64,000 nucleotides of DNA from Bacteroidota bacterium. Its GTDB lineage: Bacteria; Bacteroidota; Bacteroidia; Chitinophagales; Chitinophagaceae. The notes below the pieces were generated by a model. That model was not told the DNA's origin, did not search any database, and saw only the letters and a program-made list of their open reading frames with translations. The translations under genes were made by a program, and so were the position numbers. This document shows, piece after piece, positions 1 to 64,000 of this stretch (the stretch's first letter is position 1; every line of letters starts with the position of its first letter). The stretch covers positions 1 through 64,000 of the forward strand of contig JAKQEA010000098.1 of assembly GCA_029558715.1 (NCBI GenBank). The letters are read 5' to 3'.

Positions 1-332
1 TCAAGGACTTTAAGAGGTTTAGATAAATCAACTGTTTGCTTCAACGCCTGCTCTAAAAACATACTGCTGGCTTCCTGCACATAATAACAACCCGCATGAA
101 ACAGGGGATCGAAAGTAAATGATGGACGGGATTCAAGGTAATAGCCATATTCTGACCAAGGAACAGCCCCCCCACCCCCCAAGGAGGGGATTCGGGAAAT
201 ATCTGTTATTTTGAATGGATTAATTCTTACTGATGTTACCTGCACACCGGAAGCATGAACTTTCTCAAAAGATTCTTTGTTGAAACCTTTAATGTCTTTT
301 AATGATGATAATAACTTCTCAGGTAGCACCAC
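1..332 (-). CDS. RsmB/RsmF-type 16S rRNA (cytosine-C5)-methyltransferase, N-terminal part only
   Basis: The first about 110 codons of a minus-strand gene that runs off the left edge. The translation begins with LPEKLLSSLKDIKGF and continues through VTSVRINP, then VPWSEYGYYLESRPSFTFDP, LFHAGCYYVQEASSMFLEQAL and VDLSKPLKVLD. This is the N-terminal RNA-binding part of Nol1/Nop2/Sun-family methyltransferases, leading into SAM motif I. Such enzymes put m5C on 16S rRNA using S-adenosylmethionine. No ATG is in frame; two adjacent GTG codons (330-332 and 327-329) follow an in-frame TAG, so a GTG start is likely. Odd point: a glycine-rich insert (SLGGGGA) encoded by a G-rich run at about 166-187 interrupts the otherwise conserved block between RIP and VPW. 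The catalytic cysteines lie outside the window. Confidence 0.85.
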   Translation of the reverse strand, partial: MVLPEKLLSSLKDIKGFNKESFEKVHASGVQVTSVRINPFKITDISRIPSLGGGGAVPWSEYGYYLESRPSFTFDPLFHAGCYYVQEASSMFLEQALKQTVDLSKPLKVL

Positions 333-333
333 C

Positions 334-366
334 CAAATCTAAACTAAATCTTCTTATAAAATCAAA
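334..366 (-). promoter_or_regulatory. Candidate Bacteroidota promoter for the rRNA methyltransferase gene
   Basis: On the minus strand TAGATTTG (334-341) matches the TAnnTTTG -7 box, and TTTG (363-366) lies 21 bases upstream, close to the usual 19-20. Transcription would begin almost at the GTG start, implying a very short or absent leader. This is a sequence match only. Confidence 0.4.
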
Positions 367-380
367 GCCTTATTCCTGTT

Positions 381-1262
381 TCACTCGCTATATTGTTTTT
401 TTGCCATCAGGAACAGTTCTTTTAAAACATCTCTCTTTGTTAATAAGTCCTCATTGCTAATTCTTATACGATACCTGGAAAGTTTGACATTATAACCCAT
501 ATCATCAAGGTCATTATTTTCTATTAATGAATCTATATTTTCAGATTTCGTAGTTAGAAGAACTAAAACAAAGTGATTTCTTTTTCGTATTCGCAGCCTT
601 ATAAAAGGCACTAATTGTCCATTCTGGCTAATTCTTACATTACTCTTTGTATAAATGAACTGATAGCATTCCTCAGTTTCATTAATTATTTCCAAAAATT
701 TATCAGCAAGAAGCACTGTTTCGTTTGATGCTCTTTTTATCCAAAAATCTCTATTTGTTGAGGTTTGCTGAACTTCTCTCTCCTCATCTTCGTCAACAAA
801 TCCAAGTGGCATTTCATCCAATACCTTTGTAAACACAAGTCCAATATCGTCTCCGAACTTAAAAGCTTTCATCTGAATAGCAACAAGAGGAATAAATCCA
901 TTAAAAAGACTTATTACATTCAAAAACCTACTTGTTATATCTTCAGCAATTATCACAGCGCAATGGTCATATTGAGGATATCTTTTTCTTTCTATTTCCC
1001 AATACTCTATTGTTCTGATAACATGAGATTCGTCCGTCTTTCCGAGTTGTATTTCGACTTCATATCTTCTGTAAGTTTCGGGGTCTTGAAAAAGCAAATC
1101 AAGTCTTCCAGCTCTTGGCTGCATCCGTTCCATATCTTTTAATATGAGGTCGCCAAGTCCTATAATAGATGGGTCTTCAGCTATTTTGGCTTGAATAATT
1201 CTCTCAGTAATTTCTGGATGATCTCTGATACTTATTTGCTCAGGTTTAAAAAGCTTACTCAT
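381..1262 (-). CDS. Hypothetical protein with a PD-(D/E)XK nuclease-like N-terminal domain
   Basis: 293 residues, no signal peptide or membrane segment. Residues 50-110 hold GRLDLLF, then YEVEIQLGKTDESHVIRTIEYW and later HCAVIIAEDI. A D, then ExQ on adjacent strands followed by a helix, is the arrangement of the PD-(D/E)XK restriction-endonuclease-like fold. The C-terminal third (from about 170) is a separate alpha/beta region ending in RYRIRISNEDL. Relatives are, as far as I recall, uncharacterised proteins in accessory regions of diverse bacteria. The gene is more AT-rich than its neighbours and has no obvious partner: the next gene upstream is pntB and the next downstream the rRNA methyltransferase. 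A role in DNA or RNA cleavage is inference from the fold; no defence partner is visible. Confidence 0.6.
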   Translation of the reverse strand: MSKLFKPEQISIRDHPEITERIIQAKIAEDPSIIGLGDLILKDMERMQPRAGRLDLLFQDPETYRRYEVEIQLGKTDESHVIRTIEYWEIERKRYPQYDHCAVIIAEDITSRFLNVISLFNGFIPLVAIQMKAFKFGDDIGLVFTKVLDEMPLGFVDEDEEREVQQTSTNRDFWIKRASNETVLLADKFLEIINETEECYQFIYTKSNVRISQNGQLVPFIRLRIRKRNHFVLVLLTTKSENIDSLIENNDLDDMGYNVKLSRYRIRISNEDLLTKRDVLKELFLMAKKQYSE

Positions 1263-1317
1263 AATAAAATGAATTGAAACTTTATTATTCGTTCTAAGGG
1301 TTGGATAAACTTTAGTA

Positions 1318-2730
1318 CTATAGATTTTTTATTTCACTAATCAAATCTTGCAATACTTTCTTTGCATCACCAAATAACATAGAAGTTTTGGGTTGAAAGA
1401 ACAGATCGTTTTCTATGCCTGCATAACCGGGCTTCATGCTTCGTTTATTTACAATTACGTTTTTGGAAAGACCCACATCCAGTATAGGCATTCCGTATAT
1501 AGGAGAGGAAGGGTCTGTTTTGGCGGCAGGATTCACAACATCATTAGCACCAAGAATCAGCACCACATCAACCGATGGGAACTCTTCATTGGCCTGTTCC
1601 ATTTCAATCAGCTTGTCATAACTAACATCCGCTTCCGCAAGTAATACGTTCATATGCCCGGGCATTCTTCCGGCAACAGGGTGAATAGCATATTTCACTT
1701 CAACTCCTTTCGCTTCAAGCATTTTTTGTAATTCATGGCATGTGTGTTGTGCCTGTGCCACAGCCAGGCCATAACCTGGAACAATCATCACCTTATTAGC
1801 AAAGCTCATCACAACGGCGGAGTCATTGAGTGTGATTTCCTTATAAGACCCTTGCTGTTTGCTTCCTACAGCTGTGCTTCCTCCCCCAAATGAGCCAATT
1901 AACACATTGGTGAGTGAACGGTTCATGGCCTTACACATCAGTACCGTAAGGATTGTTCCCGCCGCTCCAACTAAAATACCTCCGGTAAACACAACCTTAT
2001 TGTCATAAAGAAAACCACCACAGGCTGCAGACAAACCACTGAGAGAATTTAATAAAGAAATCACTACGGGCATATCCGCACCGCCAATAGGCATTACAAA
2101 AAAAACTCCATAAACGATTGTCAGAAAAAACAACCCATAAAACAGTAACATGGTATCACCGGAGTACAAATTGGCGCCAATATAAACAGACAACCCAATG
2201 CTGGTAAGCAATAATATGATGTTTATTATATGCTGCCCTTTAAATGAAAAGTCCTTTACTTTACCACTCAGCTTGCCCCATGCAATCAGGCTCCCAGAAA
2301 AGGTAATATTGCCTAGGATAACACCTGAAAAAAGGATAGCAAGTATTCCGGGTGTGGCCTGATCGGGCGGAAAACCGAGTTCAGCAAGATGTGTGAATTC
2401 AACAACCGAAATCAAAGTGGCAGAGGCACCGCCCAGCCCATTAAATAAACTAACCATTTCCGGCATAGCGGTCATCTTTATCCTTTTAGCTGCTAGTACA
2501 CCGATAACAGTTCCTGTTGCGATGCCTCCAAAAATCCATATATGATTTTTGAGGGGGCTGCCGTCACTGTTGCGAAAAAGAAAAATAGTTCCCAAAATAG
2601 CTGCAAGCATGCCAATTCCAGCCACTATATTGCCCCTGCGGGCAGATGCGGGGTTCGACATCATTTTCAATCCCATTATGAAGGTTACTGCACCAATGAT
2701 ATAAATGATACTTAAAATTGATTCTCCCAT
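1318..2730 (-). CDS. pntB: NAD(P) transhydrogenase subunit beta
   Basis: 470 residues, the usual length. The N-terminal half (1 to about 265) is a chain of hydrophobic helices forming part of the membrane domain II. The C-terminal part (about 285-470) is the NADP(H)-binding domain III, recognisable by GYGLAVAQAQH, HPVAGRMPGHMNVLLAEA, LILGANDVVNPAA and KRSMKPGYAGIEN. With the alpha subunits it couples hydride transfer from NADH to NADP+ to inward proton flow, supplying NADPH. It is the last gene of pntAA-pntAB-pntB, 18 bases after the middle gene. Confidence 0.96.
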   Translation of the reverse strand: MGESILSIIYIIGAVTFIMGLKMMSNPASARRGNIVAGIGMLAAILGTIFLFRNSDGSPLKNHIWIFGGIATGTVIGVLAAKRIKMTAMPEMVSLFNGLGGASATLISVVEFTHLAELGFPPDQATPGILAILFSGVILGNITFSGSLIAWGKLSGKVKDFSFKGQHIINIILLLTSIGLSVYIGANLYSGDTMLLFYGLFFLTIVYGVFFVMPIGGADMPVVISLLNSLSGLSAACGGFLYDNKVVFTGGILVGAAGTILTVLMCKAMNRSLTNVLIGSFGGGSTAVGSKQQGSYKEITLNDSAVVMSFANKVMIVPGYGLAVAQAQHTCHELQKMLEAKGVEVKYAIHPVAGRMPGHMNVLLAEADVSYDKLIEMEQANEEFPSVDVVLILGANDVVNPAAKTDPSSPIYGMPILDVGLSKNVIVNKRSMKPGYAGIENDLFFQPKTSMLFGDAKKVLQDLISEIKNL

Positions 2731-2748
2731 GTTGAACTTTTTATCCGG

Positions 2749-3057
2749 TTATTTCTTCTTTTTAAACATTTCCAGCATTCTGTCTGTCACTACAAAACCT
2801 CCAACAACATTGATTGTACCTAATACTACTGCCATAAACCCTAATATGAGGGCTACATAATTATTATTGGCTGCCCGCCCCATAACAATAATAGCCCCCA
2901 TTATAACGACACCACTTATTGCATTGGCATGACTCATCAATGGTGTATGCAGCACAGCCGGAACCCTCGCAATGACCACGAATCCAAGAAATATTACAAG
3001 CACCAGAATGTAAATCATTTGCTCATTGGCATGAATCCAGTTTAATACTATTTCCAT
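2749..3057 (-). CDS. pntAB: NAD(P) transhydrogenase subunit alpha part 2 (membrane part)
   Basis: 102 residues with three hydrophobic helices, ending in a lysine-rich tail (MFKKKK). It corresponds to the membrane-spanning C-terminal part of the single-chain E. coli PntA; in Bacteroidota and Alphaproteobacteria it is a separate gene, as here. The motif HTPLMSHANAISGV (about residues 37-50) is typical of this subunit. Together with PntB it forms the proton channel. Confidence 0.94.
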   Translation of the reverse strand: MEIVLNWIHANEQMIYILVLVIFLGFVVIARVPAVLHTPLMSHANAISGVVIMGAIIVMGRAANNNYVALILGFMAVVLGTINVVGGFVVTDRMLEMFKKKK

Positions 3058-3078
3058 ATGCAGGTTTTATATATAATT

Positions 3079-4194
3079 TTAATTTCCTTTTACCCTTTCA
3101 TGTACTACTACTCCGTTATGGGTTATACAACAACCTTTAACAAGGTCATCTTCCCAGTTCAGATGCAGATTTCCGTCTTTGTCTGTAATTAGATGTAAAA
3201 AATTCAGGACGTTTTTCCCATAAACTTTACTGGCATCTGACGGCATAGTGGATTGTAACGATGAATTACCAATAATGCTGATCCCATTATACCAGGTAAT
3301 TTCGTTATTCTTAGTAAAGGGGGTATTGCCGCCGGTTACTGCAGCCAGATCAACAATAACAGATCCATTTCTCATTGTCTTCAACATTTCCTCTGTAATA
3401 AGTATAGGAGCCTTTTTACCCGGAATTTGTGCCGTGGTAATAACAATATCCGCCTTAGCCATGCTATCCGCAATTTTTTGTTGCTGCTTTTGCCTGTACT
3501 CCTCTGTTTGTTCCACTGCATATCCCCCTGCCTTACTGGAATCTGCAGCGCCTCCCACTTCAATGAATTTTGCTCCCAGGCTCATTACTTCCTCTTTAAC
3601 TGCAGGTCTTGTATCAAAAACCTCCACCACAGCTCCTAAACGTCTGGCGGTAGCAATGGCCTGTAATCCCGCTACGCCAGCTCCCAGTATCAGCACTTTT
3701 GCCGGCTTAATGCTTCCCGCTGCAGTCATGAACATAGGGAAATATCTTCCATAAGAATTAGCTGCTACTAATACAGCCTTATACCCTGCTATGTTCGCCT
3801 GTGAACTCAAAATATCCATTGCCTGGGCTCTCGTAGTGCGGGGCAGCATATCAAGAGAAAAGCTGGTTAAGCCGGCAACTGCCCATTGTTTCATTAATTC
3901 AGTACTATATAAAGGCTGGAAAACCCCTATAAGAATTTTTGATTTAAGATACTGAACATCTGATTCTGCCGGAGGGTGAATAGCCAGAATAATATCAGAA
4001 TCAGCAAATACTTTGTTACGGTCTTTTATTTGTGCGCCGGCGTTTACATAGTCAGAATTACTGCAAAAGGCCTTTTCTCCGGCTCCATCCTCAACAATTG
4101 TTCTGATACCTTTTTTTTGAAGAGCAGATATTGACTCAGCCAGCATTGAAACTCTTGTTTCATGGGCAGGTTCTTTTAAAACACCAATCGTCAT
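3079..4194 (-). CDS. pntAA: NAD(P) transhydrogenase subunit alpha part 1 (NAD-binding, soluble)
   Basis: 371 residues, cytoplasmic domain I. It starts MTIGVLKEP as in the alanine dehydrogenase/PNT family. The second half holds the dinucleotide-binding fold VLILGAGVAGLQAIATARRLGA with an acidic VEVFDTRP at the next strand, and the mobile-loop region around AQIPGKKAPILI. It binds NAD(H) and passes hydride to the NADP(H) site on PntB. First gene of the operon; a TATCTTTA sequence (4208-4215, minus strand) one base off the -7 consensus lies just upstream. Confidence 0.95.
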   Translation of the reverse strand: MTIGVLKEPAHETRVSMLAESISALQKKGIRTIVEDGAGEKAFCSNSDYVNAGAQIKDRNKVFADSDIILAIHPPAESDVQYLKSKILIGVFQPLYSTELMKQWAVAGLTSFSLDMLPRTTRAQAMDILSSQANIAGYKAVLVAANSYGRYFPMFMTAAGSIKPAKVLILGAGVAGLQAIATARRLGAVVEVFDTRPAVKEEVMSLGAKFIEVGGAADSSKAGGYAVEQTEEYRQKQQQKIADSMAKADIVITTAQIPGKKAPILITEEMLKTMRNGSVIVDLAAVTGGNTPFTKNNEITWYNGISIIGNSSLQSTMPSDASKVYGKNVLNFLHLITDKDGNLHLNWEDDLVKGCCITHNGVVVHERVKGN

Positions 4195-4319
4195 AATAAA
4201 TCTGGATTAAAGATAGAAAATTGAATTTTCTGTTGGGTGTGAAGATATTGATTTTTGGGAGAGCGGCACAGCCTGAAAAATTGATTTTCTTCAGGCAGCA
4301 GCCTGTTATTTATCAACTA

Positions 4320-5117
4320 CTAAAAACGAATACTGAAATGCTGTTTTTCCCTGAATTCATCCCTGAAAAATACAACGCCTATAAAGAAAAGATCAACGGT
4401 ACAGCGTACTGAAGGATGGTCTTTAATGGTCTTCCATACCTGCTCCATTTCACTGCTCCAGTGAATGTCATCAAAGACAAGAATAGATTCATGATGCATT
4501 TTAGGCAGTAGTTGATTAAAATATCGTTCTGTTGGTTCCTGGCGGTGATTTCCATCAATGAATGCAAAATCAATAAAAGGAATTTTTTCAAGCAACCCGG
4601 GCAACATCAGGTCAAAATTCCCTTCTATCATTTCTATATTTCTTAATGATAATCTTTCAAAATTTTGCCTTGCCACTGATGCAATCTCCTTCGCCCCTTC
4701 CATTGTAATCAACTTTGCATCTGGTTTAGCCAGCGAAAGATAGGATGTCGTTATACCCAGCGATGTACCTAATTCTAAAATAGTTTGTGGCTGGTAATAC
4801 TTTATTATTCTGTGTAACAACTGGCCATACTTCTTTGACTTGGCTGCATTGCGTGCTATCGACTTAATACTCCGTTGATTCTTCCGTAAAAAAGCCGACC
4901 CTGCACCAAAATCTTCTACCACAAACATCCTCGAATCTTTTAATAACTGGCGGCGCAGGTTTTCAACAGTTTCATATGAATCATATTTCTGCTGATCATT
5001 CAGTATCTTAATAATAAATTGAAAAACAAAAGGAGAGTGCATACCATGTCCTTTACCATTCAAAGCGGTGCAATAGTAACGGAGATATTTTATGGCTAAA
5101 TGGGGAACAGAGTACAT
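4320..5117 (-). CDS. Class I SAM-dependent methyltransferase, O-methyltransferase-like
   Basis: 265 residues. The N-terminal third contains GKGHGMHSPFVFQF, a motif I associate with a Bacteroidota-specific methyltransferase group. The Rossmann part runs from about residue 112: ILELGTSLGITTSYLSLA is SAM motif I, LITMEGAK the acidic end of strand 2, FIDFAFIDGNH strand 4 and ILVFDDIHWS strand 5. The substrate is unknown. It follows folA by 21 bases, so it probably belongs to the thyA-folA transcript; a link to folate or dTMP metabolism is not shown by the sequence. Confidence 0.8.
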   Translation of the reverse strand: MYSVPHLAIKYLRYYCTALNGKGHGMHSPFVFQFIIKILNDQQKYDSYETVENLRRQLLKDSRMFVVEDFGAGSAFLRKNQRSIKSIARNAAKSKKYGQLLHRIIKYYQPQTILELGTSLGITTSYLSLAKPDAKLITMEGAKEIASVARQNFERLSLRNIEMIEGNFDLMLPGLLEKIPFIDFAFIDGNHRQEPTERYFNQLLPKMHHESILVFDDIHWSSEMEQVWKTIKDHPSVRCTVDLFFIGVVFFRDEFREKQHFSIRF

Positions 5118-5138
5118 TGCTGCAATAAAATTCTTTGA

Positions 5139-5633
5139 TTATCCAATTCTCTCCCATACCTGGAAAGAATAATTATAAGCATTTTTTTCATCGGCCTCAT
5201 GATTTCGTTGACTAACAAGGTACCAGTGCTGAGGATCTATTGAAGGGAAAAAAGTATCCGCATCCGGCTCTGCCTCCACACGGGTCAGGTATATTCTTTT
5301 GGCTTTGTCAAAAAGGGCTCTGTAAATTTCACCTCCCCCAATCACCATTACTTCTTTGGCGTCAGTTTCTTTTGCAACAAATAAGGCGTCATCAATACTT
5401 TTTACCGGTACTGTTGATACTGCACTCCAATCAACCTGTCGTGTAATAACAATATTTTTTCGTCCGGGTAATGCTTTCCCTAAAGATTCAAACGTTTTCC
5501 TGCCCATAACCACCGGCATACCCCATGTCACATTTTTAAAATGCTTCATATCATTAGGCAAATGCCAGGGCATTGTTCCATCTTTCCCTATTGCATTATT
5601 AGTAGCAGCGGCCACAACAAGAGAAATAATCAT
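5139..5633 (-). CDS. folA: Dihydrofolate reductase
   Basis: 164 residues, normal for bacterial DHFR. Recognised by IGKDGTMPWHLPNDMKHFK near the N-terminus, GMPVVMGRKTFESLGKALPGRKNIVITR (positions about 38-66, NADPH site) and VIGGGEIYRAL near 100. It reduces dihydrofolate to tetrahydrofolate with NADPH, replacing the folate oxidised by ThyA, whose gene is 41 bases upstream. Confidence 0.96.
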   Translation of the reverse strand: MIISLVVAAATNNAIGKDGTMPWHLPNDMKHFKNVTWGMPVVMGRKTFESLGKALPGRKNIVITRQVDWSAVSTVPVKSIDDALFVAKETDAKEVMVIGGGEIYRALFDKAKRIYLTRVEAEPDADTFFPSIDPQHWYLVSQRNHEADEKNAYNYSFQVWERIG

Positions 5634-5674
5634 TAGTCAGGGAGCTTTAGTCAGAAGTAAAGATACCAATAGTT

Positions 5675-6469
5675 CTATACTGCCACCGGTGCCTTTATTG
5701 CAGGGTGACATTGATAATTTTCCAGTGTAAAATCTTCAAAATTGAAAGTAAAAATATCTTTGACTGCCGGGTTAAGTTTCATTGCCGGAAGCGGAAAAGG
5801 CTTACGGCTTAATTGCAGTTTTACCTGCTCCACATGGTTGCTGTAAATATGTACATCGCCGAACGTATGCACAAACTCGCCGGGTTCGAGGTCACAAACC
5901 TGTGCGATCATCATGGTCAATAAAGCATATGATGCAATGTTGAAAGGAACACCTAAGAAAACATCTGCACTTCTTTGATATAGCTGACAACTTAGTTTTC
6001 CATTAGCCACATAAAACTGGAACATATTATGGCAGGGCATCAGTGCCATATCGGGCAAATCAGCCACATTCCATGCACTAACTATCAGGCGGCGACTATC
6101 GGGGTTCTTTTTTATTTGGGTAATCAAATCAGAGATCTGGTCAACTACTTTGCCGTCCTTTCCTTCCCAGCTACGCCATTGCTTACCATACACCGGACCA
6201 AGTTCACCATTCTCATCCGCCCATTCATCCCAGATCTTCACCCCATGTTCTTTCAGGTAAGCTATATTAGTTTCTCCCTTTAAGAACCATAATAACTCAT
6301 AAATAATACTTTTCAGGTGTACCTTTTTTGTTGTCACCAAAGGGAATCCTTTTTGCAGATCGAACCGCATCTGGTAGCCAAAAACACTCTGCGTACCGGT
6401 GCCTGTACGGTCCGTTTTATGAACTCCGGTGTCTGAAATGTGTCTGAGGAGATCAAGGTATTGTTGCAT
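5675..6469 (-). CDS. thyA: Thymidylate synthase
   Basis: 264 residues when started at the ATG at 6469 (MQQYLDLL), which matches the usual ThyA N-terminus; an ATG 15 bases upstream would add five unusual residues. Motifs: [12 protein letters not shown], the catalytic cysteine in [11 protein letters not shown], and [20 protein letters not shown] for dUMP and folate binding. It methylates dUMP to dTMP using 5,10-methylene-THF and produces dihydrofolate. First of thyA-folA-methyltransferase. Confidence 0.96.
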
Positions 6470-6549
6470 GCCTGCAAGGTACAACTTAAGCCAGCAGCTA
6501 TATACATTAAACTGCTGCCTGTGGGGAAACTGTGGATTGAAAAAGACTG

Positions 6550-7449
6550 CTAATCGGGATTTTCCACATCTATATCCCCCAGTAACAACCTATCTTTTAC
6601 TTTAAGGAAAGCAAACCGAACTATTCTCCGGCCACAGTTCAACGGTTGCACAATCCAGTAGCCTTCTGATTCTTTTTCGGCACTGATCTTATCAAAACTG
6701 TAATCCTCGCAATCATTCATCACCAGTTTCACCTTTTGTATCAGGTCTGCCGTCATCTTATTTTCAGCAGCATCATTCATATTTACCGGGGATTTCCAAT
6801 TCCGCACCTGGTCATCACCACGATAAACTATATAAGTACTGAATGCGGAGAGGTTGTCGCTTTTAGCCATCGCCACCATCTCCTTTACCTGGTTCCGGAG
6901 AGCCGTTGCAAACGCTGGTTTTTCCAAATCCAGTGCAACTTTTGCCTGCGAGCTGTTTGCCAGTGAAGTGTCTCTCATTTCAAAAGCACTTAAAGGATTA
7001 GGTATTTCCAATAAATACTCCCTATCGTTTTGTTTCTTTACGATCAGTATCAGGTCATCATACAATTTTCCATTATACTCATAGATAATCACCATAGCCT
7101 GCATTATACTCTGTGAATATGGATTGTAAACGACTGCTTCTTTTATGAATATCTTATCGGGGTCAATTACATTCTTCTTTATTCCTTCGCTGATCTTGTT
7201 CCAGTTGTCAACTAGTTTTCTTCTATTGATGGTTCGAAAAGAGTCTATCTCTGTATCAGTCCTGTCCGGAACATCCTTCCCCAATGACCTGTAAAACTCA
7301 TTTGTAGGCAAGTACTTTTCCAGGATGGCAAACTCTCCCTGTTGGAAAGAACGCAGGAAAGCCTGGTCCAATGTTGCAGGTACATTCTTGCCTTTACAAG
7401 ATGCTAAAAGCAGTAACAGAAATACCAGGATTCGTTGAAATATTTGCAT
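6550..7449 (-). CDS. Hypothetical lipoprotein
   Basis: 299 residues. [21 protein letters not shown] is a short lipoprotein signal with the lipobox LASC, so the mature protein probably starts at the cysteine near residue 18 and sits in the cell envelope. The rest has no motif I recognise; the composition (many D, K, N, Y) fits a periplasmic or surface alpha/beta protein. It lies upstream of thyA on the same strand (80 bases apart) and is divergent from the secreted protein at 7598. Confidence 0.7.
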
Positions 7450-7569
7450 AAATGCCCTTTATTGCAAAATAAGCCACCCGGACCTGTTTTTTATACCCGG
7501 CACAGGGTATATATGAGACTTGCCTGTTAGGTTTAAAAACAGTCAATGCAACGATTCGGGCTTTGCCTG

Positions 7570-7577
7570 TATCTTTG
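7570..7577 (+). promoter_or_regulatory. Candidate -7 box for the secreted protein at 7598
   Basis: TATCTTTG, a perfect match to the Bacteroidota TAnnTTTG box, ends 20 bases before the ATG at 7598. No TTTG at the expected upstream spacing. Confidence 0.5.
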
Positions 7578-7597
7578 ACAAGTATTAAAATTATGCC

Positions 7598-8605
7598 ATG
7601 AAATTGATAGTAACCCTATTTTTTGTCTCACTGCTTTCTCTCACCCTTCCGCCTGTTTTTTCGCAAAACAGTATTTCGGACACTACGAAACTTGAAAAAA
7701 AGATCTCGATATTAAATGAAAAAATATTTGCCAACTTTCCTGCTACAGCAGTTGTAAGCCCAAGAGTGGCAGATATAATGGCTGCAGATCCAAACGAAAA
7801 TAAAGAAACAAGAATCATTTATGACATCGGGAATATGAAGCTTGTTTTATTTGCTCAGGAACTTTTCTCCTTCACCGGTAATAAATTATTTGAAGACATT
7901 TCAAAACAGGAAGAACCCGATTTTAATTTTCAAAGAAAGGAGCTTACTAATGCTGATTCAATTATTACAGTACTGTCCACTCCTACTCTTTTCGATACTT
8001 CTGCCAGTGCTATCCTGGTAAATAGCCTCCTGGTAAAAACTCCTGACAATACTGTTTGCCGTATTGATGCATATATCAATCCTCCGGCTTTAAACAGTAA
8101 GGATGAATACATCAGGCTTACAGAAAATATATTTAAAACAATCTCAAAAGGTAACAGAAGGATATCACTCGAACCAAGGGAGGAGACCTTTAAGATTCCC
8201 GGTACTACCGGAACATTCAGCTTCAAACTACCTAAGAATTATTTTGTAACTATTGATGAAAAATATGATTTTTCGGTCTTTAAAATAAACCAGTTCAAAC
8301 ATATTTCCGACACCACCTACACCAGTTTAACAATCTATACCGGTCGCTACCCTACTCACTTCTATAAAGAGTATGGGCTAACAGAAGACAAATCAGAAAA
8401 AACAAAAGGGATTTTTCTTGAAAAGAATATTGATTGGTTATATTTTAAAGATGACAGCCATAGTTTTTTTCTTAAAGAACAGATCGTTCCCGCTGAAGAG
8501 TTAAACCCCGGCCTGGTAATGCATATAGCTCTACTAAGCAATAAAAAAAGTGTAATCGATGAACTATCCGAAATTGTAAAAACGATAAAAATGACCCGGC
8601 AGTAG
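7598..8605 (+). CDS. Hypothetical secreted protein
   Basis: 335 residues with a clear Sec signal peptide (hydrophobic core to about residue 20, cleavage near VFSQ-NS). The remainder is soluble and rich in beta-strand-forming stretches; I see no catalytic motif and no T9SS sorting domain. The segment around TGTFSFKLPKNYFVTIDEKYDFSVFKI may start a second domain, since it resembles the first strands of a repeated beta-rich unit, but this is weak. Exported to the periplasm by inference. Confidence 0.65.
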   Translation: MKLIVTLFFVSLLSLTLPPVFSQNSISDTTKLEKKISILNEKIFANFPATAVVSPRVADIMAADPNENKETRIIYDIGNMKLVLFAQELFSFTGNKLFEDISKQEEPDFNFQRKELTNADSIITVLSTPTLFDTSASAILVNSLLVKTPDNTVCRIDAYINPPALNSKDEYIRLTENIFKTISKGNRRISLEPREETFKIPGTTGTFSFKLPKNYFVTIDEKYDFSVFKINQFKHISDTTYTSLTIYTGRYPTHFYKEYGLTEDKSEKTKGIFLEKNIDWLYFKDDSHSFFLKEQIVPAEELNPGLVMHIALLSNKKSVIDELSEIVKTIKMTRQ

Positions 8606-8734
8606 TTTTTAAGCTTCCTTTATCCTCCCTAACCGGCAATCAGGCAGCATCCGGCATATTTAATTTGACAAACAACATCGGAAAAGTTGATTTACGTCAG
8701 CTGATATGTTGATCTGTCATACTTACTTTTAAGT

Positions 8735-9127
8735 ATGCTAAACACTAAAAGATTATACAAAGAGTTGGGTAACCTCTTTTATTCGATAGCAGCAGCCGAT
8801 AAAAGGATCAGGCCGGAAGAAAGAGAAGTGCTGCATAATGAAATTCAATATGCATGGAAACATCATGATCACAGCACCGACCGCTTTGGCACTGACAGGG
8901 CATTCCTTATTGAGTTTGAATTTGAAACGATGGAAGATGAGTTTGAAAGTGCCGAAAATGCTTTTACTTCCTTTGAAAATTTCTTTACAGAAAATGAAAA
9001 GGAAATTGACCAGGCAAGTCGGGTCAAAATATTTAACAGCGCCAGGCATATTGCAGAAAGCGTAAGAAAAATAAACGCAAATGAATTAGTGTACCTGGTT
9101 CGTCTTAAAAAGATTCTAAAGCTGTAA
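8735..9127 (+). CDS. Small hypothetical protein, TerB-like N-terminus
   Basis: 130 residues, soluble and highly charged, mainly helical. The opening LGNLFYSIAAADKRIRPEERE resembles the first helices of TerB/DjlA-like domains, in which an acidic loop follows a helix pair. The remaining pattern does not let me go further. It is convergent with the proline dehydrogenase gene, with three bases between the two stops. Confidence 0.6.
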   Translation: MLNTKRLYKELGNLFYSIAAADKRIRPEEREVLHNEIQYAWKHHDHSTDRFGTDRAFLIEFEFETMEDEFESAENAFTSFENFFTENEKEIDQASRVKIFNSARHIAESVRKINANELVYLVRLKKILKL

Positions 9128-9130
9128 TCT

Positions 9131-10360
9131 TCAGGGATGGCGTCTTTTCAATTCCTTTTTTATCAATGCCAGTTCCCTCCCGGTTTGCCCTTTCACAGAA
9201 GTGTTTTCTTGTGCACGGCGCATCAGGTATGGAATAACATCTTTAATGGGGCCGAACGGCAGGTATTTACTTACACTGCAACCTGCATGTGCCAGGTTAA
9301 AAGTAATGTTGTCACTCATGCCGTAAAGCTGGCTCCAATGGACGTGGGGGTGACTCAAGGGCAATCCCTTTTCCTGCAATAACTGAGCGGCATACAGGTT
9401 GCTATATTCATTATGTGAAGCTACAACCAATGCCACCCTGTCGATATTATCAATACAGAATTTAACTCCTGCATTATAATCGTTGTCGGTTGCTGTTTTA
9501 TCCGCATGTATTGGTGAAGGATAGCCTTTTTCTGCAGCTCTTTTTCTTTCTTTTTCCATATAAGCCCCCCTGACAAGCTTAGCACCCAAAATAAATTTTC
9601 TTTCTTTTGCCGCTTCATGACTATCATAAAGAAATTTTAACCTGTCGTGCCGGTAATGCTGCAACGTATTATAAACTATAGCTCTTTCCTTATTGAATGA
9701 ATCCATCATCAGAATCGTCAATGCATCAACAGGATCCTGAATCCATGTTTCTTCTGCATCAATTGATACTCCTATTTTATTTATGGAAGCCGCTTCACAA
9801 ACTTTCATAACCCGGTAGCGGATTCGCTGCCACTCTTCTTTCTCTTCTCTTGGCAGGTCTTCGATTGCTTTCAAATATCTTTTCATAAGTGTACCCTCAC
9901 TGGCATGCATCATGGTATCCATTTTTTCCAGTAAAGAGAATCTCGCAAATCCTGTTACTTTCACACTCATAAAAGGAATATTGGGCTGTGTCGCTGCATA
10001 ATTAATTACCCGGATAAACTCTTCACATGCATGATCAAAATTCTCTTCTCCTTCTTTGCCCTCAACACCATAATCTAATATTACCTGCACATTGTATTTA
10101 CCAAGCATCTTTGCTACAGCTGCCGTCTGTTCAAGTGTTTCGCCACCCACAAATTGTGAGAAGATTGTATTTCTGATAATGCCCTTTACCGGCAAACCCG
10201 CCCTAACAGACCATGGTGCAAGCCTGGTTCCAAGTTTTACTATCCATGGTTTACCCATCATAGTAAAAAGGAAATTGGCTTTTTTTAATTGCTTGTCGGT
10301 TTTATACTCAAAAGCAAACTCTGTATTGTCGAAAGAGATTTCGGGATATGACTTTTCCAT
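9131..10360 (-). CDS. Proline dehydrogenase (monofunctional)
   Basis: 409 residues forming the FAD-binding TIM barrel of the PRODH family. Recognisable blocks are VILDYGVEGKEG, ISIDAEETW, NTLQHYRHDRL, GAKLVRGAYMEKER, VASHNEYS and near the C-terminus YLPFGPIKDVIPYLMRRAQENTS, where the conserved arginine pair binds the proline carboxylate. It oxidises proline to P5C and passes electrons to quinones. The aldehyde dehydrogenase half found in bifunctional PutA is absent and must be elsewhere, as is normal in Bacteroidota. Confidence 0.93.
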   Translation of the reverse strand: MEKSYPEISFDNTEFAFEYKTDKQLKKANFLFTMMGKPWIVKLGTRLAPWSVRAGLPVKGIIRNTIFSQFVGGETLEQTAAVAKMLGKYNVQVILDYGVEGKEGEENFDHACEEFIRVINYAATQPNIPFMSVKVTGFARFSLLEKMDTMMHASEGTLMKRYLKAIEDLPREEKEEWQRIRYRVMKVCEAASINKIGVSIDAEETWIQDPVDALTILMMDSFNKERAIVYNTLQHYRHDRLKFLYDSHEAAKERKFILGAKLVRGAYMEKERKRAAEKGYPSPIHADKTATDNDYNAGVKFCIDNIDRVALVVASHNEYSNLYAAQLLQEKGLPLSHPHVHWSQLYGMSDNITFNLAHAGCSVSKYLPFGPIKDVIPYLMRRAQENTSVKGQTGRELALIKKELKRRHP

Positions 10361-10379
10361 TTGGCAATTGTAAGATGCG

Positions 10380-10387
10380 CAAAAATA
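10380..10387 (-). promoter_or_regulatory. Candidate -7 box for proline dehydrogenase
   Basis: TATTTTTG on the minus strand, a full TAnnTTTG match, ending 19 bases before the ATG at 10360. No good -33 box. Confidence 0.45.
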
Positions 10388-10421
10388 GTCGAAAGAAGCT
10401 AACTAACACTTATGAGTTTTA

Positions 10422-11138
10422 TCAAATAACCTGGTGATTAAAAGGCTGTAATACCATTTCACTTACCACCCCGCTGGCCGGCTGCTGGCATAGGAACCAG
10501 ATAGCTTTGGCGGCTTCATCAGCCTGGATCATTTTATCCCGTTGCACCCGCAGATCAATTGTATCCCAAAACGAAGAATCCACACCACCCATAAAAAGAT
10601 TAGTGATCCGGATATCCGTCCGCTTGATCTCTTCCCGGATACTCTGCATCATACCCACCAATCCATATTTACTGGCACTGTATGCTGCGGCACCGGCCAT
10701 CGGCACTTTTCCCAATACTCCGGGTATATTTATGATCAATCCCTTTTTAACTTCTTTCATGGCTGGTAAAAATTGTTTAACCAGCAGGAACGGGCCGTAT
10801 AAATTGTAATTCAGTGTTCTTAAAAATTCCACTTCACTTAACTGTTCCATATTTTTTATGATCCCTATACCGGCGGCATTGATAAGAATATCAATGGAAG
10901 GGTAAACAGAAAAATATTTTTCTTTTAATACCTGTACTTCTTCTGGTTTTGAAATATCCAGGGAAAAAGTTCTTTCCGCCGGTACTGAAGTTTGATCAGC
11001 CACTGCTACCAGTTTTTCCGGGTTGCGGCCTGCGAGAAACAGGTTTGCTCCGCTACCGGCCAGTAGCTTAGCCGCCCTTGATCCTATACTGCCTGTAGCT
11101 CCAACAACAAGGATATTTTTTCCTTTTACCGATTCCAT
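10422..11138 (-). CDS. Short-chain dehydrogenase/reductase (SDR) family protein
   Basis: 238 residues from the ATG at 11138 (MESVKGKNILVVGATGSIGS); an upstream ATG at 11189 would run into the divergent photolyase gene. The NAD(P)-binding GATGSIGS, the NAAGIGI segment and the catalytic YSASKYG define a classical SDR. The substrate is unknown. It is divergent from the photolyase homologue with about 60 bases between starts, and from memory SDR genes often sit beside photolyase clusters, so a shared promoter region is likely. Confidence 0.87.
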   Translation of the reverse strand: MESVKGKNILVVGATGSIGSRAAKLLAGSGANLFLAGRNPEKLVAVADQTSVPAERTFSLDISKPEEVQVLKEKYFSVYPSIDILINAAGIGIIKNMEQLSEVEFLRTLNYNLYGPFLLVKQFLPAMKEVKKGLIINIPGVLGKVPMAGAAAYSASKYGLVGMMQSIREEIKRTDIRITNLFMGGVDSSFWDTIDLRVQRDKMIQADEAAKAIWFLCQQPASGVVSEMVLQPFNHQVI

Positions 11139-11198
11139 AAAATGAATTTGAATGACAACAAATCTTTTCCTGAATTGTTGGGTGATCATACTTTAAAA

Positions 11199-12719
11199 AT
11201 GAAATCAATCACACTTATATTTCCTCACCAGTTATTCCAGCAACATCCCGCTATCAGCAAGGACAGGCCTGCATATGTCCTTGAAGAATTCCTTTTCTTC
11301 CGGCAGTTTACATTTCATCAGCAGAAATTGATCTTTCACCGTGCATCAATGAAGTATTATGAAAATTACCTGGCTGCAAAAAACATACAGGTTGAATATA
11401 TTGATTGTACTGCCGCCAGGTCAGATGTACGTATACTGCTGCCCGAACTGGCTGCTGATGGCGTTACAGAAATTCATTACACCGATACCATTGATAACTG
11501 GCTGGAGAAAAGAATGGCAACATCAGCTAAAGAAGCTGGTATAAAACTGATCCGGTATCCCAACCCCGGGTTCCTTAACCAGCTTTACGAAGTGGAAGAT
11601 TTTTTTTCCAAAAAGAAATCCTACTTCCAGACTGATTTCTACACCTGGCAACGAAAGAAAAGAAATATCCTGCTGGATGCTTCAAAAAAACCATTGGGTG
11701 GCAAATGGACTTTTGATGCGGAGAACAGGTTGAAGTTTCCCAAAAATGAATTAGTGCCCGAAATTGAAATGCCCGGTGAAAATCGTTTTATCAAAGAAGC
11801 CAAAGAATATATCCAGGCCAATTTCCCGGGTAACTATGGTAATGACGAAAGCTTCATCTACCCGGTCACACATACCGCTGCAGAAAAATGGCTGGATGAT
11901 TTTTTACTTCACCGCTTCTGCAAATTCGGGATCTATGAAGATGCCATGCTGAAGGACGAATCATTTCTTTATCATGCAGTACTTACCCCAATGCTGAATA
12001 CCGGGCTGCTGCTGTCACAACAGGTAATTGATAAAGCTTTGCAAACTGCTGCTGGAAAAGATATCCCGTTGAATTCACTGGAAGGATTTATACGGCAGAT
12101 AATGGGTTGGAGAGAATTCATCCGCATCGTTTATGAAAAGGAAGGCAGCAAGCAACGAACCACCAATTACTGGCGGTTCAACAGGAAGATACCCGCCTCC
12201 TTCTGGACAGGGGAAACAGGTATTCACCCGGTGGATACAGTTATTAAAAGAGTTTTGCAAACCGGCTATTCGCACCATATCGAACGGCTGATGGTGATGG
12301 GAAATTTTATGCTGCTTTGCGAATTCAACCCGGATGAAGTGTATAAATGGTTTATGGAAATGTACATAGACAGTTATGATTGGGTAATGGTGCCTAATGT
12401 TTATGGCATGACACAATTTGCTGACGGGGGGTTGATGACGACCAAACCCTACATCAGCGGCAGTAATTATTTACTGAAAATGGGCGACTGGGATAAGGGC
12501 CCCTGGCAGGAAATATGGGATGGTCTTTTCTGGCGTTTCATACATGTGCACCGTAATTTTTTTTTACAAAACCCGAGACTGGGAATGCTCGTGGGTACGT
12601 TTGATAAAATGAGTGAAGAAAAAAGAAACAGGCACCTGGAAACAGCCGAACGATTTTTGCAAGAGTTAGACACTACACTGAAAAATGAAGCAACGAAAAA
12701 AAGCCGACTTTCCAGTTAA
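11199..12719 (+). CDS. Cryptochrome/photolyase family protein of the FeS-BCP (CPR) type, lacking FeS cysteines
   Basis: 506 residues from ATG 11199 (MKSITLIFPHQLFQ); the earlier ATG at 11142 adds 19 residues unlike the family. N-terminal Rossmann part with HPAISKDRPAYVLEEFLFF, then the helical FAD part with GFIRQIMGWREFIR, HIERLMVMGNFMLL, EVYKWFMEMYIDSYDWVMVPNVYGM and TTKPYISGSNYLLKM. This is the bacterial cryptochrome / (6-4) photolyase group. Family members normally hold a 4Fe-4S cluster through four cysteines, three of them in the segment after SGSNY. Here the whole protein has only three cysteines and none after the one in FMLLC; the cluster segment is replaced by DWDKGPWQEIWDGLFWRF. It probably binds FAD and acts in DNA photorepair or light sensing, but without the cluster. 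Confidence 0.88.
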   Translation: MKSITLIFPHQLFQQHPAISKDRPAYVLEEFLFFRQFTFHQQKLIFHRASMKYYENYLAAKNIQVEYIDCTAARSDVRILLPELAADGVTEIHYTDTIDNWLEKRMATSAKEAGIKLIRYPNPGFLNQLYEVEDFFSKKKSYFQTDFYTWQRKKRNILLDASKKPLGGKWTFDAENRLKFPKNELVPEIEMPGENRFIKEAKEYIQANFPGNYGNDESFIYPVTHTAAEKWLDDFLLHRFCKFGIYEDAMLKDESFLYHAVLTPMLNTGLLLSQQVIDKALQTAAGKDIPLNSLEGFIRQIMGWREFIRIVYEKEGSKQRTTNYWRFNRKIPASFWTGETGIHPVDTVIKRVLQTGYSHHIERLMVMGNFMLLCEFNPDEVYKWFMEMYIDSYDWVMVPNVYGMTQFADGGLMTTKPYISGSNYLLKMGDWDKGPWQEIWDGLFWRFIHVHRNFFLQNPRLGMLVGTFDKMSEEKRNRHLETAERFLQELDTTLKNEATKKSRLSS

Positions 12720-12834
12720 GATTTGTATAGTTTGCCAGCGGCCATTCAGCTGGCGAAAAAAATGGGAAAAGAACTGGGAAGATGTAAAATATTGCAGCGA
12801 CAAGTGCCGCAGCAAGAAAAATAAAACAACTTAA
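12685..12834 (+). CDS. DUF2256 small zinc-ribbon-like protein
   Basis: 49 residues. Four cysteines form CxxC...CxxxC (KICIVCQRPFSW and VKYCSDKC), the pattern of the DUF2256 family, with many K, R and W. It starts inside the last codons of the photolyase homologue (35-base overlap in another frame) and its TAA overlaps the stop of the convergent DUF2805 gene. DUF2256 is commonly encoded next to photolyases, so a helper or nucleic-acid-binding role in photorepair is plausible but unproven. Too short to be found by a 60-codon cutoff. Confidence 0.88.
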   Translation: MKQRKKADFPVKICIVCQRPFSWRKKWEKNWEDVKYCSDKCRSKKNKTT

Positions 12835-13118
12835 CGTTTGCTGATCTTGTTCATCGAAATGATCCGCTGACGGCTGCACCGGAAACGAACTACCTCCCCG
12901 CTTCTTTTTTGGAGGTGTTTTGTTTTTCGTCCTGTTACTCTTTTTCTCCATCGTTTAAAACTGCTTTCCTTCATACTGGAACGCATCAGGCTTATCACTT
13001 GTGCTTCTATTAACCCAAACTGTATTTCAATTGCTTCAAACGGCGTTCTGTCCTCCCAGGCCATTTCAATAATCCGGTCAATTTGCTGCTTTGTTAAAGA
13101 ATAGTACATATAATCCAT
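12831..13118 (-). CDS. DUF2805 (TIGR03643) family protein
   Basis: 95 residues from ATG 13118 (MDYMYYSLTKQQIDRI); ATG 13109 is also possible, while the open frame back to 13214 is not family-like. The core IDRIIEMAWEDRTPFEAIEIQFGL, then LMRSSMKESSFKRWRKRVTGRKTKH is the signature of the TIGR03643/DUF2805 family, which looks like a helix-turn-helix fold with a basic tail. The extra C-terminal basic part (about 70-95) is unusual. No experimental function known to me. Lies between the two photolyase-type genes on the opposite strand, which argues for a shared role. Confidence 0.85.
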   Translation of the reverse strand: MDYMYYSLTKQQIDRIIEMAWEDRTPFEAIEIQFGLIEAQVISLMRSSMKESSFKRWRKRVTGRKTKHLQKRSGEVVRFRCSRQRIISMNKISKR

Positions 13119-13200
13119 AAAATCCTGAAACAATATGATTTCGTAAATCAGTATAACAACCAAATCAGCAATGATTTGTTGATTAATCAAACTATTCTGA

Positions 13201-14328
13201 ATGTATCTCCCCACTGATTACCAGGAAATTTTAGTGCAACTTGATCATACAGACCCGGTAAAATATGCTGCCGACAGAAATTTCATTGACGGGCATGTAT
13301 CTTACCTGTCACCCTATATTTCAAGAGGTGTGATCAGCACCAAACAGGTATTGAACATCCTGCTGGCAAAAGGATTCGCACTAGAACAGATAGAAAAATT
13401 TATCCAGGAACTGGCCTGGAGAGAATATTTTCAGCGGGTATGGCAACAGTTGGGCGATGATATGTTTGATGATATACGCCGGTCTAATACCGGGACCCGG
13501 CACCGGCAAATACCTGCCGCTTTGATGAATGCAAAAACCGGTATCCAGGCTATTGATAAAGGGATCAATGAATTGTATGAAACGGGTTATATGCATAATG
13601 ACCTCCGCATGTACACAGCCAGTATTGCCTGCAATATCGGGAAAGCCTATTGGGAAATGCCTTCGAAATGGATGTATTATCATTTATTGGACGGTGATAT
13701 TGCGAGCAACACCTGTAGCTGGCAGTGGGTGGCCGGCAGTTTTTCGTCCAAACAATATTTCTGCAACCAGGAAAATATCAATAAATACACCCGCAGCCAG
13801 CAATCCTGTTCTTACCTTAACAAAACTTACCAGGAACTGCCGTTGATGGATGTGCCCGGCGAATTAACGGCTACAACAGCCATTCAACTAACTACAGCAC
13901 TACCGGCTACTACTACCCCTATCATTGATCCATCACTGCCAATCCTGCTTTATAATTCATATAATCTGGATCCGCTTTGGAAAAAAGATATCAATGTCAG
14001 CAGGATACTATTACTGGAACCCTCCCATTTTAAACAATTCCCGGTCAGTGACAAAGTGATCGCATTTATAATTTCGCTGGCACAGAATATTGAAGGCATC
14101 CAGGTATTCACCGGGGAAATAAGTGATATTCCTTTTATCAACAAGGTACCGGCGATTGTATCAAAAGAACATCCGGCCTTTACGCATTACCCAGGTCAAA
14201 AAGAAGCCAGGGATTGGATGTTTCCGGAAGTAACAGGTTTTTATAATTCCTTTTTCGGTTTCTGGAAAAAATGCGAACGCCTACTGAAAAACCCACAGCA
14301 CCGAAAACCAGAATTGATGAGGGCATAA
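13201..14328 (+). CDS. FAD-binding photolyase-like protein with apparently permuted domain order
   Basis: 375 residues. Residues 1 to about 200 match the C-terminal FAD-binding helical domain of photolyases and cryptochromes: YLSPYISRGVIS, ELAWREYFQRVW, TGIQAIDKGINELYETGYMHNDLRMYTAS and LLDGDIASNTCSWQWVAGS, the last holding the flavin-contacting Asn. The normal N-terminal Rossmann (antenna) domain is missing in front. Instead residues about 225-375 contain strand-like stretches LPILLYNSYNL, SRILLLEPSHFKQFPVS, IAFIISLAQNIEGIQVFTGE and KVPAIVSKEHPAF that read like a Rossmann domain placed behind the FAD domain. FAD binding is well supported; whether it repairs DNA or senses light is unknown. 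Confidence 0.83.
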   Translation: MYLPTDYQEILVQLDHTDPVKYAADRNFIDGHVSYLSPYISRGVISTKQVLNILLAKGFALEQIEKFIQELAWREYFQRVWQQLGDDMFDDIRRSNTGTRHRQIPAALMNAKTGIQAIDKGINELYETGYMHNDLRMYTASIACNIGKAYWEMPSKWMYYHLLDGDIASNTCSWQWVAGSFSSKQYFCNQENINKYTRSQQSCSYLNKTYQELPLMDVPGELTATTAIQLTTALPATTTPIIDPSLPILLYNSYNLDPLWKKDINVSRILLLEPSHFKQFPVSDKVIAFIISLAQNIEGIQVFTGEISDIPFINKVPAIVSKEHPAFTHYPGQKEARDWMFPEVTGFYNSFFGFWKKCERLLKNPQHRKPELMRA

Positions 14329-14349
14329 TTATAACTGCCCCTGGCTGCC

Positions 14350-14357
14350 TATCTTTG
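14350..14357 (+). promoter_or_regulatory. Candidate -7 box for the acyl-CoA thioesterase
   Basis: TATCTTTG, exact TAnnTTTG, 13 bases before the ATG at 14371; it implies a very short leader. Confidence 0.5.
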
Positions 14358-14370
14358 CACAAATCGTATT

Positions 14371-14886
14371 ATGGAAGGGAAAAAAGCAGCAGAAAGCCGT
14401 ATTATTATGACGGAGATCGTATTACCGAATGACACGAATGTATTTGGTAACCTGATGGGGGGCCGCCTGATGTACTGGATGGATATTGCAGCGGCATTGG
14501 CTGCGCAAAAACATTGTAATGCTCCTGTAGTTACCGCTTCGGTGGATAATATCTCTTTTGAAAACCCGATCAAACTCGGCAATGCCGTTCATATAGAAGC
14601 CAAAGTGACCCGGTCTTTCCATACTTCCATGGAAGTGCACATGAAAGTGTGGGGCGAAGATTTTACCCAGCAATACAAATATAAAAGCAACGAAGCCTAT
14701 TACACATTCGTGGCACTGGATCCCAACAGAAAGCCACGTCCTGTTCCTCAACTTGTGACAGAGACAGACGAAGAGAAAAAGTTATTTGATGGTGCCCTGA
14801 GGCGAAGACAGCTAAGGCTAATACTCGGAGGAAAGATGAAACCCGATGATGCTGTAGAGCTCAAGGCACTTTTTATTAAGGACTGA
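14371..14886 (+). CDS. Acyl-CoA thioesterase, hotdog fold (YciA/BFIT type)
   Basis: 171 residues. The hotdog signature is clear: NDTNVFGNLMGGRLMYWMDIAAALAAQKH (active-site Asn, Gly-rich turn and Asp) and VTASVDNISFENPIKLG, followed by HIEAKVTRSFHTSMEVHM. It hydrolyses acyl-CoA to free acid and CoA, probably as a hexamer in the cytoplasm. The C-terminal 40 residues form a charged helix found in the acyl-CoA hydrolase group. Confidence 0.9.
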   Translation: MEGKKAAESRIIMTEIVLPNDTNVFGNLMGGRLMYWMDIAAALAAQKHCNAPVVTASVDNISFENPIKLGNAVHIEAKVTRSFHTSMEVHMKVWGEDFTQQYKYKSNEAYYTFVALDPNRKPRPVPQLVTETDEEKKLFDGALRRRQLRLILGGKMKPDDAVELKALFIKD

Positions 14887-14890
14887 TAGT

Positions 14891-15658
14891 TTATTTATCC
14901 GTTGTTTGCCAATGATGCCTTCCCATAAGCATATATTTTTTACTTTGTTCTATGGAGTCCATTAGCTGAGCTAAAATTACTTCTGTTGAGGCTGTATAAT
15001 CAATTTGAAGTGGTTCCTTAAATGTAACAGACAAAAGAGTTCCCTTTTTCTTGAACCTCAGCCCTTTTTTATTGAAAGCCCGCCAGAACCCACCAATAAC
15101 AACGGGTATCACTATTGGTTGTACTTGTTTAATGATCAAGGCTGTTCCCTTTCTACCCGGGGCAAAAGGTTTTGTAGTTCCCTGCGGAAAAGTAATCACC
15201 CAGTTTTTTTCCAATGCTCTTGTAATTTTTCTTGTATCCGATGGATCCAGACCACGTCTTACCTCCGTTCCCTCTGCCCGCCAGGTTCTTTTAACAGTTA
15301 AGCCGCCGGCCAGCAAAAAAAGCCGGCTGATAAAACTACCCCGCATAGTCTCTTCGGCCGCCACATAGTTTACCCGGGTAAACGGATTAAGCAAATAATA
15401 TGGTACCCCTAACCGATTCTGCTTTCCCCATTTTACAGCGCAGAAAATATGGAGAAATGTGATAACATCAGCGAAATATGTTTGATGATTACTTACAAAA
15501 AGTACCTTTTGCTTCGGCAGATTTTTGAGATTCTCGGTACCTGATATTTTAAGCTTGTTAATAATAGCCAGTCCGGGATATGAAATGGCGCCTACAAGGA
15601 AATACACCAGCTTTCTGATCAGGTTAAAATGTTTAAGTCGTTCAATAAACGAAGCCAT
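14891..15658 (-). CDS. 1-acyl-sn-glycerol-3-phosphate acyltransferase family protein
   Basis: 255 residues, PlsC/LPLAT family. A hydrophobic stretch at 15-35 probably anchors it in the inner membrane. The catalytic HX4D motif is NHQTYFADV (about residue 58), and the substrate-binding block is FPQGTTKPFAPGRKG with the downstream VIPVVIGG. It would transfer an acyl chain to lysophosphatidate or a related lipid. It is convergent with the thioesterase (four bases between stops). The protein at 20991 is a more distant member of the same superfamily. Confidence 0.86.
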   Translation of the reverse strand: MASFIERLKHFNLIRKLVYFLVGAISYPGLAIINKLKISGTENLKNLPKQKVLFVSNHQTYFADVITFLHIFCAVKWGKQNRLGVPYYLLNPFTRVNYVAAEETMRGSFISRLFLLAGGLTVKRTWRAEGTEVRRGLDPSDTRKITRALEKNWVITFPQGTTKPFAPGRKGTALIIKQVQPIVIPVVIGGFWRAFNKKGLRFKKKGTLLSVTFKEPLQIDYTASTEVILAQLMDSIEQSKKYMLMGRHHWQTTDK

Positions 15659-15774
15659 GTGTTAGTTTTGACAAACGAATCAGTATACAAATTAAGAAAT
15701 GTAATGGATTAAAATACCATTTTGTAAAAAGACATATCCTGCAAAAAATATCGCTTACCAAAAAAGGAATACAA

Positions 15775-15804
15775 ATAAAAAAGCCCCTTGTTTGAAGGGG
15801 CTTT
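15775..15804 (-). terminator. Intrinsic terminator after the T9SS protein gene
   Basis: A 9-bp stem (15781-15789 with 15795-15803, loop GTTTG) followed on the minus strand by TTTTATTT. It lies 18 bases beyond the stop of the gene at 15822-17465. Confidence 0.85.
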
Positions 15805-15821
15805 CATTAATATTGTCCAAA

Positions 15822-17465
15822 CTATTTGGTCAACTTTTGTATATATGTTTCACTGGAATTTTTATCCGTGATCCTGATAAAGTAAATACCGGGCATTAGT
15901 CCATCAAGATTGTTTATTGACAGCTGGTTGAGACCCTGGCTCACACTATAATTACCTTGTTTAATCACTTTGCCTACACTATTAACAATAGCCACATCAA
16001 TTCTCGAATTTGCAGAAGCATTATAGGTAATACTAATATTGTCTTTGAATGGGCTAGGCCAAACCTGCACACCTGCCTTCTTACTTAACCTCACAATAGA
16101 GATATTTGAGTAATTATACCGTCCATCAATATCTGTAGCACGAAGTCTGTAGTATAAAATACTGGCTGAAAACACTGCCTGAATATTATCGGAAGACTGG
16201 TACTCTGTAATGGTATTTGTTTGTCCACTTGCCGCTTTTGAGCCAACAGCCGTGAAATTAATACCATCGGTGCTTCTTTCAATTATAAACTGGCTTGTAT
16301 TCATTTCATTTTCAGCAGTCCACTTCAAACCGACATTACTTCCCTGTAAAAATGCAGTTAAACTAAGATTGTGCAATGGAAGTGTACCACAATTCAAACA
16401 CTGACGAAAACAAATATCATCTAATGAATAATTATTTAATCCTCCTGCCCTGCTATCACCAATACTAATTACAACATCACCATTTGAAGCAGAATTATAC
16501 TGCCCTGAAATGCGGATCCAGCTACCTACAGGCTGAACTGACAGATCAGATGTTTGAATTGTAACCCCATTAACTTTAAGTGTAATTATTGGATCACTAT
16601 CGTCAAGTCTTGCAGCAAAAACACTAAACACATATTTAGTGCCTGCAGCGACGGCTACTGTTTTATACCAGGCTCTGTCATTACTATTAGCTGATCCCTG
16701 AACAATCATTTGAAAATTACCAGTATGCGGAGGGAAATTTCTTGGAAAATCAATAGAAACAGGAAATGGATTATTGATATCCTGGTAACGACCAGCTCCT
16801 GTACCAAAAATAAAATCTGAGGAAGCAATTCCTTCACCAAAGTTATTGTTGGTATATGTGTTGGTCCCGGTATTAAAAAACTTATTTTCAAAACCTCCAT
16901 AGTAACCTTGGGCATTAAAAAGCATATTATCATCACACAAATAGGCGTTCGGAGGGCATATAGCCGCATTACCATAAACATGAAGACGCAGATACTTAGT
17001 TTCAAAAATACCCATATCATCTCCCCCATAGGTGGTTCCTGCAGGAGCATTACATGGTGAAGCCCCGGGTCTCATTAATACTCTTACTTGTACATTCTCC
17101 AACGCTGCAGTAACACTATTAATGGTGAGCAATGGAGCATCATCCTCTACATTTTGAGAAGTGGCACCGGACACTGTAAAATTTACCCCATTAATGGCGT
17201 TAACACCATTTACAAAACATTGCCATATTCCGGAATTATCCCTGTACTGCCATTGATACCAGGTATCAGGGCCGGCAAAGACCACTACTGCATCAATCTG
17301 AAGGTTTTGCCCCGGAGAAACACAGTTGTAAGTAAATGTTTCAACGTGGTGAGCATACCCCTTAAATGTAAGGGTCAGCACAAAAACACCAATAAATACT
17401 GATTTGTGAATTTTTCTCAATAGACCAGACAATGCTGCCTGAGAAAGTAAAGCTTTCCTTTTCAT
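15822..17465 (-). CDS. T9SS type A sorting domain-containing secreted protein
   Basis: 547 residues from ATG 17465 (MKRKALLSQAALSG); the longer frame to 17555 lacks a signal. A signal peptide core (VFIGVFVLTLTFKGYAHH) ends near residue 37. The middle region (about 40-360) is Cys- and Asn-rich; residues about 240-350 look like a jelly-roll carbohydrate-binding domain (NDRAWYKTVAVAAGTKYVFSVFAA, GSWIRISGQYNS). Then comes an FN3-like domain (GLKWTAENEMNTSQFIIERSTDG) and from about 460 the type A sorting domain: VQVWPSPFKDNISITY, LDGLMPGIYFIRITD. It is thus predicted to be carried across the outer membrane by the type IX system and attached to or released from the surface. Confidence 0.9.
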   Translation of the reverse strand: MKRKALLSQAALSGLLRKIHKSVFIGVFVLTLTFKGYAHHVETFTYNCVSPGQNLQIDAVVVFAGPDTWYQWQYRDNSGIWQCFVNGVNAINGVNFTVSGATSQNVEDDAPLLTINSVTAALENVQVRVLMRPGASPCNAPAGTTYGGDDMGIFETKYLRLHVYGNAAICPPNAYLCDDNMLFNAQGYYGGFENKFFNTGTNTYTNNNFGEGIASSDFIFGTGAGRYQDINNPFPVSIDFPRNFPPHTGNFQMIVQGSANSNDRAWYKTVAVAAGTKYVFSVFAARLDDSDPIITLKVNGVTIQTSDLSVQPVGSWIRISGQYNSASNGDVVISIGDSRAGGLNNYSLDDICFRQCLNCGTLPLHNLSLTAFLQGSNVGLKWTAENEMNTSQFIIERSTDGINFTAVGSKAASGQTNTITEYQSSDNIQAVFSASILYYRLRATDIDGRYNYSNISIVRLSKKAGVQVWPSPFKDNISITYNASANSRIDVAIVNSVGKVIKQGNYSVSQGLNQLSINNLDGLMPGIYFIRITDKNSSETYIQKLTK

Positions 17466-17839
17466 GCTCAAAATTTTTATAATAAAATTGTTTTCAGGGG
17501 GTTTGAAATAAATTTCAAAACCTATCATTGCAGTTTGCGCACCAATTGCCAACAACTGCTAATTTGGTTCAAAGGGGATTTTCAAGCAGGAAATTCTTAG
17601 GAAATGGGACAAGCTGTGGGGGCAAAAGAAGTGCCCTATACTTAAAGACTATACAAATTTATAAAATTAATTTAACAACGGAAAGCCTTTTACTATTTAT
17701 ATAATATTTTTTTTATCTACTGATAATAGTATCACCAATGCTTTAAATACCGAACATCATATCAGCTCCTTACTGGATACCGGCTCTATTTATTTATCAT
17801 GATACATATGCATTTGGCTACAAAGTATTCCTTTAAAAT
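17466..17839. other. Gene-free AT-rich spacer between the two T9SS protein genes
   Basis: 374 bases with no coding ORF, no RNA gene and no full promoter match that I could support. It must hold the promoter of the gene at 15822-17465, because the gene upstream ends at 17840. Confidence 0.5.
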
Positions 17840-18565
17840 TTACTTCAAAACCTTTTGAACAAAGACCTCGTTTGTGTTCCTGTCTGAAATTCTTACAATA
17901 TAAATACCAGAAGGTAACCCGGCAACACCAGTTACAGAAACCTGGTTCAACCCTCTATTTACATTGCAAACCGATTGTACAATAGATTTACCGAAATTAT
18001 CAGATACATTAATATCCAATATTGAATTACCCGAAGCATTATAAGAAATTTTAAGATCACTTGTAATTGGAACAGGCCACAAACGGATACCTGATATTTT
18101 AGATAATCTGACAGGCACTATATTTGAGTAAGCAAATTTATTAGTGTTATCCTCTGCTTTAATCCGGTAATAGGCAATATTATAAGGAAAATTCAGTACC
18201 TCATCAGTTGCAAGGTATTCTGTCAGAATATTTAATGGACCAGTTGGATTCTTATAACCAATATCCTGGTAATTCGCTCCATCTGAACTTCTTTGAATTA
18301 CAAATCGCTGAGTGTTCATTTCATTCTCAGCTAACCATTTCAGGTAAACAGTATTTTCTTTGAGTGAGAGGGTAAGCGAAAAATTATGCAATGGCAATGT
18401 AGTTCCACCAGTGTCTAACTTCATTTCATGATTAAGAAAATGAATTTTAGTTGTTGCAGTAATAGCTGCATTTACAGAGTAATAACCCAGGAAAATTATG
18501 GATAGAAGAAAAAGTTTTCTTTTCAAACTCCTGGACAGGATATCCGTAACATAGATTCGCAGCAT
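17840..18565 (-). CDS. Short T9SS type A sorting domain protein without cargo domain
   Basis: 241 residues. Signal-like segment LKRKLFLLSIIFLGYYSVNAA (about 14-34) after a short N-terminal extension. From about residue 58 it repeats the end of the neighbouring protein: TLPLHNFSLTLSLKENTVYLKW, ENEMNTQRFVIQRSSDG, then SGIRLWPVPITSDLKISYNASGNS and GLPSGIYIVRISDRN. So it consists of an FN3-like domain plus the sorting domain and almost nothing else. It is probably a duplicate of the neighbour that lost, or never had, the cargo part; it may still be exported. Confidence 0.82.
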   Translation of the reverse strand: MLRIYVTDILSRSLKRKLFLLSIIFLGYYSVNAAITATTKIHFLNHEMKLDTGGTTLPLHNFSLTLSLKENTVYLKWLAENEMNTQRFVIQRSSDGANYQDIGYKNPTGPLNILTEYLATDEVLNFPYNIAYYRIKAEDNTNKFAYSNIVPVRLSKISGIRLWPVPITSDLKISYNASGNSILDINVSDNFGKSIVQSVCNVNRGLNQVSVTGVAGLPSGIYIVRISDRNTNEVFVQKVLK

Positions 18566-18820
18566 GTCTTAGATTTTAGGTACGTAATTTCTGCTCTTCC
18601 GGATAATGGATAATAAAACTGTTAGCTGCAAGTGGTTAAAGTCCTCTGGTTGATTACTATAATCATTCTGTATTTAAAACCCTATTAGCAACTGGTATTA
18701 TTCAAAAGGATGGAAATACAAAGAAAATATTCTGCTTTAGCATATGCAAGCTTCCTGACAAAAAACTTCTATAGTATTTCTACGAAAACTTTATTTTTTA
18801 TCAAAAAAAGACGGTTTTAT
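18566..18820. other. Gene-free spacer upstream of the short T9SS protein
   Basis: About 255 bases (309 including the rpsA terminator and tail) without coding sequence, RNA gene or repeat that I can support; AT-rich. Confidence 0.5.
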
Positions 18821-18854
18821 ACGTAAAAAAGGCTGCCCAATGAATGAACAGCCT
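18821..18854 (-). terminator. Intrinsic terminator of rpsA
   Basis: Stem AGGCTG/CAGCCT (18830-18835 with 18849-18854) followed on the minus strand by TTTTTTACGT; 20 bases after the rpsA stop. Confidence 0.75.
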
Positions 18855-18874
18855 CTAAAACACATAAAATAAAC

Positions 18875-20791
18875 TTATTCAGCTTTCGCTTCTTCTGAAC
18901 TTCCCTCTTCTGCTCCACCTTCCATTTTCTTCTTCAGATCAGCTAAAACACCCAAATCGCCTAAAGTGGCTTTCTCAACCTTGCTTTGGATATTCTTTAC
19001 AGCTTTCTTTGTTTTGTCTGCTTCTACTCTTGCTTCTTTCTTTGCAGTTTCTGCTTCTTCTACCTTGCCCTGCTCCCAAATACGGGTATGAGATATCACA
19101 ATACGTTTCTCGTTGCGGTCAAACTCAATAACCATAAATTGTGCAGTTTCATCAGCCCCTATACTTTTGCCATCCTCCTTCGTCAAATGACGGTTAGGAG
19201 CGAATCCCTCCAGGCCATAAGGCAGTTGAACAGTAGCACCTTTATCATCTCTGCGTATCACTGTACCTTCATGCAGACTTCCGATTGCGAAAGTATCCTG
19301 CAATGTATTCCAGGGATCTTCCTCCAGTTGCTTATGTCCTAACTGAAGTTTGCGGTTTTCTTTATCAATACCAAGGATTGCTACATCAATGTTAGATCCC
19401 ACTTTAGTATACTCAGTCGGATGATTAAAACGCTTCAACCAGCTAAGATCACTGATATGGATCATACCGCCAATGCCGGGAGCCAGTTCAACAAACACTC
19501 CGTAATTAGTGATATTCTTCACTAAACCGGTATGACGGCTTCCTTCAGCAAATTTTGTTTCGATATCATTCCATGGATCAGCAGAAAGTTGTTTGATGGA
19601 CAAACTCATCTTGCGGCTTTCTTTATCCAGTGTAACGATCTTGGCTTCATGTTCATCACCGAGCTTGAAGAATTCCTTCGCATTGATTGGTGTATTAGCC
19701 CAGGTAATTTCTGAGACGTGTACAAGACCTTCAACTCCAGGCTGAATTTCAAGGAATGCACCATAATCTTCGATATTAACCACTTTACCCTTTACTACAT
19801 TACCCTCTGCAATGTTTTCACCTAATACATCCCAGGGGTGAGGAGTCAATTGTTTAAGACCAAGGCTGATACGTTTTTTCTCATCATCAAAGTCCAGTAC
19901 CACCACATTGATCTTCTGGTCAAGTTTAAGCACTTCTGAAGGATGAGAGATACGACCCCAGGAAATATCTGTGATATACAACAGACCATCAAGTCCGCCC
20001 AGATCCATAAACGCACCGAAGTCTGTGATATTTTTCACAGTACCTTCCAGCACCTGGCCCTTTTCAAGTTTACTCATGATTTCAGCTCTCTGTGCTTCAA
20101 TATCGCTTTCGATAAGAGCCTTATGGGAAACAACAGCATTCTTAATAGTTTCGTTGATCTTAACTACTTTAAACTCCATTGTTTTTCCTACAAACTGATC
20201 GTAATCTGTTACAGGTTTAACATCGATCTGTGAACCTGGTAAGAAGGTTTCCATACCAAATACATCCACGATCAAACCACCTTTCGTTTTTGAAGTAACA
20301 GTACCTGTAATTACTTCACCGGTCTTATGCACTTCCACGATTCTTTCCCATGCACGGGTGATGCGGGCCTGGCGACGGCTCAGATTCAAATGCCCTTCCC
20401 TGTCTTCTTTTTCTACTATCATAACTTCCACTTCATCTCCAACTGCAAGAGCAGGGATATCACGGAATTCATTCAGTGATATCAAACCATCACTTTTGAA
20501 ACCAATGTTCAACACAACATCTGTTTTCGTAAGACCAACAACAGTCCCTTTCATTAATTCGCCATCGTTCAACTGAACAAAAGTGTTTTCATACACCTTG
20601 TCATACTTTGCCTTTTCCTCCTTTGTGTAAGAAGTTACATTGCGCTTGTCGACACTCCAGTCAAAATCATCATGAGCAGTAACTACTGCCTCCACAGGTG
20701 CAGTTGTTGTCGCTGTAGCTGTTGCTGAAACTTCAGCACCAGACTCCTGTGCATCAGCGTTTAATTGTTTTTTAATAATGTTTTCAAACAT
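18875..20791 (-). CDS. rpsA: 30S ribosomal protein S1
   Basis: 638 residues, longer than the 557 of E. coli owing to an N-terminal Ala/Thr-rich part and a C-terminal charged tail (about 580-638, coiled-coil-like, ending in a Glu/Gly/Ser stretch). Six S1 (OB-fold) repeats follow each other from about 77 to 577, e.g. GTVKNITDFGAFMDLGGLDGLLYITDISW, GKVVNIEDYGAFLEI, GLVKNITNYGVFVEL. It binds mRNA on the 30S subunit; in Bacteroidota, where Shine-Dalgarno sites are rare, it is expected to be important for initiation. Confidence 0.96.
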   Translation of the reverse strand: MFENIIKKQLNADAQESGAEVSATATATTTAPVEAVVTAHDDFDWSVDKRNVTSYTKEEKAKYDKVYENTFVQLNDGELMKGTVVGLTKTDVVLNIGFKSDGLISLNEFRDIPALAVGDEVEVMIVEKEDREGHLNLSRRQARITRAWERIVEVHKTGEVITGTVTSKTKGGLIVDVFGMETFLPGSQIDVKPVTDYDQFVGKTMEFKVVKINETIKNAVVSHKALIESDIEAQRAEIMSKLEKGQVLEGTVKNITDFGAFMDLGGLDGLLYITDISWGRISHPSEVLKLDQKINVVVLDFDDEKKRISLGLKQLTPHPWDVLGENIAEGNVVKGKVVNIEDYGAFLEIQPGVEGLVHVSEITWANTPINAKEFFKLGDEHEAKIVTLDKESRKMSLSIKQLSADPWNDIETKFAEGSRHTGLVKNITNYGVFVELAPGIGGMIHISDLSWLKRFNHPTEYTKVGSNIDVAILGIDKENRKLQLGHKQLEEDPWNTLQDTFAIGSLHEGTVIRRDDKGATVQLPYGLEGFAPNRHLTKEDGKSIGADETAQFMVIEFDRNEKRIVISHTRIWEQGKVEEAETAKKEARVEADKTKKAVKNIQSKVEKATLGDLGVLADLKKKMEGGAEEGSSEEAKAE

Positions 20792-20802
20792 GATAAAATA
20801 GT

Positions 20803-20836
20803 CCCGAAGGGTTTTATTTTCGGGGCAGCAAAGATA
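20803..20836 (-). promoter_or_regulatory. rpsA promoter -7 box and leader hairpin
   Basis: TATCTTTG (20829-20836, minus strand) is an exact -7 box. Just downstream, near the presumed start of the transcript, CCCGAA and TTCGGG (20819-20824 and 20803-20808) can form a 6-bp stem with a 10-base loop, ending 11 bases before the rpsA ATG. Role of the hairpin unknown. Confidence 0.5.
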
Positions 20837-20990
20837 GGTTAAAAAAACTGCTAAATCCTGTTTCCTGGATGAAGAATTTTCACTATGTTGCTGATTCTAA
20901 ATCCTTGATTTAGCGCTCCTTGCGATGGGCTATTAAAGATCCCATTGCTTACCAGGAAAAACACCATCCGTCAGTTATTAAAACCAAACG

Positions 20991-21956
20991 TTGCTATATC
21001 ACTTCATAAAAATAATAGCCCGGTTCGGCATACGAATCTTCTGCAGGAAAATCATCCTTAATAAGGCCGATATGCTGAAGGAAAAAGGCCCTTTATTATT
21101 AGCTTGCAACCATCCCAATTCATTTTTAGATTCCGTTATCCTTAATACAATATTTGAAAACCCTGTTTGGTCACTGGCAAGAGGAGATGTATTTAAGAAG
21201 CCTTTTTATATAAAGCTTTTGACCTCGCTGAAAATATTACCTGTATACCGGACCAGTGAGGGAGTTGAAAATCTTTCAGAGAATTATAAAACATTCGATG
21301 CCTGTATCAATATATTCAAAGCAGACGGCATTGTTACTATTTACAGTGAGGGAAAATGTATCAATGAATGGCACCTCCGCCCGTTAAAAAAGGGTACTGC
21401 CCGCCTGGCTATAAAAGCCTGGGAAGAAAATATTCCCCTCCGTGTATTACCGGTTGGAATAAATTATAATTCATTCCGGTTATTTGGGAAAAACGTTTTC
21501 ATCAATTTCGGCGAGATAATAACAAGGGAAATTATTGAGCAAAGTGAAGCAGATGGACTACGACACCAATCCTTTAACAACAGTCTGCAAAAACAACTTA
21601 AACAACTTGTTTTTGAAATTCCAAAGCAAGATTGTGAGCAACAAAAGAAACGGCTTACTGTCAATATTTCATTGGTAAAAAGAATCCTTCTGTTCATTCC
21701 GGCAATTTTGGGGTTATTGATAAATGCCCCGCTGTACTTACCAATAAAGAAATTTTCTTTACACCGAACAAAAGGAACAGATCATTTTGATTCTGTAATG
21801 GCTGGCATTCTATTACTTACTTATCCATTATACCTGTTACTGCTTACAATTCTTTTGCTTGTACTTACCAAAAGTTACTGGTCACTGACACTTATATTAT
21901 GTGTCCCATTTACTGCATGGTGTTTTGTACAGATAAAAAAACAAACAGATCGCTAA
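20991..21956 (+). CDS. Lysophospholipid acyltransferase family protein with HX5D motif
   Basis: 321 residues starting at TTG 20991 (LYHFIKIIARFGIRIF); the next Met is residue 28. The acyltransferase block is LLACNHPNSFLDSVI, where five rather than four residues separate His and Asp, a spacing I recall from Bacteroidota members. The second block is TIYSEGKCINEWHLRPLKKGTARLA. Two hydrophobic segments at the C-terminus (about 225-245 and 270-315) make it a membrane enzyme. Acyl transfer to a glycerolipid is inferred; the exact substrate is open. Divergent from rpsA and convergent with the flavoprotein at 21961. Confidence 0.8.
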   Translation: MLYHFIKIIARFGIRIFCRKIILNKADMLKEKGPLLLACNHPNSFLDSVILNTIFENPVWSLARGDVFKKPFYIKLLTSLKILPVYRTSEGVENLSENYKTFDACINIFKADGIVTIYSEGKCINEWHLRPLKKGTARLAIKAWEENIPLRVLPVGINYNSFRLFGKNVFINFGEIITREIIEQSEADGLRHQSFNNSLQKQLKQLVFEIPKQDCEQQKKRLTVNISLVKRILLFIPAILGLLINAPLYLPIKKFSLHRTKGTDHFDSVMAGILLLTYPLYLLLLTILLLVLTKSYWSLTLILCVPFTAWCFVQIKKQTDR

Positions 21957-21960
21957 AATA

Positions 21961-23190
21961 TTATACTGACCGGGCAGCGATAGATTTTGCCGCGATATAA
22001 CCACTGGTCCATGCATGTTGAAAGTTAAATCCTCCGGTTACACCATCTACATCCATTACCTCACCCGCAAAGAAAAGGTTAGGTATCTTTTTGCTCATCA
22101 TTGTATTGGGGTCGATTTCTGTCAATTTTATTCCTCCGGCAGTGACAAATTCCTCTTTGAATGTTGTTTTTCCTTTTATTTCAAACTCACAATTACAAAG
22201 ATTCCGCACCAGTCTGTTTTGTTCCTTAACAGCCAGGTCAGCCCATCTTTTTTCTTTTGATACCAGAGATAGGTCAAGTAAGAACTCCCAAAGTCGATGC
22301 GGAATACCCAATGGATTCTTATTAATCAGCTTTTGTGAAGCCAGATCAAAACGAAAACGCCGAAATTCTATTGCCAAAGTTTGCTCATCATCTTCGGGCA
22401 GCCAATTTATTGAAATCCTGAAATCATATTTCTTATCTGAAAGCTCCCTGGCCCCACGGGCACTAAGCTTTAATATAGCCGGTCCGCTTAACCCCCAATG
22501 GGTAATAAGTACTGGTCCTGTTTCTTCCAGTTTTGTTCCAATAAGCGTTACTTTAGCAGCATTCACACTTACTCCCATCAATTGGGTCACCGGATGATCA
22601 GGTATATTAAAAGTGAATAATGAAGGAACAGGTTGTTCGATTGAATGTCCTAAATCTTTCAACCAATCAAACATAGATGATTTAGGATAACCTCCGGAAG
22701 CAATACAAACAAAATCAGCAGCAAGACGGCGCCGGCCGGATAATTCAAGTTGAAATATATTATCCCTTTTTTCAAGGGCCTTAACCTCTGCATTCACCAA
22801 AATATCAACGGAAAACTTATTAACTTCTCTTAAGAGGCAATCAATAATCGTTTGTGATGAATCCGTTACCGGAAACATTCTTCCATCCGATTCAGTTTTA
22901 AGCCCGATTCCTCGTTCTTTAAACCACTCAATAGTATCTGTTGTAAAAAATTGATGAAATGCCTTTCTTACAAATCTTCCCCCTCTTGGATAGTTTGTAC
23001 TCATTTCATCTATGTTGAAACAAGCATGTGTAACATTACACCTTCCACCCCCACTTATTTTAACTTTTGAAAGTAGTTTATTTGTCTTTTCAAGAATGAT
23101 TACCTTAAGCGAAGAATTCATTCTTGCCGCATTTACAGCACAGAAAAAACCTGCAGCGCCACCACCAATAACTATAAGCTTTCCCGTCAC
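21961..23190 (-). CDS. NAD(P)/FAD-dependent oxidoreductase, HI0933/BaiN family
   Basis: 409 residues. It opens with VIGGGAAGFFCAVNAAR (FAD dinucleotide fold) and continues with EKTNKLLSKVKISGGGRCNVTH, the family signature. GGYPKSSMFDWLKDLGHSIEQPVPSLFTF and the C-terminal LFFAGEVMDVDGVTGGFNFQHAWTSG complete the FAD domain. The middle (about 190-320) is the family beta-barrel insert with THWGLSGPAIL. Soluble flavoprotein; the reaction is unknown for most members. Four bases separate its stop from that of the acyltransferase. Confidence 0.9.
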   Translation of the reverse strand: MTGKLIVIGGGAAGFFCAVNAARMNSSLKVIILEKTNKLLSKVKISGGGRCNVTHACFNIDEMSTNYPRGGRFVRKAFHQFFTTDTIEWFKERGIGLKTESDGRMFPVTDSSQTIIDCLLREVNKFSVDILVNAEVKALEKRDNIFQLELSGRRRLAADFVCIASGGYPKSSMFDWLKDLGHSIEQPVPSLFTFNIPDHPVTQLMGVSVNAAKVTLIGTKLEETGPVLITHWGLSGPAILKLSARGARELSDKKYDFRISINWLPEDDEQTLAIEFRRFRFDLASQKLINKNPLGIPHRLWEFLLDLSLVSKEKRWADLAVKEQNRLVRNLCNCEFEIKGKTTFKEEFVTAGGIKLTEIDPNTMMSKKIPNLFFAGEVMDVDGVTGGFNFQHAWTSGYIAAKSIAARSV

Positions 23191-23256
23191 AATTTTTACC
23201 TTTTCGCAAAGAACGCTGAATTTTCCATAAGTTCGTTAAACGTCAATACCCATTTC

Positions 23257-23847
23257 ATGGCAAAATCACTTACAAAGGAGGGACTAAAAGAAATTCCGGT
23301 AATGCCCTATGAGAAAGTCAGGGATTTCCTGGAAACAGGTCATATTTTCTTCAGCTCCGGTAGTTATACTTTTTCAGGCATTATTCAACGTCTCACAAAA
23401 AGTGTATGGAGTCATGTAGCAATTTTATATAAAGATGTGCATTTGGGACGTATACTTGTATTAGAGGCGGAACCATACGTCGGCATTCGTTTAATTCCTC
23501 TCTCTAACTATTTGCGAAATTATAAAGGGAAGAAACGGCCTTACAAAGGTCAGGTTGTTGTGGCTAAACTTAATTTCAAGCTGGAAGATGAGAAACTCAA
23601 AAAAGCCATCAGTTTTGGATTAGATGAATTGACGAGACCTTATGATAATTGGGAAATAATCCGCATTATGACAAGGATTCTCTTCAAGGTTGGCAGAAAA
23701 GAAAAGAACAAAAGTTACATATGCTCAGAACTGGTCAGAGATGCATTTGCAAAAGCAGGTGTGATTTTTAATATGAATGACACTTATGTCAGTCCGCAGG
23801 AGATATGGACGGATCAGCGGGTAGAGCTAAAATACCGCTTATTGTAA
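23257..23847 (+). CDS. YiiX/YebB-like permuted NlpC/P60 (papain-fold) hydrolase
   Basis: 196 residues, no signal peptide. The order His first then Cys marks the permuted papain-like family: SVWSHVAILYKD (catalytic His, about residue 50), then EAEPYVGIRLIPL, and late in the chain KSYICSELVRDAFAKAGV (catalytic Cys, about 162). Members hydrolyse amide or thioester bonds in lipids or peptidoglycan; the substrate here is unknown. Its last nine bases overlap the end of the convergent map gene. Confidence 0.82.
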   Translation: MAKSLTKEGLKEIPVMPYEKVRDFLETGHIFFSSGSYTFSGIIQRLTKSVWSHVAILYKDVHLGRILVLEAEPYVGIRLIPLSNYLRNYKGKKRPYKGQVVVAKLNFKLEDEKLKKAISFGLDELTRPYDNWEIIRIMTRILFKVGRKEKNKSYICSELVRDAFAKAGVIFNMNDTYVSPQEIWTDQRVELKYRLL

Positions 23848-24654
23848 AACTGCTGTTTGTTCTTTATGTAAGTTAGGGTTTGATTTCTCAGCTGCTTCAA
23901 TCGGACTGTAATCAGACAAAACATCTGCCCTGTTCTTCCTTACGCATACATCATGCTCAAAATGTACAGAAGGTTTACCATCTTTTGTTCTTACAGTCCA
24001 TCCGTCATCTTCTGTATAGATATCTTTTACTCCAAGATTGATCATCGGTTCTATTGCCAGAACAAGGCCTTCTTTTAGTTTGGGTCCACTGCCTCTTTTC
24101 CCATAATTTGGCACTTGCGGATCTTCATGCAGGCTCTTACCTAATCCATGTCCGACCAATTCTCTTACAACTCCATATCCATGCCTCTTTTCTGTATGTT
24201 CCTGAATTGCAAATGCAATATCACCTATCCTGTTACCAGCTATTGCTTTCTCGATTCCTTTGTACAAAGATTCTTTTGTTACCCTGATCAATTGCATCAC
24301 TGCTTCACCAGGGTCGCCTACTGCAAAAGTATACGCATGATCACCATGCCATCCATTTAATATCACTCCTATATCAACAGAGATAATATCTCCCTCCCTT
24401 AATTCATTCTCATTGGGGAATCCATGTACTACAACGTCATTTACAGAAATACAGGAATTAAAAGGGTAACCATGATAATTCAGAAATGAAGGCACTGCAT
24501 TATTGTCCCGGATATACTCTCCTACCAGTTTATCAATTGCCAGGGTTGTCAAACCAGGTTTCAGCATCTTTGCCACTTCACTAAGCGTTTTACTCACCAG
24601 CAAGGCGCTTTTCCGCATCAACTCTACCTGTTCATCAGTTTTATAAATTATCAT
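23839..24654 (-). CDS. map: Methionine aminopeptidase type I
   Basis: 271 residues, type I (no insert). Metal-site residues are visible in NDVVVHGFPNE, SVDIGVILNGWHGDHAYTF, GHGLGKSLHEDP and LAIEPMINLG; the late FEHDVCVRK gives the last ligand region. It removes the initiator Met after deformylation. Although it follows secY as in many bacteria, a strong terminator at 24672-24703 separates them. The C-terminus extends about 15 residues past the usual end. Confidence 0.95.
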   Translation of the reverse strand: MIIYKTDEQVELMRKSALLVSKTLSEVAKMLKPGLTTLAIDKLVGEYIRDNNAVPSFLNYHGYPFNSCISVNDVVVHGFPNENELREGDIISVDIGVILNGWHGDHAYTFAVGDPGEAVMQLIRVTKESLYKGIEKAIAGNRIGDIAFAIQEHTEKRHGYGVVRELVGHGLGKSLHEDPQVPNYGKRGSGPKLKEGLVLAIEPMINLGVKDIYTEDDGWTVRTKDGKPSVHFEHDVCVRKNRADVLSDYSPIEAAEKSNPNLHKEQTAVLQ

Positions 24655-24671
24655 TTGGCAAATATCTTATA

Positions 24672-24703
24672 AAAAAATAACCCGGCAAGCAGGCTTACCG
24701 GGT
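24672..24703 (-). terminator. Intrinsic terminator of the S10-spc operon, after secY
   Basis: 10-base arms 24680-24689 and 24694-24703 with one mismatch, loop of four, followed on the minus strand by TTATTTTTTTATA. Ends the operon before map. Confidence 0.88.
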
Positions 24704-24724
24704 CAAAATATTCTTGTCACCAAT

Positions 24725-26062
24725 TTACATTTGAACAGCAGAAGTTGTTTGTCTGCCCTGTATACGGCCGCTTTTCATAAGGCCATCGTATTGGCGCATC
24801 AGCAATTGTGTTTCAATTTGCTGTAAGGTATCCAATATTACACCTACCATGATCAGCAACGAAGTACCTCCAAAGAAAGTGGAGAATTGCTGTGTTACAC
24901 CAAGGCGCTGGGCAATACCGGGCAGTATACCAACAAAAGCGAGCATCAGGGCACCGGGGAATGTTATCTTATCCATGATTGCACCTATATAATCAGCAGT
25001 TGGCTGTCCTGGCTTAACACCTGGTATAAACCCATTGTTTTGCTTTAAGTTGTCTGCAATCTGTTTAGGATTAAATATCAGTGCTGTGTAAAGGAAAGTA
25101 AAGCCAATAACAACAATCGAATAAATGAGCATATACCAGATATTACTGTGATCTGTAATTGCTCTTAAAAATCCGCTGGCTTGTGTATTATAATTTGCAA
25201 AAATCGTAGGGATAAAAATGATTGCCTGTGCAAAGATGATTGGCATTACACCTGCGCTATTCACTTTTAACGGCAAAAATTGTCTTGCGCCGCCAAACTG
25301 CCTGTTACCCACAATTTGTTTGGCATAATTTACAGGAACTTTCCGTACACCCTGAATCAGCAGGATACATCCCATGATAATGGCTATAAGGATAGCTATT
25401 TCAACAATGAAAACAAGTATCTGGCCATTCCTTACGGACTTAGCACTTAATTCCTGTAGAAAATTCTGAGGAAGCCTGGCCACAATACCGATCATGATGA
25501 TCAATGAAGTTCCGTTTCCAAGTCCCTTATCAGTGATTTTCTCTCCCATCCACATAACAAACAGGGTACCCGCTGTTAGTACTACTACTGTAGATAACCA
25601 AAAATAACTGGCATAACCCGGCATAATGCCACCAGTTTGCTGGGTCATTCCCTGTAAGTATGTAACATAAGCAGATGCCTGAAGAATAGTAACTATTACT
25701 GTCAGATAACGGGTGTATTGGTTAATCTTCTTCCTGCCACTTTCTCCCTCTTTTTGCATTTTTTGGAAACGCGGAACCAATACTGTCATCAACTGCATGA
25801 AAATTGATGCAGAAATGTATGGCATAATGCCTAATGCAAAAATAGATGCCTGATTAAAAGCACCACCTGAGAAAGCATCAATTAGCCCAAGGATACCAGT
25901 GCTGCTTTCAGCACCAGCTTCCATCTGGTTAGGATCGATACCGGGTAATACTATATGTGCCCCCACCCTGTAAATTGCTATCATCATCAGGGTGAACAAT
26001 ATCTTACCACGCAGCTCTTCTATGCTCCAGATATTCTTTAGTGTCTGTATTAATTTCTTCAC
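24725..26062 (-). CDS. secY: Preprotein translocase subunit SecY
   Basis: 445 residues with ten hydrophobic helices. Typical marks are YRVGAHIVLPGIDP, FALGIMPYISASIFMQLM, LGNGTSLIIMIGI, KVNSAGVMPIIFAQA and FNPKQIADNLKQNNGFIPGVKPGQPT. It forms the protein-conducting channel of the inner membrane with SecE and SecG. Last gene of the operon, followed by a terminator. Confidence 0.96.
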   Translation of the reverse strand: MKKLIQTLKNIWSIEELRGKILFTLMMIAIYRVGAHIVLPGIDPNQMEAGAESSTGILGLIDAFSGGAFNQASIFALGIMPYISASIFMQLMTVLVPRFQKMQKEGESGRKKINQYTRYLTVIVTILQASAYVTYLQGMTQQTGGIMPGYASYFWLSTVVVLTAGTLFVMWMGEKITDKGLGNGTSLIIMIGIVARLPQNFLQELSAKSVRNGQILVFIVEIAILIAIIMGCILLIQGVRKVPVNYAKQIVGNRQFGGARQFLPLKVNSAGVMPIIFAQAIIFIPTIFANYNTQASGFLRAITDHSNIWYMLIYSIVVIGFTFLYTALIFNPKQIADNLKQNNGFIPGVKPGQPTADYIGAIMDKITFPGALMLAFVGILPGIAQRLGVTQQFSTFFGGTSLLIMVGVILDTLQQIETQLLMRQYDGLMKSGRIQGRQTTSAVQM

Positions 26063-26134
26063 GGGGATTAAAAAAGTTTAAAGCTCTTAAAACGTAAAAG
26101 ACGCATTTAATGCGTCGTTGCAATTTAGCGAAAT

Positions 26135-26584
26135 TTACTTTACTATCTCCACCGAACCACCCGCAGCTTCTATGGCCGACTTGGCTTTATCACTTACCGC
26201 ATTCACTTTAAAGGTGAATTTTCCTTTCAACTCACCATTACCCAATATTTTTACTCTGTCAGTTTGGTTTATTAAACCATTGATATAAAGATTCTCGAGA
26301 CTAAATTCGGTTATACTATACTTTTCAGCAAGCTGCTCTATCTGTCCGAGGTTTAATACTTTGTATTCAATACGATGAGGATTCTTGAATCCACGCTTTG
26401 GTATACGACGCTGAATTGGCATCTGGCCACCTTCGTGAGCCATTTTATTTTTAAAGCCGGTACGGCTTTGCGCACCTTTTGTTCCTTTTGTAGATGTTCC
26501 ACCATGTCCGGAACCATCCCCACGGCCAATACGTTTTACTTTGTGAGTTGCGCCCTTCGCAGGTCTTAATTCGTGTAGTTTCAT
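26135..26584 (-). CDS. rplO: 50S ribosomal protein L15
   Basis: 149 residues. MKLHELRPAKGATHKVKRIGRG, the Gly-rich KGAQSRTG and FEGGQ-like HEGGQMPIQRRIPKRGF identify L15, a 23S rRNA-binding protein of the large subunit. Preceded by a spacer with two GC-rich hairpins (about 26596-26665) that separates it from rpmD. Confidence 0.96.
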   Translation of the reverse strand: MKLHELRPAKGATHKVKRIGRGDGSGHGGTSTKGTKGAQSRTGFKNKMAHEGGQMPIQRRIPKRGFKNPHRIEYKVLNLGQIEQLAEKYSITEFSLENLYINGLINQTDRVKILGNGELKGKFTFKVNAVSDKAKSAIEAAGGSVEIVK

Positions 26585-26667
26585 TGCTTTTATTTTTTAC
26601 TCATCGCCCCAAAAGCGTCGGGGCTCGCATTTATTATTTATCCTGATCGGGGAGTCTGTATCCCCAA

Positions 26668-26850
26668 TTACTTTGCTTCTTCCACTTTTACCAGGTGGGT
26701 TACTTTGCGAACCATACCAAGTACTTGTGGGGTTGCTTCAACTTCCTTTGAGGCATTGGTTTTGTTCAAACCCAGCGCCTGCAAAGTCAATTTCTGACGT
26801 TCAGGTCTGTCGATAGGACTTTTTACCAATGTTATTTTTATCTTTTTCAT
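26668..26850 (-). CDS. rpmD: 50S ribosomal protein L30
   Basis: 60 residues, the full size of bacterial L30. KIKITLVKSPIDRPERQKLTLQALGL is the family start, and MVRKVTHLVKVEE the end. Sits between rpsE and rplO as usual. Confidence 0.95.
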   Translation of the reverse strand: MKKIKITLVKSPIDRPERQKLTLQALGLNKTNASKEVEATPQVLGMVRKVTHLVKVEEAK

Positions 26851-26875
26851 AATTCAATACGTTTGTAGTCGGTGA

Positions 26876-27394
26876 TTAACCGTTAAATACTTTCTTTAAA
26901 CCGAGTGTACGGGTTTTAGCTACATTGATAGGTTCACGCAGCAAAGCAAGTGCTTTAAACGTTGCTTTTACCACATTGTGAGGGTTGGCAGATCCTAAAG
27001 ATTTAGCCAAAACATCTGTTACACCTGCAGCCTCTAATACGGCACGCATAGAGCCTCCCGCTATCACACCAGTACCATGAGCGGCCGGCTTGATAAGCAC
27101 CTTGGCGGCACCTTCTTTTGCCCATTGATCATGAGGAATTGTTCCTTTCATTATCGGAACTTTAATGAGGTTCTTTTTAGCATCCTCAATTCCTTTGGTG
27201 ATTGCTTCCTGTACTTCTTTGGCTTTACCCAGGCCATGACCTACTACCCCATTTTCGTTACCCACCACAACCAATGCAGAGAAACTGAAGGCACGGCCAC
27301 CTTTCGTAGTTTTTACAACACGGTTGATGGCTACAACCTTATCTTTCAGTTCCAGGTCCCCGGCTTTCACCCTGTTTACGTTAAGCTTTGACAT
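26876..27394 (-). CDS. rpsE: 30S ribosomal protein S5
   Basis: 172 residues. [26 protein letters not shown] is the double-stranded RNA-binding domain, and [10 protein letters not shown] with [18 protein letters not shown] the C-terminal domain. Small-subunit protein near the mRNA entry site. Confidence 0.96.
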
Positions 27395-27428
27395 TTATAC
27401 TTGTAATTAAAAGTTTGAATGTATTTAT

Positions 27429-27788
27429 TTAGAATTGCAGACCGCCCTCTCTTGCTCCGTCTGCTACTGATTTCACACGTCCATGATAGAGGTATCCACC
27501 ACGATCAAATGTTACATCTTTAATACCTAACTCTACAGCTTTGCGGGCAATAGCAGCCCCTACTAATTTGCTCTTTTCACTTTTAGTAACTTTTTGTGCA
27601 GCAATATCCTTGTCTCTGGATGATGCGGCAGCTAATGTTTGTCCTTTTGTATCATCGATAAGCTGGGCATAAATATCAGCGTTACTTCTGAATATAGATA
27701 ACCGCGGCTTTACAGTTGACCCGCTGATTTTCCTGCGGATCCTGTAACGGATATTCTGTCTTCTTTGTGATTTTACTTTTGGGTTCAT
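27429..27788 (-). CDS. rplR: 50S ribosomal protein L18
   Basis: 119 residues; basic N-terminus [34 protein letters not shown] and [24 protein letters not shown] are the L18 marks. Binds 5S rRNA. Confidence 0.96.
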
Positions 27789-27802
27789 CGCTTTTTATTT
27801 AC

Positions 27803-27836
27803 AATCCTTCCCGATAGCTATCGGGATGCCAGGATT
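27803..27836. repeat. Palindromic hairpin (REP-like) in the rplR-rplF spacer
   Basis: A perfect 18-base palindrome (27809-27826: TCCCGATAGCTATCGGGA) flanked by AATCCT (27803-27808) and AGGATT (27831-27836) that extend the stem. A variant occurs at 28908-28924. It lies inside the co-transcribed operon, without a T-run. Confidence 0.7.
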
Positions 27837-27848
27837 CAATTTTTAAAA

Positions 27849-28403
27849 TTATTTACCAGCAGCTTTACCAGCTTTTTTACGTACTACTTCACCAACATAA
27901 CGTACACCTTTTCCTTTGTATGGCTCAGGCTTACGAAGACTGCGAAGTTTAGCAGCTACCTGGCCAATTAATTGCTTGTCGATACCTTCCAGGGTAATAA
28001 TCGGATTCTGACCTTTTTCCTGGGCAGTAGCCACTTTCAACTCTTTTGGCACCTCGAATATGATATTGTGAGAATATCCTAAAGCAAGATCCAATATGTT
28101 TCCCTGGTTAGAAGCCTTAAAACCAACTCCTATCAGCTCCAGTTTTCTTTCAATACCATCAGTAACTCCCTTTACCATGTTAGCCACAAGTGCACGGTAT
28201 AATCCATGCATGGCGCGGTGACGGATCTGATCTGTTGGACGTCCAAAAGAAACATGACCATCTTTTACTTCTACTGTGATGTCACGATCAATTGCCTGCT
28301 TCAACTCACCTTTTTTACCTTTTACAGTTACTACATTATCCTTACCAACTGTAATTGTAACTCCTTCAGGAATTGCGATCGATTTTTTACCTATACGAGA
28401 CAT
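27849..28403 (-). CDS. rplF: 50S ribosomal protein L6
   Basis: 184 residues with the two L6 repeats. MSRIGKKSIAIPEGV opens it, and the C-terminal block GQVAAKLRSLRKPEPYKGKGVRY is the family signature. Binds 23S rRNA near the factor-binding site. Confidence 0.96.
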   Translation of the reverse strand: MSRIGKKSIAIPEGVTITVGKDNVVTVKGKKGELKQAIDRDITVEVKDGHVSFGRPTDQIRHRAMHGLYRALVANMVKGVTDGIERKLELIGVGFKASNQGNILDLALGYSHNIIFEVPKELKVATAQEKGQNPIITLEGIDKQLIGQVAAKLRSLRKPEPYKGKGVRYVGEVVRKKAGKAAGK

Positions 28404-28491
28404 AAAATCTGTTTAATTTTTTTATTTATTGTTTGTCGCTGACCGGTCAGCCTATATAGGTTCGGCTTAATGTATCAGCAACGTTTTCTTT

Positions 28492-28890
28492 CTAATAGAC
28501 GTAACACAAAACCTCACCACCTACGTTTTGCACTTTTGCTTCTTTGTCGGTCATTACTCCTTTAGAAGTGGACAAAATAGCCACCCCTAATCCATTTTTT
28601 ACACGACGAAACTCAGCCGGCTTTGCATACTGACGCAAACCAGGACGGCTTACTCTTTCCATGCTCTGAATAGCCGGTTGCTTTGTTGATGGATCATACT
28701 TCAAAGCGATTTTAATAATGCCTTGTTTATTATCATCCTCAAACTTGTATTTCAGGATGTAACCCTGGTTATACAGGATCTCCGTCATACGTTTTTTCAG
28801 ATTTGATGCGGGAATATCCACCACACGGTGGCCAGCCATCTGTGCATTACGGATTCTTGTCAGGAAATCTGCTATAGGATCTGTTACCAT
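28492..28890 (-). CDS. rpsH: 30S ribosomal protein S8
   Basis: 132 residues. DPIADFLTRIRNAQMA at the N-terminus and the GLGVAILSTSKGVMTDKEA block with ending GGEVLCYVY identify S8, which binds helix 21 of 16S rRNA and in E. coli represses the spc operon. No such target can be shown here. Confidence 0.96.
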   Translation of the reverse strand: MVTDPIADFLTRIRNAQMAGHRVVDIPASNLKKRMTEILYNQGYILKYKFEDDNKQGIIKIALKYDPSTKQPAIQSMERVSRPGLRQYAKPAEFRRVKNGLGVAILSTSKGVMTDKEAKVQNVGGEVLCYVY

Positions 28891-28907
28891 ATTTTTGCCC
28901 TCCTACG

Positions 28908-28924
28908 TCCCGATGTTATCGGGA
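28908..28924. repeat. Palindromic hairpin in the rpsN-rpsH spacer
   Basis: TCCCGAT and ATCGGGA around a three-base loop GTT; a variant of the element at 27809-27826. No terminator T-run. Confidence 0.6.
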
Positions 28925-28958
28925 TAATTGGAAAAGTTTAGTTTAATTAATATAATTT

Positions 28959-29228
28959 TTACCAGCTTGCTTTTTTAAGCCCCGGAATTTTGCCATTCAG
29001 TGCCATGTCACGTAATGCTATCCTTGAAATACCAAAGTAGCGGACATAACCTTTAGGACGACCAGTCAACTGGCAACGATTCTTCAAACGAACTTTAGAA
29101 GAATTTTTCGGCATTTCGTCAAGAGCTTTCCAATCACCTGCTTTTTTCAGCTCTTCTCTTTTAGCTGCATGCTGGGCGACCATTCTCTCTCTTTTCCTTT
29201 GCCTGGCCTTTACTGATGTTTTTGCCAT
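28959..29228 (-). CDS. rpsN: 30S ribosomal protein S14, zinc-independent form
   Basis: 89 residues, the long form. It contains [27 protein letters not shown] but only one cysteine, so it lacks the CxxC pairs of the zinc-binding form. Follows rplE as usual. Confidence 0.96.
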
Positions 29229-29242
29229 GTTTATTTATCCTT

Positions 29243-29818
29243 TTAGTTTGAATTATTTTTTGCGTTTCTGAAAGGCATACCTAATTCTTTCAGTAACTCA
29301 TATGCTTCCTCATCGGTGTTAGCAGTTGTAACGAAAGTGATATCCATGCCGGTGATCTTATTCACTTTATCGATATCTATCTCCGGGAATATGATCTGTT
29401 CAGTAACTCCCAATGTGTAATTACCACGACCATCAAAAGCTTTTTCATTTACACCTTTGAAGTCACGAACACGGGGAAGCGCTACAGAGATCAAACGATC
29501 CAGGAATTCATACATCTTCTCTCCACGAAGTGTAACTCTTGCCCCAATAGGCATATTCTTACGCAACTTGAAGTTGGAAATATCCTTTTTAGACATTGTA
29601 GCTACAGCCTTCTGACCAGAGATTGTAGTTAACTCGTCAATAGCGATGTCAACCATTTTCTTATCAGATACAGCACCATTCACACCACGGTTCAGACAGA
29701 TCTTCTCCAACTTGGGAGCCTGCATAACACTTTCGTAGCTGAATTTTTTTACCAATGCAGGTACAACATCTTTTTTGTACTTATCTGCCAGTCTTGGGGT
29801 ATATGTTTTTGTACTCAT
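29243..29818 (-). CDS. rplE: 50S ribosomal protein L5
   Basis: 191 residues from ATG 29818 ([15 protein letters not shown]); a GTG nine bases upstream is less likely. [30 protein letters not shown] and [30 protein letters not shown] are family blocks. Binds 5S rRNA. Confidence 0.95.
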
Positions 29819-29847
29819 ATAATTCACTTATTAAGTCAGTCAAGAAA

Positions 29848-30195
29848 TCAGATTTTCTCTCCTGATTTTTTAGATATCCTTACAGTTTTACCATTTTCTC
29901 TTTCCCTCTTCACTTTTGCCGGTGCTTTCGCTTTCACATCCCAAAGCATTACATTACTGATTTGTATGGGCGCCTCCTTTTTTACAATACCCCCTTTGGT
30001 ATTCTGAGCTGATGGCTTGGTGTGCTTTGTAATGATGTTAACACCTTCTACAATCACTTTACCCTTTTCCACCAAAACTTCTTTTACCGTACGGGGCTTG
30101 GATAAATCTTTATCATCGCCGGTGATCACCACGACACTGTCGCCTTTACGGATGTTATACTTTGGTTTAAATCTTGCTTTCATTTTTTCTGTCAT
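29848..30195 (-). CDS. rplX: 50S ribosomal protein L24
   Basis: 115 residues from ATG 30195; ATG 30183 (MKARFKPKYNI) would give 111 and is also possible. KYNIRKGDSVVVITGDDKD is the KOW motif and KHTKPSAQNTKGGIVKKEAPI the rest of the signature. Assembly-initiating 50S protein. Confidence 0.94.
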   Translation of the reverse strand: MTEKMKARFKPKYNIRKGDSVVVITGDDKDLSKPRTVKEVLVEKGKVIVEGVNIITKHTKPSAQNTKGGIVKKEAPIQISNVMLWDVKAKAPAKVKRERENGKTVRISKKSGEKI

Positions 30196-30220
30196 TAATG
30201 GGTTTTACCCTTTTAATCAA

Positions 30221-30589
30221 TTATAATACTTCAGGTGCTAAAGAGATGATTTTCATATATCCCTTATCGCGGAGTTCCCTGGCCACCGGACCGAAAATAC
30301 GGGTACCACGAGGCTCATCAGATTGGTTCAGTATTACCACAGCATTGTCGTCAAAACGGATATAAGAACCATCCTTGCGGCGTAGTTTGTTGGTGGTACG
30401 AACGATCACAGCTTTTGCAACTGTACCCTTTTTAATACCACCCTGTGGTATTGCGTCCTTTACTGTTACTACAATCTTATCGCCAATCCTGGCATAACGC
30501 TGACCGCTGTTGCCGAGTACACGGATACAAAGCACCTCTTTGGCACCACTGTTATCCGCCACATTCAACCGGCTTTCTTGCTGAATCAT
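30221..30589 (-). CDS. rplN: 50S ribosomal protein L14
   Basis: 122 residues from ATG 30589 ([18 protein letters not shown]), exactly the standard length; the open frame extends upstream only by chance. [20 protein letters not shown] and [19 protein letters not shown] are typical. The 90-base spacer before it is rich in AGCT steps and has no gene. Confidence 0.96.
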
Positions 30590-30679
30590 ATTTTGAGCTT
30601 TTAGCTTTGAGCTGTTAGCTGTTAACCAGCTTACAGCAATTGTTATTCTAATTTTTTCTGTTGGCAAATACCAACGATA

Positions 30680-30937
30680 CTATTTCACCTTTTCTACTAC
30701 TTCCACCAATCTCCAGCGTTTTGTTTTACTGAGCGGACGGGTTTCCATAATTTTTACCACATCACCTATGCTGCACTCATTTTTATCATCGTGAGCATGG
30801 AACTTAGTAGTCTTTTTAACGAACTTACCATAGATTGGGTGCTTTACTTTTCTTTCAACTGCAACAGTGATTGTTTTAGTCATCTTGTTGCTTGTTACCA
30901 CACCAATCCTGGTCTTTCTTAAATTTCTTGCTTCCAT
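30680..30937 (-). CDS. rpsQ: 30S ribosomal protein S17
   Basis: 85 residues: [42 protein letters not shown] and [20 protein letters not shown] are the S17 signature. Confidence 0.96.
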
Positions 30938-30950
30938 TTTTATAGCTTTA

Positions 30951-31160
30951 TTATGCTTGCTGTTGCTTTAACTTCAATTCGGTTTTCAGACGGGCAATCT
31001 CCCGGCGTAAACCGCGGATAGTCATTGGATTTTCCAATGGGGAAATGGCATGTGCAAACTCCAGTTTTTTCAAACGCTGTTTATCTTCCTCAAGGCGTGC
31101 CTTAAGGTCCATTTCATTCATTCCGTGAATACTTTTTACAAAATCTGCTTTCTTTGACAT
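30951..31160 (-). CDS. rpmC: 50S ribosomal protein L29
   Basis: 69 residues, helical hairpin. [30 protein letters not shown] is the L29 core. Located at the exit tunnel. Confidence 0.95.
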
Positions 31161-31181
31161 CGCTTTACGATTTATTAATTA

Positions 31182-31604
31182 TTACGCTGTAACCAGGTCA
31201 CGACGTACAATAAACTTGGTTTTAATAGGAAGCTTACCTGCAGCCAGTGCTAAAGATGCACGGGCAACCTGCTCACTAACACCGTCAATTTCAAATAAAA
31301 TACGACCGGGTTTTACCACGGCAGCCCAGAACTCCAGGTTACCTTTACCTTTACCCATCCTTACTTCCAGTGGCTTACGGGTAATTGGTTTATCTGGGAA
31401 AATGCGGATCCATACATTACCTTCTCTTTTCATCTCACGGGTTAACGCCTGACGGGCAGCTTCAATCTGACGGTCAGTGATCCAATGCTGATCTAGTGCT
31501 TTCAAAGCATAAGAACCAAATGCAATGGTAGTACCTCTCTTGGCATCGCCTTTCATGCGGCCTTTCTGCATTTTCCTGTGCTTCGTTCTTTTCGGTTGTA
31601 ACAT
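31182..31604 (-). CDS. rplP: 50S ribosomal protein L16
   Basis: 140 residues. [19 protein letters not shown] opening, [19 protein letters not shown] and [20 protein letters not shown] identify L16, at the A-site side of the peptidyl-transferase centre. Confidence 0.96.
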
Positions 31605-31643
31605 TGTTTATAATTTCTAGTTACTTGATTCTTGTTTCGGAAA

Positions 31644-32426
31644 TTAATTTCTTCTTTCTCCTCTTCCGCCACCTCTTCTGTCTCCACCACCTCTTCTGTC
31701 ATCACGACGTTCTCCGCCACGATGGTCATCTCTTCTTTCCCTTCTGTCACTTACTTCGCTCTTACCTCCAACGAAGTTGGGATTAAGGTCTCTCTTCGCT
31801 AATACTTCCCCTTTACATATCCATACTTTTATCCCTATCTTACCATATACAGTCTGTGCAAATACATTTGCATAATCGATATCCATACGGAATGTATGAA
31901 GAGGTACACGGCCTTGCTTGAATTCTTCACTACGGGCAATCTCAGCACCAGCTAAACGACCACTCAATTTGATCTTAATACCTTCAGCCCCCATACGAAG
32001 AGCAGAAGCGATAGCCATTTTAGTAGCTCTCTTGAAATTGATACGGTTCTCGATCTGGCGGGCAATAGTATCACCAACAATCATCGCATCCAGTTCGGGA
32101 CGACGGATCTCCAGGATATTGATTTGCACATCATCTTTACCGGTCAGTTTTTTCAACTCTTCTTTGATACGATCAACTTCTCCACCACCTTTACCGATTA
32201 TAATACCAGGTTTTGAAGTGTGGATAGTAACTATCAGCTTACCAAGTGTTCTCTCAATTACAATTTTTGAGATACCGCCTTTGTTGATACGGGCATTCAG
32301 GTAAGTTCTGATCTTATGATCTTCGATCAGTTTGCCAGCATAATCTTTTTTGCTGCCATACCAGTTAGATTCCCATCCACGGATGATGCCTAAACGGTTA
32401 CCAATCGGATTTGCTTTTTGACCCAT
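31644..32426 (-). CDS. rpsC: 30S ribosomal protein S3 with Arg/Gly-rich tail
   Basis: 260 residues. [22 protein letters not shown], the KH domain [20 protein letters not shown] and the C-terminal [22 protein letters not shown] are classic S3. From about residue 225 a tail of RRDD, RGG and RGER repeats follows, almost only R, G, D, E and H. S3 lines the mRNA entry tunnel, so this tail may reach RNA; the tail is unusual compared with E. coli S3 (233 residues). Confidence 0.96.
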
Positions 32427-32453
32427 GTTTATTCAGGTTATTCGTTAATACGT

Positions 32454-32801
32454 TTAATTTTTAGATTCTTTAGTGTCCACGATCACAGTAACATGATTGC
32501 TGCGTTTGCGAACACGGTAACCACGACCCTGTGGAGCAGGACGCATTCTCTTTAAAGTTCTTGCCCCATCAACAAAGATTGTTTTTACAACCAATTGACT
32601 TTCATCTCCACCTTCATTCTTCTGCTTCCAGTTGCTGATAGCGCTCAGCACCAGTTTACGCAGGGGAACTGCAGGATGCTTGGAATTGTGCTCCAGCTCA
32701 GCCAATACTTTTTCTACTTTCTGACCACGGATCAGGTCAGCAAGCAAACGCATTTTGCGGGGTGAAGTCGGATAATTTCTCAGTTTAGCTACTGCTTCCA
32801 T
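32454..32801 (-). CDS. rplV: 50S ribosomal protein L22
   Basis: 115 residues. [25 protein letters not shown] and [26 protein letters not shown], the latter the loop lining the exit tunnel. Confidence 0.96.
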
Positions 32802-32818
32802 TTTAATTAGTTTCTAGA

Positions 32819-33088
32819 TTAACCTTCTTTTTTAGAGTGTCCTTTGAACTGGCGGGTAGGTGCAAATTCACCTAACTTATGACCTACCATGAATTCCGTT
32901 ACATACACCGGGATGAACTTGTTGCCATTGTGCACAGCAAAAGTGTGACCCACGAAATCAGGTGAAATAGTAGAGCGACGGCTCCACGTCTTGATAACAC
33001 CCTTTTTGTTTTTGCCTTCATTCATAGACATCACCTTTTTTTCGAGGTGTGTTGCTATATAAGGACCTTTTTTAATCGAACGAGCCAT
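32819..33088 (-). CDS. rpsS: 30S ribosomal protein S19
   Basis: 89 residues. [41 protein letters not shown] and [16 protein letters not shown] define S19. Confidence 0.96.
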
Positions 33089-33119
33089 GATTTATGTCGT
33101 TGTATTGTTAATTACTTTT

Positions 33120-33956
33120 TTACTTTGCTATTTTACTTCCGTTCTTACGCTGGATGATCATCTTATCGCTTCCCTTACCCTTGGTTCTTGTTTTCAGACC
33201 TCTTGAGTATTGGCCGTTCCTGCTACGGGGCTGACCACCGGAAGCTTTACCTTCACCACCACCCATCGGGTGATCTACAGGGTTCATCGCCACACCACGG
33301 TTTCTGGGTTTGATACCTTTCCACCTGTTACGACCAGCTTTACCCATACTCTGCAGGAAGTGATCACTATTACTTACCACACCTACGGTAGCCCAGCAAT
33401 TGATCAACACTTTTCTCAACTCACCGGAAGGCATTTTGAGGATGGCATATTTCTCTTCTTTGTTTGTAAGCTGTGCAGAAGAACCTGCACTTCTTGCCAA
33501 TTTACCACCCTGACCTGGTTGCATTTCAATATTGTGAACGTTGGTACCGAGTGGCATGTTTTTCATTGGAAGAGCATTACCAACTTCAGGAGCAACATCT
33601 TTTCCGCTTTCCACTTTAGAGCCTACCTGCAAACCCTGGGGAGCCAGGATATAACGCTTCTCACCATCAGCATAATTCAATAGTGCGATGAAAGCGGTAC
33701 GATTTGGATCATACTGGATAGACTCAACAGTGGCAACACCAGCTTTATTTCTTTTAAAATCGATAATACGGTATTTCTTCTTGTGACCACCGCCTCTGTA
33801 ACGCATCGACAGATGACCAGAAGAGTTACGACCACCGGTTCTCGGTTTAGCTTCTACCAGGCTCTTTTCCGGAACATTGGTAGTAACCTCAGCATACGCA
33901 TTACCGATTCTCCAACGGGTACCGGCTGTAATAGGTTTAAATTTTCTTAGTGCCAT
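33120..33956 (-). CDS. rplB: 50S ribosomal protein L2
   Basis: 278 residues. [48 protein letters not shown] and the functionally important [20 protein letters not shown]. Core protein of the 50S peptidyl-transferase region. Confidence 0.97.
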
Positions 33957-34013
33957 TTTTCAATTTCTTTTTAAGTTCAACATTAGCGGCTGTTGAAGCC
34001 ATTCGTTAAAGGG

Positions 34014-34313
34014 TTAAATGTTTGAATACAAATCAATGTTTTCACCCTCTGCTACAGTTACAAAAGCCTTTTTGTATGCAGGCTTGCGGCCTGAGATTAC
34101 ACCAGACTTTGTAAAGCGGCTTTTGTTTTTTCCCGGAACCACTGCTGTATTTACACCAGTTACAGTTACACCGTAAAAAGTTTCAACCGCTTTTTTGATT
34201 TCAAGTTTATTCGCCTTTCTTGCCACTTTGAAAGCATAACGGTGCAGCTTGTCCTGCTGTGCATTTGCTTTTTCTGTCAAAATGGGTTTTATCAATACTT
34301 CAGAAAGTTTCAT
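34014..34313 (-). CDS. rplW: 50S ribosomal protein L23
   Basis: 99 residues from ATG 34313 (MKLSEVLIKPILTEKAN); the ten upstream codons are not family-like. The conserved KLEIKKAVETFYGVTV and KRFTKSGV-like stretch follow. Exit-tunnel docking site for nascent-chain factors. Confidence 0.95.
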   Translation of the reverse strand: MKLSEVLIKPILTEKANAQQDKLHRYAFKVARKANKLEIKKAVETFYGVTVTGVNTAVVPGKNKSRFTKSGVISGRKPAYKKAFVTVAEGENIDLYSNI

Positions 34314-34387
34314 TGCAATATTTTTTATTTTCTTTTGGCGCAATGGGATCTTACGATCTCATTTCTTACTCTTTAGAATATTTTTAA

Positions 34388-35023
34388 TTATGCTTCCGCC
34401 TTTTCATCATCAGCAAAAATCTTTGCTGCACTTTCAGTTAATACAAGTACTTCAGAATTGACAATATCATATGTATTGATATCACTCAGTAAAACTCCCA
34501 ATACAGAAGGAACGTTACGGATTGACAACTGAAGATTATCATTATTCTCAGGCATGATGAACATCGCTTTCTTATCAGCAACTTTCAGGCTGCCCATAAT
34601 CTCCATAAAACTTTTGGTTTTTGGGGAGTCCATCATAATGTCCTCAACTACAACAATTGCATTATCCTTTGCTTTGTAACTAAGGGCAGAAATTTTTGCC
34701 AGGTCTTTTACCTTGCGGTTCAACTTGATGTCATATGAGTGAGGCTTCGGTCCGAAGATAGTACCACCACCCTTGTATAAAGGGTTACGGATATTACCCT
34801 TACGGCTTCCACCGGTACCTTTCTGACGATGCAGCTTACGGCTTGCACCCTGTACTTCCGCACGGGTCTTCACTTTGTGAGTACCCTGACGTTGTGCAGC
34901 AAGGTATTGTTTAACGGCCAGGTAGATAACATGGTTATTAGGCTCAGCACCGAAGATCTCTTCGGGAAGCTCCACCGTTCTGCCTGTCGCCTTTCCTTTT
35001 GTATTTAAAACTTCAACTTTCAT
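34388..35023 (-). CDS. rplD: 50S ribosomal protein L4
   Basis: 211 residues. AAQRQGTHKVKTRAEVQGASRKLHRQKGTGGSR is the tunnel loop, and PKPHSYDIKLNRKVK the adjacent helix. In E. coli L4 also represses its own operon; no target site can be claimed here. Confidence 0.96.
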   Translation of the reverse strand: MKVEVLNTKGKATGRTVELPEEIFGAEPNNHVIYLAVKQYLAAQRQGTHKVKTRAEVQGASRKLHRQKGTGGSRKGNIRNPLYKGGGTIFGPKPHSYDIKLNRKVKDLAKISALSYKAKDNAIVVVEDIMMDSPKTKSFMEIMGSLKVADKKAMFIMPENNDNLQLSIRNVPSVLGVLLSDINTYDIVNSEVLVLTESAAKIFADDEKAEA

Positions 35024-35069
35024 TTTCTTATCTTTTTATCCTTCGCCATGCTAAGGATGCCATCAAAAC

Positions 35070-35687
35070 TTATTTCTGAATTAAAACAATTGAACCGTTG
35101 TGACCTGGCACAGAACCGCTAACCAGGATGTAATTCTTGTCAGCAAAAATCTTTACCACTTTCAGCCCTTTCATTTTTACACGATCATTACCCATACGGC
35201 CGGCCATACGAACACCCTTCATTACACGGCTGGCATCCGATGAGTTACCAAGTGAACCCGGAGCTCTCTGACGATCATGCTGACCGTGAGATTGCTGTCC
35301 CACACCATGGAAACCATGACGTTTTACAACACCCTGAAACCCTTTACCTTTTGTGGTGCCTACGACTTCAACTTTATCGCCTTCTGCGAAAATGTCGACA
35401 GTAATGGTTTCACCAATATTTTTTTCGATAGAAAAATCACGGAATTCTTTGGAGAATTTCTTTGGAGCTGTTTGAGCTTTTGCGAAGTGATTTACTTCAG
35501 CTTTAGTGGAATGCTTTTCTTTTTTATCCCCAAAAGAAAGCTGGAGAGCATTGTACCCATCAGACTCTTTGGTCTTAACATGCGTAACTACACATGGACC
35601 TGCCTCAATGATCGTACAGGCAGTTTGCTTGCCGGAAGGATCGAAGATACTGGTCATCCCAATTTTTTTCCCAATAATACCTTTCAT
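35070..35687 (-). CDS. rplC: 50S ribosomal protein L3
   Basis: 205 residues from ATG 35687 ([15 protein letters not shown]); a TTG nine bases upstream is unlikely. [31 protein letters not shown] and [16 protein letters not shown] are family blocks. Confidence 0.96.
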
Positions 35688-35927
35688 GTTGTTCAATTTA
35701 TGCCTGCAAGGTTATTGGGACATTTCAAACCCGAAAGTCTGAACTTCAATCCCCGTTTGCCACCGACCTTTTCCTTTATGGGGAAGTACCGGTAGTAAAC
35801 AAACCCTGAATGGCTTGTTTTATGTTTAGTGGCCAGAGCTCTTTTTTCTTTCGCTTATGACGAACGATTGAGAGATAGCAAAAATTTATATCAATTTATA
35901 AGAACTAACGAGGCAACGCCTCTTTTT
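35688..35927 (-). other. Long spacer between rpsJ and rplC
   Basis: 240 bases with no credible ORF, unusually long for this gene pair. Just after the rpsJ stop there is a small GAGGC/GCCTC hairpin (35910-35922) lacking a T-run on the coding strand. No full promoter match was found. It may be an mRNA leader for rplC. Confidence 0.4.
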
Positions 35928-36233
35928 CTACGCTTTAATCTCAACTTCCACACCACTGGGCAAATCCAGTTTACTCAACGCATCTACAGTACGGCTCGAA
36001 GACGTGTAGATATCCAGCAAACGCTTATGCGTAGCTAACTGGAATTGTTCACGGCTTTTCTTATTAACGTGTGGTGAACGCAATACAGTAAAAATTTTAC
36101 GGCGGGTAGGCAGAGGAATAGGACCTGTTACCACGGCGCCGGTACTGCGTACCGTTTTTACGATCTTTTCAGCTGATTTATCTACCAGGTTGTGATCGTA
36201 AGACTGTAATTTGATTCTGATTCGCTGAGACAT
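35928..36233 (-). CDS. rpsJ: 30S ribosomal protein S10
   Basis: 101 residues from ATG 36233 ([15 protein letters not shown]), the standard size. [40 protein letters not shown] is the S10 signature, and in other bacteria it also binds NusB/NusG. First gene of the operon, with a full promoter just upstream. Confidence 0.97.
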
Positions 36234-36263
36234 GTGTAAAATCCCAATTTTCTTTTGGGAGTG

Positions 36264-36295
36264 CAAAGGTAAGGGTGAAGGTTATTCCTTCCAAA
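36264..36295 (-). promoter_or_regulatory. Promoter of the S10-spc operon
   Basis: On the minus strand TTTG (36292-36295), 20 bases, then TACCTTTG (36264-36271): both boxes of the Bacteroidota housekeeping promoter. The start would fall about 25 bases before the rpsJ ATG. A small hairpin (36242-36260, TCCCAA/TTGGGA) lies in the leader. Confidence 0.72.
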
Positions 36296-36350
36296 TAGTT
36301 GGGAAAGAATTTTGTAGGTTGTGAACAAACTTATTGAAAAGCACTTTTCA

Positions 36351-38513
36351 CTACACTGGTTTCAGTTTCAGACCGAGGGTAGCGAAGCCTCCCAACTCTA
36401 CATGTTCTACCCTAAACCGGTGATTTCCATTGAGATCAACCCTGATTTTCTTATTGGGAGACTCATCAAAAAGGTATTTTGAAGGAAGCCATTCATCAAT
36501 AACCATTTTATCATCAACATAGACCCGGACGGCATCATCCCAGGTAATTGAAAGTTCGTACGCCCCTTTTGGGAAATTTGCTCTGCCCTCAGCAATTGTA
36601 AAAAACTGCTGGTATTTCACCCCGTTACTCACAATACCTCCCCACCAGGCATAGTCCAGCCGCTTCACTATTTCATGACTAATGGGAGGCTTCTTGTCCA
36701 ATTGATGAAGATATTCCGGATGCAGAACCGGGTTTGATAATGAATCAAAGGCAAACCAATTCACTTCCCAGTCTATAGGCTGAAAAAATTTCCGGAAAGA
36801 AAAGACATATGGCTTTCCGGCTTTTATTTTTTCCCCAAAAGGGGTAGTTATGATATTTCCAACATACTCAAGTTCAATGGAGATATCGGTTCTTTCTCCT
36901 ATGATTTTTTGGGCAGTTATAGTTGCCGGGAATATCCCTGAGAAGGCCGAAAGATTTTCCACGCCTTTAATACTTTTTACTTTCCATTTGCCCCTTGGTC
37001 CAATCAAGTCAAATTTCATAATGGCTGAGGAATCGACGGGGTTAGTATTCCATATAATGGGATGCCTGAAATCGTAAGGACCCCACTCTGTTACCAGGAT
37101 GTTTTTGCGGCCTGCCAGTTTCCCATTACCAGCAAACGGAGAAATTGGGTTTTTAACTACCGGGTATACTATTGTTGTGTCAGGCAAGGTGCCATCAGAT
37201 GTGTCAATATTGGTGACTGTAGAATCTACCTTCAGCATACTCTCAAAATCTGAGTAAGTATTTCCGAATATTCTCAGGCTGTCTGTCCTCGTCATATTCA
37301 GTACAATCGGGTTACTGTTGAAGCTGTTCATGGCAATTACATAATCTGCACTTCTGGTATCTCTGAGTTTAGCATAGCCCCAATCAGCCGGTTGTGATTT
37401 TCTTGCCCATAATTTTATCGCTTCTTTATCTCTTGAGAAAAGGTTATACGATATCTCGTTGTGCTGACCATGCTCAATAGCAATTGCAATCCTGTTATTA
37501 CGGAACTGGTTGTCGCTAATCTTTGAAGAATAACTGTAACCACCCCAGATACCGTGATCACATTCGAATATCCTGTTTCCCGATATCCTGTTTCGGCTAA
37601 ATGTCACTTCTATACCATTTGTCGGAGCGTATGAAAAATCATTGTCAATTAAAACATTATCATTACAGCCACCTTCTCCGGTATCCATTGTAGTTTGGCC
37701 CGCCCATAGAAAAAATCCATCGCCTCCATGTGTTACTGAGTTTTTGTAAAACACATTATGATTGCTTTGCTCATATACAAGTATACCAGCACTATCCTGC
37801 CCCCTGTTGTAAACACCGTGGCTATATCCCCTCACATTAAAATTAATCTTGTTATAGGTCACTTCATTGGCATTGCATCTGTACATTCCTATTCCAATAC
37901 CTGAATTAAAGGAAAAGTCATTATTAAAAATCTTACCACTGTCACATTCCATCATCATCAGCGCATTTTGTCCACCAGTCACTCTGCAGTTTTTAATAAC
38001 AGCATTACCACAGTTACGCAAATACATAGCAGCTCCGTACCGCAGCCATTGGTCTTTTTCATTATGATGATAACTCATCCAGTCCGATATATCTTCCTTT
38101 TCCTGTGTACTGTTAAGGTGTTGCCGGTAATTATAACTGAAATCACAATTTTCAAGGGTTAACGCTTCCACATTTCTTGCCAGCAGTGCTATTTTATATC
38201 CTTTTGCTTTCAGATTTTTAATCGTAACATTTCTGCTGTTCCGGACCAGAATTGCCACACCAAAAAACTCATCGGGTGTTTTCCTGTTGTTACTGCCTGT
38301 TAATTCTGAATTATTAAAATCAATGATGATATTATTCCCTTCAATCAGAATCACAGTCTTAGCAGTGTCGGCAGGTGCATCCAGTTTATAAAAACCCCTT
38401 TTTATTGTACAAGACCGTTCGACCTTCATACCAGGAATGATCAGCTTTTCCTGGGTGTAACAAAACGAGGCAATCAGCAGCAACCAGAAAGGAAGAATAC
38501 TTTTTATCATCAA
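36351..38513 (-). CDS. Secreted right-handed parallel beta-helix repeat protein
   Basis: 720 residues. MMIKSILPFWLLLIASFCYTQ is a signal peptide. Residues about 45-430 are a long series of turns of the NosD/pectate-lyase-like beta-helix: NSRNVTIKNLKAKGYKIALLARNVEALTLENCDF, then repeated N-rich rungs such as SNHNVFYKNSVTHGGDGFFLWAG and RNRISGNRIFECDHGIWGGY. Residues about 430-600 form a linker with VTEWGPYDFRHPIIWNT. The end (about 615-720) resembles a PA14-type carbohydrate-binding domain: WGGIVSNGVKYQQFFTIAEG, YELSITWDDAVRVYVDDKMVIDEW. Probably a periplasmic or surface polysaccharide-acting or -binding protein; no catalytic residues can be named. Confidence 0.86.
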   Translation of the reverse strand: MMIKSILPFWLLLIASFCYTQEKLIIPGMKVERSCTIKRGFYKLDAPADTAKTVILIEGNNIIIDFNNSELTGSNNRKTPDEFFGVAILVRNSRNVTIKNLKAKGYKIALLARNVEALTLENCDFSYNYRQHLNSTQEKEDISDWMSYHHNEKDQWLRYGAAMYLRNCGNAVIKNCRVTGGQNALMMMECDSGKIFNNDFSFNSGIGIGMYRCNANEVTYNKINFNVRGYSHGVYNRGQDSAGILVYEQSNHNVFYKNSVTHGGDGFFLWAGQTTMDTGEGGCNDNVLIDNDFSYAPTNGIEVTFSRNRISGNRIFECDHGIWGGYSYSSKISDNQFRNNRIAIAIEHGQHNEISYNLFSRDKEAIKLWARKSQPADWGYAKLRDTRSADYVIAMNSFNSNPIVLNMTRTDSLRIFGNTYSDFESMLKVDSTVTNIDTSDGTLPDTTIVYPVVKNPISPFAGNGKLAGRKNILVTEWGPYDFRHPIIWNTNPVDSSAIMKFDLIGPRGKWKVKSIKGVENLSAFSGIFPATITAQKIIGERTDISIELEYVGNIITTPFGEKIKAGKPYVFSFRKFFQPIDWEVNWFAFDSLSNPVLHPEYLHQLDKKPPISHEIVKRLDYAWWGGIVSNGVKYQQFFTIAEGRANFPKGAYELSITWDDAVRVYVDDKMVIDEWLPSKYLFDESPNKKIRVDLNGNHRFRVEHVELGGFATLGLKLKPV

Positions 38514-38545
38514 TTTGACTTTATTTGCATCAATTTAATGCATTA

Positions 38546-39454
38546 ATGGATAAAACCACAAAGACTGCGTCCAAAACAAATCAATCTCTGAAACTGCTAC
38601 TGAAGTTTACAGTTACAATTGTCTGTATCTGGTATGTTTCAGGTAAAATTGATTTTGCCAAGGCCAGAGAGGCTTTTGGAAATGCAGACTGGTCTTATCT
38701 TTCACTTGGTTTATCCACCTTTATTGTTTCCAAGATAATTTCAGCTGCCCGGCTAAACATTTATTTTAAAAATATCAGTATCATTCTAACACAATGGGAT
38801 AATATAAAACTGTACTGGCTCGGAATGTTTTATAATTTATTTCTGCCTGGCTCAATCAGTGGTGATGCTTATAAAGTAATCCTGCTAACAAAGAGATTCG
38901 GGATAGCTTACAAAAAAACAACAGCGGCTGTATTGCTCGACCGCTTTAGCGGTTTACTTGGCCTTGGCCTTATACTTGCCGCCTATTCTTTCTTTGTTCT
39001 CAATAAGACTTTGCATATAATAGTGCTTACGGCCGGCTCAATATTCTCAATAATCGCATTTTACTTAATAATTAAGCGATTCTTCAAAGACTTTATTCCG
39101 GGGTTTCTTTCTACTCTTATTCTTGGTATGCTGGTGCAGGCGATACAGGTGCTCTGCGTTTATATGATAATGCTGGCATTGCATATCCCCACACATCAAT
39201 ATCCAGATTACATTTTCCTCTTTTTGGTATCTTCCGTAGTATCAGTTTTGCCATTAACTATTGGCGGGCTGGGTATAAGAGAAGTGGTATTCCTGGAAGG
39301 CTCTTTATACTTTGGATTAGTGCAGGAAACCTCAGTGATCATCAGCATTCTCTTTTACCTGATCACATTATTTACATCTGCCTGGGGAGTCTATTATGTT
39401 TTCAAAAGTCCTTTAAATGAAAAAGGGCCCAGTGATGAGCCCTTAATCTCTTGA
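38546..39454 (+). CDS. Flippase-like (UPF0104, LPG synthase transmembrane domain) membrane protein
   Basis: 302 residues from ATG 38546 (MDKTTKTASK); a TTG at 38525 lies within a possible -7 box (TTTATTTG, 38519-38526) and is less likely. About eight hydrophobic helices. The family marks are FYNLFLPGSISGDAYKVILLTKRFG, VLLDRFSGLLGLGLILAA and PLTIGGLGIREVVFLEG. Family members move or modify lipid-linked molecules across the inner membrane; the cargo here is unknown. Divergent from the beta-helix gene. The 3' end can fold into a hairpin (39423-39444). Confidence 0.87.
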   Translation: MDKTTKTASKTNQSLKLLLKFTVTIVCIWYVSGKIDFAKAREAFGNADWSYLSLGLSTFIVSKIISAARLNIYFKNISIILTQWDNIKLYWLGMFYNLFLPGSISGDAYKVILLTKRFGIAYKKTTAAVLLDRFSGLLGLGLILAAYSFFVLNKTLHIIVLTAGSIFSIIAFYLIIKRFFKDFIPGFLSTLILGMLVQAIQVLCVYMIMLALHIPTHQYPDYIFLFLVSSVVSVLPLTIGGLGIREVVFLEGSLYFGLVQETSVIISILFYLITLFTSAWGVYYVFKSPLNEKGPSDEPLIS

Positions 39455-39589
39455 ACTTGTGTTTTTCATAATCTTGAATCAGGCCTTTAACAGGAACTGG
39501 TATCGTAAAACGGGGGAATTCCGGCTATATGTAGCAAACACAATGCCATACATATGATTTTCAATTGATTCAGGTTAATAATTTCTTAG

Positions 39590-39621
39590 TCAAAAAGAAA
39601 CCCCGGTAAAATGCCGGGGTT
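39590..39621 (-). terminator. Intrinsic terminator of fusA
   Basis: Stem AACCCCGG/CCGGGGTT (39599-39606 with 39614-39621) followed on the minus strand by TCTTTTTG, 30 bases after the fusA stop. Confidence 0.83.
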
Positions 39622-39650
39622 CATTATGTGGTATATTACACCTAAAGAAA

Positions 39651-41795
39651 TTAGGCATTTACTTTCCCTTTCACTTTCGCTATCACTTCTTCAGCGATAT
39701 TATTTGGGGCTGGTGAATAGTGAGAGAACTCCATCGTAGAGGATGCACGGCCTGATGACAGTGAACGAAGTTGAGTTACATACCCAAACATTTCACTCAA
39801 TGGCACCTTTGCCTTGATCACTTCAGCACCAGCACGGTTATCCATACCTTCAAGAATTGCACGACGACGATTCAGATCCCCTGTAACATCACCCATATAC
39901 TGAGCAGGAGTTATCACTTCTACCTTCATGATCGGTTCAAGTAATACAGGCTTTGCTTTTCTTGCTGCTTCACGGAAACCTTGTTTAGCACAAAGTTCGA
40001 AAGACATGGAGTCAGAGTCAACAGCGTGGAAGCTACCGTCAAATACACGGATCTTCATATTATCAACCGGATAGTTGGCCAATACACCTGTGGTCATTGA
40101 TTGCTCAAACCCTTTCTGGATAGCAGGAACAAATTCACGGGGAATTGAACCTCCGAATAAGTCATTGACAAACTGGTAGTGTTTATCGGGATTTTCTGCT
40201 TTCCATTCTGCATCTACCGGTCCAAGGCTGAATTGAATATCAGCGAATTTACCACGACCACCCGTTTGCTTTTTCAGGGTCTCACGGTGTTCAACAGTAG
40301 CATTGAATGCTTCCTTGTAAGCCACCTGTGGTGCACCCTGGTTTACTTCTACTTTGAACTCACGACGCATACGATCAATAATGATCTCCAGGTGTAACTC
40401 TCCCATTCCACGAAGGATGGTTTGACCAGTATCTTCATCTGTATTTACACGAAGTGTAGGATCTTCTTCTACCAGCTTGGCGATAGCCATACCCATTTTA
40501 TCAACGTCAGCCTGAGTTTTAGGTTCTACCGCTACAGCAATTACCGGTTCTGGAATAAACATATTCTCCAAAGTGATAGGATGGTTCTCATCACATAAAG
40601 TATCACCAGTTTTTATTTCCTTAAACCCAACTGCCGCACCAATATCACCTGCTTCGATGAAATCAATAGGGTTTTGCTTATTAGCAAACATCTTCATGAT
40701 ACGGCTGATCCTTTCTTTCTTACCGCTTCTTACGTTCAACACATAAGAACCAGCATCCAGATGGCCAGAATAGCACCGGAAGAATGCCAGGCGACCCACA
40801 AATGGATCAGTCATGATTTTAAAGGCCAATGCAGCGAAAGGCTCTTTAGGATCTGCTTTACGGGTGATTTGCTCACCTGAATCAGGATCAGTACCTACCG
40901 TATCAGGAATGTCAACCGGTGAAGGCAGGTAACGACAAACCGCATCCAATGCAGTTTGTACACCTTTATTCTTGAATGAAGAACCACACATCATCGGAAC
41001 GATGCTTAGATCAACCGTTGCTTTGCGGATCGCTTCATGCATTTCATCTTCGGTGATACTATTAGGATCATCAAAGAATTTTTCCATCAACTTGTCATCA
41101 TATTCTGCTACGGCTTCCACCAGGTTAGCTCTCCATTCTTTTGCTTCCTCCAGCATATCAGCAGGAACTTCGATCTCATCGAAAGTCATACCTTCTGTTT
41201 CCATATGCCAGATGATACCTTTCATTTTGATCAGGTCCACCACCCCTTTAAAATCATCTTCAGCACCAATTGGTAATTGGAGAGGTACAGCTTTTGAACC
41301 CAGCATTTCTTTCACCTGCTTAACCACCATCAGGAAGTCAGCACCGGCACGGTCCATTTTATTTACAAATCCAATACGGGGAACACCGTAACGATTAGCC
41401 TGGCGCCACACTGTTTCAGATTGTGGCTCCACACCATCCACCGCAGAAAATAAAGCGATCAAACCATCCAGTACTCTCATTGAACGTTCTACTTCTACAG
41501 TAAAGTCAACGTGGCCGGGAGTGTCGATGATATTAAAAGAATATTTTTTGGTTTCAGGAGTTGCCTTCCCCAAAACAGTTGGAAAATTCCACTGACAGCT
41601 AACAGCTGCAGAAGTAATAGTAATACCTCTTTCTTTTTCCTGCTCCATCCAGTCAGTAGTAGCGGCGCCATCATGCACCTCACCAATACGGTGGATCATA
41701 CCTGTATAACGGAGAATACGCTCCGTAGTGGTGGTCTTTCCGGCATCAATGTGAGCCGCAATACCAAAGTTTCTTTGAAATTTTAAATCTGCCAT
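39651..41795 (-). CDS. fusA: Elongation factor G
   Basis: 714 residues. GTPase motifs: [15 protein letters not shown] (P-loop), the RGITITSAA switch region, [21 protein letters not shown] and [10 protein letters not shown]. Domains II-V follow, with [17 protein letters not shown] drives translocation and ribosome recycling. rpsL and rpsG, the usual upstream partners, are not in front of it; two unrelated genes separate it from rpsJ. Confidence 0.97.
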
Positions 41796-41830
41796 GACTG
41801 CTTTATTTTCAGTTATTTATATACAATTAT

Positions 41831-41861
41831 AAAACCAAACGGTTTTGGAGGCGCAAAGGTA
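41831..41861 (-). promoter_or_regulatory. fusA -7 box and leader hairpin
   Basis: TACCTTTG (41854-41861, minus strand) fits TAnnTTTG; the -33 box is poor. The leader, about 50 bases, contains AAAACC/GGTTTT (41831-41846), a short stem. 214 bases lie between fusA and the cupin gene, otherwise empty. Confidence 0.5.
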
Positions 41862-42009
41862 GGGGAAAAAGCCGGAAAATAAAGGCCCCGGAGATTCTTA
41901 ATCTGCCCTGTGGATAAATTGAAAACTACAGCTTAAGATGCCTGCTTCAGCACTCATTTACGAAGGATCAAAATCCTTTTACCTTTATTTCAACGTAAAT
42001 GGAGACTAT

Positions 42010-42552
42010 ATGGAAAGAAAAATCTACAACCCGATACAAAAAGACCAGGTAACATTCCTGAAGACTTATGCAGATACTAATGGTGAGTGTACTCTTGTAG
42101 AGGTGGACTTAGCCGATGGTGGCGGTGTGGGTTTGCATTACCACAAAACTTATTCAGAAACGTTTAGATGCCTGGAAGGAGAAGTACAGGTAAAATTTGG
42201 AAAGATTTTACACACACTAAAGGCTGGTCAATCAGCAACGGCTGAGCCAAAAGTTAACCACCTTTTCCGCAACAGAAGCGGCAGGTCATGTAAATTCCTG
42301 GTAGAACTGAGACCTGCCAGCCGTGGTTTTGAACAGTCACTACAGATAGGTTATGGGCTAGCAAATGATGGTCTCACCAAATCAAACGGATTTCCAAAAG
42401 ATAAATTAGCACTTGCCTGGCTCTTTGAAATAAGTGAAAGCAACCTGCCCGGATGGATGAGTATTTTTGAATTTATTTTAAGGAAGCAAGCGCTAAAAGC
42501 CAGGAAAAAAGGAATTGATAAACAACTTATAGAAAAGTACGTAAAATTTTAG
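42010..42552 (+). CDS. Cupin domain-containing protein
   Basis: 180 residues from ATG 42010 (MERKIYNPIQKDQVTF); the frame is open to 41938, but a TACCTTTA box (41980-41987) suggests transcription starts downstream of that. Cupin motif 1 is HYHKTYSETFRCLEGEVQVKFG with the metal-binding HxH and Glu, and motif 2 is PKVNHLFRNRS. The C-terminal third (about 105-180) is helical and basic. Cytoplasmic; function unknown. Confidence 0.8.
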   Translation: MERKIYNPIQKDQVTFLKTYADTNGECTLVEVDLADGGGVGLHYHKTYSETFRCLEGEVQVKFGKILHTLKAGQSATAEPKVNHLFRNRSGRSCKFLVELRPASRGFEQSLQIGYGLANDGLTKSNGFPKDKLALAWLFEISESNLPGWMSIFEFILRKQALKARKKGIDKQLIEKYVKF

Positions 42553-42570
42553 ATCCCATATACAGACATA

Positions 42571-42603
42571 AAAAAAAGTCCCTTTTTATGTGGGGACTTT
42601 TTT
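42571..42603. terminator. Bidirectional terminator between the cupin and OmpA-like genes
   Basis: Stem A7GTCCC with GGGACTTTTTTT (42571-42582 with 42593-42603). A-run and T-run on both sides let it serve the plus-strand cupin gene and the minus-strand gene ending at 42621. Confidence 0.82.
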
Positions 42604-42620
42604 ATTAATAAGCAATTAGC

Positions 42621-43955
42621 TTATTTATAATAACTCAATGTCAATTCTGAACGACGATTTTGCTGACGCCCTGCCGCTGTTTTATTATCAGCAATTGGCT
42701 TGGTTTCCCCATAACCGGTTGCAGTAATGCGGCTCTCTTCTACTCCTTTACTTATAAGGTATGCTTTAACAGCGTTTGCACGGTTATCACTTAATACCTG
42801 GTTTTTTTCATCTGAACCAACATTATCAGTATGCCCATCGATATTCAGGCTCATACCCGGATTATCTTTCATGATCTGTGCCACTTCATTCAGGCCCTTA
42901 AAAGACTTGCTTTGTAATTTAGCGCTTCCGGTAACAAAGAGAATATTCTTTGCAGCCATGTTAACCTTCTGTTTTACTTCTTCAGAAATAACAGGACAAC
43001 CAAAGTTTTCTTTTGGACCAGGTATTGTAACACATTTATCTTCTTCATCATTTACCCCATCACCATCCGTGTCAGGAACAGGGCAACCCTGGTAGCGGGC
43101 AACACCAGCAACAGTAGGACACTTATCTTCTTCATCATTGATACCATCTTTATCAGTATCAGGAATCGGACATCCCTGGTAACGGGCAAGACCCGGAACG
43201 GTCGGACATTTATCTTCTTCATCATTTATCCCGTCTTTATCAGTATCAGGAATCGGACATCCCTCATATTTAGCTAACCCGGGTACAGTCGGACATTTGT
43301 CTAAGCTATCAATAATACCATCCTTATCAGTATCAGCCGGTGGCTTTGGAGGTTCAATAACTACAGGCTCTTTCTTCTTACCTAAACGTCCGGCAATACC
43401 AATACTATGTTGTAAATGATAGTTCGCTGTTTCATTGGTAATTGGCACCCTGTAAGTAGATGTTACGAAAAGATGTGCTTCATCAAGGAAGTTAACTTTC
43501 AGGCCAAGACCTACAGGCATGAAAGCACCATAATACGAACGATATTTATGAGCCCCGACTCCTGCTATGATATAAGGCTGTACCCAATATTTTTCAGTAG
43601 TCATCTTAAGATTTACTGTAGCATTACCTTCAAGAAGCAAATTATTATCAGCAAATGACTTATTAGGCATTGGGTAGCGCAAAAAAGTAGCTCCCAAAGA
43701 AGCGGCGATATCGATATGTTTTCTGATGCCCTTGAAATAGGTAACAGCTAGCCCGGGAGACATCTCTTTAATTTTTGCCATTTTCTTATTACTCAGAACC
43801 TGGCTTAAGGAAGTAGTGCGTATCCTTTCTGGTGAAATAAAATCATTCAGGAAAAAACTGACACCCAAAGCCTTAGGCCTGATTTCATCATCCTGTGCAT
43901 TGGCGGCAGGTACAAGCAGGTACAGCGCAATTAAAGCAGATAATATCTTCTTCAT
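42621..43955 (-). CDS. OmpA family outer membrane protein with thrombospondin type 3 repeats
   Basis: 444 residues from ATG 43955 (MKKILSALIALYLLVPAANAQ, signal peptide); an upstream ATG adds ten residues. Residues about 25-190 are a beta-barrel-like N-terminal domain. Then four 29-residue Asp-rich repeats (DTDKDGINDEEDKCPTVPG type, calcium-binding thrombospondin type 3) at about 208-323. The C-terminal OmpA domain (about 335-440) holds NIDGHTDNVGSDEKNQVLSDNRA and GYGETKPIADN, binding peptidoglycan. It probably tethers the outer membrane to the wall. Confidence 0.92.
   Translation of the reverse strand: MKKILSALIALYLLVPAANAQDDEIRPKALGVSFFLNDFISPERIRTTSLSQVLSNKKMAKIKEMSPGLAVTYFKGIRKHIDIAASLGATFLRYPMPNKSFADNNLLLEGNATVNLKMTTEKYWVQPYIIAGVGAHKYRSYYGAFMPVGLGLKVNFLDEAHLFVTSTYRVPITNETANYHLQHSIGIAGRLGKKKEPVVIEPPKPPADTDKDGIIDSLDKCPTVPGLAKYEGCPIPDTDKDGINDEEDKCPTVPGLARYQGCPIPDTDKDGINDEEDKCPTVAGVARYQGCPVPDTDGDGVNDEEDKCVTIPGPKENFGCPVISEEVKQKVNMAAKNILFVTGSAKLQSKSFKGLNEVAQIMKDNPGMSLNIDGHTDNVGSDEKNQVLSDNRANAVKAYLISKGVEESRITATGYGETKPIADNKTAAGRQQNRRSELTLSYYK
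42987..43334 (-). repeat. Four-copy 87-base tandem repeat inside the OmpA-like gene
   Basis: Each unit encodes one 29-residue Ca-binding thrombospondin type 3 repeat. The two middle copies are nearly identical in DNA, suggesting recent expansion; the outer ones have diverged. Confidence 0.8.
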
Positions 43956-43982
43956 AAAGAGATAGTTTGGTTTTAATCTGAG

Positions 43983-43990
43983 CAAAAATA
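43983..43990 (-). promoter_or_regulatory. Candidate -7 box of the OmpA-like gene
   Basis: TATTTTTG (minus strand) fits TAnnTTTG; TTTA, one base off TTTG, lies 19 bases upstream. 27 bases to the ATG. Confidence 0.55.
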
Positions 43991-44109
43991 ACAGGTAAGT
44001 TCAATATCCTAAAATAAATTATTTACTTAATATTCACGGCTTTGGAAGGTCTTTTTTTAAAAAAAACTGATTTCATTTCAAGTTGTCTCTGGTAAAGGGC
44101 TGATTTGTA

Positions 44110-45795
44110 TCATTTATCTGCAAAAAACTTCTCTCTGAGCATTTTATCCTCTCCATAAACATCATCATGAAAGATGATTTTGCCATCATGTCCCTCGCAA
44201 GTAATGTAACGGATAAATACAGTCACTTTATTCCTTATAGGAATAGATCTTTTTTGTTTGTTTCTTAGCCATGTTTTTACCGAGTCAATTTTAGTATACC
44301 CCCCATTAGCATTGAGGCTGTCATTTCCTAAAATATAAAAGGCCAGTTTTTCCCATTCCTGCACCCGTACACAACCGTGACTCAAAGAACGCATAGCATT
44401 GGAAAACAAGTATCGCTGATTAGTATCATGCAGATAAACAGAATACTTATTGTCGAAAACGAATTTCATAATACCCAACGCATTAGCATCGCCGCTTCCC
44501 TGGACTACCCTGTATGGAATACTCTTGGTATACTTTGACCAATCCACTGAATATGGATCCACTTCATTCCCCTCCTTATCAACCAAGCTAAATCCTTTAC
44601 GGGCCAGATATCCCGGATTTTTTTTAACAGCAGGTATTATTTCTTTTGAGACTATACTCGGCGGAGGTACCCACTGAGGATAGGTAATCAATGATGAAAT
44701 AAGGCTTGTAAGTACAGGAGTTCTGGTTTTGGGTTTGCCACATATCACTTTTGAAGACAACTTAACTTCTTCATTATCCACTACTTCAAGATAGTTCGCC
44801 GAAGCATTAACCCATATATATTTTGATGGCATTTTCTCAGGAAGCTTTTTATACTTATCCATACTTATCGCAATACGGATAAATTTTTCTCTATCGCTAA
44901 CATTCATCATTCTGACAGTTCCTTCTCCTGCTCTTCCATCTACAGTTATTCCTTTTTTCTTTTGAAATAACTTAACCGCATCTGCCAGCTGAGCAGAATC
45001 TGCACCAATACTGTCGAATGAAATAAAACCTCCTTCATATAATCTTTTTTGCAGGAGCCTGTTGAATTTTTGCTGATCTTTCTCAGGATACGGCACCCTG
45101 GTAAATTCCCGGTAATCAGCACTCGCAAGAAAAGATCTGATACCTGCTTTTATTGAATGATAACCCCTTTGTGCAGGCTCCAGTGATTGTATCAACTTTG
45201 TCAATCCTGATTGCAAGAAGAAGTCATATTGCTTTAGATAATATTCATCCGTTAGCAATGTATCCTTTCTCAGCGTGATACTGTCGTTTGGAAGTCGACC
45301 CAGCTTAACATCCTTCACAATTTGTACAAAAGCATCCGTAAGCATGATATCTGCCTTTGCCCACAAGGAAGCATCTTTTCTGTCATTCCTTGCAAGGCTA
45401 TCTGTTTCAAATTTTTCTCTTATTTTTTTAATTGACAGATGATGATAGTCACTGGGGAATAACCCGAATAGTTTTGACTCATCAATAAACTTAAACAATG
45501 AATCACCTTCCGGCAGCCATTCTCCTTTGCTACACCAGATAGGAGCAAAAGCATTTCTTTCGTAGAGTAGTTTTGCAAGCTTCGTTTGCCTTATTGTTAC
45601 CAAAGAATCTTCTTTCTTACCATCAGCATTAAAAACTTCCGCTAACCTACTTCTGATAAGTTCTGTTGTTTTTTGCTGCAACTCCAAAGGTGAATCCCCA
45701 ATGGTATCTTTATTAGCCTTGTTACCATTACAGGACAAAAAGGCTATGCAGAAATAGAAAAAAATAACAAACGGGTACAAAGGTCTTGTGGTCAT
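44110..45795 (-). CDS. L,D-transpeptidase family protein (YcbB-like lipoprotein)
   Basis: 561 residues. IFFYFCIAFLSCNGN gives a lipoprotein signal (lipobox FLSC). A helical region with WCSKGEWLPEGDSLFKFI (about 85-105) is followed by a peptidoglycan-binding domain (DAVKLFQKKKGITVDGRAGEGTV, about 268-292). The YkuD catalytic domain spans about 325-490: NASANYLEVVDNEEVKLSSKVICG, then YLHDTNQRYLFSNAMRSLSHGCVRV, with the active SHGCVR cysteine. It forms 3-3 cross-links or attaches proteins in the wall. 226 bases upstream are without a gene. Confidence 0.92.
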   Translation of the reverse strand: MTTRPLYPFVIFFYFCIAFLSCNGNKANKDTIGDSPLELQQKTTELIRSRLAEVFNADGKKEDSLVTIRQTKLAKLLYERNAFAPIWCSKGEWLPEGDSLFKFIDESKLFGLFPSDYHHLSIKKIREKFETDSLARNDRKDASLWAKADIMLTDAFVQIVKDVKLGRLPNDSITLRKDTLLTDEYYLKQYDFFLQSGLTKLIQSLEPAQRGYHSIKAGIRSFLASADYREFTRVPYPEKDQQKFNRLLQKRLYEGGFISFDSIGADSAQLADAVKLFQKKKGITVDGRAGEGTVRMMNVSDREKFIRIAISMDKYKKLPEKMPSKYIWVNASANYLEVVDNEEVKLSSKVICGKPKTRTPVLTSLISSLITYPQWVPPPSIVSKEIIPAVKKNPGYLARKGFSLVDKEGNEVDPYSVDWSKYTKSIPYRVVQGSGDANALGIMKFVFDNKYSVYLHDTNQRYLFSNAMRSLSHGCVRVQEWEKLAFYILGNDSLNANGGYTKIDSVKTWLRNKQKRSIPIRNKVTVFIRYITCEGHDGKIIFHDDVYGEDKMLREKFFADK

Positions 45796-46021
45796 AAATG
45801 GTGGTTACTGGCAGAATTTAATGGCTTTGTACTAATTTACCAGCACAGAACGATAGTATGCACTACAAAATAAGAAATCGTTTCAACATTATTGGCACTG
45901 TCAGTTGATTTTTTTACTAATTCGGCAGAAACCAGAATCTTAAAGGAAAACTAATCAAGCTAATAAATCAGGGAAAATACGAAACCTCACAATAATTATC
46001 ATTTACGAAAGAGAGGAAAGA

Positions 46022-46321
46022 TCAAAGAGTTGAAACATCAATTACCGCATCTGTATTTATTGGCCCATACACATGGGGGAAAGTATCCTGTGCAGAGGGC
46101 GACCAGTCAAAAACATATTTGCTGCTGAGTTTATCGGTATCAATCACCAGTTTCACCAGATCAGTTCTGCCTGCAAAATATCTTTCGAGAACGCCAGCTA
46201 CCTGCTGCTCCTGTGAGCAATGTATAAAGCCTTCTGCCTTCAATGACGGATGCTCATAATATCCGCGGTGTTTGGCTGCATTCCACTCACCTGCTGTGGT
46301 AACATGATAGATAATTGGCAT
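46022..46321 (-). CDS. DUF952 domain-containing protein
   Basis: 99 residues. IYHVTTAGEWNAAKHRGYYEHPSLKAEGFIHCS and the later FPHVYGPINTDAVIDV are the DUF952 signature. The fold resembles ADP-ribosyltransferases, but the activity is unknown. It follows aroC by 21 bases and is probably the last gene of the aro operon; a role in the pathway is not known. Confidence 0.88.
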   Translation of the reverse strand: MPIIYHVTTAGEWNAAKHRGYYEHPSLKAEGFIHCSQEQQVAGVLERYFAGRTDLVKLVIDTDKLSSKYVFDWSPSAQDTFPHVYGPINTDAVIDVSTL

Positions 46322-46342
46322 AATCGTTTGTATAGTTTCAGA

Positions 46343-47353
46343 TTAAAGTATAACCCTCTTGATATGTTGTTCCAATAAAAGAAAATCTGCAATTACAATA
46401 GCCGTCACTGCTTCCACTATCACCGGTGCTCTCAATGCCACACATAAATCATGGCGGCCTTTGATTGAAAAGTCTTCTGTTTTACCAGTTTCCCAGTTCA
46501 GGCTGTTTTGCTCTTTTGGAGTAGAAGAAGTAGGTTTAACAACTAACCGAAAAACGAGTTCATTACCATTACTGATACCTCCTACAATACCTCCTGCATG
46601 ATTGGTCCTTGTCCTGCCATCTGTATTTTCAATAGCATCATTATGTTCACTGCCGAACATTTTAGCTGCAGCAAAACCGGTTCCAAATTCAATACCCCGC
46701 ACAGCAGGAATTGCAAATATCATATGAGCCAGGGATGATTCAAGCGAATCAAAATAAGGCTCACCCAATCCAACAGGCAGACCATTTACTTTACACTCAA
46801 CAATACCACCTACAGAATCTTTTGCATCAATGGCTTTTTGCAGGCCTTTTTCCAGATCTTTTTCGCCCCCTATTTCTGTTACTTGGGCATGAATGCTAAG
46901 CGTAGTCATGCCGGTAGCATTCATTAACTTCTTTGCAATTGCTCCAGCCGCAACCAACCCTGTTGTTAACCTGGCACTGAAATGCCCACCACCCCGGAAA
47001 TCTTCATTACCTCCAAACTTTTGATGTGCCACCCAGTCTGCATGACCCGGACGGGGAATGCTTCTCTGCTTTGCATAATCATCACTGCGGGTATTTTTGT
47101 TTTCGAAAAGTATAGTAATGGGGAAACCGGTTGTTTTTCCATTAAAGAATCCACTTTTAAAAATCGGAAAATCTTCCTCCTGCCTTGGGGTGGTCCCTTT
47201 TTGTTTGCCTCCTTTTCTTCTTTCAAGATCTGGCAACAAATCTTCCGGCGATAAAGCTAACCCAGCCGGGCAGCCATCAATAGTTACCCCTACACACTCC
47301 CCATGCGATTCGCCAAAAATAGAAATGCGGAATATGCGACCAAATGAATTCAA
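46343..47353 (-). CDS. aroC: Chorismate synthase
   Basis: 336 residues, slightly shorter than E. coli AroC (361). GESHGECVGVTIDGCPAG opens it, then NTRSDDY, ARLTTGLVAAGAI and GRTRTNHAGGIVGGISNG, the FMN and substrate sites. It makes chorismate from EPSP using reduced FMN. Separated by only three bases from aroA. Confidence 0.96.
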   Translation of the reverse strand: MNSFGRIFRISIFGESHGECVGVTIDGCPAGLALSPEDLLPDLERRKGGKQKGTTPRQEEDFPIFKSGFFNGKTTGFPITILFENKNTRSDDYAKQRSIPRPGHADWVAHQKFGGNEDFRGGGHFSARLTTGLVAAGAIAKKLMNATGMTTLSIHAQVTEIGGEKDLEKGLQKAIDAKDSVGGIVECKVNGLPVGLGEPYFDSLESSLAHMIFAIPAVRGIEFGTGFAAAKMFGSEHNDAIENTDGRTRTNHAGGIVGGISNGNELVFRLVVKPTSSTPKEQNSLNWETGKTEDFSIKGRHDLCVALRAPVIVEAVTAIVIADFLLLEQHIKRVIL

Positions 47354-47356
47354 TAT

Positions 47357-48730
47357 TTATAAGTTGAAGTGTTGATAAGGTAAAGATACATCAGCACCAA
47401 GCTTTTTCAAATCATTATAAAAATCAGGGTACGACTTCTTAACTGCCTGCGCCTCTTCAATAATCATTTCACTATCTGCTTTTAATCCGGCTACGGCACA
47501 GGCCATGGCAATACGATGATCATGATGCGAATGAATATCAGCGCCTTTTACAATTGCCCCACCATGTATAACCATATTATCATCCTGCAAATCTATAGTC
47601 ACTCCCATTTTGTCAAATTCATCCTGCAATGTTATTGCCCGGTTGCTTTCTTTATATGTTAAACGGTTTATTCCCCTAATAGTTGTTTTACCATTGCAAT
47701 AAGCAGCCAATGCAACTAACGGTGGAAATAAATCAGGGCAATCCGTGGCATCAAAATAAAATCCATTCATTTCTGCCGGATGTAGTTGTATTCCCTTTGC
47801 ATCCATCGCCATACCGGCATTGGCAGCCATCATGGCATCAACAATTGCTTTATCAGCTTGCGTTGATGTCAAATCTAATCCTCTTACTGTTATGGGGCCA
47901 GCTATGACTCCAGCTACAAGCAGAAATGCACCACCGCTCCAGTCGCCTTCGACAGTGTAGTTAATTGGTTGACTGGTTGGCTGGTTTATTGGGTATTCAT
48001 TATGAAAAATAAATTCTTCATAGTTTTTATTCTCCGGTACTCTTAATCCAAATTGCTTCATTACATCCAAAGTCAAATCTATGTACGGCTTACTCTTAAG
48101 ATTCCGAACTTTTATAGAGACAACTTTACTATGAGGGCCCAAAATCTCCCCTTCCGAGGAATTTAGAGAGGCTCCATAAGTCATCAACAGGCCTGTAAGA
48201 AACTGTGAACTTAAAGAACCATCAATTTCAATATTTGCCGGCAGCAATGGCCCTTGTACATGCATTGGCAACCTGCCATTGCTGCTTTCTATTTTAACTC
48301 CCAGTTTTGGCAATATTTCATCAAAGAAATCCATCGGTCTCGTAACAAGACTACCTGAACCGTTTATAGTGATTTTCTTATGGCTTAAGGCAGCTATTGG
48401 CGTAAACATTCTTATACTCAATCCTGACTCTCCGCAATTAATTTCATTCCCAACGGGATCAATTTCTTTCTCCACGGGATCAATTTCTTTCTCCACGGGA
48501 TGAATCCCGTGGCTATTCACTTTTAACGCTTCATTTATGTGTTCGACTTCAGCGCCCAATGCTTTAATGATTCCAACAGCAGCTTTATCATCATTGCTGT
48601 GTCCGGGATTATGAATGATTGTTTCTCCTTTTCTCAATAACGCTGCCGCACAAGCTCTTTGCATCGAACTTTTCGAGGCTGGTGCCTGGATTATACCTGA
48701 TAATTTAGAAGGATGTATTGTTACTTTCAC
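47357..48730 (-). CDS. aroA: 3-phosphoshikimate 1-carboxyvinyltransferase (EPSP synthase)
   Basis: 457 residues. Family blocks include PASKSSMQRACAAALLR, NCGESGLSIRMFTPIAALS, LSSQFLTGLLM and HHDHRIAMACAVAGL. It transfers enolpyruvyl from PEP to shikimate 3-phosphate. Odd point: between residues about 70 and 98, just before NCGESG, there is an insert of three 7-residue repeats (DPVEKEI, DPVEKEI, DPVGNEI) encoded by 21-base repeats at 48451-48512. Divergent in composition from the rest of the gene, it probably forms a surface loop. Confidence 0.95.
   Translation of the reverse strand: MKVTIHPSKLSGIIQAPASKSSMQRACAAALLRKGETIIHNPGHSNDDKAAVGIIKALGAEVEHINEALKVNSHGIHPVEKEIDPVEKEIDPVGNEINCGESGLSIRMFTPIAALSHKKITINGSGSLVTRPMDFFDEILPKLGVKIESSNGRLPMHVQGPLLPANIEIDGSLSSQFLTGLLMTYGASLNSSEGEILGPHSKVVSIKVRNLKSKPYIDLTLDVMKQFGLRVPENKNYEEFIFHNEYPINQPTSQPINYTVEGDWSGGAFLLVAGVIAGPITVRGLDLTSTQADKAIVDAMMAANAGMAMDAKGIQLHPAEMNGFYFDATDCPDLFPPLVALAAYCNGKTTIRGINRLTYKESNRAITLQDEFDKMGVTIDLQDDNMVIHGGAIVKGADIHSHHDHRIAMACAVAGLKADSEMIIEEAQAVKKSYPDFYNDLKKLGADVSLPYQHFNL
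48451..48512 (-). repeat. 21-base tandem repeat and palindrome inside aroA
   Basis: Units start at 48451, 48472 and 48493. The last one leads into the 20-base inverted repeat CCACGGGAT-GA-ATCCCGTGG (48493-48512). Reading frame is kept throughout. Confidence 0.8.
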
Positions 48731-48731
48731 T

Positions 48732-49751
48732 TTATAAACCTTGTATAATTTTTTCTAACTGCTTTAATGAAATACTTTTCACTACCCCCCTCCCAATTCT
48801 TTCCAGCAGCACATAATTTATTTCCTTTCTTTCCCTTTTCTTATCCATCTTAAGCACATCAAACACTTTTTGCTTGTCGAAAGATGCATAGGTCGGTAAA
48901 TTATATTTCTCCAGCACACTTATCACTCTTTCTGTTTGCTTAAATCCTGCCAGTTGCTCCGAAATATGACAGGCATATGTCATACCGATAGAAATAGCCT
49001 GACCGTGCAGTAATTCATATTGTGTTTCCAGTGCATGCCCCAGTGTATGACCAAAATTTAACAACCTCCTCTCTCCTTTCTCAAATTCATCTTTCTGTAC
49101 AACCCTGATTTTTATTAAAGCGTTTGCCTGGATTAATTCGCAAATTGATTTTTGCCTGCCCCGGTATCCCTTTAATGAATTCCTTTCCAACTTTGCAAAC
49201 ATTGCCGCATCTTTTATACAGGCATGTTTAATTATTTCTGCAAACCCATTTTCCCATTCCTGCTGCGGCAGTGAGTTCAGGAAAACCATGTCATGTAAAA
49301 TGAAAGAAGGCTGACGGATAACTCCCACCATATTTTTATACATTCCCACATCGATGCCATTCTTACCACCAATGGAGGCGTCCGCCAATGCTAAAATTGA
49401 AGTAGGTATAAATCCAAACCGTAAGCCCCTCATATAAACAGCTGCCACATAGCCTGTAATATCCGTAATTACTCCACCACCTACTCCCACTAAAGTTGTC
49501 TTGCGGTCAGCTTCCATTTCAATCAGCTTTTCAATTACTGCATCCACGGTTGCCTGCACTTTAAATTCCTCGCCGGGTTTTAATATAATTGTATTCCAGC
49601 CCCTGAAACGTTTTGTATGTGCTTTGTAAACATTTTCATCTGTGATGAGTATCGTTGCCCTGGTATCAGCAATCTTTTTCAGATGGCTGATACCATAAGC
49701 AAAATAAAAGTCGGTGGATGAATTAGAAAATCTATAATTGATATGCTTCAT
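48732..49751 (-). CDS. aroB: 3-dehydroquinate synthase
   Basis: 339 residues from ATG 49751 (MKHINYRFSNSSTDFYF); ten further codons upstream are unlike the family. Blocks: GGGVITDITGYVAAVYMRGL, PTSILALADASIGGKNGIDVGMYKN, and the metal-site histidines in NFGHTLGHALE and later HG. It converts DAHP to 3-dehydroquinate with NAD+ and a divalent metal. One base separates its stop from the aroA start. Confidence 0.95.
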   Translation of the reverse strand: MKHINYRFSNSSTDFYFAYGISHLKKIADTRATILITDENVYKAHTKRFRGWNTIILKPGEEFKVQATVDAVIEKLIEMEADRKTTLVGVGGGVITDITGYVAAVYMRGLRFGFIPTSILALADASIGGKNGIDVGMYKNMVGVIRQPSFILHDMVFLNSLPQQEWENGFAEIIKHACIKDAAMFAKLERNSLKGYRGRQKSICELIQANALIKIRVVQKDEFEKGERRLLNFGHTLGHALETQYELLHGQAISIGMTYACHISEQLAGFKQTERVISVLEKYNLPTYASFDKQKVFDVLKMDKKRERKEINYVLLERIGRGVVKSISLKQLEKIIQGL

Positions 49752-49816
49752 TATATGCCGAATATATTTACTAAAGTACAAGAGGCGAACTGCCTGCTGG
49801 CAGGTTCATTATCAAC

Positions 49817-50905
49817 CTAGCTATCCAGTATTTTTTTCTGATGATTTATACTCTCCATATGCACAGCATCCAAATACTTGGTGATAAATTCTTTACTTAA
49901 TCCTATTTTTTCACCCTTTGCGCTGGCCCTTTCAATAATTTCATTCCAACGGCCTGTCTGCAAAATGGTAATATTATTATCTTTTTTATATTGCCCGATC
50001 TGTTCAGCGATCTTCATCCGTTGCCCCAGAATCTGCATCAGTTCATCATCCAGGTGATTGATCTTCTGGCGCAGTGCTTCCAATGCAGCATGATATTCCT
50101 CGGAGTTAATATCTTCTTTTCTCCAGATGATACTGTCCAGCATCTCGGCTAAGCGTTCAGGTGTCACTTGTTGTTTAGCGTCGCTCCATGCATTATCAGG
50201 GTCGATATGACTTTCAATCATCAGCCCATCATAGTCAAGGTCGATTGCTTTTTGCATTACTTCAAGTAAGATATCACGACGGCCACAAATATGCGAAGGG
50301 TCATTGATCAGTGGCATACCCGGGTGCTTCAATTTCATATCAATAGCCAGGTGCCACATAGGCGCATTACGATACTCAGAATTTCCATACGAACTAAAAC
50401 CACGGTGTATCAGGCCAATTTGTTTTACTCCTGCCCTTGCCACTCTTTCTACCGCACCACTCCATAATTCAATATCAGGATTGATCGGATTTTTAATCAA
50501 CACCGGTATATCCACGCCTCGCAGTGCATCGGCTACTTCCTGCACACTGAAAGGGTTTACCGTTGTTCTCGCACCAATCCACAACACATCCACATCAAAT
50601 GTCAATGCATCCTGCACCTGCTTACCGGTTGCCACTTCAACTGTTGTTGGCAAACCTGTCAGTTTCTTAGCCTGTTGCAGCCAGGGCAAACCTTTTGTAC
50701 CCACTCCTTCAAACATACCGGGCTTGGTTCTCGGTTTCCAGATACCTGCCCGCAGCATATCTATTTTTCCTGTTGCTGCAAGACGTTGTGCCGTAGCCAA
50801 TACCTGTTCCTCAGTTTCTGCACTGCATGGCCCACTGATGATCAGCGGCCGTTTATGCCAGGCTCCCTGTACGGTTTCCTTTTCTGACTGTTCTGTTGTT
50901 TGCAT
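49817..50905 (-). CDS. Bifunctional DAHP synthase / chorismate mutase type II
   Basis: 362 residues. Residues about 20-265 are the KDO8P-synthase-like DAHP synthase: LIISGPCSAETEEQV, LRAGIWKPRTKPGMFEG, LIHRGFSSYGNSEYRN and INDPSHICGRRD. After a short linker, residues about 272-355 are a chorismate mutase helical domain (ALEALRQKINHLDDELMQILGQRMKIAEQIGQYK). The first domain makes DAHP from PEP and erythrose 4-phosphate, the second turns chorismate into prephenate. The fusion places the entry and branch step in one chain and usually allows prephenate feedback. Typical of Bacteroidota. Confidence 0.94.
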   Translation of the reverse strand: MQTTEQSEKETVQGAWHKRPLIISGPCSAETEEQVLATAQRLAATGKIDMLRAGIWKPRTKPGMFEGVGTKGLPWLQQAKKLTGLPTTVEVATGKQVQDALTFDVDVLWIGARTTVNPFSVQEVADALRGVDIPVLIKNPINPDIELWSGAVERVARAGVKQIGLIHRGFSSYGNSEYRNAPMWHLAIDMKLKHPGMPLINDPSHICGRRDILLEVMQKAIDLDYDGLMIESHIDPDNAWSDAKQQVTPERLAEMLDSIIWRKEDINSEEYHAALEALRQKINHLDDELMQILGQRMKIAEQIGQYKKDNNITILQTGRWNEIIERASAKGEKIGLSKEFITKYLDAVHMESINHQKKILDS

Positions 50906-50920
50906 TTGTACAAATTTAAT

Positions 50921-51769
50921 TTATTTAATTATCCTCCTTATTTTATTCGCCTCCTCAATCAACCGCATTAAATATTCATTATCCTCTTTTTCAAGACTCT
51001 CCTTAAATCTTGACAGCTGCGCAATATGTTCTTTCAAAACATCCAGCACATTCTCCTTATTCTGCATAAAGATCGGCACCCACATAGCCGGGTTACTCTT
51101 TGCCAATCGGACGGTGCTTTCGAAACCGGCAGAAGCTAATTCAAAAATAGCCTGCTCTTCTTTTTCCTTTTCCAGCACCGTATTTGCCAATGCAAAAGAA
51201 GTGATATGTGAGATATGACTCACATAAGCCGCATGCAGATCATGAGCCTTTGCTTCCATTTCCAACAGGTGCATACCAATTTTTTTATACATATGCTTTA
51301 CCCATTCCAGTGCATCAGCATCGCTTTCCTCAGCATTACAAATAATGACAGCTTTATTTTCATAGGCACCACGCACTGCCGCCTGCGGACCGCTGTACTC
51401 GGTTCCCCACATCGGATGCGTGGCTACATATCTCCCCCTTTTGGGATGATTTTTTATTGCTTCAATCAATTGTGACTTAGTGGAACCAAGATCCAGTACA
51501 ACCTGGTTATCAATTTTATTCAGAATCCGGGGCAATAATGATACCATCGTATCAACAGGTACTGCCAGCACAATCACATCTGCCTGCTGAATAGCTTCAT
51601 CCAACGAAAGTGTCTCATCCACCAATTCCATCTCTAATGCTTTCTTTGCATGCTCTTCATTGGCCTCTACGCCAATAAGTTTTGATGACAATTTCTTTTC
51701 ATGCAACTGTATGGCCAATGAACCTCCTATCAGACCAACACCAATTATTGCAATTTTTTTCCTTTTCAT
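50921..51769 (-). CDS. tyrA: Prephenate dehydrogenase
   Basis: 282 residues. IAIIGVGLIGGSLAIQLHEK is the NAD-binding fold; VDLGSTKSQLIEAI and FVATHPMWGTEYSGPQAA-like segments (THPMWGTEYSGP) carry the active-site His. It converts prephenate to 4-hydroxyphenylpyruvate. It is followed after 15 bases by the DAHP synthase gene; no ACT domain is present. Confidence 0.94.
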   Translation of the reverse strand: MKRKKIAIIGVGLIGGSLAIQLHEKKLSSKLIGVEANEEHAKKALEMELVDETLSLDEAIQQADVIVLAVPVDTMVSLLPRILNKIDNQVVLDLGSTKSQLIEAIKNHPKRGRYVATHPMWGTEYSGPQAAVRGAYENKAVIICNAEESDADALEWVKHMYKKIGMHLLEMEAKAHDLHAAYVSHISHITSFALANTVLEKEKEEQAIFELASAGFESTVRLAKSNPAMWVPIFMQNKENVLDVLKEHIAQLSRFKESLEKEDNEYLMRLIEEANKIRRIIK

Positions 51770-51770
51770 T

Positions 51771-52931
51771 TTATATAATGCTTTTTATCCGCTGAATAGC
51801 TTCTTCAATTTTCTCTTCTGTACTGCATAAACTTATCCTTACATATTGTTCACCGGCACTGCCGAATATTCCCCCGGGTGTTATAAATACTCCTGCATTA
51901 TATAGTACCTCATCACTCAATGCAAATCCATCGCTATGTGCTGAGGGTATGGCCGCCCACACAAACATTCCGGCCTGCTCTTTTGAAAATTTACACCTGA
52001 GCAAAGTCAGCAATTCAAAAACTTTTTCCCTTCTTTCCCTGTAAACAGTATTCACCCTATCGTGCCATTCTTTCCCAAGTGTCAATGCTTTTACAGCAGC
52101 CAGCTGTGCCGGCAAAAACATACCACTGTCCATATTACTTTTAAAACGAAGCACTTCTTCAACTCTTTCTTTTGCCCCGCAAAGCATACCTATTCTCCAC
52201 CCGGCCATATTATGACTTTTGCTCAATGAATTCAGTTCAATCACACAGTCTTTTGCGGTTTCAACACTTAACAAACTCATTGGAGAATCATTCAGAATAA
52301 AAGAGTATGGATTATCATGAATGATCAGGATCTTATGCTTTTTACCAAATACCACTATTTTTTCAAATAATTCTTTTGACGGTAACTTCCCTGTTGGCAT
52401 ATGGGGATAGTTAACAAACATTAATTTCACCTTCTTCAAACTTTTCTTTTCCAGTTTTTCAAAATCTGGTTCATAATTATTCTTTTCCCGTAGTTTGTAC
52501 TCCACGCATTTACCAGCAGCCAGTTTTACTGCACTGGTGTAAGTGGGATAGCCGGGATTGGGCACCAGTACTTCATCTCCTTTATCCAGGTATGTCATAC
52601 AGATATGCATGATGCCTTCTTTACTGCCAATCAGCGGCAACACTTCAGTATCAGGATTAAGATCAACATTATACCATTTCTTATACCAGTCGCTCATTGC
52701 TTTTCTCAATAAAGGCGAACCTTTGTAAGATTGATATGCATGGACATTTGGCTTTGCAGCCTCTTCCTGCAATGCCCGTACTACTTCCGGATGAGGTGGC
52801 AGATCAGGACTACCTATCCCGAGGTTAATAATATTCTTCCCTGCCTTATTCAACTCATCTATCTCTCTCAGTTTTTGAGAAAAATAATATTCACCAATAC
52901 CTTCCAGTCGTTTACTTGTTTTTATTTCCAT
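51771..52931 (-). CDS. Class I/II pyridoxal-phosphate aminotransferase
   Basis: 386 residues. INLGIGSPDLPPHPEVV, YQSYKGSPLLRKAMSDWY, LVPNPGYPTYTSAVKL, IIHDNPYS, and the PLP lysine in LNSLSKSHNMAGWRIGM. Such enzymes are annotated as LL-DAP or aspartate/aromatic aminotransferases. The position between pheA (10-base overlap) and tyrA (one base apart) suggests it makes Phe and Tyr from phenylpyruvate and 4-hydroxyphenylpyruvate. Confidence 0.92.
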   Translation of the reverse strand: MEIKTSKRLEGIGEYYFSQKLREIDELNKAGKNIINLGIGSPDLPPHPEVVRALQEEAAKPNVHAYQSYKGSPLLRKAMSDWYKKWYNVDLNPDTEVLPLIGSKEGIMHICMTYLDKGDEVLVPNPGYPTYTSAVKLAAGKCVEYKLREKNNYEPDFEKLEKKSLKKVKLMFVNYPHMPTGKLPSKELFEKIVVFGKKHKILIIHDNPYSFILNDSPMSLLSVETAKDCVIELNSLSKSHNMAGWRIGMLCGAKERVEEVLRFKSNMDSGMFLPAQLAAVKALTLGKEWHDRVNTVYRERREKVFELLTLLRCKFSKEQAGMFVWAAIPSAHSDGFALSDEVLYNAGVFITPGGIFGSAGEQYVRISLCSTEEKIEEAIQRIKSII

Positions 52932-53752
52932 AATCCTCTTTTATAAATACCATACACTTTTACCGATTCAGTAAGTGGCTCCAGAGTTTTCATCACTTCG
53001 TTGAATTGTTCAGTACTATCAAATTCCATATCTGCATGAAAAGCATACTTGAAATCTGAGCCAGGGATGGGAAAACTCTGCAACTTGCTTAGGTTGATTC
53101 CCCCTTCAGAAATTTTTGTGAGCACTTTGGCTAAACTTCCCCTCGAATGATCTGTATGAAAAGTAACAGAGGCCTTATCTGCATTTTCAATTTCAGCTGC
53201 ATTTTCTTCCCTGTCTAACATCAGGAACCGAGTATAATTATTTTTCAACGTATGGATATTAGAAACAATTACATTCAGCTCATACAATTCAGCTGCCAAT
53301 TTACTTGCGATAGCTGCGATATGCCTGCTTTTATGCTGGCGGATATGTTTTGCACTAAGTGCAGTATCCTCTGTCTCCACCAGCTTCCATTTGTACTTAT
53401 CAAGAAAATCATAGCATTGTTGCAAGGCCATGGTATGAGAATGAACTTCTTTTATATCTTCTAATTTTACCCCCGGGTTAACCAGCAGGTGCTGACGTAT
53501 CTGTAAATAAATTTCTCCAATGATTTTCAGGTTGCTTTTCTGCAGCAGGTTGTAATTTGGCAGTATGCTTCCGGCAATAGAATTCTCAATAGCCATTACC
53601 CCTCCGTTACTTTCCTTTTTATTCGAAGCAATTTTTATTACATCACGAAAAGTGGCACATGGGATTACTTCCACATTTTTCCCATGAAATAATTGTGCAG
53701 CCACCTGGTGAAAGCTGCCTTCATAGCCTTGTATTGAAACTTTGGTACTCAT
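52922..53752 (-). CDS. pheA: Prephenate dehydratase
   Basis: 276 residues. The PDT domain (1 to about 180) has VSIQGYEGSFHQVAA, GVMAIENSIAGSI and the catalytic Thr in NNYTRFLML. An ACT domain follows (about 190-270), where SRGSLAKVL corresponds to the usual GALV motif and LQSFPIPG to ESRP, only partly conserved. It produces phenylpyruvate. First structural gene of the aromatic operon; its ATG lies eight bases beyond the terminator hairpin at 53761-53790. Confidence 0.95.
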   Translation of the reverse strand: MSTKVSIQGYEGSFHQVAAQLFHGKNVEVIPCATFRDVIKIASNKKESNGGVMAIENSIAGSILPNYNLLQKSNLKIIGEIYLQIRQHLLVNPGVKLEDIKEVHSHTMALQQCYDFLDKYKWKLVETEDTALSAKHIRQHKSRHIAAIASKLAAELYELNVIVSNIHTLKNNYTRFLMLDREENAAEIENADKASVTFHTDHSRGSLAKVLTKISEGGINLSKLQSFPIPGSDFKYAFHADMEFDSTEQFNEVMKTLEPLTESVKVYGIYKRGLWK

Positions 53753-53760
53753 AGTTAAAC

Positions 53761-53790
53761 AAGAATCCCGGCCGTTTGGCCGGGATTCTT
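53761..53790 (-). terminator. Attenuator terminator hairpin before pheA
   Basis: Perfect 13-bp stem (53778-53790 with 53761-53773), four-base loop, GC-rich core; on the minus strand the 3' arm ends ATTCTT and continues GTTTAACT into the pheA ATG. It leaves no room for a promoter between hairpin and gene, so pheA transcripts must pass through it. Confidence 0.8.
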
Positions 53791-53818
53791 TATGTTGTTG
53801 TTTTTTAGTTGTTCTGAT

Positions 53819-53902
53819 TTATTTCAACAAAAGCATTCCCGGCTTCATTTTAAAAAAGAAGTAATAAAAATAGAAACCAAAATATGTCTTTGTTGTTTTC
53901 AT
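53819..53902 (-). CDS. Phe/Tyr-rich leader peptide of the aromatic amino acid operon
   Basis: 27-codon ORF, ATG at 53902 and TAA at 53819. Residues 1-6 are MKTTKT; residues 7-17 (YFGFYFYYFFF) are Phe or Tyr in ten of eleven positions; the end is KMKPGMLLLK. It lies seven bases after a consensus -7 box and 28 bases before the terminator hairpin in front of pheA. The codons for the products of the downstream operon, packed in a tiny ORF before a terminator, are the hallmark of an attenuation leader peptide. The segment at codons 20-22 (53837-53843) is complementary to the 5' arm of the terminator and can act as antiterminator when the ribosome stalls upstream. Not recorded by ORF finders because of its size. 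Confidence 0.85.
   Translation of the reverse strand: MKTTKTYFGFYFYYFFFKMKPGMLLLK
53837..53843 (-). promoter_or_regulatory. Antiterminator segment in the leader ORF
   Basis: GCCGGGA on the transcript; exact complement of TCCCGGC in the terminator 5' arm (53779-53785). Its surroundings (GCCGGGAATGCTTTT) copy the 3' arm (GCCGGGATTCTTGTTT). Confidence 0.65.
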
Positions 53903-53909
53903 CTGTAAA

Positions 53910-53940
53910 CAAATATAGCTTTCTTGTTCAGTTTAGCAAA
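53910..53940 (-). promoter_or_regulatory. Promoter of the aromatic amino acid operon
   Basis: TTTG (53937-53940), exactly 19 bases, TATATTTG (53910-53917) on the minus strand: full consensus for the Bacteroidota housekeeping sigma factor. Transcription is predicted to start about 53903-53906, at most a few bases before the leader-peptide ATG. Confidence 0.78.
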
Positions 53941-53951
53941 TTTTAAAAAGA

Positions 53952-55640
53952 TTATTTCTTTCTGCCACCACCTGATTCAGCATCATTCATCCGGATCTTG
54001 CGTCCACGGTAGTTCTTACCATCAATCGCTTTTATCATCTTCTTACCGGCCGATGGCTCTATCTCAATCCAGCTGGTCATCTCCTTCATATCTATTTTAC
54101 CAAGTACTTCTTTCTTCAGATCACTCATATCCAGTATAAACTGTAAGAAACTGGCTTTATAGAAACCATCCTTTGTTCCAAGGTTTACAAACAGTCGTTG
54201 GTAATTTCCTCCACCACTGAAACTTCTTCCCTTGGTATCTCTATCCCTTGATCCGCCTCTATCGCCTCTTGCATCCTGCCTGTCACCTCTTCTTTCGCCT
54301 CTTCTGTCATCCGTTCTCATGTTAAGATCAGCCGCATTCTCATAATATTTCAGGAACCTGTCAAATTCAAGGGCTGCCACTCTTTGTAATATTTCTTCTT
54401 TTTCAACAGAAGCAAACTTCTCCCTGAGTATTGGTAAGTAAGCTTCATATTCACCATGGCTGATATCTGCCTGCAACATTTTATCTATGAAATGGAAGAA
54501 CTGTTTACGGCAAACATCCTTACCACTTGGTATATCCATTTTATGAACCCTGGTATTTACCAATCTCTCAATCTGGCGCAAACGGTATGTTTCCTTTGGT
54601 GTTACTATCGAAACAGAAACACCACTGTTACCTGCCCGGCCCGTACGTCCGCTTCTGTGTGTGTACACTTCCACATCATCTGGCAATTCATAGTTGATAA
54701 CATGAGTAATTCCTGCTACATCAATACCACGGGCAGCTACATCTGTCGCTACGAGAAGCTTTACACTTCTGTCCCGGAAAAGACCCATTACTTTATCTCT
54801 TTGCTGCTGGGTAAGGTCACCATGGATAGCATCAATATCATACCCTTCCCGGGTAAGTTTCTCGGCTATTTCCTGCGTATCAGCTTTTGTGCGGGCAAAT
54901 ACTATCCCATATATACCGGGGTTAAAATCAATGATCCTTTTTAAAACCTCGTACCTGTTATGATGCTGTGTGGCATAGTACTGGTGATCAATATTTACAT
55001 TACCTGAATTTACTTTTCCAACGGTGATCTCAAATGGCTGATCCATGTATCTTTTGCTCACCTGCCTTATCTCTGCCGGCATCGTAGCGCTAAACAGCCA
55101 GATACTTTGTCGATTGGGAGTGTTTTTCAGAATGAACTCAATATCCTCCTTGAAGCCCATATTCAGCATTTCGTCGGCCTCATCCAATACTACATAATGA
55201 ATTTTATCAAGATTAATAGCTTTTCTCTCAATCAGGTCGATCAGCCGGCCCGGAGTAGCTACAACAATATGGCTTCCTCTTTTAAGATCCCTTATCTGCA
55301 TGGTAATAGAGGTACCTCCATAAACAGCCGTTACAGAAATACTGGCTTTCTTGCTTTTGAATTTTTCCAGGTCACTTGTTATCTGAAGGCATAATTCTCT
55401 TGTAGGACAAACGATCAATGCCTGGGGAAAACGGTCCTCCTTATTTATAAGTTGCAAAAGAGGCAATCCAAAAGCTGCTGTTTTACCGGTTCCTGTTTGC
55501 GCCAAACCGATAAAATCTTTTGTCCCTTGGAGCAAAACCGGGATTGCTTTTTCCTGGATAGGTGTGGGCTGGGTAAAACCTAATGCCTTTACTGAATGTA
55601 GTAAGCCTTCTTCAATACCCAAGGCTTCAAATGTGTTCAC
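53952..55640 (-). CDS. DEAD-box RNA helicase with DbpA-like RNA-binding domain
   Basis: 562 residues starting at GTG 55640 (VNTFEALGIEEGLL); a -7 box at 55673-55680 makes the longer frame to 55760 untranscribed from that promoter. Helicase motifs: FTQPTPIQEKAIP (Q motif), AQTGTGKTAAFG (Walker A), VLDEADEML, SAT, ATDVAARGIDVAGI and HRSGRTGRAG. After about residue 450 there is an Arg/Gly/Asp-rich linker (RRGDRQDARGDRGGSRDRD), then a DbpA-type domain (FVNLGTKDGFYKASFLQFI, about 475-560). Likely a ribosome assembly or cold-shock helicase. Confidence 0.93.
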   Translation of the reverse strand: MNTFEALGIEEGLLHSVKALGFTQPTPIQEKAIPVLLQGTKDFIGLAQTGTGKTAAFGLPLLQLINKEDRFPQALIVCPTRELCLQITSDLEKFKSKKASISVTAVYGGTSITMQIRDLKRGSHIVVATPGRLIDLIERKAINLDKIHYVVLDEADEMLNMGFKEDIEFILKNTPNRQSIWLFSATMPAEIRQVSKRYMDQPFEITVGKVNSGNVNIDHQYYATQHHNRYEVLKRIIDFNPGIYGIVFARTKADTQEIAEKLTREGYDIDAIHGDLTQQQRDKVMGLFRDRSVKLLVATDVAARGIDVAGITHVINYELPDDVEVYTHRSGRTGRAGNSGVSVSIVTPKETYRLRQIERLVNTRVHKMDIPSGKDVCRKQFFHFIDKMLQADISHGEYEAYLPILREKFASVEKEEILQRVAALEFDRFLKYYENAADLNMRTDDRRGERRGDRQDARGDRGGSRDRDTKGRSFSGGGNYQRLFVNLGTKDGFYKASFLQFILDMSDLKKEVLGKIDMKEMTSWIEIEPSAGKKMIKAIDGKNYRGRKIRMNDAESGGGRKK

Positions 55641-55672
55641 GAAATAAATTTTTGATGGTTGATAAGAATCGG

Positions 55673-55680
55673 CAAAGGTA
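55673..55680 (-). promoter_or_regulatory. -7 box of the DEAD-box helicase gene
   Basis: TACCTTTG on the minus strand, 32 bases before the GTG start. It supports that start over the upstream ATG. Confidence 0.55.
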
Positions 55681-55740
55681 GCCTTAAATAAGGGGACAGA
55701 AGAATGTATTTTGACTGATAAACTTCCTGCTACTGTAGTA

Positions 55741-55767
55741 AAATAAAAAGCCGCACACAAGTGCGGC
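55741..55767 (-). terminator. Terminator after the small lipoprotein gene
   Basis: Stem GCCGCAC/GTGCGGC (55750-55756 with 55761-55767), loop of four, followed on the minus strand by TTTTTATTT. 27 bases beyond the lipoprotein stop. Confidence 0.87.
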
Positions 55768-55794
55768 CCTTATCGATTTGCTTGCCAATTGAAA

Positions 55795-55989
55795 TTACTT
55801 CTTTATAGAATCAACAGCAGCTTTAACTGTAGAATCAACAACAGCTTTAACTGTAGAATCAACAGCAGGTGCGGCTGCAGTATCAACAGCAGGTGTAGTA
55901 GCTGAATCACCAGCAGGCTTAGATTCACCTTCGTTGTTACAAGCTACCATTGTAGCAGCAATAAATGCAATTGCAAAAAACTTCTTCAT
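55795..55989 (-). CDS. Small repetitive lipoprotein
   Basis: 64 residues. MKKFFAIAFIAATMVAC is a lipoprotein signal peptide with the lipobox MVAC. The mature 48 residues are Ala, Val, Asp, Ser, Thr and Lys-rich with the repeats PAVDT, PAVDSTVKA, VVDSTVKA, AVDS, partly encoded by two identical 24-base units (55818-55865). Such short lipoproteins are common in Bacteroidota and have no known function. It has its own terminator. Confidence 0.82.
   Translation of the reverse strand: MKKFFAIAFIAATMVACNNEGESKPAGDSATTPAVDTAAAPAVDSTVKAVVDSTVKAAVDSIKK
55818..55865 (-). repeat. 24-base tandem repeat in the small lipoprotein gene
   Basis: Two copies (55818-55841 and 55842-55865), identical except for the last base. 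Each encodes eight residues (STVKA-VD register), so copy-number change would keep the frame. Confidence 0.75.
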
Positions 55990-56126
55990 TTTAGAGATTT
56001 TTTTGGGGTTGTTTGAAATATTTCGCTGTTTATACCCAAATTGGAAAAAGGTAACCCTGCATTTAAAATTTTTTTTCAGATGGCCGAGGGTTACTATTTT
56101 TAAAATATTGTATTAAATAACGGAAT

Positions 56127-56702
56127 GTGAAACCAGAGAATAACGAAAAGGCACTCTTGCAAGGATTAGCTGTTAACGACAAAAAGTCCGTTGAGACAAT
56201 TTACAGGGAGAATTACAATATGATTCAGGCCCTGATAATCAACAACAACGGCTCGGCAGATGATGCGAAAGACATATTTCAGGAAGCTATGATCGTGTTG
56301 TACGAAAAAGTGAGATCCGGAACCTTTGAACTGAACTGCCTGATTAAGACTTATATTTATTCGGTAAGTAAAAGACTGTGGCTCAAAAGATTACAACAAC
56401 TGAACCGATATTCACCTCCTATTGAAGACCCTGAAGCATCTGTACAGGTGGATGATGAGATAGAAGAACATGAGAAAAGAGATGCTGAGTTTGAAATGAT
56501 GAACAAAGCCATCAGCAGCCTGGGAGAACCCTGTAAAAGCCTTTTGGAGGCCTATTACCTTCAAAAGCAGAATATGCAGGTTATTGCGGCCAATTTTGGA
56601 TATACCAATGCGGACAATGCAAAAAACCAGAAGTACAAATGCCTGATGCGATTGAAAAAGATATTTTTTGCTCACTATAAAAATGGAAACGGAGATGAGT
56701 GA
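56127..56702 (+). CDS. ECF-type RNA polymerase sigma factor
   Basis: 191 residues from GTG 56127 (an ATG two bases upstream is out of frame). Region 2 is YRENYNMIQALIINNNGSADDAKDIFQEAMIVLYEKV (about 26-64); region 4 is LGEPCKSLLEAYYLQKQNMQVIAANFGYTNADNAKNQKYKC (about 130-170) with the helix-turn-helix. It overlaps the membrane protease gene by 20 bases, the typical arrangement of a sigma factor and its anti-sigma partner. The signal it answers is unknown. Confidence 0.9.
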   Translation: MKPENNEKALLQGLAVNDKKSVETIYRENYNMIQALIINNNGSADDAKDIFQEAMIVLYEKVRSGTFELNCLIKTYIYSVSKRLWLKRLQQLNRYSPPIEDPEASVQVDDEIEEHEKRDAEFEMMNKAISSLGEPCKSLLEAYYLQKQNMQVIAANFGYTNADNAKNQKYKCLMRLKKIFFAHYKNGNGDE

Positions 56703-57798
56703 TATTAAAGTTTTAGAGGCGGTGGAACGCTATATCCGGGGTGAAATGAATCCTGACGAACGATTACATTTTGAAAATCTGAGGAAGACAAATTCTGAGA
56801 TCGACCAGTTAGTTGTTGAGCATACCCTCTTTTTACAACAAATGAACCGGTTTGGAGAATGGAAAAAATTCCGCTCTACCCTGCATGATGTACACACTGA
56901 TCTGGCAGAACAGGGAAAGATCAATTCTGCTAAACTTACAGGAAAAGCTAAGGTTGTTTACCTCTGGAAAAGATATAAGAGAGTGGCCGCCATCGCAGCG
57001 TCTATAGCAGGCATTACTACTTTAACAATCAGCGCCCTTGTCTGGTCTATTACTCCGCAAACACCTGCAGGTGAAATTGATCTGTTAAAAGGTAAGATCA
57101 ACGTTATTGAGAATAAAACAAAAGAGCAGGATAAAGAAATAAGCAGGGTTAAAAACAAAATCAATACTGCTGACAATACAATTGTTTACACTACTGGTGG
57201 TACGGGCTTTATCATAGATGCCAAAGGCTATCTCGTTACTAATGCCCATGTAGTGGAGGGTGCCAGGAACATTGCTGTTCAGAATAGCAATGGTGAGTTT
57301 TTGGCTAAAGTGGTTTTTATTGATGTACAAAAAGATATCGCTATTCTTAAAATAGAAGACGAAAACTTTAAGCCATATACTTCAGTGCCTTATGCTATCA
57401 GCAAATCGGCAGGAAAATTAGCTGAACCCATTTTCACACTGGGCTACCCCCGCAATGAGATTGTATATGGCCAGGGTTATTTAAGTGCTAAAACAGGTTA
57501 TAATGGCGATACCCTGAGTTGCCAGTTAGAATTGGCGGCAAACAGGGGAAACAGTGGCAGCCCTATATTAAATAGAAAAGGTGAAGTAATTGGTATTCTG
57601 AACGGACGCCAGAGAAATACAGAAGGTTTTGCCTTTGCAATACAAGGCAAGTATATTTATAAAGTACTGGATGATTTGAAAAAAGACACCAGTTACCAAA
57701 AGGTTAAGATTACATCCAAATCTTCCATTGCAGGTCTTGATTTTCAGCAGCAGGTAGAAAAAGTCGAAGACTACATTTTCATGGTAAAAGTGAATTAA
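56683..57798 (+). CDS. Membrane-anchored trypsin-like serine protease with anti-sigma-like N-terminus
   Basis: 371 residues from ATG 56683; ATG 56695 (MSDIKVLEAV) is a good alternative. Residues 1-99 are cytoplasmic, with VERYIRGEMNPDERLHFENLR, the helical pattern of anti-sigma factors of Bacteroidota. One membrane helix at about 100-121 leads to a coiled-coil stretch (135-160) and then a trypsin/HtrA-like domain (170-335). The triad is visible: H189 in TNAHVVEG, D218 in VQKDIAILKI, S291 in NRGNSGSPI. There is no PDZ domain. The pair with the ECF sigma factor suggests it holds the sigma factor and senses or processes something in the periplasm. Combination of both functions in one chain is unusual. 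Confidence 0.85.
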   Translation: METEMSDIKVLEAVERYIRGEMNPDERLHFENLRKTNSEIDQLVVEHTLFLQQMNRFGEWKKFRSTLHDVHTDLAEQGKINSAKLTGKAKVVYLWKRYKRVAAIAASIAGITTLTISALVWSITPQTPAGEIDLLKGKINVIENKTKEQDKEISRVKNKINTADNTIVYTTGGTGFIIDAKGYLVTNAHVVEGARNIAVQNSNGEFLAKVVFIDVQKDIAILKIEDENFKPYTSVPYAISKSAGKLAEPIFTLGYPRNEIVYGQGYLSAKTGYNGDTLSCQLELAANRGNSGSPILNRKGEVIGILNGRQRNTEGFAFAIQGKYIYKVLDDLKKDTSYQKVKITSKSSIAGLDFQQQVEKVEDYIFMVKVN

Positions 57799-57824
57799 TC
57801 GAATTAACCCCTATAGAAAAAACT

Positions 57825-57852
57825 GCCCCGTACAAATACGGGGCTTTTTTTA
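57825..57852. terminator. Terminator after the sigma factor-protease operon
   Basis: Stem GCCCCGTA/TACGGGGC (57825-57832 with 57837-57844), loop CAAA, T-run on the plus strand; the A-run on the other side may also stop the minus-strand gene ending at 57869. Confidence 0.88.
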
Positions 57853-57868
57853 TTTCTGGACAATCTTA

Positions 57869-58762
57869 TTACCAGAGACTGGGTGGATACTCACCCTGCC
57901 CGATAAGATCGTTGAGGCTTTTTTCCACAAATGGGGCATCCTCCTTGTAAGTAACTCCAAACCACAAGGAAGTGGTGGGAATAATCTCTACTTTACCGCC
58001 CTCTTTTATAAACTGATCAGCAACAATAGGAATAAAGAATTCGGATTTCAGTTCTTTACCATGCTTAGTCAGAAATTCTAAAAATAATTGTTGTGTGTAG
58101 GAGAAAAAGGAAGGAGCAAAACACCAGAAATTCATTGACACCCTGGTCGCCGTTGAAAGCTCTTTAGGTTCCAGCCCGTCATCACAAACTATTTTACCAT
58201 CCTTTTTTGCAATATTGATCCGTTCAGTTATAGTAGCGAGATTTCCGTCCTCATCCAATCCGCAAACTCCCCTGTTAACTGTGCCATGATCAGATAATGT
58301 ACTTAACAGGTCGTAGCCAACAATAGCATAACAATTATCAGTGCATGAATTCTTCAGAAATCTTACAGCATTTTCAAAAGCGTTCCTTCCATAAAAATCA
58401 TCCGCATTGATCACAGCAAATGGCTCTTTCACCACATGTTTTGCGCAAAGCACTGCATGGGCAGTACCCCAGGGTTTTGTTCGTCCTTCGGGTGCTTCAA
58501 AGCCCTCAGTGAAAGAACTCATCTCCTGGAAAACATATTCTGTTTTGATCTTTCCTTTCAGCTTCGGTTCAAATATGGATTTGAAATTGTCAGCAAATTC
58601 TTTACGGATAATAAAAACAACTTTACCAAAACCGGCACGGATGGCATCATAGATTGAATAATCCATAATTGTTTCTCCTGAAGGGCCGAAACCCTGCACT
58701 TGTTTCATGCTCCCATAACGGGAAGCCATGCCTGCAGCTAATATTACCAAAGTAGGCTTCAT
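57869..58762 (-). CDS. Sugar nucleotidyltransferase family protein
   Basis: 297 residues. LVILAAGMASRYGSMKQVQGFGPSGETIMDYSIYDA is the pyrophosphorylase motif, followed by FAVINADDFYGRNAF with the metal-binding Asp, and KPWGTAHAVLCAKHVV. The enzyme would join a sugar phosphate to a nucleotide; which sugar cannot be told. Its upstream end shares a palindrome with the divergent gene at 58822. Confidence 0.85.
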   Translation of the reverse strand: MKPTLVILAAGMASRYGSMKQVQGFGPSGETIMDYSIYDAIRAGFGKVVFIIRKEFADNFKSIFEPKLKGKIKTEYVFQEMSSFTEGFEAPEGRTKPWGTAHAVLCAKHVVKEPFAVINADDFYGRNAFENAVRFLKNSCTDNCYAIVGYDLLSTLSDHGTVNRGVCGLDEDGNLATITERINIAKKDGKIVCDDGLEPKELSTATRVSMNFWCFAPSFFSYTQQLFLEFLTKHGKELKSEFFIPIVADQFIKEGGKVEIIPTTSLWFGVTYKEDAPFVEKSLNDLIGQGEYPPSLW

Positions 58763-58785
58763 CTTTACATATCAATTTTGCAGGG

Positions 58786-58804
58786 CGAAATTAAACTAAT
58801 TTCG
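58786..58804. promoter_or_regulatory. Palindrome in the divergent promoter region
   Basis: CGAAATTA-AAC-TAATTTCG, perfect 8-base arms. On either strand TAATTTCG is one base off the -7 box, so the palindrome may carry the two opposing promoters or an operator. Confidence 0.4.
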
Positions 58805-58821
58805 TTACGCCGCTAAGAATC

Positions 58822-59712
58822 ATGGAGAATATTAATCTGAATAATATAACAACAGAACGGTTATCTGTTCCTCCCTTCCATGAAAAGGAGCTCAGAGTAT
58901 TCATATTACGCCTTGATAAAGTACACCCAATTATTTCGGGCAATAAGTGGTTTAAATTAAAATACCACCTTGAGGAAGCATTGAGCCTGAAAAAAAAAAC
59001 ACTTGTAACTTTTGGTGGTGCCTGGTCAAATCACATTCACGCCACTGCTGCTGCATGCAAGATCAACAAATTGGAGGCCATCGGCATTATCCGGGGTGAA
59101 AAAGCCGGCACTCTTTCCACCACACTTACCCAGGCAAAAGATCTTGGAATGAAATTAATCTTTCAGGACAGGGAAGAATATAGAAAAAAAAGAGTTCCTG
59201 AAGACATGAGTACAGGCGATTACTACCTTGTAAACGAAGGAGGATATGGAGAAAAAGGAGCCAGTGGTGCTGCAACTATTCTGCAATATTGCCAGGAACA
59301 AGATTTCTCACATATATGCTGTGCGGTTGGTACCGGAACGATGACAGCAGGATTAATCAATAGCAGTGAAACCTCTACAAGAATTGTTGGCATAAGTGTG
59401 ATGAAAAACAATATGGCTCTTTCTGCTGAAGTAAAAAAACTACTAATCGATCCGGCAAAAGAATTTGATATCATTCATGACTATCACTTTGGCGGCTATG
59501 CAAAGAAAACAACAGAGTTAATTGCATTCATGAATGAATTTTATACTCACACCGGTATTCCTACAGATTTTGTATACACGGGTAAACTATGTTTTGCAAT
59601 AAGTGACCTTGCCAGGAAAAATTACTTTCCGCCAGGAAGTAAAATCCTGCTGATACACAGCGGGGGTTTGCAGGGCAATCAATCTCTCGGAAAGGGAACG
59701 TTAATATTTTAG
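58822..59712 (+). CDS. Pyridoxal-phosphate-dependent ACC deaminase / D-cysteine desulfhydrase family protein
   Basis: 296 residues, fold type II. ISGNKWFKLKYHLEEAL carries the PLP lysine region, then FGGAWSNHIHATAAACK, and CAVGTGTMTAGLI as the phosphate-binding loop; the end LLIHSGGLQGN is typical. It may degrade D-cysteine or a related amino acid. Divergent from the nucleotidyltransferase gene, 59 bases apart. Confidence 0.87.
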   Translation: MENINLNNITTERLSVPPFHEKELRVFILRLDKVHPIISGNKWFKLKYHLEEALSLKKKTLVTFGGAWSNHIHATAAACKINKLEAIGIIRGEKAGTLSTTLTQAKDLGMKLIFQDREEYRKKRVPEDMSTGDYYLVNEGGYGEKGASGAATILQYCQEQDFSHICCAVGTGTMTAGLINSSETSTRIVGISVMKNNMALSAEVKKLLIDPAKEFDIIHDYHFGGYAKKTTELIAFMNEFYTHTGIPTDFVYTGKLCFAISDLARKNYFPPGSKILLIHSGGLQGNQSLGKGTLIF

Positions 59713-59731
59713 TTTTTCTGAAGAGCTCCCC

Positions 59732-59739
59732 TATCTTTG
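59732..59739 (+). promoter_or_regulatory. Candidate -7 box for the secreted protein at 59786
   Basis: TATCTTTG, exact match; TTAG, one base off TTTG, lies 19 bases upstream. Confidence 0.5.
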
Positions 59740-59785
59740 TTTCCGTAGCAAAAAAGAATCCGGTTTCTTTTGCGTTCTATACAAT

Positions 59786-60556
59786 ATGAAAAAACTGACC
59801 CTGTTCTTTCTGTCTTTTGTTTTCGCCTTCTTGGGTGTTACCGCTTATTCGCAGGATACATTGCCAAAGTTCTCGCTTAAGAATGTAGGCAAGAACCGGA
59901 TCGTTATCAGTTGGGTCAACAATTTTCAAAATATTCGCCAGATAAGTATTCAGCGATCCTTTGACAGCCTGAAAGGTTACAAAACTATCCTGACCGTTGC
60001 TGATCCTACTACTCCGCAAAACGGATATGTAGATGCAAAAGCGCCTAACGACCATATGTTTTACCGTTTATATATTATGCTTGAGGGAGGAATGTATCTT
60101 TTCAGTAATGCCAAAAAACCATTCATTGATTCTCTTTTTGCGCAGAAACCCGGAGTAATGCCTGTTGTTGATTCGCTACTAAAAATTGATTCCATCACCC
60201 GGGTGAATCCTGTTGTTATTCGCCTGGATAGTTTTCAGACAGGTGATTCCGCCACCATGCCCAATCCTGTGACCATAAAAAATAAACCACCCGCCTTTGT
60301 CCCATCACTCTATGTCTATACACATAAAGATGGCTATGTTAAGATCAGTTTGCCTGATGAAGAAAAAACAAAAAAATATTCCATTAAATTCTTTGATGAA
60401 GATGAAACCTTTTTGTTTGAACTAAAAGATATCAAAGAAAGAAGCTTCAAAATAGATAAAGCGAATTTTTATCATGCCGGATGGTTCCGCTTTGAGTTAT
60501 ATGAGGATGATAAATTACTGGAAAAACACAAATTCTATCTAGAGAAGGACTTCTGA
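59786..60556 (+). CDS. Hypothetical secreted protein
   Basis: 256 residues with a signal peptide (LTLFFLSFVFAFLGVTAYSQ). Residues about 28-105 look like an FN3-type domain (KNRIVISWVNNFQNIRQISIQRSFDS, then DHMFYRLYIMLEGG). After a Pro/Val/Thr-rich linker (about 120-170), a second beta-rich part follows. No sorting domain. Its last 18 bases overlap the end of the convergent lipB gene. Confidence 0.68.
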   Translation: MKKLTLFFLSFVFAFLGVTAYSQDTLPKFSLKNVGKNRIVISWVNNFQNIRQISIQRSFDSLKGYKTILTVADPTTPQNGYVDAKAPNDHMFYRLYIMLEGGMYLFSNAKKPFIDSLFAQKPGVMPVVDSLLKIDSITRVNPVVIRLDSFQTGDSATMPNPVTIKNKPPAFVPSLYVYTHKDGYVKISLPDEEKTKKYSIKFFDEDETFLFELKDIKERSFKIDKANFYHAGWFRFELYEDDKLLEKHKFYLEKDF

Positions 60557-61255
60557 CACCAGCTCTGCCTCAAACACTTTTTCAAAATTCCTTTTTACTT
60601 TTTCTTTCACTTCTTCCATATCCAGTGTCCTGCCCAGCTCTTTTTGTAAAGAGGTAACCTGCTTATTTACAATTCCACAAGGAATAATATTATTGAAATA
60701 AGACAGATCAGTATTTACATTGAACGCAAATCCATGCATGGTAACCCAACGGCTGCAACGAACCCCGATAGCACATATCTTTCTTTCCTTTCCCGGAATA
60801 CCCGGTTCAATCCATACACCGGTTTCGCCAGCCGATCTGGCACCTGTAATACCATACTCAGCCATAGTAAGAATAATCACCTCTTCAATATTCCTGAGAT
60901 ATTTTCCAATATCTGTATAAAACTTTTCAAGGTCCAATATAGGGTAGCCAACTATTTGTTCTGGGCCATGAAATGTGATGTCACCTCCACGATTGGTATG
61001 AAAAAATTCAATATGATTAGCCTGTAACTCCTCATCGCTCATCAGTACATTTTCCTTATTTCCACTCTTCCCTAATGTATAAACAGGAGGATGCTCAACA
61101 AAAAGAAGATAATGTTGTGTAGGGCTGCCCATCTCCTGGTTACCGGATACCGATTTTTTCCTCACATTTTCCTGCAATATCTTCTCCTGGTAATCCCATG
61201 CCGACTGGTAATCCATTTTACCGAGGTCCTGAAATATGATTTGCCTGTTTTCCAT
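60539..61255 (-). CDS. lipB: Octanoyltransferase (lipoate biosynthesis)
   Basis: 238 residues. TNRGGDITFHGPEQIVGYPI, GVWIEPG, the lysine in KICAIGVRCSRWVTMHGFAFNVN, and the catalytic Cys in IIPCGI identify LipB. It moves the octanoyl group from ACP to lipoyl domains. Divergent from the pseudouridine synthase gene. Confidence 0.95.
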   Translation of the reverse strand: MENRQIIFQDLGKMDYQSAWDYQEKILQENVRKKSVSGNQEMGSPTQHYLLFVEHPPVYTLGKSGNKENVLMSDEELQANHIEFFHTNRGGDITFHGPEQIVGYPILDLEKFYTDIGKYLRNIEEVIILTMAEYGITGARSAGETGVWIEPGIPGKERKICAIGVRCSRWVTMHGFAFNVNTDLSYFNNIIPCGIVNKQVTSLQKELGRTLDMEEVKEKVKRNFEKVFEAELVSEVLL

Positions 61256-61265
61256 TTTGAAAAGA

Positions 61266-61300
61266 CAAATTTACCAACAAAAAACCATCCTTTACCTTTG
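61266..61300. promoter_or_regulatory. Divergent -7 boxes of lipB and the pseudouridine synthase gene
   Basis: TAAATTTG (61266-61273, minus strand) lies 10 bases before lipB; TACCTTTG (61293-61300, plus strand) lies six bases before ATG 61307. Both match exactly and point away from each other, only 19 bases apart, so their RNA polymerase sites overlap. They also fix the starts of both genes. Confidence 0.55.
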
Positions 61301-61306
61301 CCGGCT

Positions 61307-62368
61307 ATGCAGGACGAATTAGAAGACAATAACCCGGAAATACAGGATAGTAGTGATGAGCTATATGAACGTTTTACTATAACCATCGATAAAGGCCAGG
61401 AACCACTTCGTATTGATAAATTTCTGACCAACCGGATCGAAGGTGCCACCAGAAACAAGCTCCAGCAGGCCATGAATCTCGGTATGGTACTGGTTAACGG
61501 TATTGCTGTAAAGCCTAACTATAAAGTAAAGCCATCAGACTCGATCATTGTTTATTCCGATATGAGTCCCGATGAAACCGACGTAGTGCCGGAAAAAATG
61601 GACCTGGATATTGTGTATGAAGACGCCGACCTGATGATCATTAATAAACCTGCTGGCATGGTAGTACACCCGGGCAGTGGAAATTATTCAGGCACTCTAT
61701 TGAACGGAGTCTCCTATTATCTGCAGCAACAAAACCCCTCTATCTCGGAAGAGGTATTACCCCGGTTTGGCTTAGTACACCGTATTGATAAAAATACCAG
61801 TGGGCTTCTGGTGCTGGCCAAAACAGATAAAGCGATGCGGCAACTTGCCAGGCAGTTTTTTGACCATACAGTAAGAAGGCAATATGTAGCATTGGTATGG
61901 GGAGATATGGAAAATGATTCTGGGACTATCATCGCCCATGTGGGCCGTCACTTACGTTTCAGAAAATTATTTGAAGCTTACCCGGAAGGCGATCACGGCA
62001 AAGATGCTGTCACCCATTATACTGTGCTGGAACGATTCGGCTATGTAACATTAGTCCAGTGTGTACTGGAAACCGGACGTACACACCAGATTAGGGTTCA
62101 TATGAAACATATTGGCCACCCATTATTCAATGATGATTTCTACGGAGGAGATAAAATTGTAAAAGGAACCATCTATACCAAATACAAACAATTTGTAGAT
62201 AATTGTTTCCAGATTTGTAAACGACAAGCCCTCCATGCTAAAACGCTGGGGTTTATTCATCCAACTACAGGTGAAGAAATGTTTTTCGATGCCCCCCTGC
62301 CTGAAGATATGGAACAGGTAATTGAGAAATGGAGAAAATATGCATCCACTATTGGTAACAGACAATAA
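61307..62368 (+). CDS. RluA-family pseudouridine synthase (RluD-like)
   Basis: 353 residues from ATG 61307 (MQDELEDNNPEI); the frame is open to 61091, but that part overlaps lipB and lies before the promoter. An S4 domain (about 35-85, RIDKFLTNRIEGATRNKLQQAM) precedes the catalytic domain with HRIDKNTSGLLVLAKT, carrying the active Asp, and LETGRTHQIRVHMKHIGHPLFND. It isomerises uridines in 23S rRNA. Confidence 0.93.
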   Translation: MQDELEDNNPEIQDSSDELYERFTITIDKGQEPLRIDKFLTNRIEGATRNKLQQAMNLGMVLVNGIAVKPNYKVKPSDSIIVYSDMSPDETDVVPEKMDLDIVYEDADLMIINKPAGMVVHPGSGNYSGTLLNGVSYYLQQQNPSISEEVLPRFGLVHRIDKNTSGLLVLAKTDKAMRQLARQFFDHTVRRQYVALVWGDMENDSGTIIAHVGRHLRFRKLFEAYPEGDHGKDAVTHYTVLERFGYVTLVQCVLETGRTHQIRVHMKHIGHPLFNDDFYGGDKIVKGTIYTKYKQFVDNCFQICKRQALHAKTLGFIHPTTGEEMFFDAPLPEDMEQVIEKWRKYASTIGNRQ

Positions 62369-63313
62369 TTATTTTGTAAAATCGAAAAGAGTAGCTGTAA
62401 AAAGCCCCCGTTCCCTTTTCTTAAAAGCCACATCCCAGTTGCCGATATAACGAAGTAATTTAGGAACCAGGTAATCTCCAAATTTAGTCATCTCTACTTC
62501 CATGTGTACATCGAAATCATATACTCCTGCATTATAGCTCATATCATAATTACGGGCCATTACTTCCATTGTCTTTGTATTGAACCATGTCACCATGCTG
62601 TCAATTACGATTTTATCTTTTTTCCCTCCCAGGCCAGGTTTTCCTTTAATGGAAAATACATAACAGGATTGCCCTTCGTAGTCACCATAATCAATGATAA
62701 AATCATAATACTCTGCCCTGTCAGGATCAAATATGTCAATCTTATCGCCAATGAAGGGAATACCCGGAATCTTTTTTCCGGGATTGAAGAAAAGCATCTT
62801 CAGTTGCTCTTTATGTTTTGCTAACCCGCTTTGTGAACGGGGTTTAAAGTCTATACCTTTTACAATATTTGACTCCCCGCATACAGTGCCTTTGGTAAAG
62901 AAAATCCCGGCATAAAGTTCTGCTGTATAGTAATTGTAGTCTCCGTCATTTTCATAAAAGTCGCCACTGGAATTTTCTGAAAGCACTTCCATTGTCCTGC
63001 AACCATCAGCCCTTGTCTGTTTGGTTTTGCTCATCAGAGCTGCCTTAATATGACCTTTTTTATCTTTTATTCTAATGTCATTCCATGATGTGAAACCAAG
63101 TACATGCAGGTTGCGGAACGCTTTATAAAATGTGGTATCATTCTTCACCTGGTTAATGAACCGGGCTACATTCAGATCAGTCCGGATAATGACCTCAGTG
63201 AGATTGACCATTTTGGCCAGCCGCTGATTATCGATAGAATCTTCATCCTGCGCAGCTACAGGAAAGCCGCTCCTGATAAATAATAATAAGATGAGAAAGT
63301 ATTTCATAATCAT
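62369..63313 (-). CDS. Hypothetical secreted protein
   Basis: 314 residues. MIMKYFLILLLFIRSGFPVAAQ is a signal peptide. The rest is beta-rich; the last half (about 195-300) with YYDFIIDYGDYEGQSCYVFSIKGK, FNTKTMEVMARNYDMSYNAGVYDFDVHMEVEM recalls LolA/outer-membrane-lipoprotein-sorting-like folds, but only faintly. Its ATG overlaps the def stop by one base (TGATG), so translation is likely coupled to def. Its stop abuts that of the pseudouridine synthase gene. Confidence 0.68.
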   Translation of the reverse strand: MIMKYFLILLLFIRSGFPVAAQDEDSIDNQRLAKMVNLTEVIIRTDLNVARFINQVKNDTTFYKAFRNLHVLGFTSWNDIRIKDKKGHIKAALMSKTKQTRADGCRTMEVLSENSSGDFYENDGDYNYYTAELYAGIFFTKGTVCGESNIVKGIDFKPRSQSGLAKHKEQLKMLFFNPGKKIPGIPFIGDKIDIFDPDRAEYYDFIIDYGDYEGQSCYVFSIKGKPGLGGKKDKIVIDSMVTWFNTKTMEVMARNYDMSYNAGVYDFDVHMEVEMTKFGDYLVPKLLRYIGNWDVAFKKRERGLFTATLFDFTK

Positions 63314-63891
63314 CAGCCGGGAAACATCATCTTGTAGTCAACGTTTACTTTCCCCTTTGTGATATCGTTGAGTTTACCTTTCAGCAATTTTCTTTTCAAT
63401 GCAGATATATGATCAATAAAGAGCTTCCCTTCAATATGATCATACTCATGCAGGATCACTCTTGCGGTAAGCCCTGCAAAAGTTTTTATTTGCTGCTGGA
63501 AATGCTCATCTACATAGTTCAGCGTTACATTCTCCTGCCGGTATATATCCTCCCTGATCTTTGGGATACTGAGACAACCTTCATTATAAGGCCATTCATC
63601 GCCTTCGAGCCCCTCGATATGGGCATTGATAAAAACCGCTTTTAAACCCGGTGCATCAGGATATTCTTTTTGCTCTTCTTCATTCATCCCATTAAACATC
63701 TGCACCGTATCTACCACAAAAAGACGGATGTCCTTGTTCACCTGGGGTGCAGCCAGCCCCACCCCATTACTGGCATACATGGTCTCCCACATATCCTCAA
63801 TGAATTTATCAAGTTGCGGGTAACCAACTGTGATATCTGCGGCTACTTTTCGGAGTACCGGGTGGCCATATGCTACGATTGGTAAGATCAT
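63313..63891 (-). CDS. def: Peptide deformylase
   Basis: 192 residues. The three metal motifs are GVGLAAPQ, EGCLSIP and HEYDHIEG. It takes the formyl group off nascent proteins. It follows the ruvX gene by 27 bases and is coupled to the secreted protein gene behind it. Confidence 0.96.
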   Translation of the reverse strand: MILPIVAYGHPVLRKVAADITVGYPQLDKFIEDMWETMYASNGVGLAAPQVNKDIRLFVVDTVQMFNGMNEEEQKEYPDAPGLKAVFINAHIEGLEGDEWPYNEGCLSIPKIREDIYRQENVTLNYVDEHFQQQIKTFAGLTARVILHEYDHIEGKLFIDHISALKRKLLKGKLNDITKGKVNVDYKMMFPG

Positions 63892-63918
63892 TTTGCAAAT
63901 TTACCCTGACCGGCTCAA

Positions 63919-64000
63919 TTAACCAATTGATCTCATATATTCCTGTAACATAATCGTGGCTGCAATTTCGTCAACCAGGGCTTTATTTCGCCGCTGCATT
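63919..64000 (-). CDS. ruvX: RuvX (YqgF) Holliday junction resolvase-like protein, C-terminal end only
   Basis: Only the last 26 codons are present; the gene continues past the right edge. The peptide MQRRNKALVDEIAATIMLQEY is the typical YqgF/RuvX C-terminus (KALVDEIAA). The family processes rRNA precursors or resolves Holliday junctions. It precedes def on the same strand. Confidence 0.75.
   Translation of the reverse strand, partial: MQRRNKALVDEIAATIMLQEYMRSIG

Follow-up and report, generated by a model that had tools for sequence, protein, structure and literature searches.

The attenuators of E. coli pheA and pheST each combine a Phe-rich leader ORF, an intrinsic terminator and a competing antiterminator, and Phe leader is the name of an Rfam family. 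In the enterobacterial thr and ilv systems several amino acids are sensed by one leader. Attenuation candidates in the Bacteroidetes/Chlorobi were reportedly listed by Vitreschak and others in 2004. According to a 2010 paper, leader-peptide systems had, to its authors' knowledge, not been shown beyond Proteobacteria and Actinobacteria before their own Firmicutes case (PMC2965389), and a comparative attenuation study of 2010 by Lopatovskaya and others is cited in PMC4833913. A Flavobacterium psychrophilum study presents 'strong clues' of leader-peptide attenuation before amino-acid operons and a structured 5' element upstream of pheA, which occurs in other Flavobacteriaceae genera and has no Rfam hits (PMC9723704). 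Given these earlier candidates, attenuators in this phylum are not new as an idea, and the remark of an earlier note on the present DNA, that none is known to be described for this operon in Bacteroidota, has to be corrected in view of the F. psychrophilum report. In the open-licence literature on attenuation and leader peptides we found no description of a Phe/Tyr attenuator in Bacteroidota, nor, in the open-licence literature, a bench study of leader-peptide attenuation in the phylum.

In this work we analyzed a stretch of 64,000 nucleotides from a Chitinophagaceae genome (the window), in which a ribosome-mediated attenuator very probably sets the expression of a pheA-tyrA-aro operon according to the supply of charged Phe and Tyr tRNA. 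The parts of the attenuator and the genes behind it are the following (the basis of each assignment is given last):

53910-53940, minus strand: Bacteroidota-type promoter, TTTG (53940-53937), 19 nt, then TATATTTG (53917-53910); read from sequence
53819-53902, minus strand: leader ORF of 27 codons, MKTTKTYFGFYFYYFFFKMKPGMLLLK, with ten Phe/Tyr at residues 7-17; translation
53869-53896, minus strand: segment 1 (bounds approximate), 5' part of the leader ORF, partner of segment 2; fold
53825-53843, minus strand: segment 2, GCCGGGA (53843-53837) plus GCTTTTGTTG (53834-53825), 3' of the aromatic codons and within the leader ORF, partner of segment 3 (antiterminator) or segment 1; shuffle and named-pair tests
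53778-53797, minus strand: segment 3, CAACATA plus the terminator 5' arm; sequence, conserved in alignment A1
53761-53790, minus strand: intrinsic terminator hairpin 3:4, 13 bp with 8 G-C, loop AAAC; sequence and terminator scan
52922-53752, minus strand: pheA, prephenate dehydratase (PF00800); Pfam
51771-52931, minus strand: aminotransferase class I/II (PF00155); Pfam
50921-51769, minus strand: tyrA, prephenate dehydrogenase (PF02153, PF20463); Pfam
49817-50905, minus strand: DAHP synthase fused to chorismate mutase (PF00793, PF01817); Pfam
48732-49781, minus strand: aroB, 3-dehydroquinate synthase (PF01761, PF24621); Pfam
47357-48730, minus strand: aroA, EPSP synthase (PF00275); Pfam
46343-47353, minus strand: aroC, chorismate synthase (PF01264); Pfam
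46022-46321, minus strand: 99-aa ORF at the operon end; ORF list

Most of what the earlier note had read from this region agrees with our coordinates and translation: the leader ORF with its ten Phe/Tyr codons, the 13-bp hairpin ending 8 nt before the pheA ATG (53752), and the complementarity of GCCGGGA to TCCCGGC in the terminator 5' arm. Some details have to be amended, and a 1:2 hairpin and a predicted near-leaderless transcript, both described below, come in addition to the note. The 7-bp antiterminator pairing stands but is not its full extent, since GCTTTTGTTG (53834-53825) can also pair with CAACATAAAG (53797-53788). The promoter is where it had been placed but is of the Bacteroidota type and not a "full consensus" one; a sigma-70 scan gave only 9 of 12 there and is uninformative for this phylum. 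Finally, the operon had been described as eight aromatic genes, and Pfam gives seven, followed by the 99-aa ORF. That ORF may be DUF952-like, and a relative of it lies 3' of aroC in three of the eight fetched stretches that extend past aroC (L230, L231, L241). Judged by the Pfam-assigned genes from pheA to aroC, the amino acids that would be sensed are the products of the operon.

The RNA from 53905 to 53745 folds at -45.7 kcal/mol, compared to -22.8 (sd 3.4) for shuffled sequences (z = -6.8; none of 200 shuffles was as stable), and its minimum-energy fold consists chiefly of the terminator and a long hairpin between the two ends of the leader ORF (1:2). The T run of the terminator, TTCTTGTTT, is interrupted. 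No Rfam family matched the window at the gathering score (4227 families scanned). A model (R1) built from alignment A1, in which the window is one of 60 sequences, scores 146 bits at the attenuator and 23 bits at the next best place in the window.

An ORF at 53952-55760, presumably a DEAD-box helicase, ends 11 nt before the attenuator promoter. The terminator scan lists no terminator between the two, so read-through from this ORF would also meet the attenuator. The same layout could be read as an ordinary terminator of the upstream gene that happens to follow a chance U-rich ORF. The probability of this explanation is close to negligible, because the Phe/Tyr codons are specific to one frame (see below), a promoter box lies near the leader start, an antiterminator is present, and the element is conserved behind other upstream neighbours.

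We surveyed 195 Chitinophagaceae genomes and obtained a pheA match in 133 of them, at 134 places. The 133 places examined comprise 130 (30 loci including the window, plus 100) and 3 added later; the pheA fragment of G151 is outside this set. With a leader taken as a short upstream ORF in which Phe/Tyr fill 6 or more of 12 residues, 128 of the 130 and 1 of the 3 regions carry one (129/133), and 126 of the 130 reach at least 7 Phe/Tyr; the leader of L105 begins with GTG. The leader is absent from four of the 133 family regions, L113 (the second copy of G149), L117 (G049), L233, and L234; in G049 the element heads a different part of the pathway. In a named-locus set of 80, whose genomes are partly shared with the family survey, 79 reach at least 7 Phe/Tyr and the remaining locus has only 86 nt upstream. 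Shuffled versions of the regions from outside the family gave at least 6 in 45/1600 and at least 7 in 6/1600 cases. For detailed comparison we used 126 leaders, i.e., the 130 minus L113 and L117 (no leader) and L009 and L096 (no usable terminator picked, although that of L009 is visible by eye).

Model R1 matches 126 of the 195 family genomes, with two copies in six. Four weak R1 matches (G073:C39, G071:C14, G031:C9, and G112:C1) have neither a Phe/Tyr leader nor an operon gene in the stretch and are likely due to chance; the weak match G049:C26 was left out. Two genomes, G106 (L243, 452-682) and G177 (L248, 421-649 in reverse-strand numbering), carry tandem attenuators 5' of pheA, with one aromatic leader per attenuator: the first leader is MQTQTTFGYFYGFYFFWYQK and MITQTTFGFFGFYYFWYQK, respectively, and the second is also Phe/Tyr-rich.

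Over the aromatic run of the 126 leaders (window included), Phe and Tyr make up 86% of the in-frame codons vs 28% and 27% in the other two frames, and the third positions are T or C nearly throughout. This frame specificity indicates that the run is kept as Phe/Tyr codons, beyond mere U-rich RNA. In the 3' part of the leader, the reading of similar DNA varies between genomes (KPGMLLL, SRVVFAKA or PGCFC), which argues that this part is preserved more as RNA than as peptide. These data also bear on whether the short peptide itself might be functional, in trans or on the ribosome, with the RNA pairings being secondary. An N-terminal TKAY-like motif together with the aromatic run is widely recurrent, and a trans-acting leader peptide has a precedent in peTrpL of Sinorhizobium meliloti (PMC7298713). 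We nevertheless rate a functional peptide as very improbable: its C-terminal part would be read as different peptides across genomes, and among 25 DAHP synthase loci with enough upstream DNA, from genomes where pheA and tyrA were not found, there is no aromatic leader (the best has 5/10 F/Y/W).

The leader is also found outside the family. Of 395 genomes drawn across the class, 107 gave a pheA match, 100 of them outside Chitinophagaceae, and 80 of these 100 places were fetched (regions L151 and L207 are short because of contig ends). At least 7 Phe/Tyr in 12 residues occur in 44 of the 80 Bacteroidia regions and at least 6 in 54, with 26 below 6. The 44 leaders are spread over 15 of 29 families; 35 of them have a terminator and 31 a 2:3 pairing at no more than 10 in 200 shuffles, the latter from 13 families with varied stem sequences.

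Next, we examined the alternative pairings. When the region from the last aromatic codon to the terminator was shuffled and paired with the terminator 5' arm, the natural 2:3 pairing stood out at 2 or fewer in 200 shuffles in 112 of the 126 leaders (14 miss this level) and at 10 or fewer in 121. With up to 16 extra bases 5' of the terminator arm the 2:3 helix becomes longer, and 116/126 are at 2 or fewer in 200. The 2:3 segment starts a median of 7 nt past the last aromatic codon, and the terminator a median of 25 nt past the leader stop. The 1:2 pairing reaches 10 or fewer in 200 shuffles in 93/126.

Alignment A1 holds 60 sequences chosen from 106 dereplicated elements of the 126, and many divergent terminators were left out. 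RNAalifold on A1 recovered the 3:4 hairpin alone; 2:3 and 1:2 were tested as structures named from the window's row, which favours them. Nine named pairs of the terminator are formed in 93.5% of cells, with both sides changed in 24 cells vs 7.9 in shuffles; four pairs changed on both sides (30/500 shuffles as high) and there are 12 further pair types (115/500). The ten named 2:3 pairs are formed in 88.1% of cells vs 27-55% for slid pairings, and both sides changed in 22 cells vs 6.1 in shuffles (0/500 as high). Counted by pairs, six 2:3 pairs show a change on both sides (3/500 shuffles as high), which is within the slid range of 3-7, as are the 14 pair types within 7-18. For 1:2 the corresponding occupancy is 76.0% vs 41-53% slid, and covariation is weak, weaker than for 2:3 (shuffles as high: 28/500 for both-side cells, 14/500 for covariation score, 146/500 for both-side pairs).

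Swapping partners between leaders gave a further comparison. Own 2:3 partners pair at -16.5 kcal/mol vs -13.8 for swapped ones and exceed the mean swap in 91 of 109 rows; own 1:2 partners pair at -15.9 vs -12.3 and exceed it in 101 of 109 (0/10000 permutations in both cases). None of these pairing statistics are strict probabilities, because related sequences share ancestry. The earlier note had expected relatives to have the short aromatic-rich ORF and the complementary segment, with compensatory changes. Both the ORF and the segment recur in the numbers given above, and compensatory changes occur in cells of the named 2:3 pairs; as far as relatives can be compared by sequence, its attenuator interpretation is supported.

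From this anatomy and comparison, promoter use, leader translation, stalling, termination and readthrough can be pictured as follows. RNA polymerase would start at about 53905, and a ribosome would initiate almost at the 5' end of the RNA and then enter the ten-codon Phe/Tyr run. If Phe or Tyr is short, the ribosome would stall in the run and cover segment 1, leaving segment 2 free for segment 3; once 2:3 has formed, the terminator would come too late and polymerase would continue into pheA. If both amino acids are plentiful, a ribosome at the leader stop would cover the 3' half of segment 2, 3:4 would form and transcription would end.

We modeled these states by folding growing transcripts in which a ribosome footprint was masked, reaching 14 nt to the 5' side and 15 nt to the 3' side of the first base of the P-site. 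Before arm 4 is made, the predicted folds are dominated by 2:3 both with a stalled ribosome (median 16 pairs) and without a ribosome (16.0). With the ribosome at the leader stop 2:3 falls to a median of 6.0 pairs (4.7 in the window), and 77 of 126 leaders keep at least 5 expected 2:3 pairs. Once 8 nt of arm 4 exist, the terminator prevails over 2:3 in 109/126 leaders without a ribosome, 56/126 with a stalled one and 122/126 with one at the stop; with the full hairpin these counts are 119, 101, and 124. In the stalled state of the window, 2:3 is retained with 4 nt of arm 4 and lost with 8. In the model the direction of change is that expected of attenuation, but the terminator prevails in most leaders at equilibrium. 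Since the full terminator wins in 101/126 despite stalling, the switch would have to be kinetic. Before arm 4, 2:3 also beats 1:2 even without a ribosome, which suggests that the 1:2 hairpin may matter little.

The position of the hairpin leaves room for an action mainly on translation, in which the start of pheA is hidden and becomes free when a ribosome stalls, without premature termination. The short distance to the pheA ATG in the window, 8 nt, would suit such a scheme, and the distance is at most 15 nt in 64 of 126 leaders. In 26 of the 126, more than 40 nt separate the hairpin from the first in-frame start 3' of it, and in 123/126 the 8 nt at the hairpin end include 5 or more T, as a terminator would, a figure partly built in as hairpins were picked with 4 T in 7. 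On balance we consider translational control very improbable and prefer transcription attenuation.

A perfect TAnnTTTG box within 30 nt 5' of the leader start is present in 102 of 126 leaders and in 5 of 504 control windows. In F. psychrophilum, the box spans -12 to -5 (PMC9723704). By this spacing rule transcription in the window is predicted to start at about 53905, which puts some 3 nt ahead of the leader AUG. Among the 102 relatives whose box is perfect, 86 have a predicted 5' UTR of no more than 5 nt, and in 13 it is exactly 0. In 10/126 leaders another in-frame ATG precedes the leader start by up to 30 nt (by 6 nt in nine of the ten), which would alter the prediction for them. When the promoter was defined more strictly, 5 nt or less was predicted for 62 of 70 Phe/Tyr leaders vs 2 of 7 ordinary genes, the locus pool overlapping the 102 and the control being small at 7 genes. 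Between box and ATG there are mostly 4-8 nt in the family (searched within 30 nt) and a median of 22.5 nt outside it (26 leaders, perfect boxes up to 60 nt away). For comparison, leaderless transcripts account for 5.5% of mapped mRNAs in F. psychrophilum (PMC9723704); in B. thetaiotaomicron about 3.7% of 5' UTRs are under 10 nt (PMC7366714).

The window's own genome (G000) has further leaders of this kind. A second attenuator-like leader, MKKYTHNHHHFLLCQGRP, is found 5' of hisG (C1, L211), whose ATG is preceded at 7 nt by the box TACTTTTG; a G-C hairpin plus T run stands before hisG. A Trp-type leader, MRKHNNTWWWHTTLKGL, precedes a chorismate-binding gene (C172, L213), with a TATATTTG box 6 nt before the ATG. 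With these distances, the His, Trp and Phe/Tyr leaders seen in G000 would all be near-leaderless by their looks. In the same genome ilvD, a second chorismate-binding gene and one of two homoserine dehydrogenase loci showed no leader of the Phe/Tyr kind.

Some operons with a changed head also bear the element, starting with aminotransferase-tyrA (G049, G074), tyrA (G068, G016), or DAHP synthase (G157), and in the small number of operons that lack pheA the leader has a different codon composition. Where tyrA but not pheA was found and the operon head could be read, the leader has 6 Tyr, no Phe and 1 Trp (G068) or 5 Tyr and 2 Phe (G074), and the Tyr share is above that of all 126 pheA-headed leaders (median 0.38); only two genomes enter this comparison, which was chosen once the data were known, and as G074 is at 90% completeness, its assembly may simply lack pheA. 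The Tyr share of G049 (0.62) exceeds 124 of the pheA-headed leaders and that of G016 (0.5) exceeds 109; G157, which is not tyrA-headed, exceeds 85 (0.44). For the four tyrA operons a Mann-Whitney test gave p = 0.00065 (post hoc, four cases). We take this as a sign that leader codons follow operon gene content. G059 was dropped as a case of pheA loss because its contig ends inside the aminotransferase gene (L250). Among the 62 family genomes that gave no pheA match, tyrA was matched in 4 (weakly in one) and the DAHP synthase-chorismate mutase query in 58, with E below 1e-50 in 55; those keeping this early pathway enzyme look like Phe/Tyr auxotrophs.

A dispersed element was also noticed, TTTTCATATGGCAAGCAATCGTTA followed directly by a terminator-like hairpin, at L043, L105, L233, and 43 other contexts. 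It is present in 127 of 191 family genomes in 1-9 copies each, some close together, and often just 3' of genes whose products end in A/T/D/K-rich repeats; the window has none and its genome one copy. A hairpin-like stretch with GCTTGC frequently precedes it and is complementary to GCAAGC of the motif, by eye a possible pseudoknot. The reversed pattern had no match in the listed genomes, and four carrier loci tried against Rfam gave no match at the gathering score.

A broader reading of the data is, in our view, as likely to hold as to fail. It includes a dual Phe/Tyr attenuator across the class Bacteroidia, a leader ORF in Chitinophagaceae that would be leaderless or nearly so, with ribosomes loading at the RNA 5' end right after polymerase has started and needing no Shine-Dalgarno pairing, and the loss of Phe codons with pheA while Tyr codons are kept. 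Wide conservation of the attenuator would then imply close coupling of transcription and translation in the phylum. The element is a candidate regulator, open to experiment, of the main operon for aromatic amino acids in Bacteroidota. Because the mechanism needs a ribosome close behind RNA polymerase, it could serve to report transcription-translation coupling, and also how ribosomes initiate on near-leaderless RNA where bacteria do not depend on Shine-Dalgarno pairing (PMC9723704). It could become an RNA family, the window being without an Rfam match.

Among known systems, E. coli pheA and pheST share with this locus a leader ORF, terminator and antiterminator before a Phe gene, and differ in that the present leader mixes Phe with Tyr codons and precedes an operon for the synthesis of both amino acids. 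Sensing of more than one amino acid is shared with the thr and ilv leaders, for other amino acids. The structured pheA element of F. psychrophilum belongs to the same gene and phylum and is possibly identical; a Phe/Tyr leader, an alternative pairing and a wider comparison are absent from the parts of its main text compared (PMC9723704). In S. meliloti, trpL likewise has its leader ORF at the RNA 5' end, senses Trp, and can be set beside the predicted 5' UTRs here, 3 nt in the window (PMC7298713). Next to these systems, the present element is real and well conserved and very probably a Phe/Tyr leader-peptide attenuator of a kind already known, set apart by its mixed Phe/Tyr run, the near-leaderless leader ORF predicted in the family and the signs that its codons track gene content.
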